A stretch of 64,000 nucleotides of DNA from Pyruvatibacter mobilis (lineage in GTDB: Bacteria > Pseudomonadota > Alphaproteobacteria > CGMCC-115125), in the NCBI RefSeq assembly GCF_012848855.1, contig NZ_CP051630.1, positions 1,653,501-1,717,500 of the forward strand, in the 5' to 3' direction. Numbering within the stretch: position 1 is the stretch's first letter; each line of letters starts with the position of its first letter. The translations under genes and the position numbers were made by a program. Below, one piece after another: positions 1 through 64,000 of this stretch. Below the pieces are notes generated by a model. That model was not told the DNA's origin and searched no databases. It saw only the letters and a program-made list of their open reading frames with translations.

Positions 1-358
1 GGTGCACGGTGCCGTCGGGCTCGACCAGCACATAGGTGTTGTAGACGTCACCATCGCGCATCTCGAGATAGGAGCCGCCGATCATCACGCCATTGCGGGT
101 GGCTTTCGACGTCAGCATGTCGAGCGCCGGGTTATCCGGCGGCAGCGAGCAGCCGAACAGGCGCTCGTCATAGACGATGCGGGTGGTGAAGAACTCCGGG
201 ATGGCGATGATCTTTGCCCCCTGCGCCACCGCTTCGTCGATCAGGCGCGCCGCGTGGTCGATGTTGTAGGGCACGTCAGCGACGCGGCCCTCCATCTGCA
301 CGGCGGCAACGCAGGTGAGTTTCGTGTCGTTGACGGTGTTGGTGTCGGTCGCGGTCAT
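1..358 (-). CDS. Carbon-nitrogen hydrolase (nitrilase superfamily), C-terminal part outside the window
   Basis: About 119 N-terminal codons are visible; the gene runs off the left edge. The N-terminus has the nitrilase-fold opening strand (VAAVQMEGRVADVPYNI), a helix, and the IIAIPEFF strand in which Glu55 would be the catalytic glutamate of the Glu-Lys-Cys triad. The Lys and Cys lie beyond the edge. Family members hydrolyse amides or nitriles in the cytoplasm; the substrate cannot be read here. The ATG at 358 has a GGGAG ribosome site about six bases upstream. It follows the small membrane-protein gene by 19 bp on the same strand, so the two are probably one operon, divergent from the TrmB-like regulator. 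Confidence 0.85.
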   Translation of the reverse strand, partial: MTATDTNTVNDTKLTCVAAVQMEGRVADVPYNIDHAARLIDEAVAQGAKIIAIPEFFTTRIVYDERLFGCSLPPDNPALDMLTSKATRNGVMIGGSYLEMRDGDVYNTYVLVEPDGTVH

Positions 359-377
359 GGGGGTGCTCCCTGGGTGA

Positions 378-758
378 TTATCGCGTGAGCCAGGCTGCCA
401 GCAGCCAGAGATAGGCGGGCGTGATGATCAGGAAGGAGAGGATCGAGAAACGGCGCATGCCGGTCTGTTCGGCAACGGGTTTGCGCGACATGGCCATGAG
501 CAGAAAGGGAAACGGATTGGTCCATGACCCGATCAGCAGCAGGATGGCCGCGCCCACCGGAATGGCCGGAAAGACGGTGGCGATGACCATCTGCAGAATG
601 CCCATGAAGACATTGTCGAGATGGTATTGCAGCAGGCGTTTGGCGTGGCGCAGCGGCCCCACCTTCTCCATGCCGCTATAGAGCATGGCCAGCGGCCAGC
701 CGATGAGCACGGCCAGCGTTACCTGGATTAGCCCGGATGTAATCAGCACTTCAGACAT
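378..758 (-). CDS. Small four-helix membrane protein, unknown function
   Basis: This encodes 126 residues with four hydrophobic segments at about 8-27, 46-63, 66-88 and 105-124, and no signal peptide. Helix 2 starts with a histidine (QYHLDN), and helix 3 carries GSWTNPFPF. The size, four-helix layout and placement of a helix-2 His and a G-x-W-x-N motif loosely recall the hydroxylaminobenzene mutase / styrene-oxide isomerase fold, but I cannot establish that by eye. The ATG at 758 follows a GGGGGG run. It is immediately upstream of the nitrilase-family gene and divergent from a regulator gene, which suggests a small regulated catabolic or stress locus. Confidence 0.75.
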   Translation of the reverse strand: MSEVLITSGLIQVTLAVLIGWPLAMLYSGMEKVGPLRHAKRLLQYHLDNVFMGILQMVIATVFPAIPVGAAILLLIGSWTNPFPFLLMAMSRKPVAEQTGMRRFSILSFLIITPAYLWLLAAWLTR

Positions 759-881
759 TATTCCCCCCAGTCAACTCGGATGCCTTTCGTTCGGATATCT
801 TCCGTATGTCCATTTCCTTCGACAATCCTTCCTGTAGAATTGCCCTATTGCCCCAGTTTGCACAGGATGAATGGAACTGTA

Positions 882-1652
882 ATGTCTAAGTTTTTCGACA
901 GTCTGGAGCGCGACCTGGAGGCGCTGGGGCTGGGCGGCCGGCTGGGGGCCTATTACATCGCCGCGCTGAAGATGGGCAGCGCCCCGGTCCACACCATCGC
1001 GCGGGAGGCCGGCATCGGGCGCACCACGGCCTATGCGCTGGTGGAGCGGCTGCGGGATGAGGGACTGGTCACGCTGGTGCAGAAATCCGGCCGCACCCAT
1101 GTGGTGGCGGAAAATCCGGATGTGCTGTCGCGCAACCTCGAAACCCGCAAGCAGCGGCTGGAGGGGATGTTGCCCACCCTGCGGGCGCTCTACCAGGAAG
1201 GCGACGTGACGCCGCGCTTTCAGGTCTATGAGGGGGTCGAGGGGATCGAGACGGTTCTCAACACGGTGCTGCTCGCCGAAACACAGACCGTGCGCGCCAT
1301 CCTGTCGATGCAGGAACTGATGCGGATGCCGGGGCTGGACGTGATCGACCGTTTCGCCTCGCGCCGGGTGGCCGCGGGCAAGTGGCTCAACGTGTTGCGG
1401 TCACGGGTCGAGGAAACAGACGACATCTGGCCGGACAGTGCCGCGGACCTGCGGCGGGTGCGCTATGCGCGGGCGGACGCGCCCTTTGTCAGCAATCTCT
1501 TCCTGTTCGACAACAAGATCGGCGTCATCTCCTCGCGGCGGGAGAATTACGGGCTGATCCTTGAAAGCCACGAATTCGCCAATCTGCAGATCGCCCTGTT
1601 CGACGTCATGTGGGAGCAAAGCAGCGGCGCATCCGGCACGGGCTCGACATAG
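882..1652 (+). CDS. TrmB-like winged-helix transcriptional regulator
   Basis: The protein has 256 residues. Residues about 20-75 form a winged helix (YYIAALKMGSAPVHTIAREA, then GIGRTTAYALVERL) of the TrmB type. A coiled segment follows (LETRKQRLEGMLPTLRAL), then a C-terminal sensor-like domain. TrmB proteins are sugar-sensing regulators in archaea, and relatives occur in bacteria with unknown ligands. I chose the ATG at 882 because GGA lies six bases upstream; an in-frame ATG at 867 has no spaced ribosome site. It is divergent from the four-helix/nitrilase pair, which is its likely target (inference). Confidence 0.8.
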   Translation: MSKFFDSLERDLEALGLGGRLGAYYIAALKMGSAPVHTIAREAGIGRTTAYALVERLRDEGLVTLVQKSGRTHVVAENPDVLSRNLETRKQRLEGMLPTLRALYQEGDVTPRFQVYEGVEGIETVLNTVLLAETQTVRAILSMQELMRMPGLDVIDRFASRRVAAGKWLNVLRSRVEETDDIWPDSAADLRRVRYARADAPFVSNLFLFDNKIGVISSRRENYGLILESHEFANLQIALFDVMWEQSSGASGTGST

Positions 1653-1653
1653 C

Positions 1654-2169
1654 TCATCCAGCCCGGAGGGGCCGGTCATACCATTGCACGTCCCAGTAGC
1701 GGCCGAACTTGAAGCCCACTTCGGGGAAGACGCCGCAGGGCTCAAACCCCATGCGCCGGTGCAGGGCGTCTGATGCGTCATTGGGCAGCGTCATGCCGGC
1801 CAGCAGCCGGTGGACTGGGGCACCTTCCAGCGCGTGGAACAGCGCTTCATAAAGGGCGCGTCCGAGCCCCTGCCCGCCGAAGCCGTCGCGGATATAGATG
1901 GTGGTCTCCACCGACCGGTCATAGGCCGCCTTGGCGCGGAACGGCATGGTGCCCGCATAGCCAAGAATCTCGCCACCCCGCTCGGCCACCAGCAATTGGT
2001 GCGGCCCGGTCTCGCGGAACTGGCCCAGCCAGGCTGCCCGCGTCTCCACCGTGAACGGCTCGATATCGAAGGTGATCGCCGTCTCGCGCACATAGTGGTT
2101 GTAGAGATCAACGATCTGCGCGAGGTCCGCGTCGCGGGCGTGGCGGGTAACGGCGGTGGTGGCGGTCAT
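1654..2169 (-). CDS. GNAT N-acetyltransferase, phosphinothricin-acetyltransferase type
   Basis: The protein has 171 residues. It opens with TRHARDADLAQIVDLYNHYV and has ITFDIEPF, the usual N-terminal signature of the Pat/YncA-like GNAT group. The acetyl-CoA loop is GFGGQGLGRALYEAL (near residues 95-110), followed by GMTLPNDASDALHRRMGF. Members acetylate amino groups of amino-acid analogues such as phosphinothricin or methionine sulfoximine; the true substrate is unknown. Its ATG overlaps the stop of the upstream NAD(P)HX repair gene by four bases (TCAT on the plus strand at 2166-2169), implying translational coupling. Confidence 0.88.
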   Translation of the reverse strand: MTATTAVTRHARDADLAQIVDLYNHYVRETAITFDIEPFTVETRAAWLGQFRETGPHQLLVAERGGEILGYAGTMPFRAKAAYDRSVETTIYIRDGFGGQGLGRALYEALFHALEGAPVHRLLAGMTLPNDASDALHRRMGFEPCGVFPEVGFKFGRYWDVQWYDRPLRAG

Positions 2170-3686
2170 GGCAGATAGGCCTCCAGCTCTTCCAGCACCT
2201 CCGGCAGCATGTCGGGCAGGTCTTCGGCGATGAGGCCGGGGCCGAAGCGGGTTGCGGCTTCGCCGTGCAGCCAGACGCCGATGCAGGCGGCCTCGAAGGC
2301 GGGCACACCTTGCGCAAGCTGGGCGAGGATGAAGCCGCCCAGCACATCTCCCGCCCCTGCCGTGGCAAGGGTCGGCGGGGCGTTGTCGTTGATGGCAATG
2401 CGCCCGTCCGGGGCGGCGATGACCGTGTCCGCCCCCTTGAGCACCATCACCGCCTTGCTCCGGGTGGCTGCTGCGCGGGCGCGGGCGGGCTTGCCGCCGT
2501 CTATCTCTGCAAGGTCCGGGAACAGGCGGGCGAACTCGCCGTCATGGGGGGTCAGCACGGTCGGCGCGGTGATCGCGTCAAACAGGATTTTCTGGTCGGC
2601 CTCGAACGCGGTCAGCGCATCCGCGTCCAGCACGACCGCCGCGCCGCTGCGCAGCACGGCTAGGGTGCGGGCGCGGGTAAAGGAGCTGACGCCGGCACCG
2701 GGACCGATGAGGGCTGCGTTCTTGCGCCTGTCTTCGAGGATCGCGGTCAAGCCAGGCGCGCCGTCGAACTCAGCCAGCATGATCGCCGTGAGGTGGGCTG
2801 CGTTTTCCGCCAGCGCGTCCTCCGGGCTGGCGACAGTCACAAGCCCCGCGCCTCCCCGCAGCGCGCCGCGGGCGGCAAGGCGGGCTGCGCCGGTCTTCGT
2901 CGCCGGGCCGCTCACCACAAGCGCGTGGCCGCGGCCATATTTGTGGCCCGCGTCCTCAAGGCGCGGATAGGCATCGCCCCACAGCTCCGGGGAGTTGTGG
3001 AAGGCGGACGGATTCACCACTTCGATGGACCGGTCGGGGATGCCGATATCGGCGACCGCCAGTTCACCGCAGGCCGTGCGCCCCGGCAGCAGGTAGTGCC
3101 CCGGCTTGGCGCGGTGGAAGGTGACTGTGAGGTCAGCGGCAAAGGCCGTCCCCAGGATCGCGCCCGTGTTGCCGTCCACCCCGCTCGGCACATCCACCGA
3201 GACGATGACGGCGTCAGCGTCGTAACTGCGTTCGGCCAGCGCTGCCGGGATGCCGTCGAGGGGGCGGGTGAGGCCTGCACCGAACAGGGCATCGACCACC
3301 AGCGCTGCGCCATCCATCGCGGTTTCGGCCAGCGGCAGCACGTCGCCCTGCCAGTCGGCAGCGGCAAGGGCCGCATCGCCGGTGAGAGCATCACGCTTTC
3401 CCAGCAGATACAGCGTCACCGGCCAGCCGCGTTCCGCCAGCAGGCGCGCGGCAACAAAGCCATCGCCGCCATTATTGCCCGGCCCGCACAGGATGACTGA
3501 CGCACGCGGGCTCCAGCGGTCGCAGATGGCATTGGCCAGGGCCGTGCCCGCCGTTTCCATCAGCGTGCGCCCGGCGATCCCCTGCTCCACCGCGAAGGCA
3601 TCAGCCCGGTACATTTCGTCCGTGGTCAGAAGTTCCGGGCCGGGGCTTTCCGGCGTGCCGTAGGCTGCGGGCAGGTCTGGGTGCAT
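2166..3686 (-). CDS. nnr: Bifunctional NAD(P)H-hydrate epimerase / ADP-dependent NAD(P)HX dehydratase
   Basis: The protein has 506 residues and repairs hydrated NAD(P)H. The N-terminal YjeF_N epimerase (about residues 15-215) shows CGPGNNGGDGFVAARLL and the VSVDVPSGVDGNTG strand. The C-terminal ribokinase-like dehydratase (about 225-500) shows the LTPHDGEFARL motif and the nucleotide loop TAGAGDVLGG. Length fits the two-domain bacterial form. I start at the ATG at 3686; an in-frame TTG ten codons upstream abuts the previous gene and is less likely. In E. coli-type genomes this gene often sits with P-loop and amidase genes, but here it lies in a run with a histidine phosphatase upstream and a GNAT gene overlapping downstream. 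Confidence 0.93.
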   Translation of the reverse strand: MHPDLPAAYGTPESPGPELLTTDEMYRADAFAVEQGIAGRTLMETAGTALANAICDRWSPRASVILCGPGNNGGDGFVAARLLAERGWPVTLYLLGKRDALTGDAALAAADWQGDVLPLAETAMDGAALVVDALFGAGLTRPLDGIPAALAERSYDADAVIVSVDVPSGVDGNTGAILGTAFAADLTVTFHRAKPGHYLLPGRTACGELAVADIGIPDRSIEVVNPSAFHNSPELWGDAYPRLEDAGHKYGRGHALVVSGPATKTGAARLAARGALRGGAGLVTVASPEDALAENAAHLTAIMLAEFDGAPGLTAILEDRRKNAALIGPGAGVSSFTRARTLAVLRSGAAVVLDADALTAFEADQKILFDAITAPTVLTPHDGEFARLFPDLAEIDGGKPARARAAATRSKAVMVLKGADTVIAAPDGRIAINDNAPPTLATAGAGDVLGGFILAQLAQGVPAFEAACIGVWLHGEAATRFGPGLIAEDLPDMLPEVLEELEAYLP

Positions 3687-3718
3687 GGGCGGCGTTCCAG
3701 AATTATCGGACGGCAATT

Positions 3719-4300
3719 TTATCGGACAACAGTGTCCGCCTCACGGCCGAGGGAGACGACCTTGAGCAGTTCCGGCGTCACGTCGAAGCAGGTGATGGAG
3801 CAATTGTCCGGGCGGAAGCACACCACGCGGTCATCATCCATAGCCGCCCCCACCGCCGCATTGATCGCGATGAAGTGGCTGAAGATCACCGTGTCTTCCT
3901 CGAGCTGTTTCAGCCGGTCCACCAGCGCGTTGCGCCAGCCGACGAAGTCAACGCCCGTGGAGGTAGGGTCCTTCTCGATGTCGGCCCAGGTGCCGGGCAT
4001 GATGCGGCGCAGCCACTGGGCGCGCTCGTCGAGATTGTCCGTCGGCGACGGGATTTCGCTGACGGCGGGCTCCACCACCGGCACGGCGGACCAGAGGCGC
4101 GCCAGCGGCATGGAGGTTTCGCGGCAGCGCTTCAGCGGGCTCGTCATCAGGGGGAAGGTGATGTCCGGCCCCACGGTGCTGACGATCTCATTGGCCACCG
4201 CCTCGGCCTGGGCCTGCCCCTCGGCGTCGAGGCCGGGGTCCGCGTCAGCCCCCCACCCTGCTGCGGCCTTGCCGTGACGGATCATGTAAATGCGGGGCAT
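3719..4300 (-). CDS. SixA/phosphoglycerate-mutase-type histidine phosphatase
   Basis: The protein has 193 residues. The phosphate-accepting histidine is His9 in the RHG motif (YMIRHGK). A second conserved region follows (LMTSPLKRCRETSMPL), and a late histidine lies in VIFSHFIAINAAVG, together forming the usual phospho-His pocket. These cytosolic enzymes remove phosphate from proteins or small metabolites, and the partner cannot be read here. The ATG at 4300 has GGAGT seven bases upstream. The gene is part of a same-strand run from about 6.9 kb to 1.7 kb. Confidence 0.87.
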   Translation of the reverse strand: MPRIYMIRHGKAAAGWGADADPGLDAEGQAQAEAVANEIVSTVGPDITFPLMTSPLKRCRETSMPLARLWSAVPVVEPAVSEIPSPTDNLDERAQWLRRIMPGTWADIEKDPTSTGVDFVGWRNALVDRLKQLEEDTVIFSHFIAINAAVGAAMDDDRVVCFRPDNCSITCFDVTPELLKVVSLGREADTVVR

Positions 4301-4327
4301 GGGTTACTCCGTTGACTGGTACGAGAA

Positions 4328-5320
4328 TTAGTCGGCCCGCGGGGCGAGGCTGACACGAATGGCATCCTGCGGCCACTGGGCCGGTTCATGGCCATAAAGA
4401 ACGCGGACGCCCGGCAAGTCGGCCTCCAGCGCCTTGAGGCGCTCAATGCTCTGCGCGGCCCTGTCGAGGTCAGCACCCAGCCCGCCGGGGGCCGTATGAT
4501 GATATGTGGCTTTGAGATGGGCGGCATCGAAGGTGAGCAGCAGCGGGCCATCCGAGCCGTTGAGCAGCGCCGACAGGTGGCCCGGCGTGTGGCCCGGTGT
4601 CGGCAGCAGCCAGATCGACCCATCGCCCAGCAGATCCGCCGCGCGCGCCACATGGGGCATGGGCAGCCAGCCTGCATCGGCGGCCTCGATGCGCATGTCG
4701 GCGCTGAACTGGTCGTAGCGATAGCCCTGGGTCTCCCGCAGCGGGCTCTTAAGGGCTGCGATCTCATCAGCGGCGGCGATCACCACCGGGTCATAACGGG
4801 CCAGCAGCGGGCCGATGCCGCTTGAATGGTCGCCATGAAAATGAGTGGCCACCACATAGTCCAGCTTGTCGATGCCGTCGCGGGCAAGCTGGGTCACCAC
4901 GTCCTGGCCGGGCTGGTTGCGGCAGGGAAAATTCAGCACAAGGAGAATGTCGTAGCTGCACTCCCCCGCCCGCACGCCGGTATCAAACAGCACATTGGTT
5001 CCTGAAGGGTGCTGCACGAGATAGGCAACGGACGGCACCCATTGTTCGGTGCCCGCGCCTTCCGGCACGCCCGCCACATCCTCGTTGATGAGGACGCCGT
5101 CGCCGGCGAAGACTTCCCCGGTGACATAGGCCGTGACGGTGAGCGGCACGGGGGCCGCCGCCACCGCCTGCCAGGAGGCAGGGGCCTCGGTGCCCCAGGG
5201 GGCTTCGGCAACTTCCGTGATGTCGCCGATGTCGCAGGCGGCAAGCGTCAGGACGGCAGCGGCGGCGGCCAGTGCCGCCACCGCCCCGCGTCGCGCAGAT
5301 GACAGGAGCCGCCTGCACAT
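4328..5320 (-). CDS. Metallo-beta-lactamase-fold lipoprotein, AHL-lactonase-like
   Basis: The protein has 330 residues from the ATG at 5320. The N-terminus is a lipoprotein signal with a lipobox ending LTLAAC, lipid Cys29, so the mature enzyme should be anchored in the envelope. The zinc motif H-x-H-x-D-H is His160, His162, Asp164 and His165 (THFHGDH). Later ligands are in PTPGHTPGHLS, TFDAAH and LYGHEPAQW. The arrangement NVLFDTGVR...DYVVATHFHGDH resembles the N-acyl-homoserine-lactone lactonase branch, but quorum quenching is only an inference. The start is only four bases after the thiolase-like stop and has no clear ribosome site, so translational coupling is likely. A longer frame begins at 5404, but only inside the upstream gene. 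Confidence 0.85.
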   Translation of the reverse strand: MCRRLLSSARRGAVAALAAAAAVLTLAACDIGDITEVAEAPWGTEAPASWQAVAAAPVPLTVTAYVTGEVFAGDGVLINEDVAGVPEGAGTEQWVPSVAYLVQHPSGTNVLFDTGVRAGECSYDILLVLNFPCRNQPGQDVVTQLARDGIDKLDYVVATHFHGDHSSGIGPLLARYDPVVIAAADEIAALKSPLRETQGYRYDQFSADMRIEAADAGWLPMPHVARAADLLGDGSIWLLPTPGHTPGHLSALLNGSDGPLLLTFDAAHLKATYHHTAPGGLGADLDRAAQSIERLKALEADLPGVRVLYGHEPAQWPQDAIRVSLAPRAD

Positions 5321-5324
5321 CCGG

Positions 5325-6884
5325 TCAGATCTTCGGGGTGAAGATATTGGGGCCGAGCGCGCCCTTTTCGTTGGGCTTGCCCGGTTCCACCGTGCCGACG
5401 ACACCGAGCATTTCCTGCTGCTTCATGGTCTCGAACAGGGCCGGGTCGTTCGGCACATGCGCCACGAAACGGTGGCCCGTATCGGTCTTGCGGCCGACCA
5501 CGAGTCCAAACTGCGCGCCCTGGCGGCCATGCACCACGGTGTAGGTCTCGATCTTGCCCTCGCCTTCCGGCAGGTCGTCCACCACCGGGTGATCCATGGC
5601 GTTGAGCTCGGCCTGGTAGGTGGCCGGGTTCTCGCGCTCCCAGGCGCCTTCCTTCGGCTCGGTCGAATAGATGCCGATGGAGTGCTTGGTGACGAACCAG
5701 CCATTGGCGGTGCACAGGCCCTTGGTGCCCGGCTTGGCACGCAGCTTGTCGAGCATGGTGGCGATGGAGTGCATCACGTAGTTGTTGCCGGGCCCGCCGA
5801 AATAGGGAAGCCCGCCCGTGACCGTGAAGCCGCGCGGATCATCCAGCGCGAGGCCCAGTTCCTGCGCGCCGATTTCGACGGCGGACGGGAAGCAGGAATA
5901 CAGATCGAAATAGTCGATGTCGGAGACCGACATGCCGGCCATGTCGAATGCCTTGCGGCCCATGGTGCGGATGGCCGGCGACGAGTGGAAGTTGACCCGC
6001 TCTGACACGTACCACAGGTCGTTGGCGTCGCCGCAGCCATGCAGATAGACCCAACGGTCCTCGGGGATGCCGAGTTCACGCGCCTTGCCGACACTCATCA
6101 TGATGAGGGCGGCGGCCTGGTCAACGCGGATAATGGAGTTGAGATACTTCGTGTACGGAAAGCCGACATAACGGTTCTTGTCCGTCTCGGTGGCGATTTC
6201 TTCCGGCGAGCGGAAGGTGGGGAACCACGCATAGGGGTTGGTTGCCGCCACCTCGGTGAAGCGCGAGAACAGCTTGCCGAGTTCGAGCTGGTGATCCTTC
6301 ACGCTGCGGCCAAGCTCGCCGCGGATCGCGTTCTCGAACAGCGGATAGGTGTTGACGGGGAAATACATCGCGTGGCGATGCTCCATCTCGTTCACACCGG
6401 GTTTTTCAACACCGATCTGCGTCGGCTCGCCGCCGGGATTGTCACCCCAGTCCGGCACCTGGCCCTGGGTGACGGCGGCCAGCAGACCGCCCAGCGCTTC
6501 GGAGCCTGCCAGCAGCGCACAGTCCGTCTCGCCATTGGCGATTTCTTCGGCGGTGCGGTTCACCAGCCATTGCGGGGTGTTGCCGCCGGTGGCGGTGTAA
6601 AGCTCGCGCGCGGGCTTGGCGCCGATGGCATTGGCAAGCGTGCGCGGGGCGTTGGGATACTGGTTCTTCGGCAGGCCGCCTGCTTCGGGGCTGTCTGCCG
6701 TGAAGCGGACCACCGCGACCGTATCGAGCGCCTTTGCCAGCGCGTCCCCGCCCTTTGCGTCGGCCAGTGCCCGCTTGGCGGCCTCGGCCATGATCTGCAT
6801 GGGCGACAGCAGATCGGCGATCGCCACGCCCTTCTGGGTGAACTGGCCGCCGCCGACGAGAATGGGGGTATTGGCTTCAGGCAT
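5325..6884 (-). CDS. Thiolase-like protein (acetyl-CoA acetyltransferase family) without the usual nucleophile
   Basis: The protein has 519 residues. The thiolase fold is clear from ILVGGGQFTQKG, GETDCALLAGSEALGG, TGGLPYFGGPGNNYVMHS and the ending region ANGWFVTKHSIGIYST. At the place where thiolases have Asn-x-x-Cys-Gly-Ser-Gly the sequence is ATGGNTPQWLVNRTAEEI, with no cysteine. This matches the thiolase-like / SCP2-type subgroup, some of which bind CoA without thiolysis (family knowledge). It probably acts on acyl-CoA, but a standard acetyl-CoA acetyltransferase activity should not be assumed. The ATG at 6884 has GAGGAGA six bases upstream. The downstream lipoprotein gene is coupled to it. 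Confidence 0.85.
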   Translation of the reverse strand: MPEANTPILVGGGQFTQKGVAIADLLSPMQIMAEAAKRALADAKGGDALAKALDTVAVVRFTADSPEAGGLPKNQYPNAPRTLANAIGAKPARELYTATGGNTPQWLVNRTAEEIANGETDCALLAGSEALGGLLAAVTQGQVPDWGDNPGGEPTQIGVEKPGVNEMEHRHAMYFPVNTYPLFENAIRGELGRSVKDHQLELGKLFSRFTEVAATNPYAWFPTFRSPEEIATETDKNRYVGFPYTKYLNSIIRVDQAAALIMMSVGKARELGIPEDRWVYLHGCGDANDLWYVSERVNFHSSPAIRTMGRKAFDMAGMSVSDIDYFDLYSCFPSAVEIGAQELGLALDDPRGFTVTGGLPYFGGPGNNYVMHSIATMLDKLRAKPGTKGLCTANGWFVTKHSIGIYSTEPKEGAWERENPATYQAELNAMDHPVVDDLPEGEGKIETYTVVHGRQGAQFGLVVGRKTDTGHRFVAHVPNDPALFETMKQQEMLGVVGTVEPGKPNEKGALGPNIFTPKI

Positions 6885-7024
6885 CGGGTCTCCTCGCAGG
6901 TATCCTTGGATTTTGTTGCCCGGATAGATGCACGAAGCGCTGCGCCTTGTCACCCGACAACCTGTCACCCTTGACGGTTGATTTGATGTCGCATCGGTCC
7001 ACAATGGCTGCGGGAGGGACCATC

Positions 7025-7522
7025 ATGACAAATGACACAACAGGGCATCGGCGCGGCCCTTCAACCGGCGCCACCTTACTCATGCCGCTTGCCGCGGCAG
7101 CGGCCTTTCTGGCTGTCACGGCATTTTCCCAGACGGCCGTTGCGGAAACAGACCCGGACCTGTCCGGCGTCACCGCAGACACGCCGGACGAGATCGGCGC
7201 CGCGCCGTTTGAATATGAGGAGTTGGAAGCTCTGCGTGATGTCACGCCGCGGTTCGGGCGACGCATCACCGTATGCGCTGGCCAGAGCCTTCCGGGCTGG
7301 GCGATTTACAATGTGAGCACGGATTTCACAGCCTGCGGCGGCGGCTGGGATAGCAAGTGGCACCTTATCGAACTCAATGGCGCGTCGCCCGGGCAGACGG
7401 CGGTCGTCTGCACGCGCAGCGCGATACCGCCCGGATGGGTCGTCACCGGCTATAGCACGAACTTCACCATGTGCGGCCGCAATGCGGGCCGCAATAATCT
7501 GAAAACGATCCGCTTCCCCTGA
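7025..7522 (+). CDS. Small secreted protein with two Cys/Trp repeats
   Basis: The protein has 165 residues. A signal peptide covers residues 1-40, with hydrophobic core about 18-34 and an AVA site before Glu41. After an acidic linker come two similar units: Cys84 to Cys104 (PGWAIYNVSTDFTACG) and Cys129 to Cys150 (PGWVVTGYSTNFTMCG). The shared pattern is C-x(5-6)-P-G-W-x-[IV]-x(3)-S-T-x-F-T-x-C-G, so each unit probably has its own disulfide. I do not recognise a named family. The ATG at 7025 is chosen because GGGAGGG lies six bases upstream; an upstream in-frame start at 6947 would spoil the signal peptide. It is divergent from the thiolase-like gene. Confidence 0.75.
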   Translation: MTNDTTGHRRGPSTGATLLMPLAAAAAFLAVTAFSQTAVAETDPDLSGVTADTPDEIGAAPFEYEELEALRDVTPRFGRRITVCAGQSLPGWAIYNVSTDFTACGGGWDSKWHLIELNGASPGQTAVVCTRSAIPPGWVVTGYSTNFTMCGRNAGRNNLKTIRFP

Positions 7523-7534
7523 GGACGCGTTTCA

Positions 7535-8704
7535 TCATCGCTGCAGATAGCGGGAGAGGCAGGCGACCGCCTCTTCCAGTAAGGTCGGCTGCTTGCAGAA
7601 GCAGAAGCGGATGAAATTGGTGGCGCGGCTGGGTGAGCCCGGCGCGTAAAAGGCGCTGATCGGCACGGCTGCGACTTTCGCGTCCGTGGTGATGCGGCGG
7701 CAAAACTCCGTATCCGGCTCATCTCCGGCGACGGGGCGGATATCGGCAGTCAGGAAATAGGTGCCCTCGCAAGGGCTGATGGCGAAGCCCGCGGCCTCCA
7801 ATCCCGCGCGCAGCAGGTCGCGCCGCCCGGCGAGATCGGCGGCCTGGTCGCGGAAGAAGCTTTCCTCCTTGCCCAGCCCATAGGCCACGCCCAGCTGCAG
7901 GCCCGGCGGGGTGGTGAAAACAAGGTTCTGGTGCGCCTTGGAGATGAGACTCACAAGATCAGCCGCGCCCGATACAAAGCCCACCTTCCAGCCGGTGAGG
8001 GAGAAGATCTTGCCGGCGGATTGAATGCGCACCGTGCGGGCTGCCATGTCCGGCAGGGTCATGAGCGGGCGGTGTGCCGCGCCGTCAAACACCATGTGCT
8101 CATAGACCTCGTCGCATACCGCCACCACGTCATGCATCCGGCACAGGCGGGCGATGGCGTCGAGATCCTCGTCACCGAAGACGCGGCCGAGGGGATTGTG
8201 CGGCGTGTTGAGCAGGATCAGCTTGGTGCGGTCGCTGAAGGCCGCCGCGAGCTCATCATGGTCCAGCGACCAGGCGGGCGGATGCAGGGGCACGCAGACG
8301 GCCTTGGCGCCGGCCGCCTCGATCACCGGCAGATAGGTATCGAAGAACGGCTCGATGAGGATTGCCTCATCCCCCGGCTTGAGCAGGGCGGACAGGGAGG
8401 CGGCCAGCGCCTCGGTGGCGCCTGAGGTGATCAGCACCTGGCTCTGCCAGTCCAGCATCATGCCGTAGAAGCGCTGGGCATGGGCAGCCACGGCCCGGCG
8501 CAGATCCGGCAGGCCCATCATGGGCGGATATTGGTTCGGCCCGTTGATGATCGCGTCCGCTGCCGCCGCGCGCACATCATCCGGCCCCTCGTCATCGGGA
8601 AAGCCCTGGCCGAGATTGATGGCCCCGGCCTCCGCTGCCAGAGCCGACATGATGGTGAAAATGGTGGTGCCCTGGGCGCCATAGACCGGGTTCGGGGCTT
8701 TCAT
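7535..8704 (-). CDS. PLP-dependent class I/II aminotransferase
   Basis: The protein has 389 residues with a fold-type I aminotransferase pattern. The N-terminus INLGQGFPDDEGP is the substrate-gate motif. Further motifs are LITSGATEALAASL, LNTPHNPLGR, AVCDEVYEH, and the PLP lysine in SAGKIFSLTGWKVG. The GQGFP opening and overall layout suit the methionine/kynurenine aminotransferase branch (YbdL/KAT-like), but the substrate is not certain. The ATG at 8704 has GAGGGA seven bases upstream. It is convergent with the small secreted protein gene (12 bp apart) and divergent from glnB. Confidence 0.88.
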   Translation of the reverse strand: MKAPNPVYGAQGTTIFTIMSALAAEAGAINLGQGFPDDEGPDDVRAAAADAIINGPNQYPPMMGLPDLRRAVAAHAQRFYGMMLDWQSQVLITSGATEALAASLSALLKPGDEAILIEPFFDTYLPVIEAAGAKAVCVPLHPPAWSLDHDELAAAFSDRTKLILLNTPHNPLGRVFGDEDLDAIARLCRMHDVVAVCDEVYEHMVFDGAAHRPLMTLPDMAARTVRIQSAGKIFSLTGWKVGFVSGAADLVSLISKAHQNLVFTTPPGLQLGVAYGLGKEESFFRDQAADLAGRRDLLRAGLEAAGFAISPCEGTYFLTADIRPVAGDEPDTEFCRRITTDAKVAAVPISAFYAPGSPSRATNFIRFCFCKQPTLLEEAVACLSRYLQR

Positions 8705-8886
8705 CGTGCTATCCCTCTTTTGAGCGGCATCCTGTTTACCTTTTTGGCGCAGGGTCCGCACGTCCCGTTCCGTGCTCAATTTCCGGGCGCAGGCCCGGGC
8801 CCGCCCCTGAATTCCGCCACCCTGCCCCACCCATTCCCGCCTCTTGCCTGGTCCCGGCTCTTCCGAGCGCATAAAACTGACCAAAC

Positions 8887-8913
8887 AACAGGCATGATTG
8901 CTGCCTGTTTTTT
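8887..8913 (+). terminator. Intrinsic terminator without an upstream gene
   Basis: A perfect 8-bp stem, AACAGGCA (8887-8894) with TGCCTGTT (8902-8909), has a 7-base loop and runs straight into four more T residues. The U-tract is on the plus strand. No plus-strand gene ends here, so it either ends a small RNA or shields glnB from antisense readthrough. Confidence 0.7.
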
Positions 8914-9021
8914 CACCTTGCTGACGCTTTTTTGTGCAATGACTGTGCTGCTGGGCCGGGCAATTCGGTGCCGGGTTAACGAAGTGCTTGAATCCAAAGC
9001 GCTTTCAGACGGGTCTCGGAC

Positions 9022-9497
<476 letters not shown>

Positions 9498-9535
9498 CCG
9501 GCCGCCCCGGAGCGCCTTGCGCGCCCAATAAGCCA

Positions 9536-9554
9536 CGGCGCGCCTGCCGCGCCG
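9536..9554 (+). repeat. Hairpin between glnB and glnA
   Basis: CGGCGCG (9536-9542) pairs with CGCGCCG (9548-9554) around a 5-base loop. There is no T-tract, so it is not a classical terminator. It could stabilise the upstream mRNA or tune the glnB/glnA ratio. Confidence 0.45.
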
Positions 9555-9672
9555 GCTGACAACAGAATTCGATACCCGCATGCGGCCCCCCGGCTGCCTG
9601 CGATCCGTCAAAAGGAAAACGGGGCCCAAGGGTCCCTTGAGCGTTAAGACCACAAGGAAAGGAATGACGCCT

Positions 9673-11082
<1,410 letters not shown>

Positions 11083-11105
11083 CGGCCGGCCGCAAGACAC
11101 AAGGA

Positions 11106-11134
11106 AAAGGCCGGGGCATGTCCCCGGCCTTTTT
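11106..11134 (+). terminator. Intrinsic terminator of glnA
   Basis: GGCCGGGG (11109-11116) pairs with CCCCGGCC (11122-11129) around a 5-base loop and is followed by five T residues. It lies 27 bp after the glnA stop. Confidence 0.9.
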
Positions 11135-11152
11135 CGTGGGCGCAGCTTTGCG

Positions 11153-12073
11153 TCAGGGTGCTTCAAGGGTGCCGTTACCACCTGCTTCCAGCATTTGCAT
11201 CAGGAACCGGGCCGCCGGGCCCGGGGGCGTTCGGGTGCGCCAGAGAGCGGCGAAGCGGCGCAGGGGCAGCTGGGCGATGCCGTCGCAGGCAAGATAGGCG
11301 AGCCGTCCCTGCGCAACGGCTTCGGCGGCGGCACTTGCCGGGACGAACCCCCATCCGGCTCCGCCCGCGATCAGGGCGATCTGGGTCGCGAGATCGTTGA
11401 CATGCCAGAGATCGGTCCTGTGCTGCCGGTAATCGGGGCGGGTGTTTTCATCCGTGGGCGGAAGGCCCGAGGGCAGGTAGATCTGCCGGTGATGCTCCAG
11501 CGTTTCGAGCGGCACAGGCGCGTTACGGGCGGCAAGGGCGTGGCGCGCGCCGATCACCACGGGCATTTCCTCCGCCAGCACCTGCCGGCCATCGAGGTCC
11601 TGCCAGGCCAGCCCGCGCTCCAGCGCAGTGATGCCCAGCTGCACCTCGCCGCCGGTGAGCCGGGCAATGACATCGCCGCCGGTGAGGTAGCTGAGATCGA
11701 CCGCCACTTCGGGATGCGCGTCAGCCAGCCGCGCAAGGCCGTGTGCCAACACCGCAGGCGGCAGGGAATGCTCCACCGCCAGCGACAGGGTTGTCTCGCT
11801 GGCCTCCCGCATGGCCGCGGCCTTGCCCTCCAGCCGCTCCACGCGCCGCAGCAGCACGCTCACCTCGCCCAGCAGCGCCTGCCCCTCCTCCGTCAGGCCG
11901 GCGCGGTAGCCACCGCGATCCACCAGGGTCAGGCCCAGATGGGTCTCCAGATTGGTGATGGCGTAGCTGATGGCTGAGACCTGGCGATTGAGCCTGCGGG
12001 CAGCCTCCGCGTAGCTGCCGAGCTCCGCCACCGCCTGGAACACGATGATCTGGTCGAGAAAATTGGGATGCAT
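11153..12073 (-). CDS. LysR-family transcriptional regulator
   Basis: The protein has 306 residues. The N-terminal winged helix (residues about 5-65) has FQAVAELGSYAEAARRLNRQ and SAISYAITNLETHLGLTLVDR. The effector-binding domain spans about 90-300. LysR proteins typically repress their own gene and activate a divergent neighbour with a co-inducer. Here the divergent neighbour is the Tat-exported amidase and darcynin pair, with two spaced direct repeats between them. It is convergent with glnA behind the glnA terminator and is unlikely to be related to nitrogen control. Confidence 0.9.
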   Translation of the reverse strand: MHPNFLDQIIVFQAVAELGSYAEAARRLNRQVSAISYAITNLETHLGLTLVDRGGYRAGLTEEGQALLGEVSVLLRRVERLEGKAAAMREASETTLSLAVEHSLPPAVLAHGLARLADAHPEVAVDLSYLTGGDVIARLTGGEVQLGITALERGLAWQDLDGRQVLAEEMPVVIGARHALAARNAPVPLETLEHHRQIYLPSGLPPTDENTRPDYRQHRTDLWHVNDLATQIALIAGGAGWGFVPASAAAEAVAQGRLAYLACDGIAQLPLRRFAALWRTRTPPGPAARFLMQMLEAGGNGTLEAP

Positions 12074-12085
12074 GGCCTGTTCTGA

Positions 12086-12120
12086 TTATCCGAATATGAT
12101 CTTCGGCTTTATCCGTATTT
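12086..12120. promoter_or_regulatory. Pair of direct repeats between LysR gene and amidase gene
   Basis: TTATCCGAATAT (12086-12097) and TTATCCGTATTT (12109-12120) share 10 of 12 bases and start 23 bp apart, about two helical turns. The stretch is A/T rich against a GC-rich background and lies 13 bp upstream of the LysR start. This is the expected position for LysR binding. Confidence 0.5.
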
Positions 12121-12187
12121 TCCAAACATGCTGCCATGCCTAGCTTTGCGGGACCAGATCACTGGCCAGCATGCGGGAGGAAATGAC

Positions 12188-13705
12188 ATGGCACCGCTCT
12201 CCGAAACCGGCATATCCCGGCGCACCTTCATCCAGACTTCGCTGGCGGGCACGGCCCTCGCCGCCCTGCCGACACCCCTGCGCGCAAAGCTGCCCGCCAT
12301 AGCGCGGGATCTTGCCCGGCTTGATGCCACCGCCCAGGCGGCGCTGGTGCGCGCAGGTGACGTGACCGCGTCCGATCTCGCGGAGGCTGCCATCGCCCGG
12401 ATCGAGGCGCTGAACCCGGCCCTAAACGCGATTGCCAGCAAGGGCTTTGAGGCGGGGCGCGCCCTGGCCCGCTCCGGACCGCCCGCCGGAGTGTTCAGCG
12501 GTGTGCCGTTTCTCATCAAGGACCTGATCGAGTTTCCGCCGCTGCCGCATATGGCGGGCTCGCGGCTGATGGCGTCGAATGTGGGCAGCTTCGCGTCCCC
12601 TTACGGCGCCCGCGTCAAGGAGGCCGGGCTGGTGGTGCTCGGCACCACCACGACGCCGGAGTTCGGCCTTCTGCCGACGACGGAGCCGCTGCTGACCGGG
12701 GCCACCCGCAACCCGTGGGATACGGACCGCATTGCCGGTGGCTCAAGCGGCGGCGCGGCGGCAGCGGTCGCCTCCGGCATGGTGCCCATTGCCCATGCGA
12801 GTGATGGCGGCGGGTCGATCCGCTTTCCGGCGGCCTGCTGCGGGGTGTTCGGGCTGAAGCCCAGCCGCGGACGCAATGTGGAGGCGCGCCGGGAGCCGAG
12901 CCCCATCGGCGTGGAGAACTGTTTCTCGCGGTCCGTGCGCGACAGCGCAGCGTTCCTGCACCAGACGCAGCAGCGCGGGCCGGACGCACCGCTCACCCCC
13001 CTGCCCCTCATCACCGCGCCGGGCACGCGCAAGCTGCGCATCGGCGTCACCGTGGCAAGCTATACGGGCAGCCTGCCGGATACCGACACCGCGGACGCTG
13101 TGATGGCGACGGCTGAGCTGTGCCGTGCGATGGGGCATGAGGTGGAGGAGGTGGCCTGGCCGTTTGACGGCCCGGCCTTCGTGGATCACTTCCTGACCCT
13201 GTGGGGGCTGGGGGCTGCGGCGATTGCGGCCAGGGCACGGGCGGCGCTGGGCCCTGACGCAGACCTGTCGACGGTGCTGGAACCCTGGACGCTGGGTCTG
13301 GCAGCCGAATACGGCCCGCGCGGCGAGGCGGGGGCTGCGGCCGCGTTCGAGAATTTCCGCCATGTGGCCGAGGCCATGGCCGGGTTCTTCGAGGATTATG
13401 ACCTGCTTCTGACCCCGGCCCAGAGCGAGCCCGCGCCTGCCATCGGCCACATGGCGCCGACGGTTGCCTTCGATGTTCTGCATGAGCGGGTGATGACCTT
13501 TGCCGCCTATACGCCCTGGCAGAATGCTGCCGGGACTCCGGCCATGTCGGTGCCGCTCTATCAAAGCACCGGCGGGCTGCCGATCGGGATCCAGTTTTCC
13601 GCCGCCATGGGCCGCGAGGACACGCTGCTGGAAATGGCCTATGCGCTTGAAGACGCCTTGCCCTGGGCGGACCGGTGGCCGGCGCACTCCGCCGTCACGC
13701 TGTAG
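12188..13705 (+). CDS. Amidase-signature hydrolase with Tat signal
   Basis: The protein has 505 residues. A twin-arginine signal (SRRTFIQTSLAGTALAAL, residues about 10-28) predicts folded export to the periplasm. The amidase-signature catalytic residues are visible: Lys in PFLIKDL, the cis-Ser in DGGGSIRFPA, and the nucleophile Ser in GGSSGGAAAAV. Family enzymes hydrolyse amides, including 6-aminohexanoate oligomers, aryl acylamides and peptide amides; the substrate is not readable. GGGAGG lies seven bases upstream of the ATG at 12188. It is divergent from the LysR regulator and followed 12 bp later by the darcynin gene. Confidence 0.92.
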   Translation: MAPLSETGISRRTFIQTSLAGTALAALPTPLRAKLPAIARDLARLDATAQAALVRAGDVTASDLAEAAIARIEALNPALNAIASKGFEAGRALARSGPPAGVFSGVPFLIKDLIEFPPLPHMAGSRLMASNVGSFASPYGARVKEAGLVVLGTTTTPEFGLLPTTEPLLTGATRNPWDTDRIAGGSSGGAAAAVASGMVPIAHASDGGGSIRFPAACCGVFGLKPSRGRNVEARREPSPIGVENCFSRSVRDSAAFLHQTQQRGPDAPLTPLPLITAPGTRKLRIGVTVASYTGSLPDTDTADAVMATAELCRAMGHEVEEVAWPFDGPAFVDHFLTLWGLGAAAIAARARAALGPDADLSTVLEPWTLGLAAEYGPRGEAGAAAAFENFRHVAEAMAGFFEDYDLLLTPAQSEPAPAIGHMAPTVAFDVLHERVMTFAAYTPWQNAAGTPAMSVPLYQSTGGLPIGIQFSAAMGREDTLLEMAYALEDALPWADRWPAHSAVTL

Positions 13706-13717
13706 GAGGGCCGTGCC

Positions 13718-14050
13718 ATGGGCGACGTCTATACGATCTTCATCCTGCTGCGGGCGCGGACCGCGTGGCTGAAGCTCAGCCATGCGGAGCGGGCGGCGAT
13801 CGGCCGGGCCGCCTTTGCCCGGCGCTTTGACGGCATGACCGTGCGCTATTTCGATGCGGAGGCCTTCACCGCCCAGTGCAGCGATGTGCTGGTGGTGGAG
13901 ACACCGCGCCTTGATGACCATCGCCGGCTGATGGACCATCTGCGCGACAGCGAAATTTTCGCGCATCCCTATTTTGACCTCGTGTCAGTCATCCCCGCTG
14001 TTGAGGATGTCTACCGGGACCTTTCGCCCGCAGCGGCGCAGGGCGGTTAG
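13718..14050 (+). CDS. Darcynin-family protein
   Basis: The protein has 110 residues. YTIFILLRARTAWLKLSHAER, VRYFDAEAFTAQCSDVLVVET and FDLVSVIPAVEDVYRD fit the darcynin family, a small cytoplasmic fold of unknown function. GGAGGG lies eight bases before the ATG at 13718. It is 12 bp after the amidase stop, so the two are very probably co-transcribed. A role in the amidase pathway is inference from position only. Confidence 0.8.
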   Translation: MGDVYTIFILLRARTAWLKLSHAERAAIGRAAFARRFDGMTVRYFDAEAFTAQCSDVLVVETPRLDDHRRLMDHLRDSEIFAHPYFDLVSVIPAVEDVYRDLSPAAAQGG

Positions 14051-14172
14051 GGTTATCTTCCGTTTACGGAGTTTCTGGCACATCTATTGGTCAGCAAAGC
14101 TGACTCGATTGTGCTTGATGCTGCACTGCAAAGAGATTCAAGCTTTGACCATAACAAAGGGAGGTTTGGAAG

Positions 14173-14205
14173 ATGACCCCACCGACGCAGGGCACTACGG
14201 CCTGA
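14173..14205 (+). CDS. Possible ten-codon leader peptide
   Basis: ATG at 14173 opens a ten-residue frame (MTPPTQGTTA) eight bases after AAAGGGAGG, one of the strongest ribosome-site matches in the window. It is followed within 30 bases by the hairpin GCAAAG-GCC-CTTTGC (14231-14245). The peptide has no known match and could be chance. It is listed because such a site upstream of serial hairpins suits a leader or small-protein role. Confidence 0.2.
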   Translation: MTPPTQGTTA

Positions 14206-14276
14206 GACGGCTTGTCTCGAAAAAGATGCGGCAAAGGCCCTTTGCAGAGCTACCCGACGCATGACCCAGGGCCTTT

Positions 14277-14297
14277 CATGCAGTGCAACACTGCATG
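14277..14297. repeat. Perfect 9-bp inverted repeat
   Basis: CATGCAGTG (14277-14285) and CACTGCATG (14289-14297) flank the trinucleotide CAA. It is the longest perfect stem in the gene-poor region apart from the terminator. It could be an RNA hairpin or an operator for a dimeric protein. Confidence 0.6.
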
Positions 14298-14934
14298 ACC
14301 CGGACGGACTTTCTGACGACCCTCAAGGAAACGGTGCGTTACCACGTGCGCTCTCGCGACTTATCGCTAACCCATGCACAAGACAGCGCTGAAGGCGTGG
14401 CGGCATCCGCTTCCGCAAAGACCGGCAGAAAGACATAATCCGCAGGCGGATTACCTTGAGAGGAGCACCCGCCTCCGGATGTCATCCCGGACGATCGATC
14501 CAGCCCCTGGCGGGCCAGGTTCCGGGACGTCCCTCCATCGCCTCGCCACGATCAGCGAACCACGATCGGCTGATCAAGGAGGCACCTCCGCATCACGGGA
14601 CCCGCCGGCATACGGCAGACCCTCACCTCTCCGGCACCGTGCCGGGGATACATAAAATCCGCGCGGGGGATTTCACCCGCAGGACTGGAAGACGGAAAGA
14701 CAGGATCAAAGTGCAGTTTGGCAGGCCCGCCCGAGACGCGATTGCCTGCAGCCGGATGGACTGAAAGGCGCCCCCCTGATGCGCAGCGTAAACCACCGGC
14801 CCCTCGCCCCGGCGATGCATCACCCGCATCGCGGTTGCGGCCCGGACGGACGCCCTGCACCGGCCCCTGTTGATCCACACCCAAAGAAGCCCGGCCCATA
14901 GGCTGAGGGCGGGGAGCTGAAACTCCCGAAAAAA

Positions 14935-14985
14935 GACGGCCCCGCGAGATGCGCTGCATCCACCAAGGCGGGGCCGTCGCTTTTT
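14935..14985. terminator. Strong bidirectional intrinsic terminator
   Basis: GACGGCCCCGC (14935-14945) pairs with GCGGGGCCGTC (14968-14978), an 11-bp GC-rich stem with a 22-base loop. On the plus strand GC then five T residues follow; on the minus strand six U residues follow (A-run at 14929-14934). It can end the minus-strand oxidoreductase transcript and any plus-strand RNA from the gene-poor region. Confidence 0.85.
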
Positions 14986-15037
14986 GTATGTTCCCGTTTG
15001 TGTTTGGTCGTTTCCGTGTGGCTGGAAGCCGGTGCGG

Positions 15038-16345
15038 TCAGGCGGCCTTTGCCATAGCCTTTGCGGCTTTCTGCTCGTTGGACATGTAGCTGCGCAGGGC
15101 CTTGAACACACTCATGCGGGTGTCCGGGTTCTGGCCGTCGCCCATGCGCATGATCTGCAGGCAGTACCAGCCCTGCACACCCCAGGCATTGAGGCCGCGA
15201 ATGAGGTCGATGGGGCTGTTGGGGCCGAAGATGCGCGTCGGGCCGAGGCGCAGTTCCTTTTCCCATTTGCGCACTTCGCTGACGGACCCGTCCAGCAGCT
15301 TGTTGGGCAGGGCCGCATCGACGCAGAGCGGGCGGGCGATGCCGACCACATCCGTATCGCCGGAGGCCAGCGCCTCGTTCATGGCAGCGATCGTGCGGAA
15401 GCCGCCGGTGACCATCAGCGGCGTCTTGCCGACGGCCTTGGAGATGTCGCTGGCATATTCAAGGAAGTAAGCCTCACGCTTGCGGGTGGAGGAGCGGACC
15501 TTTTCCTCGTAGACGGGCTCAAAGCCCTCGGTGTCCATCATCACCGGCTGCTCGTAATTGCCGCCGGAAACCTCCAGCAGGTCGAGGCCCGCATCGTCGA
15601 GCCATTTGGCGACCTGGATCGAATCCTGGTGGCTGAAGCCGCCCTTCTGGAAGTCGGATGAGTTGAGCTTCACCGAGATGGGGAAATCAGCCCCCACCCT
15701 GGCGCGCACGGCCTTGACGGTTTCCATCAGCAGGCGGGCGCGGTTCTCGAGGCTGCCGCCCCATTCATCGGTGCGCTGGTTGACGCGCGGATTGAGGAAT
15801 TCCGAAATCAGGTAGCCATGGGCGCCGTGGATCTGCACGCCGGTGAAGCCGGTTTCGCGGGCGATGCCGGCGGCATGGGCGAAGCGCTGGATGATGTCCT
15901 CGATCTCGTCACCGGTCAGCGCGCGGGGCTTGCCGAACTGGCCGCCCGGCATTTCCACCTCGATGGCGGAGGGGGCCACCGGCTCCTGGGTGACGGCTGC
16001 CGGGGTCTGGCGGCCGGCATGGGACAATTGCATCCATAGATGGGTGCCGTTGCGGGTGCCCGCCTCGGCATAGGCGGCAAGGGCGGCCCGCTGCTCGTTG
16101 GACTGGGGACCTTCGATCACCACATTGCCCGGCCGCTCAAGGTAGCGGCGGTCCACCTGCACATTGCCGGTGAGCAGCATGCCGCTGCCGCCATCCGCCC
16201 AGCGCTCATACAGGCGCACATGGCGCGCGGTGGCGCGGTTTTGCGGGTCAGCCAGCCCCTCGGTCATCGCGCCCTTGGCGATGCGGTTCTTGAGGGTGGC
16301 GCCGCATGGCAGGGTCAGCGGCGAATTGATGGTGGTGTCGGACAT
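15038..16345 (-). CDS. NADH:flavin oxidoreductase, Old Yellow Enzyme family
   Basis: The protein has 435 residues in a single FMN-binding TIM barrel. Diagnostic stretches are LKNRIAKGAMTEGLADP near the start, LWMQLSHAGRQTP, TGVQIHGAHGYLISEFLNP then NQRTDEWGGSLENR, and the C-terminal phosphate site PLMVTGGFR...DVVGIARPL. No NADH-binding or 4Fe-4S C-terminal extension follows, so this is the short form. Members reduce activated C=C bonds or nitro groups; the substrate is unknown. The ATG at 16345 has GGAGG 11 bases upstream; a longer frame to 16468 lacks support. Confidence 0.9.
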   Translation of the reverse strand: MSDTTINSPLTLPCGATLKNRIAKGAMTEGLADPQNRATARHVRLYERWADGGSGMLLTGNVQVDRRYLERPGNVVIEGPQSNEQRAALAAYAEAGTRNGTHLWMQLSHAGRQTPAAVTQEPVAPSAIEVEMPGGQFGKPRALTGDEIEDIIQRFAHAAGIARETGFTGVQIHGAHGYLISEFLNPRVNQRTDEWGGSLENRARLLMETVKAVRARVGADFPISVKLNSSDFQKGGFSHQDSIQVAKWLDDAGLDLLEVSGGNYEQPVMMDTEGFEPVYEEKVRSSTRKREAYFLEYASDISKAVGKTPLMVTGGFRTIAAMNEALASGDTDVVGIARPLCVDAALPNKLLDGSVSEVRKWEKELRLGPTRIFGPNSPIDLIRGLNAWGVQGWYCLQIMRMGDGQNPDTRMSVFKALRSYMSNEQKAAKAMAKAA

Positions 16346-16682
16346 GGCTGCGTCGGCCTCCTGAGTGGACTGCGAATTCCGGCGCAGACGGGAGGCCCGT
16401 GGCAAGCCCCCTCTTTGCCAGCATGCAAAAACGAATGAGTCAGGCCGTCGGAAATGACTGCCGTTCAATTCAGCTAACCACAGTCAGCCGCACATTCAAG
16501 GCGCTTTGCCCAATGGCGGAAGCGGCCGCAGCGGGCGGCTGTCGCGGCGGGGCGCAATTTTGCCGTTCCGGCGTGTAAACTTGGTGCGAATCAGACACTT
16601 CATCCCGACGTCCATCTTCCGTCGCGGGGCGATGTGGCCTAACAAGGCTGCCCGCTTCGTTCCCTAGCTGTTCCGGATTTCC
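16346..16682. other. Divergent intergenic region upstream of parE
   Basis: The 337 bp separate the oxidoreductase gene (minus) from parE (plus). The oxidoreductase ribosome site lies at the left edge. I see no gene, terminator or convincing promoter hexamers; both promoters must lie here because the genes diverge. Confidence 0.5.
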
Positions 16683-18764
16683 ATGGCCCGCGCCACCAAG
16701 ACCTCCTCCTCCGACACGCCCGACCTGTTCAGCGGGGCTTCCGCCCCGAAACCGGCAGCCGCCAGGGGCGCTGTGAAGCCCGCGCGCAAGAGCGCGGCAA
16801 AGTCATCGGGTGCGGCGGCGCCGAAAGATGGCAGCGGCTATTCGGCCAGCGACATCGAGGTGCTGGAAGGGCTGGAGCCGGTGCGGCGGCGACCGGGCAT
16901 GTATATCGGCGGCACGGATGACCGCGCCCTGCACCATCTGTTTGCCGAAGTGCTGGACAACTCCATGGACGAGGCCGTGGCGGGTCACGCCACGCGCATC
17001 GAGGTATCGCTTGCAGCCGACGGGTCGCTGTCGGTGTCGGACAATGGGCGCGGCATTCCCGTGGACCCGCACCCCAAGTTCAAGGACAAGTCCGCCCTTG
17101 AAGTAATCCTCACCACGCTGCATGCGGGCGGCAAGTTCTCCGACAAGGTGTATGAGACTTCCGGCGGCCTGCACGGCGTTGGCGTGTCAGTGGTGAACGC
17201 GCTGTCGGAGTTCCTGGAAGTGGAAGTCGCGCGCGACAAGCAGCTCTATCGCCAGCGCTTCGAGCGCGGTCACCCGGTAAGCAAGCTTGAAACCGTCGGC
17301 AAGGCACCCAACCGGCGCGGCACGACGGTGACTTTTCATCCGGACGCGGAGATTTTCGGCAAGGGGGCGACCTTCAAGCCGGCGCGGCTCTACCGCATGG
17401 CGCGGTCGAAGGCCTACCTGTTCGGCGGCGTGAAGATCGAATGGAAATGCGCGCCTGAACTGCTGGACGGCAACGGCACTGTCCCGGCGGAAGATGTGCT
17501 GCACTTCCCCGGCGGGCTTGCGGACTATCTCGCCACCACGATCGACGGCAAGGAGACCGTTACGGCGGAGACCTTCTCCGGCAAGCTGAAGGCCAAGGGC
17601 TCGGCCGGCACGGTGGAGTGGGCGATCGCCTGGCTCGGCAATGCGGACGGGTTCTGCAATTCCTACTGCAACACGATCCCGACGCCCGAGGGCGGCACCC
17701 ATGAGGCGGGCCTGCGGGCGGCGCTGTCGAAGTCGCTCAAGGCCTATGGCGAACTCACCAACGTCAAGAAGGCCGCCTCGATTACCGCCGAAGATGTGAT
17801 GGGCACCGCCTGCATCATGCTGTCCGTGTTCATCCGCGAACCGGAGTTCGTCGGCCAGACGAAAGAGAAGCTCTCCTCTCCGTCGGCGCAGAAGCTGGTG
17901 GAATCCACCTTGCGCGACCATTTCGACACCTGGCTTGCATCCAAGCCGCAGCAGGCCAACCGGCTGCTTGAATGGGTGATCGACCGGGCGGATGAGCGGT
18001 TGCGCCGCCGCCAGGAAAAGGAAGTGAGCCGCAAGGCTGCGACGCGCAAGCTGCGGCTTCCGGGCAAGCTGGCCGACTGCACCAATTCAAGCGCTTCGGG
18101 TTCCGAGCTGTTCATCGTGGAGGGCGACTCGGCCGGTGGCTCCGCCAAGCAGGCGCGGGACCGCAAGACGCAGGCCGTGCTGCCCCTGCGCGGCAAGATC
18201 CTCAACGTGGCCAGCGCCACCAGCGCCAAGCAGGCGCAGAACCAGCAGATCTCCGATCTCATCCTGGCGCTGGGCGTGCAGACGGGCACGCGCTACCGCG
18301 ACGAGGACCTGCGGTATGAGAAGGTCATCATCATGACCGACGCCGACGTGGACGGCGCTCACATCGCAACGCTGCTCATCACTTTCTTCTACCAGGAGAT
18401 GCCGGAGCTGATCCGCAACGGCCATCTCTATCTCGCGGTGCCGCCGCTCTACCGTCTCGCCCAGGGGGGCAAGACCATGTATGCGGTGGATGATGCCCAT
18501 AAGGACGCGCTGATGGAGAGCGACTTCAAGGGCACCCGCAAGGTCGAGATCAGCCGCTTCAAGGGTCTGGGCGAGATGCTGCCGGCGCAGCTCAAGGAGA
18601 CCACCATGCGCCCCGGTCACCGGACGCTGATGCAGATCATGGTGCCGGACGAGGACCAGGACGAGACGAGGAAGCGGGTGAGCGAACTGATGGGCACCAA
18701 GCCCGAACTGCGATTCCGCTTCATCCAGGAAAACGCCGCCTTCGCGACCGATCTGGACATCTAG
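16683..18764 (+). CDS. parE: DNA topoisomerase IV subunit B
   Basis: The protein has 693 residues. An alanine/lysine-rich N-terminal tail of about 50 residues precedes the GHKL ATPase domain (VLEGLEPVRRRPGMYIGGTD, EVLDNSMDEAVAG, VSDNGRGIPVDPHPK, and the SGGLHGVGVSVVNALS lid). The transducer domain follows, then the TOPRIM domain with EGDSAGGSAKQARDR and the metal motif TDADVDGAHI. The ending QENAAFATDLDI is typical of ParE rather than GyrB, which is longer. With ParC it decatenates daughter chromosomes; parC is not in the window. Confidence 0.95.
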   Translation: MARATKTSSSDTPDLFSGASAPKPAAARGAVKPARKSAAKSSGAAAPKDGSGYSASDIEVLEGLEPVRRRPGMYIGGTDDRALHHLFAEVLDNSMDEAVAGHATRIEVSLAADGSLSVSDNGRGIPVDPHPKFKDKSALEVILTTLHAGGKFSDKVYETSGGLHGVGVSVVNALSEFLEVEVARDKQLYRQRFERGHPVSKLETVGKAPNRRGTTVTFHPDAEIFGKGATFKPARLYRMARSKAYLFGGVKIEWKCAPELLDGNGTVPAEDVLHFPGGLADYLATTIDGKETVTAETFSGKLKAKGSAGTVEWAIAWLGNADGFCNSYCNTIPTPEGGTHEAGLRAALSKSLKAYGELTNVKKAASITAEDVMGTACIMLSVFIREPEFVGQTKEKLSSPSAQKLVESTLRDHFDTWLASKPQQANRLLEWVIDRADERLRRRQEKEVSRKAATRKLRLPGKLADCTNSSASGSELFIVEGDSAGGSAKQARDRKTQAVLPLRGKILNVASATSAKQAQNQQISDLILALGVQTGTRYRDEDLRYEKVIIMTDADVDGAHIATLLITFFYQEMPELIRNGHLYLAVPPLYRLAQGGKTMYAVDDAHKDALMESDFKGTRKVEISRFKGLGEMLPAQLKETTMRPGHRTLMQIMVPDEDQDETRKRVSELMGTKPELRFRFIQENAAFATDLDI

Positions 18765-19207
18765 GCAGCCGGACGCGCCGCTGCGCCGGCCCGGAATCCC
18801 CCACGAGCCATGTGCTTTTTTTGCGACAATCCCGCCGGATTGCGCCGAAAACGGCGTGAGAGCGCGTTGCCATGCCCCTGCGCAGGGCTGCACTTCGTTG
18901 ACTTTCAAGCGCTTTTTCTTATGTTGCAGCGCAAATAGAAGCCTGTCTGGCTGCGGCCGCCGCAACTTGGCCCCGCGCCCGGACAGTCGGTGGGGCATGA
19001 GGCCTCTCGCGCGCCGGCTTCTGTTTCTCAGGTATCGGATTGGGTCCGGTGACCTGTGTTCGCGCGCCGCAACCGAAGCGCGGCGCTGATTTGGACCGTC
19101 CGGCGGTCTGTCCCGGGGAATGGGCCCCGGCCATCCCTCCGGACCTCTGACCGACGCCAGCGGCTTCGCCATTTGCGAACCGACCGTCCTTTAAAAAACG
19201 AGACTTC
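18765..19207. other. Intergenic region carrying the helicase promoter and long leader
   Basis: No gene is supported in these 443 bp. A good vegetative-type promoter lies at 18898-18925, which would give a 5' leader of roughly 270 bases before the DEAD-box helicase start. Long leaders are common for cold- or self-regulated helicase genes (family knowledge). I see no clear terminator for parE. Confidence 0.55.
18898..18925 (+). promoter_or_regulatory. Putative vegetative promoter of the DEAD-box helicase gene
   Basis: TTGACT (18898-18903) and TATGTT (18920-18925) are separated by 16 bp, a 5/6 and 4/6 match to the -35 and -10 consensus. The surrounding sequence is locally T-rich. Confidence 0.5.
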
Positions 19208-20956
19208 ATGACCTTTGACGATTTCGGCCTTAACGCCGACCTGATGAAAGCCATCAACGAAGCTGGCTATTCCGAGCCCACGCCCATCCAGGCGCAGGCC
19301 ATCCCCAAGGCGCTTGCTGACCGCGACGTGCTTGGCATCGCCCAGACGGGCACCGGCAAGACTGCCTCCTTCACCCTGCCGATGATCGAGCGCCTGTCCA
19401 AGGGCCGCGCCAAGGCCCGCATGCCGCGCTCTCTCATTCTTGAGCCGACGCGCGAACTGGCCGCTCAGGTGGCGGACAATTTCGAGAAATACGGCAAGTA
19501 TCACAAGCTCTCCATGGCGCTCCTGATCGGCGGCGTCTCCTTCGGCGACCAGGACAAGAAGATCGACCGCGGCGTCGATGTGCTGATCGCCACGCCGGGC
19601 CGCCTGCTTGACCACGTCGAGCGCGGCAAGCTGATGCTCACGGGCGTGCAGACGCTGGTGATCGACGAAGCCGACCGCATGCTGGACATGGGCTTCATCC
19701 CGGACATCGAGCGCATCTGCAAGCTGATCCCGTTCACCCGGCAGACGATGCTGTTCTCGGCCACCATGCCGCCGGAAATCGAGAACCTGGCCAACAATTT
19801 CATGCAGGCCCCGGCCCGCATCGAAGTGGCCCGCGCCTCGACCACCAATGCCAACATCACCCAGCGGCTGATGACCTGCGGCAGCCGTGAGAAGCGCAAG
19901 ACGCTGACCGAGCTGATCCGCCGCGAAGACATCCAGAACGCCATCGTGTTCTGCAACCGCAAGCGCGATGTGGACAGCGTGGCCAAGGCCCTGAAGAAGA
20001 GCGGCATCGACGCCTCCCCCATCCATGGTGATCTCGACCAGTCCGTCCGTACGCGGACGCTTGGCGCGTTCAAGGATGGCGAGCTGAAGGTGCTGGTGGC
20101 CAGCGACGTGGCCGCCCGCGGCCTCGACATTCCCGAAGTCAGCCACGTATTCAATTACGACGTGCCGACCCATGCCGAAGACTATGTGCACCGTATCGGC
20201 CGCACCGGCCGCGCGGGCCGCAAGGGCTTCTCCTTCACCCTGGCAACGCCGGATGACGGCAAGTATCTGGACGCGGTGGAAAAGCTCATCGACATGAAGA
20301 TCGAGCGCGCCACGCTGGACGGTGACACCAAGCCGGATGCGGATGATGCCGCCAAGCCGGCCAAGGCTGCCGACGAGGCAGACGCCACCGAAACAGACGA
20401 CACCGCTGCAGCCACGGCAGATGGCGAGGCTGCTGACGCCACGGAAGTTTCCGAAGCCACTGACGCCACCGAAACCAAGGCATCTGACGCCGGAACCGAG
20501 GACGGCTCCGACGATGAGCAGCCGAAGCGCCGCCGCCGCCGCCGTGGCGGCCGGGGCCGTGGCCGCAGCCGCAAGAGCGATGACGCGGAGATGGATGCCG
20601 AGGCAGACGATGCCGGTCAGGATGCCGTCGCCGCGGACGCCGAAGACGATACATCCGACAGCCGCCCTGCCCGCCAGGACAAGTCCGAGAGCAAGGCCGG
20701 CGATGGCAAGCCGGGTGACGGCAAGTCGGGTGAGAAGCGCGGCCGTGGCCGTGGCGGCCGCAACAAGGGCCGCGACGGGGGCCGCAATGGCGGTGACAAC
20801 GACCGGGTGATTGGCATGGGCGACCACGTCCCTGCCTTCATTCTCCGCCCCATCCGCCGCAGCCAGGCGAAGCCCGCGGATGCCCAGACCGATGGTCAGG
20901 CAACATCATCCGACGCCTCCGCCGACGACACCGCGCAGGAAAGCGACGCAGCCTGA
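19208..20956 (+). CDS. DEAD-box RNA helicase, RhlE type, with acidic and arginine-rich tail
   Basis: The protein has 582 residues. Core motifs are in order: Q motif (EPTPIQAQAIP), AQTGTGKT, PTRELAAQ, TPGR, DEADRMLDMGF, SAT, ARGLDIPEV and HRIGRTGRAG, ending near residue 370. The tail alternates acidic Ala/Asp/Glu-rich blocks with basic blocks (KRRRRRRGGRGRGRSRK and KRGRGRGGRNKGRDGGRNGG), then MGDHVPAFILRPIRR. The tail style resembles that of RNase E in this window, as expected for RNA-binding, possibly degradosome-associated helicases (inference). Start ATG at 19208 has only a weak ribosome site. Confidence 0.93.
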   Translation: MTFDDFGLNADLMKAINEAGYSEPTPIQAQAIPKALADRDVLGIAQTGTGKTASFTLPMIERLSKGRAKARMPRSLILEPTRELAAQVADNFEKYGKYHKLSMALLIGGVSFGDQDKKIDRGVDVLIATPGRLLDHVERGKLMLTGVQTLVIDEADRMLDMGFIPDIERICKLIPFTRQTMLFSATMPPEIENLANNFMQAPARIEVARASTTNANITQRLMTCGSREKRKTLTELIRREDIQNAIVFCNRKRDVDSVAKALKKSGIDASPIHGDLDQSVRTRTLGAFKDGELKVLVASDVAARGLDIPEVSHVFNYDVPTHAEDYVHRIGRTGRAGRKGFSFTLATPDDGKYLDAVEKLIDMKIERATLDGDTKPDADDAAKPAKAADEADATETDDTAAATADGEAADATEVSEATDATETKASDAGTEDGSDDEQPKRRRRRRGGRGRGRSRKSDDAEMDAEADDAGQDAVAADAEDDTSDSRPARQDKSESKAGDGKPGDGKSGEKRGRGRGGRNKGRDGGRNGGDNDRVIGMGDHVPAFILRPIRRSQAKPADAQTDGQATSSDASADDTAQESDAA

Positions 20957-20971
20957 TCCGGCTGATCAGGC
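20951..20971 (+). repeat. Hairpin over the helicase stop codon
   Basis: GCCTGATC (20951-20958) and GATCAGGC (20964-20971) form a perfect 8-bp stem with a 5-base loop, containing the helicase stop codon. No T-tract follows, so it is an RNA stability element or a factor-dependent terminator at best. Confidence 0.45.
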
Positions 20972-20994
20972 CACATCAACTGGCTTGAAACCTA

Positions 20995-21021
20995 ACCAAA
21001 TCTTCACTGGACGGATTTGGT
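20995..21021. repeat. Inverted repeat upstream of the DUF1329 gene
   Basis: ACCAAATC (20995-21002) and GATTTGGT (21014-21021) are separated by 11 bp. It lies 85 bp before the DUF1329 start, without a following T-tract. Centre-to-centre spacing of about 19 bp suits an operator. Confidence 0.45.
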
Positions 21022-21105
21022 AAGTCTGCCTTACGATCCCTCGCAACAAGAGTGAGGCAAGGGCCGGGCGCGGCCCGATGCCCCGTATTGCAGGGAGTTG
21101 ATGTC

Positions 21106-22491
21106 TTGGTGAGTTCCGGTCTTCGGCGCGCTCTGGCCGCGCTGGCTTATTCCACCCTTCCCCTTCTGGCCGCCGGCGCAGCGCAGGCCGCCGTGCCTGC
21201 CGACATGGCTGCACGTCTGGACACGGACCTGACGCCGCTCGGCTCGGAGCGGGCCGGCAATGAAGACGGGACGATCCCCGCCTGGACGGGCGGATTGCAG
21301 TCGCCGCCCGCGGGGCTCGGCTATCAGCGGGGCATGCACCACCCCAATCCCTACTCGGCGGACCAGTCGCTCTTCACCATCACGCGCGACAATATGGGCC
21401 AGTATGCGGACCGTCTGACCGGCGCGCAGAAGGCGCTGCTGGAGAACTACGGCGACACCTTCAAGATGAATGTCTATCCGTCGCACCGCAGCTGCGCGCA
21501 GCCGGACTTCGTCTATGAGGCGAACCGCAAGAACGCGCTGACGGGCATCATCACCGATGAGGGCAACGGGGTGGACCAGGCCATCATGGGCAAGCCGTTC
21601 CCCGTTCCCAATTCCGGCTACGAAGTGCTGTGGAACCATTTGCTGGGCTTCGGCAATCACAAGCTGCAGCGTCAGTTCGCAGCGGTGATCCCCACGGCAT
21701 CGGGCGACTACACCAAATATTCCGCGCGTGATGACGCGATCATCCGGTGGAATGATCCGGCCATCAAGACAGCGGCCGAACTCGACAACATCATGGCGCT
21801 CTACATCCTGCACACGCTGGAACCGACGCGCGTGTCGGGCAATGTGATCCTGGTGCATGAGACGCTCAACCGCCTCTCCGACCCGCGCAAGGCCTGGCAG
21901 TATTCGCCCGGCACGCGGCGCGTGCGCCGGGCACCGAACATTGCCTATGACAATCCGGGCACGAATTCCGACGGCGCCACCACGTCGGATTCCTTCGGCG
22001 GCTTCAACGGCGCGCCGGACCGCTACACCTGGACGCTCAAGGGCAGGCAGGAAGCCTACATTCCCTACAACAATTACGAGCTGTATTCAGACAAGCTGAC
22101 CTATGATGACGTCATCCGTCCGCGTCATCTGAATACGGATCATGTGCGTTACGAGCTGCACCGGGTCTGGCAGCTTGAGGCCAATCTCAAGCCGTCCACG
22201 CGGCATGTCTATTCGCGGCGCGTCTTCTATCAGGACGAGGACAGCTGGGGCATCGTTTCGGCCGAGCTCTATGACGCACGCGGGGAACTGTGGCGCGTGC
22301 AGGAGCAATATCCGGTGACCTTCTACGAGGTGCCGGTGTGCGGCTCGAGCATGGGTGCTGCCTATGATTTCACCAATGGGCGCTACATCGCCGTGGGGCT
22401 GATCAACGAGGAAGAGCCGGTCAATTTCTATGCGGACCACCTTGAGGAACGCCGTTACACGCCGCAGACAATCCGCACGCTGGGCCGCTAG
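21106..22491 (+). CDS. DUF1329 family secreted protein
   Basis: The protein has 461 residues. A signal peptide (SSGLRRALAALAYSTLPLL then AAGAAQA) precedes the mature part, which fits DUF1329: LTPLGSERAGNEDGTIPAWTG, MNVYPSHRSCA, YSPGTRRVRRAPNIAYD and DDVIRPRHLNTDHVRYELHR. DUF1329 proteins are LolA-like beta-rich envelope proteins often found with DUF1302 and hydrophobic-substrate catabolism; here DUF1302 is absent. The start is a TTG eight bases after GGGAG; a GTG one codon later (21109) is equally possible, and a GTG at 21052 has no ribosome site. Confidence 0.85.
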   Translation: MVSSGLRRALAALAYSTLPLLAAGAAQAAVPADMAARLDTDLTPLGSERAGNEDGTIPAWTGGLQSPPAGLGYQRGMHHPNPYSADQSLFTITRDNMGQYADRLTGAQKALLENYGDTFKMNVYPSHRSCAQPDFVYEANRKNALTGIITDEGNGVDQAIMGKPFPVPNSGYEVLWNHLLGFGNHKLQRQFAAVIPTASGDYTKYSARDDAIIRWNDPAIKTAAELDNIMALYILHTLEPTRVSGNVILVHETLNRLSDPRKAWQYSPGTRRVRRAPNIAYDNPGTNSDGATTSDSFGGFNGAPDRYTWTLKGRQEAYIPYNNYELYSDKLTYDDVIRPRHLNTDHVRYELHRVWQLEANLKPSTRHVYSRRVFYQDEDSWGIVSAELYDARGELWRVQEQYPVTFYEVPVCGSSMGAAYDFTNGRYIAVGLINEEEPVNFYADHLEERRYTPQTIRTLGR

Positions 22492-22581
22492 GGCTCCCGT
22501 TCGCCCTTCCCCACGCCGCCATTGGCCGCAGAATGCAGGCCAGCCCATGGGGGTACCGTCAGTCCACCCTGTCCCATGGGT

Positions 22582-22618
22582 CCCCCGAACGATGTTCGGG
22601 GGATGGCGGCTCTTTTTT
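22582..22618 (+). terminator. Weak terminator after the DUF1329 gene
   Basis: CCCCCGAAC (22582-22590) pairs with GTTCGGGGG (22594-22602). The T6 run comes about ten bases after the stem (22613-22618), further than usual. It separates two convergent genes. Confidence 0.5.
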
Positions 22619-23132
22619 ACACACCGATAAAGTCGGACCGGGAAACGGCATACACGCGAAGCGGCTCACCGTCATAGAGCATGTCGCGGGTATGGATCTG
22701 GCCCAGCTTCTCAGCCACGCGGATCGAGGCCGTGTTGGCCGGGTCGATAAACGACACGACCTCGTTGAGGCCAAGTGCCCTGAACATCCATGCGGCGCAA
22801 AGGCGGGCCGCTTCGGTCGCATAGCCCCTGCCCCATGCGGCGCGCGCCATGGTCCAGCCGAGTTCGATTTCCGGCTCATCGCCATGGAGGGTCGGGCCAA
22901 CGCGGCCGACCATGAGGCCGCTCACCTTCTCCTCGACGGCAAACTTGCCGTACCCCTTGCTGCGCCAGTGCGCCTGCGCCTTGTCAAAGTGCTCACGCGC
23001 GCCGGCCAGGTCCCTGACGCCACCGAGGAAGCGCGCCACCTCCGGGTCACCCTGCATGGCGGCATAGACGTCAAAGTCATCCTCACGGTACCGCCGCAGG
23101 ATCAGCCGGTCGGTTTCGAGCCTTATATCCAT
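22617..23132 (-). CDS. GNAT N-acetyltransferase, RimJ/RimL type
   Basis: The protein has 171 residues. The RimJ-like opening MDIRLETDRLILRRYREDDF is followed by the acetyl-CoA loop AWGRGYATEAARLCAAW and the end strand NTASIRVAEKLG. Typical substrates are N-termini of ribosomal or other proteins, or small amines; none can be assigned. I use the ATG at 23132 with GAGG five bases upstream; an overlapping ATG at 23135 is possible. A further TTG at 23147 lies inside the aldehyde dehydrogenase terminator and is unlikely. Confidence 0.87.
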   Translation of the reverse strand: MDIRLETDRLILRRYREDDFDVYAAMQGDPEVARFLGGVRDLAGAREHFDKAQAHWRSKGYGKFAVEEKVSGLMVGRVGPTLHGDEPEIELGWTMARAAWGRGYATEAARLCAAWMFRALGLNEVVSFIDPANTASIRVAEKLGQIHTRDMLYDGEPLRVYAVSRSDFIGV

Positions 23133-23145
23133 CATCGCCTCAAAC

Positions 23146-23173
23146 AAAAAAGGGCGGCACGCAGGTGCCGCCC
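23146..23173 (-). terminator. Intrinsic terminator of the aldehyde dehydrogenase gene
   Basis: On the minus strand GGGCGGCAC pairs with GTGCCGCCC (23173-23165 and 23160-23152) around a 4-base loop and is followed by a run of U residues (A-run 23146-23151). The acetyltransferase gene starts 13 bases further on. Confidence 0.88.
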
Positions 23174-23199
23174 TTCTATCGCGTTGCGACTGGCGCCGC

Positions 23200-24663
23200 C
23201 TACTTCTTGATCATCGACAGCACGCGCTTGCGCTTCTTGGCGTCGTAGGGCGGACGGAACATCTCTGCCACCATCTGGGCCTTGGCCTGGTGGTAGACCG
23301 CCTTGGCGTGGCTGAAGGTGCGGAAGCCGTCGATGCCGTGATAGGAGCCCATGCCGGACGGGCCGACGCCACCGAAGGGTAGGTCTTCCATCGACACATG
23401 CATGATCACGTCATTGACCGTGACACCGCCGGAGGTGGTGTGGTCCAGCACCCGGCGTTCCTCGGCATCGTCCTGGCCGAAATAATAGAGGCCGAGCGGA
23501 CGGTCGTTTGCGTTCACGTAGTCCAGGGTCTCGGACACATCCTTGTAGGTCTTCATCGGCAGCACCGGGCCGAAGATCTCGTCCTGCAGGACCTTCATGT
23601 CCTCGGTCGGGTTCTTGATGATGGTCGGCGGGATCTTGTTGTAGGGCTGCTGGGAGAAGTCCTCATTGGCCGGATTAATCTCCACGATCTCGGCGCCCTT
23701 GGCCTTGGCATCCTCGATATAGCCGGTGATGCGGTCATAGTGGCGGTCGTTGATGATGGAGGTGTAGTCCGGGTTGTCCTTCATGGTCGGGAACATCTTG
23801 GTCACCGCCTTCTGGGCACCGGCCACGAAGTCGTCGGCCTTTTCTTCCGGCACCATCACATAATCGGGTGCCAGGCAGATCTGACCCGCATTGAGGGTCT
23901 TGCCGGTCATCACGCGGGCGGCGACATCCTCCATGTCGGCGGAGCGGCTGACGATCACCGGAGACTTGCCGCCGAGTTCGAGCGTCACGGGCACCAGATT
24001 TTCCGATGCCGCGCGCATCACATGCTTGGCGATGGACCCGGCCCCGGTGAACAGCAGGTGATCGAAGGGCTGCTTGGAGAAGGCTTCACCCACGGCGGGG
24101 CCGCCGGTGACCACGGCCACTTCGGTCTCGTCATAGGCTGCGCGGAACATCTTGGCCATGAGCTCGGAGCAGGCCGGGGTGAATTCCGACGGCTTGATCA
24201 TGGCGCGGTTGCCGGCGGCGAAGACGCCTGCAAGCGGTGCAAAGGTGAGGTTGAACGGGAAGTTCCACGGGCTGATGATGCCGATGGTGCCGAGCGGCTG
24301 GTATTCCACATGCGCCTTGGCACCGAGCAGGCCGAGGGGGAATTGCAGCTTGCGCTTTTCCGGGCGCATCCACTTTTCCATGTTCTTCTTGGCGTGCTCG
24401 AGGGGGCCGACGGAGCCCATGACGTCTGTCATCAGCGACGCGACCGGGGCGCGGTTGCCGAAATCCGACATCAGCGCTTCGACGATTTCATCCTTGTTGT
24501 CGACCAAAAGGGCGATCGAGCGGTCGATCCAGTCCTTGCGGCGCTTGACGCTGGCCGGGCCCTCGTCGATATGCGCCTTTTTCTGCTTGTCGAGAATGGC
24601 GCGGATGCCATCGGAAATGGCGTCGGCGTTCGTGGCTTCGGGGGACGTTTCCACAACGCTCAT
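23200..24663 (-). CDS. Aldehyde dehydrogenase, coniferyl-aldehyde-dehydrogenase type
   Basis: The protein has 487 residues of the ALDH superfamily. Motifs are GTIGIISPWNFPFNLTFAPL, IKPSEFTPACSEL, the NAD loop FTGAGSIAKHVM, the general base in LELGGKSPVIV, and the catalytic cysteine in NAGQICLAPDYV. GPVLPMKTYKD and MEDLPFGGVGPSGMGSYHG follow. The short C-terminus and the LAPDYV context place it with membrane-associated class 3-like enzymes annotated as coniferyl aldehyde dehydrogenases. It oxidises aromatic or long-chain aldehydes to acids with NAD(P)+. GAGGAG lies seven bases before the ATG at 24663. Confidence 0.92.
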   Translation of the reverse strand: MSVVETSPEATNADAISDGIRAILDKQKKAHIDEGPASVKRRKDWIDRSIALLVDNKDEIVEALMSDFGNRAPVASLMTDVMGSVGPLEHAKKNMEKWMRPEKRKLQFPLGLLGAKAHVEYQPLGTIGIISPWNFPFNLTFAPLAGVFAAGNRAMIKPSEFTPACSELMAKMFRAAYDETEVAVVTGGPAVGEAFSKQPFDHLLFTGAGSIAKHVMRAASENLVPVTLELGGKSPVIVSRSADMEDVAARVMTGKTLNAGQICLAPDYVMVPEEKADDFVAGAQKAVTKMFPTMKDNPDYTSIINDRHYDRITGYIEDAKAKGAEIVEINPANEDFSQQPYNKIPPTIIKNPTEDMKVLQDEIFGPVLPMKTYKDVSETLDYVNANDRPLGLYYFGQDDAEERRVLDHTTSGGVTVNDVIMHVSMEDLPFGGVGPSGMGSYHGIDGFRTFSHAKAVYHQAKAQMVAEMFRPPYDAKKRKRVLSMIKK

Positions 24664-25028
24664 GATGTTCTCCTCGCTGTTGCCGGCATGGGTCCGCTTG
24701 GGGACCTGTTGGTCCGTAAACCGGCGGCCGGGTTGATCTTTTTATGCAGGACCGCGCCCATCGCGGCCTGCTCAAATCTTAATGTGACCAGCAGTATAGC
24801 CATCCCTTCACGTCCACGCGAGGCGGATTGATTTTTCGCAGCATTGCGCGATTTTTCGCGCTGGGTTCGCGGAAAAGTAGTACGGCGTTTAACTCTGCCT
24901 TAAGCGCCTGCGGGCTACACCGGTCATGCAGGGATTGAGAGCGACGTTGCGGCAGGCTGGCATACCGGCCCCCTATCTCGATCATTTGGGAGATACCCGG
25001 GTTCCGGGCGAGCTTAGAGGCAGAAGCC
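24664..25028. other. Divergent intergenic region with two 10-bp direct repeats
   Basis: The 365 bp divide the aldehyde dehydrogenase (minus) and the GGDEF gene (plus). No gene is seen. The block is locally A/T rich and contains two identical GATTTTTCGC repeats exactly 20 bp apart (24830-24859). On the minus strand TATACT (24793-24798) could be a -10 for the dehydrogenase, without a clear -35. Confidence 0.5.
24830..24859. repeat. Direct repeat GATTTTTCGC, two copies 20 bp apart
   Basis: GATTTTTCGC occurs at 24830-24839 and again at 24850-24859. Each copy is followed by more GC-rich sequence. Two-helical-turn spacing suits cooperative binding of a regulator to one DNA face. Confidence 0.55.
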
Positions 25029-26081
25029 GTGAGCAATGCGAGTACCATGACTGATCCCAATCTCGTGGCCGAGATGGCCATCAAGGAGATGGAGACGCAC
25101 GGGGTCGCGCCCACGCCCGACAATTACGAATTCTGGTTCACCCACCTGTCCGGCACCAATCCGGACCTCAGCCGCGAGGTGGACCTTCTTACCCAGAACG
25201 GCAAGGTCAAGGATGCCGGGCAGATCAACACCCTGCGCGAGCGCTACATCACCCAGGCCGACAAAGACAGCGCGATGCTGGATGTGGGTGGCAGGCTCGA
25301 AAAGGAACTGGCCGGCGTCATGCAGATGCTGGAAACAGCCTCCAAGGACACCGGTGCCTATGGCGACAGCCTGAACAATGTGACCGCCGCGCTGGACGCG
25401 GAACGCTCGCCGGCGGAACTGCGCGTGCTAATGGAAACGCTGGTGGCCGCCACCCGCACCATGGAAGGCCGCAGCAAGCAGCTGGAACAGCGGCTGGAGG
25501 AAAGCAAGGAAGAGGTCACCCAGCTTCGGCGCAACATGGAAGAGATCCGCACCGAGGCCATGACCGACCAGCTGACGGGGCTGGCCAACCGGCGCAAGTT
25601 CGACGACACGGTCGCGGCCTGCATGAAGTCAGCCGAAGACAACGAAACCCCGTTCACGCTGATCCTCGGCGACATCGACCATTTCAAGAAGTTCAACGAC
25701 ACCTATGGCCACCAGACCGGTGACCAGGTGCTGAAGCTGGTGGCCCAGTGCATGCGCCACCATGTGCGCGACCCGCTGACACCGGCGCGCTATGGCGGTG
25801 AAGAGTTTGCCCTGATCCTGCCGTTTACCGATCTCGAGGCCGGGGTGCGCATTGCCGATCAGGTGCGCCGGATGATCGAGAGCAAGGAGCTGGTGAAGAA
25901 GTCCACCGGTGAAAATCTCGGGGCGGTCACCATGTCCTTCGGCGCAGCCTTGTTCGAGCCGGGTGAAACCATCCGCGACCTCATCAAGCGCGCGGATGCC
26001 TGCCTCTATACGGCCAAGCGGCACGGCCGCAATCAGGTGCGCAGCGAGATTTCCGAAGACGTGCGCAAGATGGCGAGCTAG
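25029..26081 (+). CDS. GGDEF diguanylate cyclase, soluble
   Basis: The protein has 350 residues. The N-terminal part (about 10-95) has APTPDNYEFWFTHLSGTNPDL, a region seen ahead of GGDEF domains in alphaproteobacteria. A coiled-coil segment follows (about 140-180, RSKQLEQRLEESKEEVTQLR). The GGDEF domain (about 185-345) has DQLTGLANRRKFD, GDIDHFKKFNDTYGH and the active-site loop RYGGEEFALI. It should make cyclic di-GMP. An RxxD inhibitory site upstream of GGEEF is not evident. No membrane segment is present. The GTG at 25029 has GAGG eight bases upstream; an ATG at 25047 is the alternative. Confidence 0.92.
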   Translation: MSNASTMTDPNLVAEMAIKEMETHGVAPTPDNYEFWFTHLSGTNPDLSREVDLLTQNGKVKDAGQINTLRERYITQADKDSAMLDVGGRLEKELAGVMQMLETASKDTGAYGDSLNNVTAALDAERSPAELRVLMETLVAATRTMEGRSKQLEQRLEESKEEVTQLRRNMEEIRTEAMTDQLTGLANRRKFDDTVAACMKSAEDNETPFTLILGDIDHFKKFNDTYGHQTGDQVLKLVAQCMRHHVRDPLTPARYGGEEFALILPFTDLEAGVRIADQVRRMIESKELVKKSTGENLGAVTMSFGAALFEPGETIRDLIKRADACLYTAKRHGRNQVRSEISEDVRKMAS

Positions 26082-26230
26082 CCGCAGCGCTCACCCTTCC
26101 CTTTCCTTTCCTGGCTCGTCCCAGGCCGGATGTCTCCCCGACACCGCTTTATGCGCCCCCGCCCCTACGTCAACCGCGGCGGGCATGCAGCCTTGCGCAA
26201 ATCACCTGTCTTTTTGCCCTGTCACAGCGT

Positions 26231-26258
26231 TTGACGGGGGGCTTGGCGCCGGTATTGT
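26231..26258 (+). promoter_or_regulatory. Putative vegetative promoter of the crotonase pair
   Basis: TTGACG (26231-26236) and TATTGT (26253-26258) are 16 bp apart, a 5/6 and 4/6 consensus match. They lie 36 bp upstream of the first crotonase-fold gene. Confidence 0.5.
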
Positions 26259-26293
26259 CGCTCGCAAAGCATTCCCGAGCGAGGCGACTTTCC

Positions 26294-27088
26294 ATGGATA
26301 CCATCACCTACGAGACGCGCGACAGCGGCGTGGCCGTCATCACGCTGAACCGGCCCGATGTGCTCAACAGCATGAACCCGCAACTGCTGGACGATGTCCG
26401 CGCCGCCATCCGCATGGCGCGCGATGACAGCAAGGTCGGCGCGGTGCTGCTGACCGGCGCAGGGCGCGGCTTCTGCGCGGGCGCGGACCTCGCGGCCGGC
26501 TTCAAGGCACCTGATGCGTCTACCGTCGGCGACGGCGTGGCGCATGGCATGGAGATCGGTTTCAACCCGATGGTGCGCGAGATCGCCGAACTGCCGAAGC
26601 CGGTGGTGTGCGCGGTCAACGGCATCGCTGCGGGCGGCGGCGTTGGCCTTGCACTGGCGGGCGACGTGGTGTTCGCGGCGAAGTCCGCAAGCTTCGTTCA
26701 GGTATTCGGCCCGAAGCTGGCGCTGGTGCCGGATTGCGGTGTCACCTATTTCATGCCGCGCCTGATCGGCATGGCCCGCACCCGTGCGCTGGCGATGAGC
26801 GGCGACAAGCTGTCCGCCGAGCAGGCCGCCGACTGGGGGCTGATCTGGGCCTGCGTCGATGACGACAAGCTGATGGACGAGGCGATGGCCTATGCCGAGA
26901 AGCTTGCCTCAGGGCCGACTGAAGCCTTCGGCGACATCAAGGCGGTGCTTGATGCGTCGCTCGACAATGATCTTGCCGCCCAGCTGGACCTTGAAAAGGA
27001 AACCCAGCGCAAGCGCGGCAACCACCCGAATTTCGCGGAAGGGGTCAGCGCGTTCCTGCAGAAGCGCGCGCCTAATTTCGTCCGCTGA
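26294..27088 (+). CDS. Enoyl-CoA hydratase/isomerase family protein 1
   Basis: The protein has 264 residues with the crotonase fold: VITLNRPDVLNSM, the oxyanion-hole strand GAGRGFCAGADLAA, and NGIAAGGGVGLALAGD. In the active-site helix the sequence reads VFGPKLALVPDCGVTYFMPRLIG, with aspartate (PDCG) where hydratases usually have glutamate. That pattern matches the PaaG-like isomerase branch rather than classic hydratases. It acts on an enoyl-CoA, exact substrate unknown. GCGAGG precedes the ATG at 26294. It is followed 31 bp later by a paralogue with the same catalytic layout. Confidence 0.9.
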   Translation: MDTITYETRDSGVAVITLNRPDVLNSMNPQLLDDVRAAIRMARDDSKVGAVLLTGAGRGFCAGADLAAGFKAPDASTVGDGVAHGMEIGFNPMVREIAELPKPVVCAVNGIAAGGGVGLALAGDVVFAAKSASFVQVFGPKLALVPDCGVTYFMPRLIGMARTRALAMSGDKLSAEQAADWGLIWACVDDDKLMDEAMAYAEKLASGPTEAFGDIKAVLDASLDNDLAAQLDLEKETQRKRGNHPNFAEGVSAFLQKRAPNFVR

Positions 27089-27119
27089 CGACCCGACACG
27101 ATCAACGAGGAGACACCCA

Positions 27120-27932
27120 ATGGAATTCAACAAGGTCACGGTCGACATGGATGGCGATGTCGCCACCCTGCGCCTAAACGACCCCGCCGCGCTTAACGCC
27201 GTTTCGCCGGACATGCTGGAAGGCCTGGCCGAGGCGCTGGAATGGATCGACACGCCGGCCAATGGCGTGCGCTGCGTCATCATGACGGGTGAAGGCCGCG
27301 GCTTCTGCGCCGGTGCCAACCTCGCGGGCGGCCGTCCAGGCGAGCGCCCCGGTGAGGCGCGGGCCAACGCGCTGCCGGATGCGGGTCAGGCGCTGGAGAC
27401 CAAGTACCACCCGATCCTGCGCAAGATCCGCAAGCTGAAGATGCCGTTCATCACGGCGGTGAACGGCCCGGCGGCAGGCGTGGGCATGAGCTTTGCCCTG
27501 ATGGGCGACATGGTGCTGGCGGCGAAGTCGTCCTACTTCCTGCAGGCGTTCCGCCGCATCGGCCTGGTGCCGGATGGCGGCTCCACCTGGCTGCTGCCGC
27601 GGCTTGTGGGCATGGCGCGCGCCAAGGAGCTGTCGCTGATGGGCGAGAAGTTGCCGGCGGAAACAGCGCTTGAATGGGGCCTCATCAACCGCGTCTATGA
27701 GGACGATGCGCTGATGGGTGAAGCGAAGACGCTGGCGGCGGAGCTCGCCGCCGGCCCGACCCGCACCCTCGGCCTGATCCGCGAAGCCTATGCGGACAGC
27801 TTCGACAACACCTATGAAGAGCAGCTCGACAAGGAGCGCTGGCTACAGCGTGAAGCGGGCCGCACGGAAGATTTCAAGGAAGGCGTGAAGGCGTTTCTTG
27901 AAAAGCGCCCTGCCCAGTTCAAGGGCGAATAA
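27120..27932 (+). CDS. Enoyl-CoA hydratase/isomerase family protein 2 (PaaG-like)
   Basis: The protein has 270 residues. TLRLNDPAALNAVSPDM, the oxyanion strand GEGRGFCAGANLAGG and NGPAAGVGMSFALMGD are typical. The helix FRRIGLVPDGGSTWLLPRLVG has the Asp-Gly-Gly of PaaG-type ring-1,2-epoxyphenylacetyl-CoA isomerases or 3,2-enoyl-CoA isomerases. GAGGAG is seven bases upstream of the ATG at 27120. It is paralogous to its upstream neighbour and ends at a strong terminator. The pair likely handles two steps or two substrates of one degradation route (inference). Confidence 0.9.
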   Translation: MEFNKVTVDMDGDVATLRLNDPAALNAVSPDMLEGLAEALEWIDTPANGVRCVIMTGEGRGFCAGANLAGGRPGERPGEARANALPDAGQALETKYHPILRKIRKLKMPFITAVNGPAAGVGMSFALMGDMVLAAKSSYFLQAFRRIGLVPDGGSTWLLPRLVGMARAKELSLMGEKLPAETALEWGLINRVYEDDALMGEAKTLAAELAAGPTRTLGLIREAYADSFDNTYEEQLDKERWLQREAGRTEDFKEGVKAFLEKRPAQFKGE

Positions 27933-27960
27933 CCACTTCGCATTCCTCCGCACACGACGC

Positions 27961-27996
27961 AAAGCCGCCGCTCCGCCTGACGGGGCGGCGGCTTTA
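27961..27996. terminator. Terminator shared by convergent genes
   Basis: AAAGCCGCCGC (27961-27971) pairs with GCGGCGGCTTT (27985-27995), an 11-bp stem with A/T ends that provide short U-tracts in both directions. It lies between the crotonase pair (plus) and the DinB-like gene (minus) and overlaps the latter's stop codon. Confidence 0.75.
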
Positions 27997-28500
27997 TGCT
28001 GCCGGGGTCGGGTTCAGGATGCGGTGCATGTCGAGGCTGGGCGGATCGAGGCCCGCGTCCGACAGCATGTGGTGCACCTGGCCGCGATGGTGGATCTGGT
28101 GGTTGAACATGTGGGTCACGAGCTGGTTCAGCGGATCGACGAACCGGACACCGGCTGAACTGACGCTGGCAAAATCGGCGTCCAGCTCTGGCTGTGTGAT
28201 GGCGGCCGCATAGGCGTCGATGCGGGCGTCTTCGGCGTCCCGCGCCGCCCGCAGCTCATCAAAATCCTCGTAGAGAATGGCATCCAATCCGCCAAGCGGC
28301 GCGCTGCCGCCCTCAAAGCGTGCCATCCACACGCGGTCGCCGACCATGATGTGGTTGAGTGTCCCATGGATCGAGCGGAAGAAGGCGTGCCTGTCGGCCT
28401 TGCGCTCTTCGTCGCTCAAAGCCGCGCAAGCCTCATAGAGGCGTTGATTGGCGAGCCGGTTGTAACGGGCCATCATCCGGCAATGGGCAGGTGTGCTCAT
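27994..28500 (-). CDS. DinB-family metal-binding four-helix protein
   Basis: The protein has 168 residues, predicted as the DinB/YfiT four-helix bundle. Histidines for a metal site are in SIHGTLNHIMVGD and in the C-terminal helix HMFNHQIHHRGQVHHML. Relatives include damage-inducible proteins and thiol (mycothiol, bacillithiol) transferases; the reaction here is unknown. The ATG at 28500 is nine bases after the TfoX-like stop, so the two genes are probably one transcript. Confidence 0.85.
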   Translation of the reverse strand: MSTPAHCRMMARYNRLANQRLYEACAALSDEERKADRHAFFRSIHGTLNHIMVGDRVWMARFEGGSAPLGGLDAILYEDFDELRAARDAEDARIDAYAAAITQPELDADFASVSSAGVRFVDPLNQLVTHMFNHQIHHRGQVHHMLSDAGLDPPSLDMHRILNPTPAA

Positions 28501-28509
28501 GGTGTGCCC

Positions 28510-28878
28510 CTATGCTGAGTGTTTCTTGCGCTGGCTCGGCGGCTTTGCGGCATCAGCCCGCAGCGCCACGCTCATGGCATCACGCGCCCAGTTTACAAAC
28601 TCATCAGGCTCGTCGAACAGGCGTTCCGGCACGCGCCAGTAGGAGAGCGAGGCCTGTTTGCCGCTGCGGGCATAGGAGAAGATTTCCATGCCCTCCTCCT
28701 CGAAAGCTGCGCGGTTTTCGCCGTCCACCTTGAAGTAGAGCACATCATCGACGATGAGGCCGAACATCAGCCCGTCGGCGAACAGGCCCGCCCCGCCGAA
28801 CATGCGGCGGCTCGTGACCGGCCCCAGGGGTGCCAGCATCTCAATCAGGAAATCGGTGTAGTCGGCGGAGACAGGCAT
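28510..28878 (-). CDS. TfoX/Sxy N-terminal domain protein
   Basis: The protein has 122 residues. PLGPVTSRRMFGGAGLFADG, LIVDDVLYFKVD and SLSYWRVPERLFDEPDEF match the TfoX N-terminal domain. The C-terminal TfoX domain of full-length competence activators is absent; such single-domain proteins are common in alphaproteobacteria and their role is unclear. It sits between sufA and the DinB-like gene on the minus strand, 41 bp downstream of neither and with its own start at 28878. Confidence 0.87.
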   Translation of the reverse strand: MPVSADYTDFLIEMLAPLGPVTSRRMFGGAGLFADGLMFGLIVDDVLYFKVDGENRAAFEEEGMEIFSYARSGKQASLSYWRVPERLFDEPDEFVNWARDAMSVALRADAAKPPSQRKKHSA

Positions 28879-28919
28879 GGCGGCGAGCCTGCCGCATTAC
28901 GCCCGCAAAATCGAGTGGC

Positions 28920-29294
28920 CTAGCGCGGGGGCTGCTCTGTCACCGGCATTTCGGCGGCCTTCAGGGTCACGCTTTCGCCGCAGCCGCAGGCGTCGGTCTC
29001 ATTCGGGTTGTTGAACACGAAGCCCGAGCGCAGCTTGGTTTCCTCGTAATCCATCTCGGTGCCGAGCAGGAACAGGATGGCCTTCGGGTCCACGAGGATG
29101 GTGACGCCCTTGTCGGTCACCACTTCGTCCAGCGGCGCCTTTTCCTCGGCATAGTCCAGCTTGTAGGCCATGCCGGCGCAGCCCGCGTTTTCGAGCCCCA
29201 GGCGCACGCCGAGGATCGGATTGTCGGAGTTGGCGATGATCGCCTTGATCCGGTCTGCCGCCTTGTCTGTCAGCGTGATGACGTTTCCTGGCAT
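28920..29294 (-). CDS. sufA: A-type Fe-S carrier protein
   Basis: The protein has 124 residues of the IscA/SufA/ErpA family. The three cluster cysteines are in GLENAGCAGMAYKLDY and in the C-terminal ACGCGES. It receives Fe-S clusters from the SufBCD scaffold and passes them to apo-enzymes. It is the last gene of the suf operon, about 93 bp after sufT, and its C-terminal extension (VTLKAAEMPVTEQPPR) is longer than in most IscA proteins. The ErpA alternative cannot be excluded by sequence alone, but the operon favours sufA. Confidence 0.9.
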   Translation of the reverse strand: MPGNVITLTDKAADRIKAIIANSDNPILGVRLGLENAGCAGMAYKLDYAEEKAPLDEVVTDKGVTILVDPKAILFLLGTEMDYEETKLRSGFVFNNPNETDACGCGESVTLKAAEMPVTEQPPR

Positions 29295-29387
29295 GGTGTG
29301 CTCGCGAAGTTCCTAAAGGGTTCAGTATCTTAGATGAGGATGACCCGGGCGGGGTTCAACCTCCGTTAAGGGCGCGGCCAAAGGCCC

Positions 29388-29798
29388 CTAGAACATATTG
29401 AGGGCGACCTTGGCCTCGTCCGACATGCGCTCCGGCGTCCAGGGCGGGTCGAAGACAAGGTTCACCTTCACGTCACCGACGCCGTCCACCGAACTTACCG
29501 CATCGCTGACCCATTGGGGCATTTCACCGGCAACCGGGCAGCCGGGGGCGGTCAGGGTCATGTCGATGTCGATGTCGCGGTCATCGGACACGTCGATCTT
29601 GTAGATGAGGCCGAGTTCATAGATGTCGACCGGGATCTCCGGGTCGTAGACGGTCTTGATCGCGCCGATGAGGTCATCGGTCAGCATATCCAGCTCCGCC
29701 TGCGGAATGGCGGAGGTCTGGGTCACAGCGTCGGCCGGGGCGGCTGCTTCGGCAGCGCCCGGATCGTCGGCGGGTCCGTTTGTCATCTCTTCGGTCAT
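29388..29798 (-). CDS. sufT: SUF system MIP18-like assembly protein
   Basis: The protein has 136 residues. A low-complexity Ala/Asp N-terminus of about 35 residues leads to the DUF59/MIP18 domain: DDLIGAIKTVYDPEIPVDIYEL, LIYKIDV, and the conserved cysteine in TAPGCPVAGEMPQWV. SufT helps mature Fe-S proteins under high demand. The ATG at 29798 follows the sufS stop by ten bases, so it is in the operon. The first codons may be miscalled, because an ATG at 29786 is also in frame. Confidence 0.88.
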   Translation of the reverse strand: MTEEMTNGPADDPGAAEAAAPADAVTQTSAIPQAELDMLTDDLIGAIKTVYDPEIPVDIYELGLIYKIDVSDDRDIDIDMTLTAPGCPVAGEMPQWVSDAVSSVDGVGDVKVNLVFDPPWTPERMSDEAKVALNMF

Positions 29799-29808
29799 CT
29801 TGCGTCCA

Positions 29809-31065
29809 CTACCCGAGAAACTCGCGGGCTTTTTCCAGCGCCGCGATAAAGGCGTCCACGTCGCTGCGCGTATTGTACATCGCAAATGAGGCGCGTGCAG
29901 TCCCCGGCACGTTGAGGTGTGTCATCAGCGGCTCGGCGCAATGCTGGCCGGCGCGGATGGCGATGCCGGAACGGTCCACGATGGTGGCCACATCATGGGG
30001 ATGCGCGCCTTCCATGGAGAAGGACATGATCGCGCCCTTGCCCTTCTGGGTGCCGTGGATGGTGATCCAGTTGAGGTCGCGCACGCGCTGGGTGGCATAG
30101 GTGATGAGGTCTTCCTCATGTGCCCGCGCGGCGGCGCGGCCGATGCCGTTCACATAATCAATCGCAGCCCCCAGGCCAATGGCCTGCACGATGGGGGGCG
30201 TGCCCGCCTCGAACTTGTGGGGCGCGTCGCCATAGGTGATCTCGTCCATGCGAACTTCGCGGATCATCTCGCCGCCGCCCTGATAGGGCCGCATCTCCGC
30301 CAGCAATTCCGCACGGCCATAGAGCGCTCCGATGCCGGTGGGGCCATAGAGCTTGTGGCCGGTCATGACGTAGAAATCGCAGCCCATGGCCTCGACATCC
30401 ACGTCCAGATGAACGGCGCCCTGGCAGCCATCGATCAGCACCTTGGCGCCAACCGCGTGCGCCTTGTCGCAGATCGTCTTGGCATCCACCACGCTGCCCA
30501 GCACGTTGGACATGTGGGTGAGGGTCACGAATTTGGTCTTCGGGCCGAGGGCCGCCTCAAAGGCGTCCATGTCCAGCGCGCCGTCTTCCAGCACCGGGAT
30601 CCATTTGAGGACCGCGCCATAGCGCTCGCGCAGGAAATGCCAGGGCACGATATTGGAATGGTGTTCCATCACCGACAGGATGATCTCGTCACCCGGCTGG
30701 ATGATCGGCTCGAGATAGCCCTGCGCCACCAGGTTCATCGCCTCTGTGCCGCCCTTGGTGAAGATCACTTCTTCAACGGTCGGCGCGTTGATCAGGGCAC
30801 GCACCTTTTCGCGCGCGCCTTCAAACGCTTCCGTCGAGGCGTTGGCAAGGAAGTGCAGACCGCGATGCACATTGGCGTAGTCATGGGCGTAGGCGTCGCG
30901 GATGGCGTCGAGCACCTGCACGGGCTTCTGCGCAGACGCCGCATTGTCGAGATAGACCAGCGGCTTGCCATAGACTTCCCTCGACAGGATGGGGAAGTCG
31001 GCGCGGATGCGCTCCACGTCGAAGGTTGCGTGTGCGTCCTGGGTCAGGATGGCTGCGTCGCTCAT
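29809..31065 (-). CDS. sufS: SufS-type cysteine desulfurase
   Basis: The protein has 418 residues, group II cysteine desulfurase. The PLP lysine is in FYVMTGHKLYGPTGIGALYG, and the catalytic cysteine is in RAGQHCAEPLM near residue 370, on the shorter SufS-type loop. The N-terminus has VYLDNAASAQKP. It removes sulfur from cysteine and delivers it to SufB. Its ATG overlaps the sufD stop by four bases (31062-31065), which indicates coupling. Because the operon also has an IscS-like enzyme at its head, two desulfurases serve the same cluster pathway. Confidence 0.95.
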   Translation of the reverse strand: MSDAAILTQDAHATFDVERIRADFPILSREVYGKPLVYLDNAASAQKPVQVLDAIRDAYAHDYANVHRGLHFLANASTEAFEGAREKVRALINAPTVEEVIFTKGGTEAMNLVAQGYLEPIIQPGDEIILSVMEHHSNIVPWHFLRERYGAVLKWIPVLEDGALDMDAFEAALGPKTKFVTLTHMSNVLGSVVDAKTICDKAHAVGAKVLIDGCQGAVHLDVDVEAMGCDFYVMTGHKLYGPTGIGALYGRAELLAEMRPYQGGGEMIREVRMDEITYGDAPHKFEAGTPPIVQAIGLGAAIDYVNGIGRAAARAHEEDLITYATQRVRDLNWITIHGTQKGKGAIMSFSMEGAHPHDVATIVDRSGIAIRAGQHCAEPLMTHLNVPGTARASFAMYNTRSDVDAFIAALEKAREFLG

Positions 31066-32420
31066 GAGGCGTCCTCCCCGATTGCATCCTCCGCCGGGTC
31101 CGGCGCGCCGAGGCGCTGGGCCAACAGGTGCTTGAGGGCTGCCGCCACGTCGCCGTCGTCGAAACCATCGACCACGTCATCGAGGAAACCCGCGATCAGC
31201 AGGGCACGGGCCGTGGGTTCGTCGATGCCGCGGCTCATGAGATAGAAGATCGCGTCCTGATCGGGCTCGCCGATGGCCGAGCCGTGCGCGCATTGCACAT
31301 CATCCGCATAGATCTCAAGCATCGGCTTGGCATCCATCTCGGCCTTGCGTGACATCAGAAGCGCGCGGGCCTGCATCTGGCTGTCGATCTTCTGGGCGTG
31401 TTCGCGCACCAGGATCGACCCCTGGAAGACACCGCGGGCAGTTTCGTCCAGCACGTAGCGATAGGTCTCTTCGCTGTTGCAATTGGGCACGGCGTGATCG
31501 ACGAACAGGGTGTTGTCCATCACAGCCTTGCCCTTGAGCAGGGTCAGCCCGTTGATGCTGGCCTTCGTCTCTTCACCATTGAAGTGCACGCGCTCGCTGG
31601 TGCGGGCACGGCCCTCGCCGATGGCAAGACCGAGGGTCTTGTAGGTGGTGCCGGCGCCCAGCGTCACGCGCTTGTTGGCCACGCGCACGGCGGGCCCGCC
31701 ATCGGCATAGATGGCCGTGTGGGTGAGGCGCGCCTTGTCCGCCACCTTGAGCGTCATGGACTGGGTCGCGAAGACGGGCGTTGCCGTATCATCGCTGCGG
31801 GTCTCGAGCAGGGTGAGAGACGCGCCCTCCTCCAGCACGACCACGCTGCGGGCATGGTAATGGGTGTTGGTCTCACCGGTGGAGCGCCAGGCCAGCTCGA
31901 TGGGCCGGTTGACGGTCACGCCCTTGGCAACGCGCAAGGCGACGCCGTCCGACGCGTAGGCCAGGTTCAGCGCGGCCACCGCATCACGGGTGCCGTCCTG
32001 ATCTGCCAGGGCATCATCCAGCCATTGGGTGCCCTGCTCTGCGGCGTCGGCAAAGCTCAGAAGCTCCACGCCTTCGGGCAGGCTGTCGAGCGTGGACGCA
32101 TCCCGATCAATGCGGCCATTGACCAGCACCACGCGGATGCGGTCCACACCGGCGAAAGGGTCATCTGCTGCGGCCAGTCCGGATGCGGAGGTTTGCGGGG
32201 CCAGCGCCAGCGGGCCTGTCTTGCCCAGCATCTGGCGCAGGTCGAAATAGCGATAGTCCTCGACACGCCGATGGGGCAGGCCGTCTTCGGCAAAGGCCTT
32301 GATGGCGACATCACGCGCCTCGCCCAGCCGGGCTGTGCCCGGCAGGCTGTCGCGCGCTGTGGCATGGCCGGTCACGAAGCCGGTTTCAACCTCCAGACGC
32401 TCTGGTGCGGGTCGGGCCAT
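31062..32420 (-). CDS. sufD: Fe-S cluster assembly scaffold subunit SufD
   Basis: The protein has 452 residues. The SufB/SufD beta-helix is recognisable from VNGRIDRDASTLDSLPEGV, TVNRPIELAWRS, HTAIYADGGPAVRVANKRV and the end VQCAHGSAIGEPDQDAIFYLMSRG, where the AHGSAIG histidine is the conserved SufD residue. It works with SufB and SufC as the SufBC2D scaffold. The ATG at 32420 is two bases from the sufC stop. The length is typical for the alphaproteobacterial form. Confidence 0.94.
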   Translation of the reverse strand: MARPAPERLEVETGFVTGHATARDSLPGTARLGEARDVAIKAFAEDGLPHRRVEDYRYFDLRQMLGKTGPLALAPQTSASGLAAADDPFAGVDRIRVVLVNGRIDRDASTLDSLPEGVELLSFADAAEQGTQWLDDALADQDGTRDAVAALNLAYASDGVALRVAKGVTVNRPIELAWRSTGETNTHYHARSVVVLEEGASLTLLETRSDDTATPVFATQSMTLKVADKARLTHTAIYADGGPAVRVANKRVTLGAGTTYKTLGLAIGEGRARTSERVHFNGEETKASINGLTLLKGKAVMDNTLFVDHAVPNCNSEETYRYVLDETARGVFQGSILVREHAQKIDSQMQARALLMSRKAEMDAKPMLEIYADDVQCAHGSAIGEPDQDAIFYLMSRGIDEPTARALLIAGFLDDVVDGFDDGDVAAALKHLLAQRLGAPDPAEDAIGEDAS

Positions 32421-32422
32421 GG

Positions 32423-33172
32423 TTACGCTGCATCCGTCTTGATATCGGCATAGCCGGTTTCTTCCACCTCGCGCGCCAGCTCCTTGGGGCCGGACTTGAC
32501 GATGCGGCCACCGGCCAGAATGTGCACATGGTCGGGCACGATGTGGTCGAGCAGCCGCTGATAGTGGGTGATGACCAGCATGGAGCGCTCCGGCGAGCGC
32601 AGGGCGTTAACGCCTTCAGCCACCACGCGCATGGCGTCCACGTCGAGGCCGGAATCGGTTTCATCGAGCACGGCGAGCGAGGGTTCGAGCAGCGCCATCT
32701 GCAGGGTCTCGGCGCGCTTCTTCTCACCGCCGGAGAAGCCGACATTGAGCGGCCGCTTCAGCATGTCGTCGGTAATGTTCAGATCCTTGGCCTTGCCGCG
32801 CACCAGCTTGAGGAAGCGGACGGCGTCCAGCTCGTCTTCCCCGCGTGCCACGCGCACAGCATTCAGCGCCGTCTTGAGGAAGGTCATGGTGGTGACGCCC
32901 GGCACTTCGGTCGGATACTGGAAGGCGAGGAAAACGCCGGCGGCGGTCCGCTCATTGGGTTCCAGCTTGGTCAGATCCTTGCCCTTGTAAAGGATGGACC
33001 CGCCGGTGACCTCATAGCCGGGCCGGCCTGCCAGCACATAGGACAGGGTGGATTTGCCCGAGCCGTTGGGGCCCATCACCGCGTGCACTTCGCCCGGCTG
33101 GATCACGAGGTTGATCCCTTTCAGGATCTCCTTGCCGCCGACTTCCACATGCAGGTCTTTAATCTCAAGCAT
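32423..33172 (-). CDS. sufC: Fe-S assembly ATPase SufC
   Basis: The protein has 249 residues of the ABC ATPase family. The Walker A is GPNGSGKST, the signature is FSGGEKKRAETLQMALL, and the Walker B is SLAVLDETDSGLDVDAM. The D-loop and H-loop (VITHYQRLLDHIVPDH) are intact. SufC drives SufB/SufD rearrangement. The ATG at 33172 lies 24 bases after the stop of the unknown gene that separates it from sufB. Confidence 0.97.
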   Translation of the reverse strand: MLEIKDLHVEVGGKEILKGINLVIQPGEVHAVMGPNGSGKSTLSYVLAGRPGYEVTGGSILYKGKDLTKLEPNERTAAGVFLAFQYPTEVPGVTTMTFLKTALNAVRVARGEDELDAVRFLKLVRGKAKDLNITDDMLKRPLNVGFSGGEKKRAETLQMALLEPSLAVLDETDSGLDVDAMRVVAEGVNALRSPERSMLVITHYQRLLDHIVPDHVHILAGGRIVKSGPKELAREVEETGYADIKTDAA

Positions 33173-33196
33173 TTCTGTCTTCTCTCGTACTGACCG

Positions 33197-33559
33197 TTAC
33201 TGGCTCGGCCCGGCAAATTCGGCAATGACTTCGATAGGCTCAAGGATATTGTCGTTGAACTCGGGCAGGTCTTCCGCCGGAATCCAGTATTCTTCGTGCA
33301 TGCGGCCACCGACCACCTGCTTCTCGAACCCATCGAGATAGGCCTTCCGCACCTTGAAGCGCGTGACATATCCGTGGTCACCGGGCTTCTTTGCGTTCCA
33401 GTCGCGCGCGATCTGAGTTGCATAAGCCTCATTGGTGACCGGATAGAAAATCGGCTGCTCCGGCAAACGAGGGGGAAAGCCACGAAAGTTCATGTCCTCG
33501 ATGAGCTTAAGCTCGTTCTTTCCGACCGGCCGAAAAAGCGTGATGACCTCTTCCGACAT
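33197..33559 (-). CDS. Unknown 120-residue protein inside the suf operon
   Basis: The protein begins MSEEVITLFRPVGKNELKL and contains FRGFPPRLPEQPIFYPV, NEAYATQIARDWNAKKPG and HEEYWIPAEDLPEFNDNI. It resembles small proteins often labelled ADP-ribosylation/crystallin J1, but a function cannot be read. It starts four bases after the sufB stop with GGGG seven bases upstream, and ends 24 bases before sufC. So it is translated from the suf message and sits between two scaffold genes. No cysteine is present, so it is not itself an Fe-S protein. Its high acidity and aromatic content suggest a soluble binding protein (inference). Confidence 0.75.
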   Translation of the reverse strand: MSEEVITLFRPVGKNELKLIEDMNFRGFPPRLPEQPIFYPVTNEAYATQIARDWNAKKPGDHGYVTRFKVRKAYLDGFEKQVVGGRMHEEYWIPAEDLPEFNDNILEPIEVIAEFAGPSQ

Positions 33560-33563
33560 CGCG

Positions 33564-35024
<1,461 letters not shown>

Positions 35025-35043
35025 CTTACTCTTTGCCTCTTGG

Positions 35044-36246
35044 CTATCGTTCCGCCCGGGCGGCCGCATCGCTGCCCGTGGCTGTCGCACCCGGTTCATT
35101 CGGGCGAATTCTCTTCAGGGCCTGCTCTAGGCCCGCACAAAACCTGTCCACATCCTCAGCCTCGGTGTGCCACCCCATGGAGACGCGGATCGCGCCGGCG
35201 GCAAGGCCGTCGCGGACGCCCATGGCGGCAAGAACGTGGCTCTGGGCCACCTTGCCGGAGGAGCAGGCGGAGCCAGAACTGACGCAGATGCCGGACAGGT
35301 CCAGCGCCATCAGCAGGGTTTCCGCCTTCACCCCATGAAATGCAAGGCAGGCGGTGTTTGGCAACCTGTCGGCGGCAGGGCAGATCACCGCAGCTGCATG
35401 GCCTGTGGCTGCCGCAATGGCAAGGCTGCGCGCCTCCAGATCATCCCGCAGCGGCGCTAGCGACAGATGGCGCGGCACGTCGTCGGCTGCAACCCTTGCA
35501 GCGGCTCCGAACCCGGCAATTCCGATCACATTCTCAGTACCGGCCCGGCGGCGCAGCTCCTGCCCGCCGCCGCGCAGCAGCGGGTCAACCTGCCCCTTGC
35601 CGCGGATGATAAGCGCCCCTGTGCCCTGCGGCCCGCCGATCTTGTGGGCGGAGAGCGCCATGGTGTGGGCACCGATGAGGGGAGACAGACCCATCTTGCC
35701 CGCGTGCTGGATCGCATCCACATGGACACGCCCGCCTGCCTCGCTCACCCGCTCAATGATCTGCGGCAATGGCTGGACGGTGCCGGTCTCGTTGTTGGAC
35801 GCCATGACGCAGACCAGCGCCGGGCGCGGGTCCGCCGACAGGGTGTCATCCAGTGCCTCAAGGCTCACAACGCCATCGGCATCCACCGGCAGGATCGTCA
35901 GGTCCACGCCCGCAGCCTTTGCGGTGTCGAGCACGCTTGGGTGCTCCGTCGCCCCGACAATGAGCCGGTCGCAGGCACCAGAAGCAAGCGTGCCGAGGAT
36001 CGCGAGGCTGTTGGCCTCGGTGCCGCCGGAGGTGAACACCACCTCATCCGGCACGGCGAGCGCCAGGGCGGCGACGTCGCGGCGCGCATCCTCGACCAGC
36101 CGGTGCGCCATGCGCCCGGCACGGTGGACCGAGGACGGGTTGCCGCCGCCCGCCAGCACGTCCATGGCCGCATGCATGGCGTCACGCGCCTGCGGGCGCA
36201 GGGGCGCCGTCGCGTTGTAATCGAGATATGTGGCGGCCTGGGGCAC
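35044..36246 (-). CDS. IscS/NifS-like cysteine desulfurase
   Basis: The protein has 400 residues of group I aminotransferase-V desulfurases. [32 protein letters not shown], the PLP lysine in [16 protein letters not shown], and the mobile-loop cysteine in [13 protein letters not shown] are seen. The HKIGGPQG pattern and loop length are IscS-like rather than SufS-like. The start is a GTG at 36246, 21 bases after the iscR stop. It heads the suf genes after iscR, the arrangement known in alphaproteobacteria. Its N-terminus begins very close to the LDYNATAP motif, so a short N-terminus is genuine. Confidence 0.92.
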
Positions 36247-36267
36247 GGGGTCTGTCGTCTCCCGGAG

Positions 36268-36804
36268 CTATTCGCCGGCGGCGGCGATGCCGGTCGCCAG
36301 TGCGGCAGGCCGCTTGCCGGAGACCGGCGCATCCGCCCCGTCTCGGCCGGCGATTTCCGGCGTCATGTCGCCGAACACGCCGCTGCGGCCGAGGACGCGG
36401 CGGTTGATCACGTCGCCCAGGGTGACCGCGCTCAGGAACAGGTGAATCTGGCGGCTCAGCTCATCCCACAAATCATGGGTGATGCAGCGCGTGCCGTTGC
36501 CCAGGCAGCCCTCGCCCGCCCCGGGACGGCAGCGGGTGGCCTTGATGGGCTCGTCCACCGACAGGATGATGTCGGAAATCAGGATATCGTCCGGGTCGCG
36601 CGCCAGATGGTAGCCGCCGCCCGGCCCGCGCACGCTCTTGACGATGCCGGCCTTGCGCAGCTTGGCGAAGAGCTGCTCGAGATAGGACAGCGAGATTTCC
36701 TGGCGCCCGGCGATTTCGCCCAGGGATACCGGCTTCTTGCCGCCGAACCGCGCCAGATCGGCCATGGCCATGACGGCGTAGCGGCCTTTGGTGCTCAGCT
36801 TCAT
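36268..36804 (-). CDS. iscR: Rrf2-family Fe-S regulator IscR
   Basis: The protein has 178 residues. The winged helix (1-80) has MKLSTKGRYAVMAMADLARF, the recognition helix SLSYLEQLFAKLRKAG and the wing VRGPGGGYHLAR. The 2Fe-2S ligands would be Cys92, Cys100 and Cys107 with His110, spaced a little wider than in E. coli. It represses the iscR/suf operon when clusters are abundant. GGAGAG lies seven bases before the ATG at 36804. A matching IscR site lies at 37171-37195, about 370 bp upstream, so the message has a long leader or a second promoter. Confidence 0.95.
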   Translation of the reverse strand: MKLSTKGRYAVMAMADLARFGGKKPVSLGEIAGRQEISLSYLEQLFAKLRKAGIVKSVRGPGGGYHLARDPDDILISDIILSVDEPIKATRCRPGAGEGCLGNGTRCITHDLWDELSRQIHLFLSAVTLGDVINRRVLGRSGVFGDMTPEIAGRDGADAPVSGKRPAALATGIAAAGE

Positions 36805-37143
36805 AAGGTCTCTCCATCGCCGGCCTGCCCATGGATCGCCATGGGACGTTGCCGGACCTGCTTGTTGCGCCTGACGCAAGACCCCTCCGGCCCGCGCGGC
36901 GCTGTCTGACCCCCTGATGACGTCATGCGCAGCAGCCGGGTCACCCGGCCTGCCACGGTCTTTGCCGGTGCCTCCCGCACCGGTGCCCGCCTGCATTCCC
37001 GGGCGGCCTCACCGGACTGGTCATGAGAGACCGTATTCCGGGTGGTTTTCCGCGCCTGCGGGACATTCGGGCCCTGACCTGGCCCTGCCCCGGCATGGAA
37101 TGCTTGCAATCGCGTCCTGCGCTTGTGCTAAGAGAGGCGCAGA

Positions 37144-37164
37144 TCTGACGCTGTTGCTGTCAGA
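37144..37164. repeat. Inverted repeat beside the IscR site
   Basis: TCTGAC (37144-37149) and GTCAGA (37159-37164) are separated by nine bases. It lies next to the putative IscR site and within the region that would carry the transcription start of iscR and possibly of the hydrolase. Confidence 0.4.
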
Positions 37165-37170
37165 AGTAAT

Positions 37171-37195
37171 AAACCCGAGTGTTTTAGTCAAGAAA
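37171..37195 (-). promoter_or_regulatory. IscR type-1 binding site overlapping the iscR-suf promoter
   Basis: Read on the minus strand, the 25 bases contain CTTGACTAAAACACTCGGGT. They match 21 of 25 positions of the E. coli type-1 IscR consensus as I recall it, including both GACT/CTCGG half-sites. TTGACT inside it (37186-37191) is a 5/6 -35 hexamer, so bound IscR would block polymerase. The -10 is ambiguous (TATTAC or TACTTC). Confidence 0.7.
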
Positions 37196-37310
37196 GGGAT
37201 GCGGGAAAAGCCTGCTAATCGGGCGTTTTCGGCGGATGGATGGCTGATTTCCAATCAATCCACTCGGAAACAGGGCCCGGCAGGCGCAGCTTCCCGTCTA
37301 TCACCAATCC

Positions 37311-37976
37311 ATGCCCGACGTGATTTTCAACGGCCCGGCGGGCCGAATCGAAGGCCGCTACCATCACCAGGGAAAACCGAATTCCCCCATCGCGCTGATC
37401 CTGCACCCGCATCCGCAGTTCGGCGGCACCATGAACAACGCGCTCGTCTATGAGCTGTTCTACATGTTTGCCAATCGTGGGTTCTCGGTGCTGCGGTTCA
37501 ATTTCCGCGGTGTGGGGCGCAGCCAGGGCGGCTTTGACGGCGGCGTGGGCGAATTGTCGGATGCCGCAGCGGCACTCGACTGGCTGCAGACCTATAATGT
37601 GGATGCGCGCACCTGCTGGGTGGCCGGGTTCTCGTTCGGGGCGTGGATCGGCATGCAGCTCTTGATGCGCCGGCCCGAGATCGACGGCTTTATCTCGGTG
37701 GCCCCGCCCGCCAATTCCTACGACTTCTCCTTCCTGGCCCCCTGCCCGTCCTCGGGCCTGTTCGTCTCCGGCGACCAGGACCAGGTGTCACCGGTGGAAG
37801 ATGTGGAGAAGCTGGTGGAGCGCCTGCGCGCGCAGAAGGGCATCACCATCGACCAGGAAGTGGTGAAGGGTGCCAACCATTTCTTCGAGACCGGCAGCAA
37901 GGAAATGCTGGAACTGGCCGCGGCCTATCTCGACCGCCGCCTCGCCGAAGACAATATCGTCACCCCCAAGGACTGA
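37311..37976 (+). CDS. Alpha/beta hydrolase, small serine-hydrolase type
   Basis: The protein has 221 residues. LILHPHPQFGGTMNNALVYEL, VLRFNFRGVGRSQGGF, the nucleophile elbow GFSFGAWIG, the acid in FVSGDQDQVSP and the histidine in KGANHFFETGSKEM form the triad. This HPHPxxGGxMxN subgroup is common in proteobacteria and has no firm substrate. It has no signal peptide. It is divergent from iscR across the IscR site and convergent with anmK, so iron-sulfur regulation is possible but unproven. Confidence 0.88.
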   Translation: MPDVIFNGPAGRIEGRYHHQGKPNSPIALILHPHPQFGGTMNNALVYELFYMFANRGFSVLRFNFRGVGRSQGGFDGGVGELSDAAAALDWLQTYNVDARTCWVAGFSFGAWIGMQLLMRRPEIDGFISVAPPANSYDFSFLAPCPSSGLFVSGDQDQVSPVEDVEKLVERLRAQKGITIDQEVVKGANHFFETGSKEMLELAAAYLDRRLAEDNIVTPKD

Positions 37977-38016
37977 CGCCCAGGCCACCTTTTGCTGTTG
38001 GCTGCTTCAGGCGGCT

Positions 38017-39147
38017 TCAGGCTGCCTGTGCCCCAGCCCGGTGGCGGGTGCCGCCGGGCGTGGGCGTGCCGACGCCGGTGGTGGTGGGCAGCGACAGGGG
38101 CAGTCCCATGAGGCTGCGCACGGCGAGATAGGCGAAGGCCTCCGCCTCCAGCGTATCGCCCCGCCAGCCTGCTTCTTCAGCGGCGATCACACGCACACTC
38201 AGGCGGCGCTGCAACTCCCCCATCAGCACCGGATTACGCCGACCGCCGCCGACGACGATCCACAGGCGCGGTGCCTGCGGCAGATGGTCGATGGCGCGCG
38301 CGATGCTTTCCACCGTGAAGGCCACCAGCGTGGCCGCGCCATCCGCGTCCGGCAGGTGATCAGCCGGGGCATAGGAGAAGTCCAGCCGGTCCAGCGATTT
38401 GGGCGGGGTGCGGGTGAAATAGGGATTGTCCATCAGCGCTGACAGCACGGTCTCATCGACAGTGCCTGAGCGCGCCAGCGCGCCATTGCGGTCAAACGGT
38501 TCGCCGACGCGGGCCAGCGCCCATTCGTCGATGAGGGCATTGGCGGGGCCGGTGTCGAAAGCCAGCGGCGGTGCATCGCCCCCTGCGATATAGGTGACGT
38601 TGCCGATGCCGCCGAGATTGAGCACGGCGATGGGGTGGCCTTCCATCTCATGCGTCAGGGCCAGGTGATAGAGCGGCGCCAGAGGCGCGCCCTCGCCGCC
38701 AGCCGCCATGTCAGCGGAGCGGAAGTCGTTGACGACATCGATGCCCGTCTCTGCCGCCATCAGCCGCCCGTCGCCGAGCTGGAGGGTCCAGCCTGCGTCC
38801 GGCCGGTGGGCGACTGTCTGGCCGTGAAAGCCGATCACATCCACCTCGCTTGCCGCAATGTCCGCCTCCTCGAGCAGTTGCAGCACCACATCCGCCTGCA
38901 TGTGGGTGATCTCACGCTCAAGCTCGACCAGCGACGGCGGCAGGGGGCGCGGCGCAGTCAGCGCCATGGCGCCGGGAAGCTCGGCAGCCACCTGGTCGCG
39001 CAGGGCGCGGGGATAGGGAATGGCGAGGGACGGCCCAGGCTCCACCAGCGTGTGGCCGTCGGTCCGCAGGAGGGAGGCATCCACCCCGTCCATGGAGGTG
39101 CCACTCATCAGGCCGATGGCCGTGTGGATACGCTGTCGCTCGGCCAT
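38017..39147 (-). CDS. anmK: Anhydro-N-acetylmuramic acid kinase
   Basis: The protein has 376 residues. The ASKHA ATPase motif IGLMSGTSMDGVDASLL is at the start, and VIGFHGQTVAHRP, VAVLNLGGIGN-like AVLNLGGIGNVTYIAG, PANALIDEWA and VVGGGRRNPVLMGEL follow. It phosphorylates and opens 1,6-anhydroMurNAc in peptidoglycan recycling, giving MurNAc-6-P. The ATG at 39147 is its start. It is divergent from tyrS, an association seen in many alphaproteobacteria, and fits with the cell-wall genes further right. Confidence 0.94.
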   Translation of the reverse strand: MAERQRIHTAIGLMSGTSMDGVDASLLRTDGHTLVEPGPSLAIPYPRALRDQVAAELPGAMALTAPRPLPPSLVELEREITHMQADVVLQLLEEADIAASEVDVIGFHGQTVAHRPDAGWTLQLGDGRLMAAETGIDVVNDFRSADMAAGGEGAPLAPLYHLALTHEMEGHPIAVLNLGGIGNVTYIAGGDAPPLAFDTGPANALIDEWALARVGEPFDRNGALARSGTVDETVLSALMDNPYFTRTPPKSLDRLDFSYAPADHLPDADGAATLVAFTVESIARAIDHLPQAPRLWIVVGGGRRNPVLMGELQRRLSVRVIAAEEAGWRGDTLEAEAFAYLAVRSLMGLPLSLPTTTGVGTPTPGGTRHRAGAQAA

Positions 39148-39333
39148 GGGCAGTCTGGCTCCTTACCATGAGGCGGATCGGGATCGGCACGCGGTTTCAG
39201 GCGCGCCGTCCTGGCTGCCGGTGCAGGTCCTTTGCGGCGCGCGGACCAACATGCTAATCCCCCGCATCCGCGGAACCAATGCTCCGCGGGCAACAGTTTT
39301 GCCCTTCCTTTCAAGCCAGCAAGCGACCGGATC

Positions 39334-40584
39334 ATGGCCACCTACAAATCCGACTTCCTGAACCACCTCAACGACCGCGGCTTCATCGCCCAGTGCTCGG
39401 ACTTCGACGCGCTGGACGAAAGCCTGAGCAACGGTGTGGTGACGGGCTATATCGGCTTTGACTGCACGGCGCCGAGCCTGCACGCGGGCTCGCTGGTGCA
39501 GATCATGATGCTGCGTGCCCTGCAGAAGGCAGGCCACCGCCCGCTCGTCGTGCTGGGCGGCGGCACCACGCGCATCGGTGATCCGTCGTTCCGGGATTCC
39601 GCGCGGCCGCTGCTGGATGACGCGGCGATTGCCAGGAACAAGGAAGGCATCAAGAAGGTGTTCTCCAAGTTCCTGTCCTTCGATGACGGCCCGACGGGCG
39701 CGATCATGGTCGATAACCGGGAATGGCTGGATGATCTTCAGTATGTGGATTTCCTGCGCGACGTTGGCCGGCACTTCTCGGTCAACCGCATGCTCTCCTT
39801 CGACAGCGTGAAGACGCGGCTGGAACGCGAGCAGAACCTGTCCTTCCTGGAATTCAACTACATGATCATCCAGGCCTATGACTTTGCCGAACTGGCCCGC
39901 CGCTATGACTGCACGCTGCAGATGGGCGGCTCGGACCAGTGGGGCAATATCGTCAACGGCATCGATCTCGGCCGCCGCATGGATGACGCCGCGCTTGTGG
40001 GCCTCACCTCGCCACTGCTGACGACGGCTTCTGGTGCCAAGATGGGCAAGACGGCGGACGGGGCCGTGTGGCTCAACGAAGACATGCTGTCGGCCTATGA
40101 TTACTGGCAGTACTGGCGCAATTGCGAAGACGCCGACATCGGCAAGCTCCTGCGCCTGTTCACCGATCTGCCGCTTGATGAGATTGCCCGGCTGGAAGCG
40201 CTGGACGGTGCCGAACTGAACGACGCCAAGAAGGTGCTGGCAACAGAAGCTACCGCCATGGCGCATGGGCGCGAGGCGGCGGAGGCCGCCGAAGAGACCG
40301 CACGCAAGACCTTCGAGGAAGGCGTTGCTGCATCGGACCTGCCGAGCGTCGACATCGCCGCTGATCAGTGGGCTGAGGGTCTCGGCGTGCTGACGGCGCT
40401 GGTGGAAGCGGGGCTGAGCAAATCCACCGGCGAAGCCCGGCGGCTGGTGCAGGGCGGCGGTGTGCGGATCAATGATGAAGCTGTCTCGGACTGGCGGGCG
40501 ACCCTGAGCGATGCCGACCTCAAGGACGGGGCGGCCAAGCTGTCTGCCGGCAAGAAGCGGCACGTGCTGATCCGCAAGGGCTGA
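39334..40584 (+). CDS. tyrS: Tyrosyl-tRNA synthetase
   Basis: The protein has 416 residues. The class I HIGH-like motif is [10 protein letters not shown] (His50-x-Gly52), and the KMSKS-like motif is GAKMGKT. Substrate-binding residues are in [12 protein letters not shown] and [16 protein letters not shown]-terminal S4 RNA-binding domain is seen from [28 protein letters not shown]. Length is the standard bacterial form. The ATG at 39334 has no strong ribosome site, but the upstream start at 39232 lies against anmK and would add an unrelated tail. Confidence 0.96.
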
Positions 40585-40599
40585 CTGGCGCGGGCTGCG

Positions 40600-43500
40600 T
40601 CAGCCTTCGTCGCCGGCGCTGCCTTCCGCGGCAGGCGCTGCGGGCGATGGGATGGGCCGGGGCACGGGGAATCTCGGGGCTCCGGCGCTTTCCGTTTCAC
40701 CCGTGTCTGCCGTAGCACCTGCATCTGACGTATCAGCCTCGCTGCGCTGGGCTCCACCGTCGCTTGGTGCACCGCCCATTTCGAACAGGCGGCGGAAGAT
40801 GCCGGGCACCAGCGCTGCGAGCGGGTTCACCGTTACTTCCGGATCACTCTGCACGCCGGAAATGCGGTAGGTGACGCCGAACAGTCCCTCGCCTTCACGG
40901 CCGACGAGAATATCGCCCAGCACCGGGATGTTTCCGAGGAAGCTGTTGATCGTATAGGCGGGCACGATGGTGCCGCCGAGATCAATCTCGTCCGTGTCCC
41001 GATTGACATGCCCCTTGATGGTGGCGCCGATGGCGGGGCCGGAAAAGATCGCGTCCTTGAGGTCGATGGCGCGCTGGTTGACGCGTACGGGCGCTTCGAG
41101 CCGGGTAAACAGGATGCCGTCGCCCTGCAGCGTGTCGCGGATGCCGGTGAGAGAGCCGAGCGTCAGGATGCTGGCCAGCACGGGCGCGTTGCGGATGCGG
41201 ATGTTCTCACCGGTAAGCTCACCCTCAAGCGGGCTGCCGGCCTGGCGGTCGTCGATCTCGGCGTCGAAATCCACGTCTCCCCCGTCCACATTGTTGTAGA
41301 GGTCGAGCCCGCGCAGCACCGCGCCCGCATTGCCGGAGCTGGCGGTGACCGTGCGGGTGCCATAGGTGGTGGGCTTCATTTCAAGGGTCAGTGCCCCGCC
41401 GGTGGCGAATGCGCCGTCCACGGACAATTGGCGCATGCTGCCGCCCTTGAGTTCCAGATGCGCTGCTGTGCGCGACAGCTCTTCGCCATTGTGGAGGATG
41501 ACCCGGTCCACAGTGGCATTGGCGATGATGATCTGGGCGGCTTCTTCGGTGCCGTCATCCTCGGACGTGTCATCGCCGTCGAACAGGCCGTCGAGGAAGT
41601 CACGGGCATCGAAGGTGGCACCGTTGACATCCACGCGGAGGATGCCGTCTTCCGGCGAGCGGGTGGCGGTGGCTGTCAGGTCGGTGCCGTTGGCCAGCAG
41701 CAGGCGTGACAGGGAGGCGCGGGCGAGCGCCCCGTCGGGCGCGAACATGACGTTGCCCTGGAGCTGCACGCCCTGGCCGGACAGATTGAGGCCGGACAGG
41801 GAAACGGCGCCGTCGCCCGCCTGATCGAAACTGCCGGACAGGGTGGCGGGGATGCCCGCTTCCTTGCGCCAGCCGATGAGCGGTTCCATGACGGTGACGG
41901 GGCCAAGATCAATTGCGAAGCGGGCCGACGAGATGTCCGGGCCGCTGCCCTTGAGGGTTGCTTCCACCGGCAGCGCGCCGTTGATGTTGCGGGCAAGCAG
42001 GAAACCAAGGCGGGCGCGCGTGGCTTCATCCACGGTGCCTGCGATCTCGAAGGTGCTGCTCGGGCCGCCATTGGCATTGAAATCCTCGACCCAGCTCAGC
42101 GCCACAGGCGTGCCGGCAAGGCGCATGGTGCCGTTGCTGCGCAGGCGGGTGTTGTTGACGTCAAAGGCCATGTCGCCGCTGTCGAGGGTGACGCCCTCGG
42201 CAAGGTCCGGCATGGACAGGGACTGCGCCCTGCCCTCGGCGCGGAAGGTCACATCCTCGAACTGGAGCAGGCTGCGCATGGGCAGGACAGTGCTGATACG
42301 CACCTTGGCCGTGCCATCGACGTCGCGCGGGTCGAGACCGAAATCGCTGGTATAGCCAAGCGGCTCCTCGTCCAGCAGCGCCAGCATGGCGGTCATGGAG
42401 GCCTGGGCATTGACGAAGATGTCGGCATTGTTGCCGCGGATGTGGAAATCCTTCGTGGCAAAGCCGCCGTCGATGATTTCGATGCGGCCGCCTGCCGCCG
42501 GTTCGATGAAGCCGCCGGTGATGTCGGCGCGGAAGCTGTTGCCGGTGAGGTGCATCTTCCCGCGGCCGTCCCGGATCGGCGACAGCTCCTTGAGGTAGCG
42601 GCCGGTAACGTCCGAGAAGGCCAGTTCCGCCTTGATGGCGTCATCCGGCAGCGGGGTCTGCGACAGGTCGCCGGGGCCCGCGCGCATGGTGAGCGTGCCG
42701 GTATAGAAGAGACCGCTGGAGATATTGTCTTTCACCCATTCCCGCGCGCCATGACCCACGCGGGGCGGCCACACCTGCATCAGGTCATTGAACAGGATGT
42801 CGGTAATCTCGCCGTCAAGGCTGACTGCCGGGGCATCGCCTGCAAGGTCCGCGATGTCGCCGGAGAGGCTGACCTGGCCTTCGCCGAGGGTGACCGCGGC
42901 CTTTTCGATGGCGAGGCGGCCTTCGGCAATGTCGTAGTCGAGAGCGGTTTCCAGCCCGTCGATGCGCGAGAGGCCGACGGTGACCTTCGGGACGTTGATG
43001 GCGAGCGGCCCGCTCTTGAGGTCCACGCGCACGGCGGACACGTCGCCCGCCTCATCCACCATGATGCGGCCGCTGCCGGAGACGGCAAGGTCGATGGCGT
43101 CCCCCTTCACGGCGAAATCGGTGAGGTGCACCTTGCCTTCAGGCCAGGTGAGACGGCCCTGGATGTGGGCGCTGTCGATTTCATAGGACCAGGGGCGCGG
43201 CGTATAGGGCGGCTTGGGGTCTTCCGGCTGCGGCTTGCCGTCATAGCCAAGGGGCTTGGGCGGGTAGAAGGGTTCCGGCTCGTTGACCGGCAGGGTCAGC
43301 CTGCCCTCGCCCGCGTCCAGGTTCACTTCCATTTCGGAGATGGTGAGGCCATCCCGGTTGAGCTTGGCGATGACACGGCCGCTGACGGCAGCATCGATCA
43401 GCGCCAAGGGCTCCAGCGCCACCATGGTGCGGGCGAAATCAGGCAGGCGGATCTCGTTGACATTGGCAACGATCACCACCGGGTCTTCGGGGCCGTTGGC

Positions 43501-44226
43501 GCGGATGGTGCCGATCAGGTCCCATTCGCCGCCGGGTGACAGCACATGGGCGTTGATGACGCCGGCCATGCCCATGGGTGTGTTGCGGAATTCGAGGCTG
43601 ACGCCGGAAGCGAGCCACAGCCCGCCCGACCGCTGGTCGAACACGGTGATGGCGGCATCGCGGATGGAGAGGCCCTGCAGACTGCGGCCGCTGTCCTCGC
43701 TGCCTTCCTCGGGCGCCGAGATCGCATCCAGCAGCGTGGCGATGAGGGCATCGCTCTGCTCGGAGACCTGGGGTTCAGGCGCCGGCAGTGGTCTTGTGCC
43801 GAGGCCCGCGTCATTGAGGCCGAAGCTGATGCCGCCGTCGCGCTGGCGCACAAGGGTGAGCGATGCACCGGCGACCGCCAGCTTCTTGGGCACGAGGCGT
43901 CCGGCCAGCGCCGAGCGCAGGCTGAAATCCACCGCCAGCCGCGGAATGGTGACCACCTGTCCGCCTTCGGCATCAAGAATGGTGACATCCACCGCCTGCA
44001 GTTCGAGCCCGCCCTTGGCGTCCGTCCAGGCGATGACCATGTCGCTGATCCGCACGTCATTGTCAGGCAGGCTGTCATTTGCCACCTGGTTGACCAGGGG
44101 CGTCAGGAAGCTGACCGGCAGCGGGCCTTCGGACAGCCGCCAGGCCGCAGCCCCCACCAGAAGCAACGCGACGGCAAGCAGGCCGGCGACGACTTCGAGG
44201 GCAATCTTGGTGGCGGGGCGGATCAA
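40600..44226 (-). CDS. AsmA/YhdP-like giant envelope protein
   Basis: The protein has 1208 residues. One N-terminal membrane helix (ALEVVAGLLAVALLLVGAAAW, about 9-29) is followed by long repetitive beta-rich sequence ending in an AsmA-like C-terminal part (VNRDTDEIDLGGTIVPAYTI) and a Pro/Ala-rich tail. This matches the DUF3971/AsmA_2 architecture of YhdP, one of the proteins thought to bridge inner and outer membranes and carry phospholipids. It begins with a TTG (44226), and no upstream alternative is available, although the membrane helix is right at the start. It is convergent with tyrS (15 bp apart). Confidence 0.88.
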   Translation of the reverse strand: MIRPATKIALEVVAGLLAVALLLVGAAAWRLSEGPLPVSFLTPLVNQVANDSLPDNDVRISDMVIAWTDAKGGLELQAVDVTILDAEGGQVVTIPRLAVDFSLRSALAGRLVPKKLAVAGASLTLVRQRDGGISFGLNDAGLGTRPLPAPEPQVSEQSDALIATLLDAISAPEEGSEDSGRSLQGLSIRDAAITVFDQRSGGLWLASGVSLEFRNTPMGMAGVINAHVLSPGGEWDLIGTIRANGPEDPVVIVANVNEIRLPDFARTMVALEPLALIDAAVSGRVIAKLNRDGLTISEMEVNLDAGEGRLTLPVNEPEPFYPPKPLGYDGKPQPEDPKPPYTPRPWSYEIDSAHIQGRLTWPEGKVHLTDFAVKGDAIDLAVSGSGRIMVDEAGDVSAVRVDLKSGPLAINVPKVTVGLSRIDGLETALDYDIAEGRLAIEKAAVTLGEGQVSLSGDIADLAGDAPAVSLDGEITDILFNDLMQVWPPRVGHGAREWVKDNISSGLFYTGTLTMRAGPGDLSQTPLPDDAIKAELAFSDVTGRYLKELSPIRDGRGKMHLTGNSFRADITGGFIEPAAGGRIEIIDGGFATKDFHIRGNNADIFVNAQASMTAMLALLDEEPLGYTSDFGLDPRDVDGTAKVRISTVLPMRSLLQFEDVTFRAEGRAQSLSMPDLAEGVTLDSGDMAFDVNNTRLRSNGTMRLAGTPVALSWVEDFNANGGPSSTFEIAGTVDEATRARLGFLLARNINGALPVEATLKGSGPDISSARFAIDLGPVTVMEPLIGWRKEAGIPATLSGSFDQAGDGAVSLSGLNLSGQGVQLQGNVMFAPDGALARASLSRLLLANGTDLTATATRSPEDGILRVDVNGATFDARDFLDGLFDGDDTSEDDGTEEAAQIIIANATVDRVILHNGEELSRTAAHLELKGGSMRQLSVDGAFATGGALTLEMKPTTYGTRTVTASSGNAGAVLRGLDLYNNVDGGDVDFDAEIDDRQAGSPLEGELTGENIRIRNAPVLASILTLGSLTGIRDTLQGDGILFTRLEAPVRVNQRAIDLKDAIFSGPAIGATIKGHVNRDTDEIDLGGTIVPAYTINSFLGNIPVLGDILVGREGEGLFGVTYRISGVQSDPEVTVNPLAALVPGIFRRLFEMGGAPSDGGAQRSEADTSDAGATADTGETESAGAPRFPVPRPIPSPAAPAAEGSAGDEG

Positions 44227-44380
44227 GCGGGGTCAGTCTCTTGCGCGAATTGGGGACCGGGGCGGAGGCGGCCGGCGGGCACCAGGGAAAATGGCGGCGG
44301 CCCTGACGAATCAACGTTCATAATGGCAAATACCGTCGGCAAATAACCGATGGAAAAGCCTGTCACCGCCACCACTTGCA

Positions 44381-44399
44381 CCATATTGGTGAAATATGG
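44381..44399. repeat. Inverted repeat between AsmA-like gene and bcp
   Basis: CCATATT (44381-44387) and AATATGG (44393-44399) surround GGTGA, and a second overlapping palindrome CACCA-TAT-TGGTG is at 44380-44392. It lies about 80-95 bp upstream of bcp in a divergent promoter region, a suitable place for a repressor or redox regulator. Confidence 0.4.
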
Positions 44400-44476
44400 C
44401 TTTCAGACGATATAGACAGGCACCTGCCTGCCCAATGACCGCCATGCCCACAACCGCCCAGAAGGAGAATTGATCC

Positions 44477-44959
44477 ATGGCCACCAAGGACGCACCGGGA
44501 CCTGCCGCCGGCGACAAGGCCCCTGCCTTTTCCATGCCCACTGATGGTGACGGCACCGCCGCGCTGAAGGACTACAAGGGCCAGCCCCTGGTGCTCTATT
44601 TCTATCCGAAGGACGACACATCCGGCTGCACCAAACAGGCGATCGGCTTTTCGGAGCGGCTCAAGGATTTCGAGAAGGCCGGGGCGGCCATCCTGGGCGT
44701 CTCGCGCGACCCGGTGAAGAAGCACGACAAGTTCAAGGACAAGCACGACCTGACCATCACCCTGGGCTCCGACGAGGAAGGCGCGGTGACGGAGGCTTAC
44801 GGCGTGTGGGTCGAAAAGAGCATGTATGGCCGCAAATATATGGGCATCGAGCGCTCCACCTTCCTGATCGACGGCAAAGGCAAGATCGCCCAGGTGTGGC
44901 GCAAGGTGAAGGTGCCCGGCCATGTGGATGAGGTGCTGGACGCGGTGAAGGCGCTTTGA
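44477..44959 (+). CDS. bcp: Bcp-type peroxiredoxin, one-cysteine form
   Basis: The protein has 160 residues. The peroxidatic cysteine is Cys51 in FYPKDDTSGCTKQA. There is no second cysteine anywhere, so the usual Bcp resolving cysteine is missing and reduction must use an external thiol. GVSRDPVKKHDKFKDKHDL, and MYGRKYMGIERSTFLID are typical Bcp. It reduces hydroperoxides. AGGAGA lies eight bases before the ATG at 44477. Its TGA overlaps the TTG start of the next gene. Confidence 0.93.
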   Translation: MATKDAPGPAAGDKAPAFSMPTDGDGTAALKDYKGQPLVLYFYPKDDTSGCTKQAIGFSERLKDFEKAGAAILGVSRDPVKKHDKFKDKHDLTITLGSDEEGAVTEAYGVWVEKSMYGRKYMGIERSTFLIDGKGKIAQVWRKVKVPGHVDEVLDAVKAL

Positions 44960-45783
44960 GCCACACGCCAGACAGTCTCCGGACGCGCGCGGTCGGCGTG
45001 CTGCTGACCGCGCCGCCGGAGGACAAGGCACTGGCAGCGCGGCAGTTGGCGGCGGACTGGCGGGCGGGGCTGCTGGCCTGGCCCGGCGCTGCCGGTGAGG
45101 GGCCGTCCAATGGCGTCGAGGTGCCGGACCGGCCAGCGCGGCCGGAAAAGCCTGACCTCCTGCCCCCGCGCGCCATGAAGCGGCGCGGTCCCGGCAGTCT
45201 CGCGGGCCGGGTGGCGCTGCTGCATGCCCTGGCGCATATCGAACTCAATGCCATCGACCTTGCCTGTGACCTGCTGGCGCGCTTCCCGGACGATGAGGGC
45301 GCACCCCTGCCCCGCGCCTTCGCTAACGACTGGGTGAGGGTGGCGGATGAAGAAGGAAAACACTTCCTGATGCTGCAGGCCCGGCTCGGGGAGCTTGGTG
45401 CCGCCTATGGCGATCTGCCCGCCCATGACGGGCTGTGGCAGGCGGCGGAGGCGACGGCGCACGACCTGGCGGCGCGGCTGGCCATCGTGCCGCTGGTGCA
45501 TGAAGCCCGCGGGCTGGACGTGACACCGCAGACCGTGGCGGCGCTGACCCGGGCGGGTGACGAAAAAAGCGCGCAGATACTGGACGTGATCTACCAGGAT
45601 GAGATCGGCCATGTGGCCGCGGGCGTGCGCTGGTTCGAGGCTGCGGCGAGCCGCCGCAAGGTTTTGCCCAAGGTGCTGTTTGACTCCCTGGTCGAAACCC
45701 ATCACACCGGCACCCTCAAGGGCCCGTTCAACGAAGACGCCCGGGCCCAGGCCGGTTTTGCACAGCTGATGGCTGGCACATGA
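44956..45783 (+). CDS. DUF455 ferritin-like protein
   Basis: The protein has 275 residues. DUF455 is seen in MKRRGPGSLAGRVALLHALA, HIELNAIDLACD, and the metal-ligand helices HIELNA, DEEGKHFLML, LVHEARGLD and YQDEIGHVAAG, which form a ferritin-like di-iron or di-metal four-helix bundle. Its role is unknown; one proposal in the family is a hydroxylase or oxidase. The start is the TTG at 44956, overlapping bcp by four bases, so the two are translated together and may share an oxidative-stress role (inference). Confidence 0.85.
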   Translation: MSHTPDSLRTRAVGVLLTAPPEDKALAARQLAADWRAGLLAWPGAAGEGPSNGVEVPDRPARPEKPDLLPPRAMKRRGPGSLAGRVALLHALAHIELNAIDLACDLLARFPDDEGAPLPRAFANDWVRVADEEGKHFLMLQARLGELGAAYGDLPAHDGLWQAAEATAHDLAARLAIVPLVHEARGLDVTPQTVAALTRAGDEKSAQILDVIYQDEIGHVAAGVRWFEAAASRRKVLPKVLFDSLVETHHTGTLKGPFNEDARAQAGFAQLMAGT

Positions 45784-45788
45784 CGTGC

Positions 45789-45807
45789 ACAATTTTCTGC
45801 AAATTGT
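45789..45807 (+). repeat. Hairpin after the DUF455 gene
   Basis: ACAATTT (45789-45795) and AAATTGT (45801-45807) form a 7-bp A/T-rich stem with a 5-base loop five bases after the stop codon. Only TT follows, so it is a weak terminator or an operator for the downstream peptidase gene. Confidence 0.4.
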
Positions 45808-46004
45808 TTGGGCACGCGACGGAATCGGACCACTCTTGACTGAAGCGGTACGGCAACAGGGCGGCGATGTGCTGCTTTGAGACGTTCCGGCGGTCCCGGC
45901 GATTAACCAGGTCAGGGAATATTAACCCCAACCGGTTGAAATCGCTTCAGCAATACGTTTCTATTTCTCCCTCTTGGGGGGTAACAGGCGCTTAGAGGGG
46001 TAAA

Positions 46005-47354
46005 GTGTCAACAAGCTCCGATTTTTCGGGTTCGGTGGTTCGGGGGATCCGCCGGCTGTTCACAGAACGCCAGTTTTATCTGCGAAGCCACGGTCAGGTT
46101 CAGTTCATGGCCCTGTCCGGCTGGACGCAGGCAGTGCTGGCGCTGGGCGCTATCTTTTTCCTCGGCTGGGTCGGTTTCACCTCGGTGAACGTGGTCTTCC
46201 AGGACCAGATCATTGCGGCCAAGGATCGCAAATTCATCCGCATGCAGTCCGCCTATGAGCAGCGCATCGCGGAAATGCAGGCGGCCTATGACGAAGTGTC
46301 GACCGAAATGGTCCTCGCCCAGTCGCGCTTCCTGGACCAGACGACCGAGCTGGAAGCCAAGCACGGCCTGCTCGCCGACCTTCTCAACCATTCCCGCGAA
46401 GTGCGCAGCCAGCTTGATGACATGCGCAAGAAGATCGCGGGCCTGCCGGGCACCCGCCGCAACAAGGCGGATGGGGAAACGCGCATCATGCTGCGTCCGG
46501 CGCCGGTGGAAGGTGCGTTCCGGGAAAGCCGGGTGGATGTCTCCCCGCCTGACCTGCATGGTCACCTGAGCAATCGCGGCGGCGCGTTCACCGCCATCGC
46601 CCAGGCCGCGGACGGCATGCGCCACGAGGAAAAGGTGGCCTTCATGGACCACCGCCTCGAAAATCTCGACCTCGTCCAGCAGCAGCTGGTGAACCGCATC
46701 GAGGAAGAGACCGATCTTGAAATCAAGGAGATCGAGAGCATCATCCGGATGACGGGCTTCGACCCGGATCAGATGACCAAGGATCTGAGCGCGGCGGCCG
46801 TGGCGGAAGGCGGCCCGTTCATCAACTTCGCTGAGAGCATGGCGCCGGACGGCGACAGCAGCGAAGGCTTCGATCGCCAGATTTTCCGCGTGGCCACCAA
46901 TCTGGACCGCATCTCGGTTCTCAACCACGCCCTGCGCCAGCTGCCGCTGGCCAAGCCCGTCTACGGTATCGAGACCACCAGCAATTTCGGCGCGCGCGTT
47001 GACCCGTTCAACCGCAAGCTGGCCTTCCACTCCGGCATCGACTTCGCCGGACCCTACGGCACCAAGATCCACGCCCCGATGGCCGGCAAGGTCGTCTATG
47101 CGGGCTGGCGCGGTGCCTATGGCCGTTTTGTGGAACTCGATCATGGAAACGGCATCAAGACCCGTTACGCTCACCTCGCCAGCATTAACGTCAAAGTCGG
47201 TGATGTTGTTGAGTTTCGTGAAACCCTTGGCAAGATAGGTTCGTCCGGCCGCTCGACAGGCCCGCACCTCCATTACGAGGTCTGGGTCGACGGCAAGGTC
47301 ACCAACCCCGCCAAATTTCTGAAGGCAGGTCAGTATGTTCTCGAAGAAGGATAG
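46005..47354 (+). CDS. LytM/M23 metallopeptidase with one membrane helix
   Basis: The protein has 449 residues. A membrane helix is at about 43-63 (VLALGAIFFLGWVGFTSVNV), then a long coiled-coil-rich periplasmic region. The C-terminal M23 domain has the zinc ligands in FHSGIDFAGPYGTKIHAP and HLHYEVWVDG, so it looks catalytically competent. It should cut peptidoglycan crosslinks. Its GTG start at 46005 has AGAGGGG five bases upstream. It overlaps the bactofilin gene by 20 bases. Confidence 0.93.
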   Translation: MSTSSDFSGSVVRGIRRLFTERQFYLRSHGQVQFMALSGWTQAVLALGAIFFLGWVGFTSVNVVFQDQIIAAKDRKFIRMQSAYEQRIAEMQAAYDEVSTEMVLAQSRFLDQTTELEAKHGLLADLLNHSREVRSQLDDMRKKIAGLPGTRRNKADGETRIMLRPAPVEGAFRESRVDVSPPDLHGHLSNRGGAFTAIAQAADGMRHEEKVAFMDHRLENLDLVQQQLVNRIEEETDLEIKEIESIIRMTGFDPDQMTKDLSAAAVAEGGPFINFAESMAPDGDSSEGFDRQIFRVATNLDRISVLNHALRQLPLAKPVYGIETTSNFGARVDPFNRKLAFHSGIDFAGPYGTKIHAPMAGKVVYAGWRGAYGRFVELDHGNGIKTRYAHLASINVKVGDVVEFRETLGKIGSSGRSTGPHLHYEVWVDGKVTNPAKFLKAGQYVLEEG

Positions 47355-47931
47355 TGGCGGCGCACCCAAGGCCGCCCCGGCACCGGCGCCGCGTCGCGGC
47401 CGTTCCGCGCCGTCGATCATCTCGGATGACCTTGTCGTCCACGGCAACCTCATCGCCACCGGCGACATCCAGATTGACGGCACCGTAGAAGGTGACGTGC
47501 GCAGCCAGTCGCTGACCGTCGGCGAACACGCCACCATCACCGGTGAAGTGATGGCGGATGACATCGTGGTGCGCGGCCGCATCGTCGGCTCGATCCGCGC
47601 CCGCCGCGTGCAGCTGGCCACCACCTGCCATGTGGAAGGCGACATCCTGCACGAAGCGCTCGCCGTTGAAACCGGCGCCTTCTTCGAAGGCAATTGCCGC
47701 CATTCCGACGACCCGCTGGGTGAAGACCTGCCGACCAAGGCCCCGGTCTCCGAGCCTGCGTCCCTGAAGATCGCCGATGCCCAGGCGTCTGCGTCCTCGT
47801 CTGACAGCAAGGCCCCGGCTTCCGCCAGCCCGGCAAAGCCCGTCGGCAACGCCAAGTCGTCAGAAGACGACAAGGGCGGCGTCGTGGTGAAGGATGGCGC
47901 CGTCGTGGTGCGCCGCCCGGCCGCGCAGTAA
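47335..47931 (+). CDS. Bactofilin (polymer-forming cytoskeletal protein)
   Basis: The protein has 198 residues. The DUF583/bactofilin beta-helix core (about 28-130) reads SDDLVVHGNLIATGDIQIDG, then repeated turns EGDVRSQSLTVGEHATITG, ADDIVVRGRIVGSIRA and LATTCHVEGDILHEALAVE. The N-terminal Pro/Ala tail and the Ala/Ser/Lys C-tail are disordered. Bactofilins polymerise without nucleotide and recruit cell-wall enzymes. The 20-base overlap with the LytM gene shows coupling; the M23-bactofilin pair is a known shape-control module. Confidence 0.93.
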   Translation: MFSKKDSGGAPKAAPAPAPRRGRSAPSIISDDLVVHGNLIATGDIQIDGTVEGDVRSQSLTVGEHATITGEVMADDIVVRGRIVGSIRARRVQLATTCHVEGDILHEALAVETGAFFEGNCRHSDDPLGEDLPTKAPVSEPASLKIADAQASASSSDSKAPASASPAKPVGNAKSSEDDKGGVVVKDGAVVVRRPAAQ

Positions 47932-47953
47932 GCCTTTCAAGACATCCGAAAAC

Positions 47954-47987
47954 AAAAGGCCCGCCGGTCACTCCGGCGGGCCTTTTT
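47954..47987. terminator. Bidirectional terminator between bactofilin and prfB
   Basis: A 12- to 14-bp stem pairs GGCCCGCCGG (47958-47967) with CCGGCGGGCC (47973-47982), flanked by A-run and T-run on opposite sides. It can terminate both convergent genes. Confidence 0.9.
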
Positions 47988-48021
47988 CGTTGTTGCTTGT
48001 GGCAAGAGCGCGGGCGCTGCC

Positions 48022-49156
48022 CTACTCCACCGCCTCGGCTTCTTCAGCGTCGGCCTTGGCTTCCACCTTGTTGGCAAGGGCCGCGGCGAGGAACGGGTCG
48101 ATGCCGCCATCCAGCACGGCCTGGGGGTTGCCGATTTCCACGTTGGTGCGCAGGTCCTTCACCAGCTGGTAGGGCTGCAGCACGTAAGAGCGGATCTGGT
48201 GGCCCCAGCCGATTTCCGTCTTGTTGGCGGCCTCGGCCTGGGCTTCCTCCTCGCGGCGCTGCAGCTCGGCCTCGTAGAGGCGGGCGCGCAGCATGGTCCA
48301 GGCGGTAGCCCGGTTCTTGTGCTGGGAGCGCTCGTTCTGGCACTGCACCACGATATTGGTGGGGATATGGGTGATGCGCACCGCGCTGTCGGTGGTGTTC
48401 ACGTGCTGACCACCGGCGCCGGAGGCGCGGTAGGTGTCGATGCGCACGTCTGACTCCGGGATCTCGATCTCGATCGAGTCATCCACGATGGGGAACACCC
48501 AGACGCTGGCGAAGCTGGTATGGCGGCGGGCCTGGCTGTCATAGGGCGAGATGCGCACCAGCCGGTGGACGCCGGATTCCGTGCGCAGCCAGCCATAGGC
48601 GTTGTGACCCTTGATCTCCAGGGTCGCGGATTTGATACCCGCTTCTTCGCCCGGCGTCTCGGCCACGAGTGACACCGAATAGCCTTTCTGCTCTGCCCAG
48701 CGCATATACATGCGCAGCAGCATCTGCGCCCAGTCATTGGACTCAGTGCCGCCGGCGCCTGCATGAATTTCCAGATAGGTGTCGTTGGAATCCGCTTCGC
48801 CCGACAGCAGGGTCTCGAGCTCGCGTTCGGCCGCGAGGTCGCGGGCGGCCTTGAGGGCCTCTTCGGCCTCCGCCACGACTTCGTCGTCGCCTTCCGCCTC
48901 GCCCATCTCGATCAGTTCCACATTGTCGTTCAATGCAGCTTCGAGATCGCGATAGTTCTTGAGCGCGGTTTCAAGGCGGGTGCGCTCACGCATCACGTCC
49001 TGGGCCTTCTGGGGATCATCCCAGAGGCTTGAGTCCTCCGCGCGGGCGTTCAGTTTTTCAAGTTCGGCTTCCGTGGAAGCGGGGTCAAAGATGCCTCCTC
49101 AGCAGTGCAAGCGACTGCTGGAGTTCATCGACGAGATCACGGATCTCGGCACGCAT
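48022..49156 (-). CDS. prfB: Peptide chain release factor 2, with programmed +1 frameshift
   Basis: The gene starts at the ATG at 49156 (AGGAGT six bases upstream), reads 23 codons to a TGA at 49087-49085, shifts +1 after CTT and continues to 48022, giving 377 residues. Zero-frame codons give [20 protein letters not shown]; the shifted frame gives [19 protein letters not shown] and the rest. RF2 motifs are the GGQ in [18 protein letters not shown] and [13 protein letters not shown] at the anticodon-like loop, in place of SPF. It reads UGA and UAA stops. A simple frame search begins only at 48996, so databases may truncate it. Confidence 0.94.
49085..49099 (-). promoter_or_regulatory. prfB programmed frameshift site
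   Basis: On the minus strand the internal ribosome-site-like AGGAGG (49099-49094) stands three bases before the slippery CTT (49090-49088) and the TGA (49087-49085). This layout matches the classical prfB site, where low RF2 lets the ribosome slip and synthesise more RF2. Confidence 0.92.
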
Positions 49157-49281
49157 TTCACTACTCCTGATGTCCGGCCCGCGCAGTGCGATGCTCCCCC
49201 TTCCTCCGACGGAGCCGGAGGACTGACCGCGTGCGCGTGTGACGGAAATATGAGAGCCGGAACCTAGGCCCGATGGGCGGA

Positions 49282-51768
49282 TCAGTAAAGCCCGCCGGTG
49301 CCGGTTCCCAGACTGGGCACCGGGCGCACGGGGCCGGATACATCCTGCGAGAAATCATCGGTGGTGGTGCCGCGCAGAACCTGGCTCGGCGCGCGCGGCT
49401 CGGTGCCTGCCTTGAAGGCCTCGAGGATGGTGCCTTCGCTGCCGGGTGCTGCGACGAGGCCCGTCTTGGCATCCACCCGCACGAGGGTCACGCCCGGCGG
49501 CATGCGGAACGGCAGGGCGGGCTGATCTGCCAGGGCATCCTTCATCACGTCGCGGAAGACGGGCGCGGCCAGACCGCCGCCGGTTTCCCCGCGGCCCATG
49601 GGCTTTGGATCATCGAAGCCGATGAAGACGCCCAGCGCGAGGTCCGGCGAAAAGCCGACGAACCACGCATCCTGCTCGCGGTTGGTGGTGCCGGTCTTGC
49701 CGGCCAGCGGCTTGCCGACAGACGCAATGGTGCGGCCGGTGCCGCGGTCCACCACGCCCTTGAGCATGGAGACCACCTGGTAGGCCGTACGCGGATCGAT
49801 CACATTTTCCCGGGTGTCGGAAATCTCCGGCGCGGCCTGACCGGTCCATTCGTCGGCGGCGCAGGCTGCACATTCACGCACGTCATGGCGGAAGACGGTG
49901 CGGCCATAGCGGTCCTGCACGCGGTCGATCAGCACGGGTTCGATCTTCTTGCCGCCATTGACCAGCATGGCATAGGCATTGGTCATCTTGAGCAGGGTCG
50001 TTTCGCCGGCGCCAAGCGACATGGCGAGCACGGGCATCATGTCGTCCATGATGCCGAAGCGGCGGGCATAGGCGCTGACCTTGTCCATGCCGATGGCCTG
50101 GGCCAGGCGCACGGTCATGACGTTGCGCGATTTCTCGAGGCCCAGCCGCAGGGTGGAGGGGCCATAGAAGGTGCGCGAATAGTTTTCCGGCTTCCACAGC
50201 GCAAGGCCCGGGCCCTGCTCGATGACAAAGGGGGCATCAAGCACGAGGCTCGATGGCGTGTAGCCGCTGTCGAGCGCTGCCGCGTAGACGAAGGGCTTGA
50301 AGGACGACCCCGGCTGGCGCAGTGCCTGGGTGGCGCGGTTGAACTCGGAGAGCTGGTAGCTGAAGCCGCCCACAAGTGCGCGGACGCGGCCCGTATGGGG
50401 GTCGATGGCGACCACGGCGCCGTTCACTTCCGGTATCTGGCGCAGGGCATATTGCCCCTGGGCGGCACTGCCCTGGCCGTCTTCCGCCGCGACGGGGGCG
50501 ACCCAGATGACGTCGCCCACGGCAAGCCGGTCACCGGCTTTGGTGATCTCGGGGCCGACCTTGCGGTTGTCCTTGGAATCGCGCGCCCAGGTCATTTCGG
50601 AGAGCGGCACATAGCCGGTCTCGCCCGGGTTGATCATGTTGCCGGCTTCATCGAGGTCCGGACGCAGGCCGATGGTGGCGCCGTCGTTGGTGACCTCAAG
50701 CACCACGGCGACGCGCCAGGGCGCCAGATCGCGGGCGGTGTCGAGGGCCACGAGGGCCGTCGGCCAATCACCGGTGCTGTCGAGGCGGGCATGGGGACCG
50801 CGCCAGCCATGGCGCTGGTCATAGGCAACGAGGCCGTCGCGCAGTTCGCGGCGGATCAGGGCCTGAAGGCTTGTATCCAGCGTGGTGCGGATCGACAGGC
50901 CACCGTCATAGGTCTGGTCCTCGCCATACATGGAAATTGTCTGGCGGCGGACTTCCTCGACGAAGAACTGGGTCTCGACGATCTGCGTGCCGCCGGTGCG
51001 CGGGGTCACGTTGAATGGCTCGGCGCGGGCGACGGATGCCTCAAACGGCGTGATGAAGCCGTTGTCGCTCATGCGCGACAGCACCCAGTTGCGGCGGGCG
51101 ACGGCGCGCTCGCGCTGGCGGAACGGGTGGTAATTATTTGGGGCCTTGGGCAGTGCCGCCAGATAGGCCATCTCGCCCAGGGTCAGCTCATCCAGAGACT
51201 TGCCGTAGAAATTGAGGGCGGCAGCGGCGACGCCGTAGGAGCCCATGCCGAGATAGATCTCGTTGAGATAAAGCTCGAGGATGCGGTCCTTGGAATAGGC
51301 CTGCTCAATGCGGCGGGCCAGCAGCGCTTCCTTGATCTTGCGCTCGAAGGAGACCTCGTTGGTGAGCAGGAAGTTCTTGGCCACCTGCTGGGTGATGGTC
51401 GAGGCGCCTTCAAGGCGGCGGTCGTTGATGACGTTCTGAATGTTGGCGATGACCGCGCGCATGATGCCGACGAGATCGACACCTTCGTGGTCATAGAAAT
51501 TCTTGTCCTCGGCGGAGAGGAAGGCGTTGATCAGATCCTTGGGGATGGCGCTGATGGGGACGTAGAGGCGGCGCTCACGGGCGAATTCCGCGATCAGCCG
51601 GCCGTCGCCCGCATGCACGCGCGTCATCACCGGCGGCTCGTAATGGGCCAGCTGGTCATGCGGCGGCAGATCGCGGGAGTAGCTCCACAGCAGGAAGGCG
51701 ACACCCAGGGCGGCCCCGGCAACAAGCACCACGCCCGCCACGCCCAGGTATGCAAGAATTCTCATCAT
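49282..51768 (-). CDS. mrcA: Class A penicillin-binding protein 1A
   Basis: The protein has 828 residues. An N-terminal membrane helix (about 5-27) precedes the GT51 glycosyltransferase domain with FLSAEDKNFYDHEGVD and ASTITQQVAKN, and KDRILELYLNEIYLG. The transpeptidase has SSFK (QPGSSFKPFVY), SRN in GLEKSRNVMTVRLAQ, and KTG in PLAGKTGTTN. The large middle region fits the OB-like insert of PBP1A. It polymerises and crosslinks peptidoglycan. The ATG at 51768 or 51765 has no clear ribosome site. Its neighbour amiC and the AnmK, LytM and bactofilin genes are also wall genes. Confidence 0.94.
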   Translation of the reverse strand: MMRILAYLGVAGVVLVAGAALGVAFLLWSYSRDLPPHDQLAHYEPPVMTRVHAGDGRLIAEFARERRLYVPISAIPKDLINAFLSAEDKNFYDHEGVDLVGIMRAVIANIQNVINDRRLEGASTITQQVAKNFLLTNEVSFERKIKEALLARRIEQAYSKDRILELYLNEIYLGMGSYGVAAAALNFYGKSLDELTLGEMAYLAALPKAPNNYHPFRQRERAVARRNWVLSRMSDNGFITPFEASVARAEPFNVTPRTGGTQIVETQFFVEEVRRQTISMYGEDQTYDGGLSIRTTLDTSLQALIRRELRDGLVAYDQRHGWRGPHARLDSTGDWPTALVALDTARDLAPWRVAVVLEVTNDGATIGLRPDLDEAGNMINPGETGYVPLSEMTWARDSKDNRKVGPEITKAGDRLAVGDVIWVAPVAAEDGQGSAAQGQYALRQIPEVNGAVVAIDPHTGRVRALVGGFSYQLSEFNRATQALRQPGSSFKPFVYAAALDSGYTPSSLVLDAPFVIEQGPGLALWKPENYSRTFYGPSTLRLGLEKSRNVMTVRLAQAIGMDKVSAYARRFGIMDDMMPVLAMSLGAGETTLLKMTNAYAMLVNGGKKIEPVLIDRVQDRYGRTVFRHDVRECAACAADEWTGQAAPEISDTRENVIDPRTAYQVVSMLKGVVDRGTGRTIASVGKPLAGKTGTTNREQDAWFVGFSPDLALGVFIGFDDPKPMGRGETGGGLAAPVFRDVMKDALADQPALPFRMPPGVTLVRVDAKTGLVAAPGSEGTILEAFKAGTEPRAPSQVLRGTTTDDFSQDVSGPVRPVPSLGTGTGGLY

Positions 51769-51987
51769 CTGGTCAAATCTGTCCCCGATCAGTCGCCCCG
51801 CGCGCCGAAGCTGGCCGGTTTGGCCGCCTCGTCGGCACGAAGCCGTCAGCCCGGCCTGTCTCCAGGCGGGCCATCATCCCCCATGAAAGCACCCATGGAC
51901 GGGATTAGTGGTCAATTGTGGCACGTCCGTGACTGGTTTACCCAATCACGTCCTGCATGTGCAGATGATGTGCCAGCAATCATGGAT

Positions 51988-53253
51988 TTACTGGGCGGCG
52001 GCCTCCGCCGTCCGCTCGGCGAAATAGGCATCGACGCCCCGGGCGATGGCTGCCGCGGTGTCGCGGCGCCAGCTTGCGGAGGTGAGGTTCTTTTCATCCT
52101 CGGCATTGGTGAGGAAGCCGAGCTCGATGAGGACCGAGGGCACGTCCGGCGCCTTGAGCACCCGGAAGCCCGCAAAGCGGTGGGTGTTGCGCAGCACGCG
52201 GGTGACCTTCGACATCTTGGGGATGACGGTCTGGGCGAAGCGGACCGACAGGTTCTTGGTTTCGCGCTGGGCGAGGTCGATCAGGATGTCGCGCACATCG
52301 TCGCTGTCGCCGCCGAGATTGACACCGGCAATGATGTCGGCGGCGTTCTCCTTGCGGGCCAGGCGGGCGGCTTCGGAGTCCGACGCCTTCTCGGACAGGG
52401 TGTAAACTGATGCGCCGCGCACCTCGCGCCGCTCGATCGAATCCGCGTGGACCGAAATGAAGAGATCAGCCCCGTGACGGCGGGCGATGTTCACGCGCTC
52501 ACGCAACTCGATGAAGATGTCCGTGTCGCGGGTGAGGTGGACATCATATTTGCCGGTGGCGCGGATGGCCTCCCCCAGCGCCTTGGCGAAGGCAAGGGTC
52601 ACGTTCTTTTCGCGGGTGCCGCGGGCCCCGAGGGCACCGGGATCAACGCCGCCGTGGCCGGCATCAATCACCACCACCTTGCGGGCCTTGGATGCGGGCT
52701 GCGGGGACGGCACGTCCGGCAGTTTGGGCGCGGGGGCCGCCGCGGGCTGCGCATCCGGCCAGCCCGCGGCGGCGCGGAAGGCCTGGTCGCTGGTGCCGAC
52801 GAGATCAAACACGATGCGCCACTGGCGGTTGCTGGCCGGGTCCGGCGGCAGCACGAAGCTGCGCGAGATGGCGGCGGGGCCCGTGAGATCGATCACCACG
52901 CGGGCATTGCCGGGGCGGAACAGGCCGTAGCGGAAGGAGCCGATGAGGCCCTTGCCGGTGGGCACGAAATCAGAGCCGAGTTCCCAGTCAAGGGCCGGCA
53001 GGTCGATGATGAGGCGGTGCGGGTCGGCCAGGGTGAAGGCCTTGGCATCCACCTTGCCGCTCAGTTCAAGCACGAAGCGGGTGGTTTCACCGCTGCGCCC
53101 AAGGCGCACATCCAGCACCGACGGGGCGGCAGCCTGGGCAATCGCGGGCAGGAGGATGAGGGCCAGCAGGGCCGTCACTGCCGCCACCAGGCCCGCGGAC
53201 CGGCCACGGCCGCTCACATACCGGCTGCGGGAGATGACGGAGAAGACACGCAT
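51988..53253 (-). CDS. AmiC-type N-acetylmuramoyl-L-alanine amidase
   Basis: The protein has 421 residues from the ATG at 53253 (GGA six bases upstream). A signal/membrane segment (about 20-42) is followed by an AMIN domain (about 45-150, VLDVRLGRSGETTRFVLELSG) and the amidase_3 domain with zinc ligands in VVIDAGHGGVDPGALG, the Glu of GTREKNVTLAFA, DLFISVHADSI and the C-terminal LIELGFLTNAED. It cleaves the MurNAc-L-Ala bond during septum splitting. A GTG at 53283 would add ten residues and is less likely. Confidence 0.93.
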   Translation of the reverse strand: MRVFSVISRSRYVSGRGRSAGLVAAVTALLALILLPAIAQAAAPSVLDVRLGRSGETTRFVLELSGKVDAKAFTLADPHRLIIDLPALDWELGSDFVPTGKGLIGSFRYGLFRPGNARVVIDLTGPAAISRSFVLPPDPASNRQWRIVFDLVGTSDQAFRAAAGWPDAQPAAAPAPKLPDVPSPQPASKARKVVVIDAGHGGVDPGALGARGTREKNVTLAFAKALGEAIRATGKYDVHLTRDTDIFIELRERVNIARRHGADLFISVHADSIERREVRGASVYTLSEKASDSEAARLARKENAADIIAGVNLGGDSDDVRDILIDLAQRETKNLSVRFAQTVIPKMSKVTRVLRNTHRFAGFRVLKAPDVPSVLIELGFLTNAEDEKNLTSASWRRDTAAAIARGVDAYFAERTAEAAAQ

Positions 53254-53962
53254 CGTTTCCAAAAACTCTTCTGGTTCAGGCACCTAGACCGATGACAACC
53301 ACTCCCCTGCCCTCCGGCGGCGGCACTGGCCTCGCAAGGGACGGGTCTGGCGGAGAGGCACTTTAATCCCCAATTGATTAACCGGTCATAAACCATCCGG
53401 GCCGCAAGCTCCCGTTGCGAGGGGAAATCCTGAAGCGTTTACGGCGGCAATCGTCCCGCTTGCGCTTTGTGCAACGCCCCGGCTACAACATAGGTCGTGC
53501 AGATGGTCGCCAAGGCCGCGTTCCGGGCAGATTTTCCCCGATTTCCTGCGGTTTCAACCACCCGCACGCCCCGATTTCGAATGACTCGCAGGGGATGGCC
53601 GCACGGCCGCAAGTGAGCGGGTCTGCCGAAAGCATGAATTTTGACCGTTTCAGGCTGGCCTCCCTCACAGAGATGGCAATGCCTGGGATCGAGAAGACGT
53701 ACCGGACCGGTGGCGGCCTTTCGCCCCACACGGCCCAAGTTGAAAACTGAACCGATGACCGTTTCGACATCCACCGCCAGCCGCCAGCACGCTTCATTGC
53801 GCGCCGCGGCTGCACGCGCGCAGTCCTGCGCCCGGATGTCCTGCGGCTCCCCCTTATCCCTATTTGCGCGCCGCGCGGCTTTCGAGCCCGCCCGGACCGC
53901 CCGACGGCAGTTGATCCTCGGGCCCATACCGGCCAGCGCCGGCGCGCCTGGAGAATACGCCT
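53254..53962. other. Intergenic region with the RNase E promoter and long leader
   Basis: Here 709 bp separate the amidase and RNase E genes, which diverge. No convincing gene is present; small frames such as 53415-53750 (plus) lack domains. Promoters are unclear: a weak pair TTGCGC/TACAAC lies near 53460-53490. If it were used, rne would have a leader of over 450 bases. RNase E messages are known to be autoregulated through a long 5' leader, and this fits (inference). Confidence 0.5.
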
Positions 53963-56905
53963 ATGGGCAAGAAAATGCTGATCGACGCGGCCCACCGGGA
54001 AGAGACCCGCGTGGCCATCGTCTCGGGCAACCGGGTTGAGAATTTCGATTTCGAATCCGAAGCCAAGCGTCCGCTTCGCGGCAATATCTACCTCGCCAAA
54101 GTCACCCGCGTAGAACCGTCCCTGCAGGCCGCCTTCATCGAGTATGGCGGCAACCGGCACGGCTTCCTCGCCTTCAGCGAAATCCATCCGGATTACTACC
54201 AGATCCCTGTGGCCGACCGTGAACGGCTGCTGGCGGAGGAAGCTGCCGAAGCCGAGGCCTATGATGATGACGATGTCGACCTCGACGACGAGGACGACGA
54301 CGACATCGAGGCTGCTGCTGACAGTGACGACGACGACAGCGACGATGATGAGGACGATACGGGCGAAGCCTATGACATCGGCCTCAATGCCTTTGACGCT
54401 GATGCCGAGGGCGACGCTGAAGACGACACCGACGAAGACTCTGAGGACGATTCTGAAAACGACCTGGGGGATGTGACGGCGGAGGCGGAAGACGCGTCCG
54501 ACGACGCTACGTCCGACGATGAAGAGCCGTCCGGCAGCATTGCCGCGTCAGCCGCCGAGGCGGAGAGCATCAGCGAAGCGGTCGAGACCGACGCTGATGA
54601 TGATGCATCGGACGATGACGACTCTGACGATGGGGACACCGAAGCCAGCGCGGCGGATGCGGATGATGATGCGTCGGATGATGACGACGACTCTGAAGAC
54701 GATGCCGAGGATGGCGACGAAGAGACCAAGGCCGACGGCAAGGACCGCCCGGACAATCGCCGCGGCAAGGGCCGCGGGCGCGGCCGGGGCCGCAGCAATG
54801 GCCGGGGCCGTGACGGACGCCGCGGTGGCGGTGACCGCCGCCCCTCGCGCCGCAGCGCCAGCCGCCACTACAAGATCCAGGAAGTCATCAAGCGCCGCCA
54901 GATCCTGCTGGTGCAGGTGGTCAAGGAGGAGCGCGGCAACAAGGGTGCTGCGCTGACGACCTATCTGTCGCTGGCCGGGCGCTATTGCGTGCTGATGCCC
55001 AACACCGCCCGTGGCGGCGGCATCTCCCGCAAGATCACCAATGCCAGCGACCGCCGCCGCCTGAAGGAAGCGATGAGCGAGATGGACGTGTCGGAAGGCA
55101 TGGGCCTGATCGTCCGCACCGCAGGCGCCAACCGCACCAAGGTCGAGATCAAGCGCGACTTCGATTACCTGCTGCGGCTGTGGGAGAACATCCGCGACCT
55201 GACGCTCAAGTCCTCGGCCCCCTGCCTCATCTACGAGGAAGGCGACCTGATCAAGCGGTCGATCCGCGATCAGTACACGAAGGATATCGACGAGATCATC
55301 GTTGACGGCGACCAGGCCTACAAGGACGCCAAGGACTTCATGCGCATGCTCATGCCGAGCCATGCGAAGAACGTGAAGCGCTACAAGGAGCGCGAGGCGC
55401 TGCTGCAGCGCTATGGCGTGCAGGGCGAGCTGGACTCGCTGCTGGAGCCGACGGTGACGCTCAAATCCGGCGGCTATATCGTCATCAACCCGACGGAAGC
55501 GCTGGTGTCGATCGACGTCAACTCCGGCAAGTCCACCAAGGAACACAACATCGAGGCGACGGCGCTTTCCACCAACATGGAAGCCGCCGAGGAAATTGCC
55601 CGGCAGCTGCGCCTGCGCGACATGGCCGGTCTCATCGTCATCGATTTCATCGACATGGACGAGCCGCGCAACAACCGCGCGGTGGAACGCAAGCTGAAGG
55701 ACAGCCTGAAGCAGGACCGCGCGCGCATCCAGGTGGGTCGCATCTCCTCCTTCGGCCTGCTGGAAATGTCGCGCCAGCGCATGCGGTCCGGCGTGCTGGA
55801 AGGCTCGACGGAAGTGTGTCCGCACTGTAAGGGCACGGGCATGATCCGCTCGACGGAATCCGCCGCCCTGCAGGTGCTGCGCGCGGTGGAAGCCGAAGCG
55901 CTGAAGGGCCGCGCCAAGGCGCTGGACGTGATGGTGCCGGTGGAGATCGCCGTGTTCATTCTCAACCAGAAGCGCACTTCGCTGCTGGATATCGAGAAGC
56001 GGTGCCGGGTGTCGATCTACCTGGTGGCGGACCAAGGCATGATCGCGCCGGACTACCAGATCAAGCGCACCGATGACCGGACGCCGGAGATCAGCAGCGA
56101 CACGGACGCGCTGAGCATGGAAAGCGCTTTCGACGAGGACGAGGACGCCGCGCTGGACGCGGAAGCCGAAGCCCGTGCTGCGGAAGCCGAGCGCCGGGAT
56201 GCGGAACGCGAAGAGCGCGCCGAGACATCGGACGACGAGGCCGGCCAGAAGCCCAAGCGCCGCCGCCGCCGCCGCCGCAAGCCTTCTGGCGACGGCGAGG
56301 ATGCCGATGGCAACGACACCAAGGCGGACACCCAGGATGGCGCGGATGCGTCGGACGAAGGTGATGACGCTTCTTCTGCTGCCGAGACCTCCGACGACGG
56401 GGACGAGGATGGCGACGACAAGCCGCGCAAGCGCCGCCGCCGGGGCCGCCGGGGTGGCCGCCGCCACCGCCGCACTGCTGCGTCCGGCGAGGGCGATGAT
56501 GCCGACGGCAACGACGCCTCTGCTGACAGCGACAGCGAAGACATAGAGGACACCACTGCCGGCACGTCGGCGGATGATGCTTCTGATGTAAGCGGCGCTG
56601 ACACGGATGACGAGGAGGCCCCGATCCTGGTGGCCTATTCCTCCAATGCTGAAGATCCGGTGGTGGTGGCCCAGCCTGCCGCTGCCGAGGAGACAACCGA
56701 GACGCAGGCTGACGCCGAGCCGGAAGCGGAAGCAGAAACCGACGAGGCGGCCGAAGAGCCCGAGGCAGAGACGGCCGAGAGCGAAACCGAAGCTGAAGCT
56801 GAATCCGAGCCGGAGCCAGAGCCTGAGCCGGTTCTTGAAACGGCGGATGCGGCACCGGAATCGTCGAAGCCCGCCAAGCGGGGCTGGTGGCAGCGGCGCA
56901 AATAG
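53963..56905 (+). CDS. rne: Ribonuclease E with long acidic insert in the S1 domain
   Basis: The protein has 980 residues. The N-terminal RNase H-like/S1 part opens MGKKMLIDAAHREETRVAIV and LRGNIYLAKVTRVEPSLQAA. At about residues 93-300 a 208-residue Asp/Ser/Glu-rich insert with a basic RG-rich end (RRGKGRGRGRGRSNGRG) interrupts the S1 domain; S1 resumes at RHYKIQEVIKRRQ. The catalytic DNase I-like domain (LIVIDFIDMDEPRNNR) and the zinc-link CPHCKGTG (Cys619/Cys622) follow. The C-tail (about 700-980) is disordered with RRRRRRR and acidic blocks. It cuts single-stranded AU-rich RNA and scaffolds a degradosome. Inserts in S1 are known for alphaproteobacterial RNase E. Confidence 0.95.
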   Translation: MGKKMLIDAAHREETRVAIVSGNRVENFDFESEAKRPLRGNIYLAKVTRVEPSLQAAFIEYGGNRHGFLAFSEIHPDYYQIPVADRERLLAEEAAEAEAYDDDDVDLDDEDDDDIEAAADSDDDDSDDDEDDTGEAYDIGLNAFDADAEGDAEDDTDEDSEDDSENDLGDVTAEAEDASDDATSDDEEPSGSIAASAAEAESISEAVETDADDDASDDDDSDDGDTEASAADADDDASDDDDDSEDDAEDGDEETKADGKDRPDNRRGKGRGRGRGRSNGRGRDGRRGGGDRRPSRRSASRHYKIQEVIKRRQILLVQVVKEERGNKGAALTTYLSLAGRYCVLMPNTARGGGISRKITNASDRRRLKEAMSEMDVSEGMGLIVRTAGANRTKVEIKRDFDYLLRLWENIRDLTLKSSAPCLIYEEGDLIKRSIRDQYTKDIDEIIVDGDQAYKDAKDFMRMLMPSHAKNVKRYKEREALLQRYGVQGELDSLLEPTVTLKSGGYIVINPTEALVSIDVNSGKSTKEHNIEATALSTNMEAAEEIARQLRLRDMAGLIVIDFIDMDEPRNNRAVERKLKDSLKQDRARIQVGRISSFGLLEMSRQRMRSGVLEGSTEVCPHCKGTGMIRSTESAALQVLRAVEAEALKGRAKALDVMVPVEIAVFILNQKRTSLLDIEKRCRVSIYLVADQGMIAPDYQIKRTDDRTPEISSDTDALSMESAFDEDEDAALDAEAEARAAEAERRDAEREERAETSDDEAGQKPKRRRRRRRKPSGDGEDADGNDTKADTQDGADASDEGDDASSAAETSDDGDEDGDDKPRKRRRRGRRGGRRHRRTAASGEGDDADGNDASADSDSEDIEDTTAGTSADDASDVSGADTDDEEAPILVAYSSNAEDPVVVAQPAAAEETTETQADAEPEAEAETDEAAEEPEAETAESETEAEAESEPEPEPEPVLETADAAPESSKPAKRGWWQRRK

Positions 56906-56930
56906 CCGCATCCACAGTCGGAAATACAGA

Positions 56931-56963
56931 GGGGCGCGGGCCGGTTTGGCCAGCGCCCCTTTT
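56931..56963 (+). terminator. Intrinsic terminator of rne
   Basis: GGGGCGC (56931-56937) pairs with GCGCCCC (56953-56959), with an inner GGCC/GGCC pairing, followed by TTTT. It lies 25 bp after the RNase E stop. Confidence 0.85.
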
Positions 56964-57008
56964 GTCTGGGTCCTGCTCTATTGTGGAAAGAGCACCTGTG
57001 GCCCTGCC

Positions 57009-58169
57009 CTAGCCCTTGCGGAGATTGAGTGCCTTGAGACGAGCCACGGCCTCGCGCATGTGGTCGGTCGGCCCGGCGAAGGAGAAACGCAAGGTGGTGC
57101 GCCCGGCTTCGGGGTCGAAATCCGTGCCCGGCGTGACGGCGATGTCCGCTTCCATCAGCAGGCGCTGGCACAGAGCCTCGCTGTCATCGGTCAGGCCGCT
57201 GACATCGGCATAGATGTAAAAGGCGCCATCCGACGGTGCGAGCCTGTCGAAGCCCGCCTGCGGCAGGCCGTCGAGCAGCAGCGCGCGGTTGGCGCGATAG
57301 ACGTCGAGATTGCGGTCGAGTTCATCCGCCGCATCGAAGGCGTGGATGGCGGCCAGCTGGCTTAAGGTCGGCACCGAGATGAACAGGTTCTGCGCCAGCC
57401 GCTCGATGGGCCGGACCATGGGTTCGGGCACCACCATCCAGCCGATGCGCCAGCCGGTCATCGAGTAATATTTCGAGAAGCTGTTGACGACGATGGCGTC
57501 GGGGCTGGCGGCAAGCGCCGTTGCCTCGTCCACCGTGCCATAGGTGAGGCGGTGATAGATCTCGTCGCTGATGAGCACCAGGTTGCGCGTCTGCGCCACG
57601 CGGCCGATGGCCTTGAGCTCCGCGGGCGGGATCATGGCACCGGTGGGGTTGGCGGGGCTGGCGATCAGCACGCCGTCGAGCTGGCCGCCGGAGGCTGCCT
57701 CCTCAAGGGCGGTCGCGGTGAGCTGGTAGCCTGTCTCCGCATCGGTGCGGATCGGCACCGGTTCGAGATCGAGCGCCTTGAGGATGTTGCGGTAGGCCGG
57801 ATAGGCGGGCATGGCGAGCGCAATGCGGGCACCTGCATCAAACGCCGCGAGGAACGCGAGCTGGAAACCGCCGGAGCTGCCGGAGGTAACGACCACCTGG
57901 CTGGGGGACACATCCACCCCGTAGGCCTCTTCATAATGGCGGGCGATGCGGGCGCGCAGGGCCGGAAGGCCGAGCGCTTCGGCATAGCCGAGCTTGTCGG
58001 ACGCCAGCGCGTGGACTGCGGCTTCGCGCACCAGCGCGGGCGCGGGCGTGCCGGGCTGGCCCACTTCCATGTGGATGACCTTGTGGCCCTGCGCTTCGCG
58101 CTCATTGGCTGCGCGCATGACATCCATGACGATGAAGGGGGCGACCTGCCCCCGCTTCGAGCTTTCCAT
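57009..58169 (-). CDS. PLP-dependent class I/II aminotransferase (second)
   Basis: The protein has 386 residues. VIHMEVGQPGTPAPALVREA, VVVTSGSSGGFQLAFL, LIASPANPTGAM, VLISDEIYHRLTYG and the PLP lysine in NSFSKYYSMTGWRIGW are clear. The Gly-Gln-Pro opening and the FSKYYSMTGWRIGW motif place it near the aspartate/alanine-type aminotransferases. It is distinct from the enzyme at 7.5-8.7 kb. The ATG at 58169 is seven bases after the stop of the gamma-glutamyltransferase-like gene, so the two are likely co-transcribed. A longer frame to 58286 would read back into that gene. Confidence 0.9.
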   Translation of the reverse strand: MESSKRGQVAPFIVMDVMRAANEREAQGHKVIHMEVGQPGTPAPALVREAAVHALASDKLGYAEALGLPALRARIARHYEEAYGVDVSPSQVVVTSGSSGGFQLAFLAAFDAGARIALAMPAYPAYRNILKALDLEPVPIRTDAETGYQLTATALEEAASGGQLDGVLIASPANPTGAMIPPAELKAIGRVAQTRNLVLISDEIYHRLTYGTVDEATALAASPDAIVVNSFSKYYSMTGWRIGWMVVPEPMVRPIERLAQNLFISVPTLSQLAAIHAFDAADELDRNLDVYRANRALLLDGLPQAGFDRLAPSDGAFYIYADVSGLTDDSEALCQRLLMEADIAVTPGTDFDPEAGRTTLRFSFAGPTDHMREAVARLKALNLRKG

Positions 58170-58176
58170 GGACCGG

Positions 58177-59676
58177 TCAGCTGCCCGGCGGGAAGCCAAG
58201 CACGCCGAGGCCCGCGCCGTTCGGATCCGCGCCGAAGACGCAGGCCGCATTGTCACGCGGGGCCCCGTCCGGGCAGGCCACCACATTCACCTTGCCCTGT
58301 GCGTCAGAGACCGTGGCCGCCTGCGCCGCCTTGATGTCAGCGGAACGGACGATGAGGCTGTCGGCCAGGTCCAGCACGGCGGCGGGGGCCTGAGGGCCGC
58401 CCGCACCGGCACCGGCATAGAAGAAGGTGCCGTTGAAGTCGTTGGTGATGAGGGCGGGAGCGAGGAAGGCGCCGGCGAGGCCGAAGCCTGGGGCATCCGG
58501 CGCGCGGGCCGGCACGATGCCGGAGCCGGGTACGACGCGGCCGGTGCCGAAGGGGCCGTTCATGGTGACGGCGCAGGCGGCCGCATCACCGCCTGCCGTG
58601 GCGACCACGAAGGCAGTGGACCCGAATATGGCGGGGAGATTGGTTTCAGCGCCTGCCTGGGCCAGCGCGTTCCGGGCGGCCTGAAGGAGGCTTGCGCCGT
58701 CAGACGACTGGGCGGCGGGCCAGAGTGACGCCATGTAGCGGCCCGCGCCGGTATTGGCGGCGGGCAGCGACAGGGTTTGGTTGCCGACCTTGATGGCCTG
58801 GGCGGGCTCGGAGCTCGGCCGGTAGGCCCGCAGCTCTTCCACCGACATGGCGGTGCCGAGCAGGCGGGCTTCGGCGGCAAAGGCCTCGGCCATGTTGCCG
58901 GCATAGATGCCGCGGGCGCCATTGGCGCGGACCTGGCCAAGGGCGGCGGCGAGTTCCGGCTGCACCAGCATGTCGCCTTCCTGCAGCGGAGCACCGGTCG
59001 GTTTCAGATAGATGCCGGCGAGCGCCGGGCGGGTGCGCAGGGCGGGGGCGAGCGGCGCGAGTTCACGGGCGAAAGCGCGGGAGACCTCATGGCCCTGGGC
59101 GGCCAGCACTTCCGCCGGGGTGACAAGGCTCGACCACTGGGCGCTGCCATGGACGGCATGCATGAGCGCGAAGCCGCGCACATTGCCCGGAATGGCGACG
59201 GGGCCACCTGCGCGGGAGCGGCGGGCGAGGAAATTGTAGCTCGTCACTTCGCGGCTGTCGGGGTCGTGCACGAGGCAGAGACCGCCGCCGCCGAGGCCCG
59301 CTGCATGCGGCATGGTGACCGAGAGCTGGAAATAGAGCGCGGTGATGGCATCCACCGCCGTGCCGCCATTTTCCAGCACCTCGCGGGCGGCAAGGGCGGC
59401 GCGCGGCTCATCCGCCACGATAGCACCGACAAAATCGCTCTGGTCGGGCAGATCGGCGAGTTGGAGGCCGAAATCATCCACCGCGCCGGCCTGGAAGCTG
59501 GCGGTCTCGAGATCGCGCCCGCCATCCGCGCCGGAGGAACAGGCGGCGAGGCCGAGCGTCAGTGCGGCAGTTGCCGCCATGGTGGCCAAATGGCGCAGGG
59601 AATGACCGCCTGCGGTCCCCTCCCCTTCGGTCAGGCTTGCCTTTTTCCGGCCATGGCGACGGAGTAGTTCTGTCAT
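58177..59676 (-). CDS. Divergent gamma-glutamyltransferase-like lipoprotein
   Basis: The protein has 499 residues. A lipobox (LTLGLAACSSG) implies membrane anchoring; the n-region before it is long, so the true start could be further in (ATG at 59580). GGT-like segments are REVLENGGTAVDAITALYF, MPHAAGLGGGGLCLVHDP and CAVTMNGPFGTGRVVPGSGI. The usual TTHYSV nucleophile site is GSTAFVVATAGGDAA here, and the later GSPGG oxyanion region is replaced by GAGAGGPQAPAAV. So the fold is GGT-like but classical transfer activity is doubtful. It is upstream of, and seven bases from, the aminotransferase. Confidence 0.8.
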   Translation of the reverse strand: MTELLRRHGRKKASLTEGEGTAGGHSLRHLATMAATAALTLGLAACSSGADGGRDLETASFQAGAVDDFGLQLADLPDQSDFVGAIVADEPRAALAAREVLENGGTAVDAITALYFQLSVTMPHAAGLGGGGLCLVHDPDSREVTSYNFLARRSRAGGPVAIPGNVRGFALMHAVHGSAQWSSLVTPAEVLAAQGHEVSRAFARELAPLAPALRTRPALAGIYLKPTGAPLQEGDMLVQPELAAALGQVRANGARGIYAGNMAEAFAAEARLLGTAMSVEELRAYRPSSEPAQAIKVGNQTLSLPAANTGAGRYMASLWPAAQSSDGASLLQAARNALAQAGAETNLPAIFGSTAFVVATAGGDAAACAVTMNGPFGTGRVVPGSGIVPARAPDAPGFGLAGAFLAPALITNDFNGTFFYAGAGAGGPQAPAAVLDLADSLIVRSADIKAAQAATVSDAQGKVNVVACPDGAPRDNAACVFGADPNGAGLGVLGFPPGS

Positions 59677-59932
59677 CTCGTTCAACACCACGCGAGCTTC
59701 GCTGTCGTTAGATTGACGGGCAATTTCGCCCTGCCTACCGTGAGATGCAAGTCGGCATTCTCCCCTGCCTTACTCCCTAGCCTTATTGGGCGTCGTTTAA
59801 CCATGACGCATATCAGTGCGGGACCCGGGGGATCATGCATGGCTGGCTTACGCAGCCGAACCTCAGCCGGGCCCGCAGCGTTGACCGCGACGACCATGAT
59901 TGAGGCGTAGATCCGGGCCCCGGGGACTGACC

Positions 59933-61342
59933 ATGCAACAGACGATGCACCATTCCGCCACCACTTCCACGGCGCCCGTGCCTGCCCGGCGGCGGGGATC
60001 GCGGGGCGTGCGGCCCATGCGGCTGGCCCGGATGATGATCGCCGTGCTGCTGGCCGTGGTGCTGCCGGTGCAGCAGGCGCTGGCCATTTCACTGATTCGC
60101 GACGCGGAGACCGAGACCTTCCTGCGTGACATTTCCGAGCCCGTCTTCGTGGCGGCGGGGCTCAATCCGCAGGCGGTGAACACCTATATCGTCAACGCGT
60201 CGTCCATCAACGCCTTCGTAACCGGCGGCCAGAACGTGTTCATGCATACGGGCACGATCCAGCAGGCGGAAACGCCGAACGAGATCATTGGTGTGATGGC
60301 GCATGAAACCGGGCACATCACCGGCGGCCACCTGTCGCGCTCGCAGGAAGCGGTGGCAACGGCGACAGCGCCGGCGATCATCGGCTATCTGCTGGGCATT
60401 GGCGCGCTGTTTGCCGGTGCGGGTGACGCTGGCCTTGCGCTGATTACCGGCGGGCAGACGCTGGCGCAGCGGACCTTCCTTTCCTACTCGCGCACCCAGG
60501 AGGCCTCTGCCGACCAGGCAGCGCTCGATTTCCTCGAGCGCACGGGGCAGAGCGGCCAGGGGCTGGTGTCCTTCTTCGACAAGCTTGCGGACCAGGAAGC
60601 GCTGTCGGAGCGCTCGCAGGACCCCTATGTGCGCACTCACCCCCTGTCGCGCGAACGTATCGCGGCGCTGGAAAACCGCGTGTCGCTGTCGCCCTTCAAG
60701 GATGCGCAGGACCCCAAGGAGTGGCAGGAGCGGCTGGAGCTGGTGAAAGCCAAGCTGCACGGCTTCATCGACCGGCCGGCGGTGACGTTCCGGCGCTACC
60801 CGGAGACCGACACCTCCAAGCCCGCGCGCTATGCCCGCGCCATTGCGTACTACAAGATTCCGAATACGGACCGGGCGGTGCAGGAAATGAATGCGCTGAT
60901 CGCGGATTATCCGGACAACGCCTATTTCCACGAGTTCAAGGGCCAGATCCTGTTTGAATCAGGCCGCGCCGCGGAAGCGGCTGATGCCTATGCGGCGGCG
61001 GAACGGCTGCTGCCCAACCAGCCGCTCATTCTGGTGGGGCTCGGCCAGGCGCTGCTGGGCACCGGCGAAAAGGCCAAGGTGTCCGAAGCCCGCGCCACGC
61101 TGGAGCGGGCCACGCAGATTGAACGCGACTACCCCACCGCCTTCCGCCTACTGGCGCAGGCCTATGCGGATGAGGGCAATACCGCCATGGCGGCGCTGTC
61201 CACCTCCGAGCAATATGCCGCGGGCGGCAGGCTGCCTGAAGCCAAGCAGTGGGCCGAGCGCGCCAAGCGGGAACTGCCACAAGGCAGCCCGGCCTGGCAG
61301 CGGGCCGACGATATCTCCCGCATCGAAAAACCGCGCCTGTAA
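59933..61342 (+). CDS. M48 metalloprotease with TPR repeats, BepA-like
   Basis: The protein has 469 residues. A signal peptide (RLARMMIAVLLAVVLPVQQALA, about 28-50) precedes the M48 domain with HETGH (AHETGHITGGH), the membrane-proximal helix and the SRTQEASADQAALDFLERTG glutamate region. TPR-like repeats occupy about 310-460. E. coli BepA of this architecture degrades or repairs outer-membrane proteins in the periplasm. GGGGA lies six bases before the ATG at 59933. It precedes the DsbA-like gene by 44 bp on the same strand. Confidence 0.92.
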   Translation: MQQTMHHSATTSTAPVPARRRGSRGVRPMRLARMMIAVLLAVVLPVQQALAISLIRDAETETFLRDISEPVFVAAGLNPQAVNTYIVNASSINAFVTGGQNVFMHTGTIQQAETPNEIIGVMAHETGHITGGHLSRSQEAVATATAPAIIGYLLGIGALFAGAGDAGLALITGGQTLAQRTFLSYSRTQEASADQAALDFLERTGQSGQGLVSFFDKLADQEALSERSQDPYVRTHPLSRERIAALENRVSLSPFKDAQDPKEWQERLELVKAKLHGFIDRPAVTFRRYPETDTSKPARYARAIAYYKIPNTDRAVQEMNALIADYPDNAYFHEFKGQILFESGRAAEAADAYAAAERLLPNQPLILVGLGQALLGTGEKAKVSEARATLERATQIERDYPTAFRLLAQAYADEGNTAMAALSTSEQYAAGGRLPEAKQWAERAKRELPQGSPAWQRADDISRIEKPRL

Positions 61343-61386
61343 GCCTGCCTAACCCAGTACCCCGACCTGAATATCCGGATAGTCCC

Positions 61387-62184
61387 ATGCTGATGTCTTC
61401 GCTTGCCTTCGTCCTCCGCCCCGCACGCGCCTCTTTTGTTGCGCTCGGCCTTGCCGCGCTGCTGCCGCTGGCACCTATGACTGCGCTGGCGCAGGAGGGG
61501 GGAAAGACCTTCAGCGAGGCGGAGAAGGCTGCGATCGGCGAGGTGGTGCGGGACTATCTTCTTGAAAACCCGCAGCTGATGCTGGAAGTGATGGACGCGC
61601 TGGAGGCCTATGAGAGCGAGGCGGAAGCCAAGCAGCAGGCCGCCGCCATTGCCGCCAACCGCGAGGGGCTGGAGCAGGACGGTTTTTCCTTCGTCGCCGG
61701 TAATCCGGACGGGGCAATCACGGTGGTCGAGTTCTTTGACTATCGCTGCCCCTACTGCAAGCAGGTGGCCGACGACATGACGAAGCTCATCGAGCGCCAT
61801 GACGATGTGCGCCTGGTGCTGAAGGAATTCCCGATCCTCGGGCCGAACTCCACCATCGCGTCCGAAGCCGCCATCGCGGCTATTCCGCAGGGCAAGTATC
61901 TCGACTTCCACTTCGCGCTGCTGGAATCCAAAGGCACGCTTGACCGGGCCAAGGTGATGGAAATCGCCGAGGCGGAAGGGCTCGATACGGACAAGCTGGC
62001 GCGCGACATGGAAAGCGCGCGGGTGGACCGGATCATCGACACCAACCACGATCTGGCCCGCGAGATCGGCGTGCGCGGCACACCGGCCTTCGTGATCGGT
62101 GACAGCCTTATCCCGGGGGCAGCGTCCATCGAGGAGATCGAGGCGCGTATCCAGGCGGTGCGGGACGCTGCCAAGGCGGGCTGA
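61387..62184 (+). CDS. DsbA-family thiol:disulfide oxidoreductase, Com1-like
   Basis: The protein has 265 residues. The signal peptide covers 1-35 (AMTALA-like end PMTALA). The thioredoxin-fold redox motif is Cys121-Pro-Tyr-Cys124 in FFDYRCPYCKQV, and the cis-proline segment is GVRGTPAFVIGD. An alpha-helical stretch of about 70 residues precedes the domain. It should oxidise or isomerise disulfides in periplasmic proteins. It follows the BepA-like protease gene and probably shares its transcript. A longer frame to 61249 overlaps the protease and is rejected. Confidence 0.92.
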   Translation: MLMSSLAFVLRPARASFVALGLAALLPLAPMTALAQEGGKTFSEAEKAAIGEVVRDYLLENPQLMLEVMDALEAYESEAEAKQQAAAIAANREGLEQDGFSFVAGNPDGAITVVEFFDYRCPYCKQVADDMTKLIERHDDVRLVLKEFPILGPNSTIASEAAIAAIPQGKYLDFHFALLESKGTLDRAKVMEIAEAEGLDTDKLARDMESARVDRIIDTNHDLAREIGVRGTPAFVIGDSLIPGAASIEEIEARIQAVRDAAKAG

Positions 62185-62207
62185 ACCGCCCTTGCCTTCT
62201 TTTCAGG

Positions 62208-63023
62208 TCAGATGAGACCGGCCAGCGGCGAGCTGGGGTCGGCGTAGCGCTTTTTCGGCATACGGCCTGCCAGATAGGCGTCGCGGCCGGCTTCGACGGC
62301 ATGCTTCATGGCGCGGGCCATGCGCACGGGGTCGCGCGCTTCGGCGATGGCGGTGTTCATCAGCACACCGTCGCAGCCGAGTTCCATGGCGATGGCCGCG
62401 TCTGAGGCCGTGCCGACGCCCGCATCGACGATGACGGGCACGTTGGCGTTTTCCTTGATGATGCGGATGCCGACCGGGTTCTGGATGCCCAGCCCGGAGC
62501 CGATGGGCGCGCCCAGGGGCATGATGGCGCAGCAGCCGATCTGCTCCAGCTCGCGGGCCATGATCGGGTCATCACTGCAATAGACCATGATCTCGAAGCC
62601 CTCGGAGATGAGCAGCTCTGCCGCGCGCAGGGTCTCGCGCATGTCCGGGTAGAGCGTCTTCTGGTCACCCAGCACTTCGAGCTTCACCAGCTTCCAGCCG
62701 CCCGCCTCGCGCGCCAGACGCAGGGTGCGGACCGCGTCTTCGGCGGTGAAGCAGCCGGCGGTATTGGGCAGATAGGTGAATTCCTCCGGGTCCAGAAAAT
62801 CCGTGAGCTTCGGCTGGCTGGGGTCGGTGAGGTTCACCCGGCGCACGGCGACGGTGACGATCTCGGCACCGGATGCGCGCGCGGCTTCGGCGTTGAGGGC
62901 GTAGCTCTCATATTTGCCGGTGCCGATGATGAGGCGCGATTTGTATTCCTTGCCGGCCACCACCAGCGGCGCATCGGCGGGCGTGGCGATGCTTGCGGAA
63001 GGGCTGGGGGCGGCGTCGGACAT
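62208..63023 (-). CDS. thiG: Thiazole synthase
   Basis: The protein has 271 residues. [81 protein letters not shown] and [20 protein letters not shown] are the ThiG barrel. The Schiff-base lysine is in LVKLEVLG. It makes the thiazole of thiamine from DXP, sulfur from ThiS and an amino-acid-derived imine. GGAG is seven bases before the ATG at 63023. It is downstream of thiS. No TPP riboswitch was found upstream. Confidence 0.96.
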
Positions 63024-63108
63024 GGGAATACTCCGTTACGGGCAAGCGGGAGGAAATAGTGTGACGGCAGGGCCGCCGGGGATACGGGGCTGAGGCTTGA
63101 ACAGGCGC

Positions 63109-63354
63109 CTAGCCGCCGCCGACGAACTGCACGATCTCGATGCGGTCGCCCTCATCCAGCACCGTCTCGCCATAAAGCGATTTGGGCACGATCTCGAGAT
63201 TGCGCTCAATAGCCATCTTTTTCGGCTCAAGGCCGAGATGCTGGAGCAGTGCGTCCAGCGTGGCGCCGGACGGCAGGGTGCGCGCCTCGCCATTGACGGT
63301 GACGGTGATGGTGCCGCCGGATGCGGGCGCCTGGGATGTGGTGGCTGTGCTCAT
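63109..63354 (-). CDS. thiS: Thiamine sulfur carrier protein
   Basis: The protein has 81 residues, ubiquitin-like. TLPSGATLDALLQHLGL, AIERNLEIVPKSLYG, DRIEIVQFVGGG show the fold and the Gly-Gly C-terminus that carries the thiocarboxylate. An N-terminal stretch of about 15 residues (STATTSQAPASGG) is extra. The ATG at 63354 has no strong ribosome site; an upstream frame to 63483 is rejected for lack of fold. It lies 85 bp before thiG on the same strand; thiC or thiO are not in the window. Confidence 0.92.
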   Translation of the reverse strand: MSTATTSQAPASGGTITVTVNGEARTLPSGATLDALLQHLGLEPKKMAIERNLEIVPKSLYGETVLDEGDRIEIVQFVGGG

Positions 63355-63660
63355 GGGCGCGATAATGGTGTGGCGTCCGCGGCTTTTCAACGTCTGCCCG
63401 CAATTGGGGAGGCCGGTCATCCGGGATTGGAGCAATCCGGTCAACGGCTTTGCAATGTTGCGGCGCCAGAGTGACTGCCACATTTTGCCCGCATCCGCGG
63501 CGCATCACCTGAAACAGGCGGATATGGGGGTGCCCTGCCTTTGCGGCTGGGGATTGCTCACGTATAAGAAGTCACACCAAAACGGCGCAAACGGGCCTGT
63601 TTCACAGGCATTTTGCGTCAAAACGCCCGCCGGGACGGAACAGGAAGGCTGCAGGCCGCG

Positions 63661-64000
63661 ATGAGCGCATCGACGACAACGGCTCCGATTTTCATTCTGA
63701 ACGGCCCCAACCTCAATCTGCTGGGGCTGCGGGAGCCGGAGATCTATGGCGCCGATACGCTGGGCGACGTGGAAAAGCGCTGCGCTGCGCGCGCGGCTGA
63801 GCTGGGTCTGGCAATTGATTTCCGCCAGTCGAACCATGAAGGCGAGCTTGTGACCTGGCTGCAGGAAGCGCGTGACGCAGCGTCAGGCGTGATCCTCAAC
63901 GCGGCGGGCTACACGCATACGTCGGTGGCCATAAGAGACGCCGTGCTTGCCTGCGAAAAACCTGTTATCGAAGTCCATCTTTCGAATCCTTTCGCGCGTG
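63661..64000 (+). CDS. aroQ: Type II 3-dehydroquinate dehydratase, 3' end outside the window
   Basis: About 113 codons are visible. [20 protein letters not shown] carries the catalytic tyrosine region, [17 protein letters not shown] and [19 protein letters not shown] carry the next motifs, and [12 protein letters not shown] is at the edge. It interconverts 3-dehydroquinate and 3-dehydroshikimate in the shikimate pathway. The start is the ATG at 63661; AGGAAGG lies 11 bases upstream. It is divergent from thiS. Confidence 0.95.

Follow-up and report, generated by a model that had tools for sequence, protein, structure and literature searches.

The locus and its neighbours

The 64-kb window analysed extends over bases 1653501-1717500 of a complete alphaproteobacterial genome of 3.33 Mb, and all positions below are counted from its first base. 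The first-pass annotation of this window had pointed to about 1 kb of DNA without a gene, closed by a terminator. This gap is real, and the sizeable frames of 13974-15266 gave no match to Pfam or PHROGs. It follows a darcynin-like gene (13718-14050, + strand, identified by Pfam), the last gene of a block at 11153-14050 that was defined by Pfam and synteny and contains a LysR regulator (- strand), an amidase (+ strand) and the darcynin-like protein (+ strand). The amidase of this block carries a Tat-like signal. Upstream of the block, glnA has a terminator of its own on the + strand (11109-11136, GGCCGGGG...CCCCGGCC TTTTT). Beyond the 3' end of the element lies an NADH:flavin oxidoreductase gene (15038-16351, - strand), convergent with it, and the next gene is parE, named by its sequence. 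No tRNA or tmRNA was found in the 64-kb window.

The order to which the host belongs is sampled by four genomes, all of one genus, and the comparison was made with the two relatives in which the locus is covered, G001 and G003. In both, the gene order is glnA, a homologous element of about 600 nt, the convergent oxidoreductase and parE; glnA likewise has its own terminator there and lies directly upstream of the RNA locus. Only the window species has the LysR-amidase-darcynin block between its glnA and the element; G001 and G003 lack it at this place. In the remaining congener, G002, whose assembly is 81% complete and fragmented, no convincing match to the element, to the oxidoreductase or to glnA was obtained at the thresholds used, and therefore the locus is probably absent from that assembly.

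A DNA search found the element in two congeners only, G001 and G003, and no match was obtained outside the genus in 385 genomes of the class and 398 of the phylum. A covariance model built on the 5' conserved block (block A, below) gave strong matches in genus members only when run on the class genomes, and matched the window's own genome only in the phylum set; weak matches in class genomes (E 0.004-0.05) were treated as chance. Phage-borne copies were rejected, as exact conserved words are absent from the IMG/VR viral contigs. Among the GTDB contigs, four unrelated genomes contain an exact 19-mer of the terminator loop, a recurrence judged to be due to chance from the word length and the size of the collection. 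The locus lies near the contig midpoint, and a replication-terminus element was considered as well; it was set aside, since no dnaA-like long ORF was found in the first 4 kb and the sampled skew showed no clear switch exactly here.

Conserved blocks and a variable spacer

When the window was aligned with G001, three islands were recovered, named A, B and C from 5' to 3' on the + strand, and the parts between them were unalignable and longer in the window. Block A (14089-14195) shares 82% identity with G001 and 84% with G003 and contains an invariant run of 27 nt, CTTGATGCTGCACTGCAAAGAGATTCA (14114-14140). At the 5' border of conservation stands the P1 stem-loop (GGTCAGC-aaa-GCTGAC, 14088-14107, 8 pairs), which is the same in the three species apart from one C-G to U-G change and a varying loop. 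Block A is followed by a window-specific expansion (14196-14329), about 95 nt longer than in the relatives according to the alignment gaps. Block B (14330-14390) is 85% identical to both relatives and 100% identical between them; it contains a GTGCG/CGTGC hairpin inside 14333-14351 and AACCCATGCACAAG at 14369-14382. The diverged middle (14391-14887) measures 497 nt against about 285 nt in the relatives and gave no blastn match. Finally, block C (14888-14990), 87-88% identical, is made of two small hairpins followed by the intrinsic terminator (14935-14984), which has an 11-bp stem, a 22-nt loop with a nested GATGC-gct-GCATC and a T-tract. The closing 11-bp terminator with T-tracts on both strands had been annotated correctly, 14935-14945 pairing with 14968-14978; its stem and 22-nt loop are invariant across the three species, and the convergent oxidoreductase gene can use it as well. 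No promoter of consensus type was recovered for the element, and a sigma-54-like motif around 14076-14091 was rejected, not being retained in the relatives.

Genes aligned around the element are mostly 66-84% identical between the window and the relatives. The three blocks are alignable where most intergenic DNA of the syntenic 64 kb is not, and few other noncoding stretches of it align independently. G001 and G003 share 96.7% identity over the 600-nt element, spacer included. For comparison, the regional mean is about 90%, the neighbouring genes reach 72-73% at their third codon positions, and the DNA just past the terminator 70%. This value of 96.7% lies within the upper few percent of windows and is not unique. 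Part of it could reflect a recombination tract, because glnA also has stretches of high third-position identity: along this gene, the third-codon identity of G001 and G003 ranges between 0.54 and 0.955.

Hairpins, folding energy and the sparing of predicted pairs

The stretch had been described as rich in hairpins, and the stems listed were found to be correct: those of 7 bp at 14436-14453, 14550-14575 and 14812-14832 are present, and the perfect stem placed at 14277-14297 exists too, with 10 bp at 14276-14298, inside the window-specific expansion, rather than the 9 bp reported. Lack of any excess over dinucleotide-shuffled controls had been proposed as grounds for abandoning the RNA idea, and formally there is an excess. 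Perfect stems of at least 6 bp number 12 against 4.2 +/- 2.1 in dinucleotide shuffles, with none of 200 reaching 12, and those of at least 7 bp number 4 against 1.06, a count reached by 2% of shuffles. The total folding energy of 14051-15000 corresponds to z = -4.0 on the + strand and -4.5 on the - strand. Nevertheless, both the density of hairpins and the total folding energy are unexceptional in comparison with neighbouring coding DNA. Elsewhere in these 64 kb, windows of 987 nt hold 6.8 +/- 2.6 stems of at least 6 bp on average and several reach 12-14, while removal of the terminator brings the folding z-score to -2.65, in a range of 0.3 to -3.7 for equal-length windows elsewhere, neighbouring genes included. 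Because other windows match these stem counts and z-scores, hairpin richness alone is ordinary here, and the shuffled-control measure is not diagnostic, since coding neighbours pass it too. Excess folding as a proof of RNA was thus rejected. Moreover, judged from the comparison with G001 and G003, the hairpins listed earlier fall mostly in the diverged, fast-evolving parts. What makes the locus special is the conservation of part of the stretch across species, not its hairpins, and this feature is invisible from a single sequence. It is cross-species comparison, not folding energy, that separates a real RNA gene from the hairpins of a GC-rich background.

Alignment of homologous loci with a check for covariation had been suggested in the same annotation. 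Homologues were found in G001 and G003; strong covariation is not demonstrable with three sequences of which two are close. P1, the block B hairpin, the 3' hairpins and the terminator are kept in the three species. Across five helices of the 5' domain, all 7 of the 7 variable pairs stay paired, all by single-sided changes and in a structure derived from the same three sequences. Folding of each sequence by itself does not favour the long-range consensus helices P2-P4. For a pair-breaking test, one species, G001 or G003, was folded and the substitutions of the other were placed on the fold. On the + strand, 3 pairs were broken in the G001 fold against 7.9 expected (p = 0.005) and 5 in the G003 fold against 8.1 expected (p = 0.07); on the - strand, predicted pairs were not spared. 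One compensatory pair, G-C to A-U between G001 and G003, was detected at L037 2638/2652, within a spacer hairpin of 7 bp. With three sequences, all of a single genus and two of them closely related, this pattern of substitutions is suggestive of a structured + strand RNA.

A further pairing was noticed at the 5' end, where GGTTATCTTCC (14051-14061) is complementary to GGAAGATGACC (14168-14178) over 11 bp with one G-U. GGAAGATGACC contains the ATG of the short ORF described below, and the pairing could form an alternative fold hiding this start codon. Its counterpart in the relatives is weaker and bulged.

A short reading frame, competing explanations and the RNA reading

The frames of G001, like those of the window, gave no Pfam match. 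A codon test on the 20 substitutions between G001 and G003 revealed no synonymous excess in any of the six frames, and indels among the species break the apparent reading frames. A protein gene was therefore rejected: no domain match, no synonymous bias and no frame kept between species. The sole ORF-like feature retained across species is a Shine-Dalgarno-like GGGAGG (14159-14164, + strand), 8 nt before an ATG at 14173 that opens a candidate ORF of 10 codons, MTPPTQGTTA (within 14159-14205, from sequence and alignments). In the relatives the ORF reads MTPPTYWAPL, so that MTPPT is common to the three species and the ends differ.

This ORF is the basis of a first alternative, in which the Shine-Dalgarno and ATG (14159-14175) drive a small protein or leader peptide and the rest is an untranslated tail; were both halves functional, this would amount to a dual-function RNA. 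The invariance of GGGAGG and of its 8-nt spacing, the variation of codons 2 and 4 at the third position only, and the stop after exactly 10 codons in both versions all speak for translation. On the other hand, codons 6-10 are unrelated between species and their alignment needs a 2-nt shift, the Shine-Dalgarno is predicted to be mostly paired (P unpaired 0.11-0.25), and 10 codons leave the conservation of blocks B and C unexplained. We consider this explanation unlikely.

Neighbouring short elements unrelated to one another, with promoter or regulatory DNA in blocks A and B and a terminator for convergent genes in block C, would involve no single long RNA. Such a terminator requires no RNA gene, and from B to C the window and the relatives share no conserved spacer, as this explanation would have it; however, the order of the blocks is maintained and the entire 600 nt, spacer included, is conserved between G001 and G003. 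In addition, glnA is self-terminated in the relatives, and therefore a + strand terminator past block C needs another + strand transcript. It seems to us quite improbable that the blocks are separate.

The stretch might also be a long 3' untranslated region of the amidase-darcynin operon, in keeping with the window, where no + strand terminator was recognised from the darcynin-like stop (14050) to the end of the element, but in both relatives the element follows a terminated glnA and these genes are missing, which leaves this with very little likelihood. Decay of a protein gene or mobile element would account for the long diverged middle and the variation in length, but it is hardly to be expected given the conserved islands, the low substitution in the relatives and the lack of a homologous protein family, of repeats and of further copies in the genome.

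Being intergenic, conserved and devoid of coding signal, the element shares these properties with independent bacterial noncoding RNA genes. Since there is no recognisable protein and yet the same place and the same stop signal are found in two relatives, the element probably encodes a long RNA. We rate as reasonably probable an independent, lineage-restricted noncoding RNA gene on the + strand, whose 5' and 3' domains are conserved and whose spacer varies. The choice left by the first-pass annotation, a long structured RNA or a cluster of palindromic elements, thus leans towards the long RNA, on the strength of the synteny, the independent unit context, the invariant terminator and the lack of a coding signal. 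A palindromic cluster was rejected: direct repeats are absent, the genome holds no further copy, and most of the listed palindromes are found where the sequence has diverged.

For this RNA, transcription, the ends and the pairing of the 5' domain are inferred as follows. Transcription of the + strand would start close to 14050-14090 and stop at the terminator (14935-14984), giving a transcript of about 0.9 kb here and about 0.6 kb in the sister species, in which blocks A and B would form a 5' domain and block C a 3' domain, joined by a rapidly evolving structured spacer. It might act as a regulatory RNA whose 5' domain makes the GGGAGG/ATG segment accessible or masks it, with the 3' domain perhaps serving as a stable terminator end, and the 10-codon ORF could serve as a translated leader or merely as a decoy for ribosome binding. 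The full proposal, an undescribed family of two-domain structured RNAs of 0.6-0.9 kb, with a fast-evolving spacer, known to date only from an alphaproteobacterial order of a single genus and working mechanistically through a sequestered Shine-Dalgarno/ATG, is tentative and as a whole rather doubtful.

The long RNA is probably of a kind not yet described. The earlier statement that the stretch bears no signature of RNase P, tmRNA, SRP, a group II intron or a riboswitch was borne out, as the whole Rfam 15 library at gathering score gave 0 matches in the window; a permissive search of 13950-15100 gave chance-level matches only (E of 1.9 or more). The two-piece tmRNA, RNase P, SRP and 6S RNAs of alphaproteobacteria are, like the element, chromosomal structured RNAs, but none has a covariance-model match at the locus and these identities were rejected; the genome's only alpha tmRNA match (RF01849, 303 bits) sits elsewhere, at 727886-728273.

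RNAIII and SgrS are dual-function regulatory RNAs. Like them, the element is intergenic and combines a short ORF, preceded by a Shine-Dalgarno, with an intrinsic terminator at its 3' end, but it is without an Rfam match and its ORF has just 10 codons, the second half unconserved. GOLLD, ROOL and OLE, large ornate noncoding structured RNAs of bacteria, are comparable to it in size only: the element has no covariance-model match to them, and its three sequences show no extensive multi-helix covariation. Many GOLLD RNAs exceed 800 nt, and GOLLD and ROOL are borne by phages or prophages, often near tRNA islands (PMC12286853), whereas the context of the element is one of chromosomal housekeeping genes, with no tRNA in the window.

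Bacteria have few long noncoding RNAs beyond the ribosomal and housekeeping set, and the function of only a few of these is known. If the reading as an RNA gene is true, a lineage-restricted RNA amid chromosomal housekeeping genes would be a good subject for the origin of long RNAs, and its sharply bounded conserved ends and fast-changing middle would add to its value for such studies.

Two other conserved stretches were met during the comparison. The first, at 59638-59769 of the window, spans the start and upstream leader of a - strand gene (58177-59691, gamma-glutamyltranspeptidase-like by eye); its 132 bp, containing GGGCGAAATTGCCC, are 87% identical to G001 and near-invariant between G001 and G003, and no Rfam match was obtained for it. 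It appears to be a leader or promoter that is better conserved than the surrounding genes. The second, L084 1000-1350 (G001:C2:533500-533850), has no clear coding ORF and no Rfam match of its own; it is 99% identical between G001 and G003 and ranks in the top two for conservation among the 300-nt windows of 120 kb, and a tRNA lies near it, at L084 734-806.
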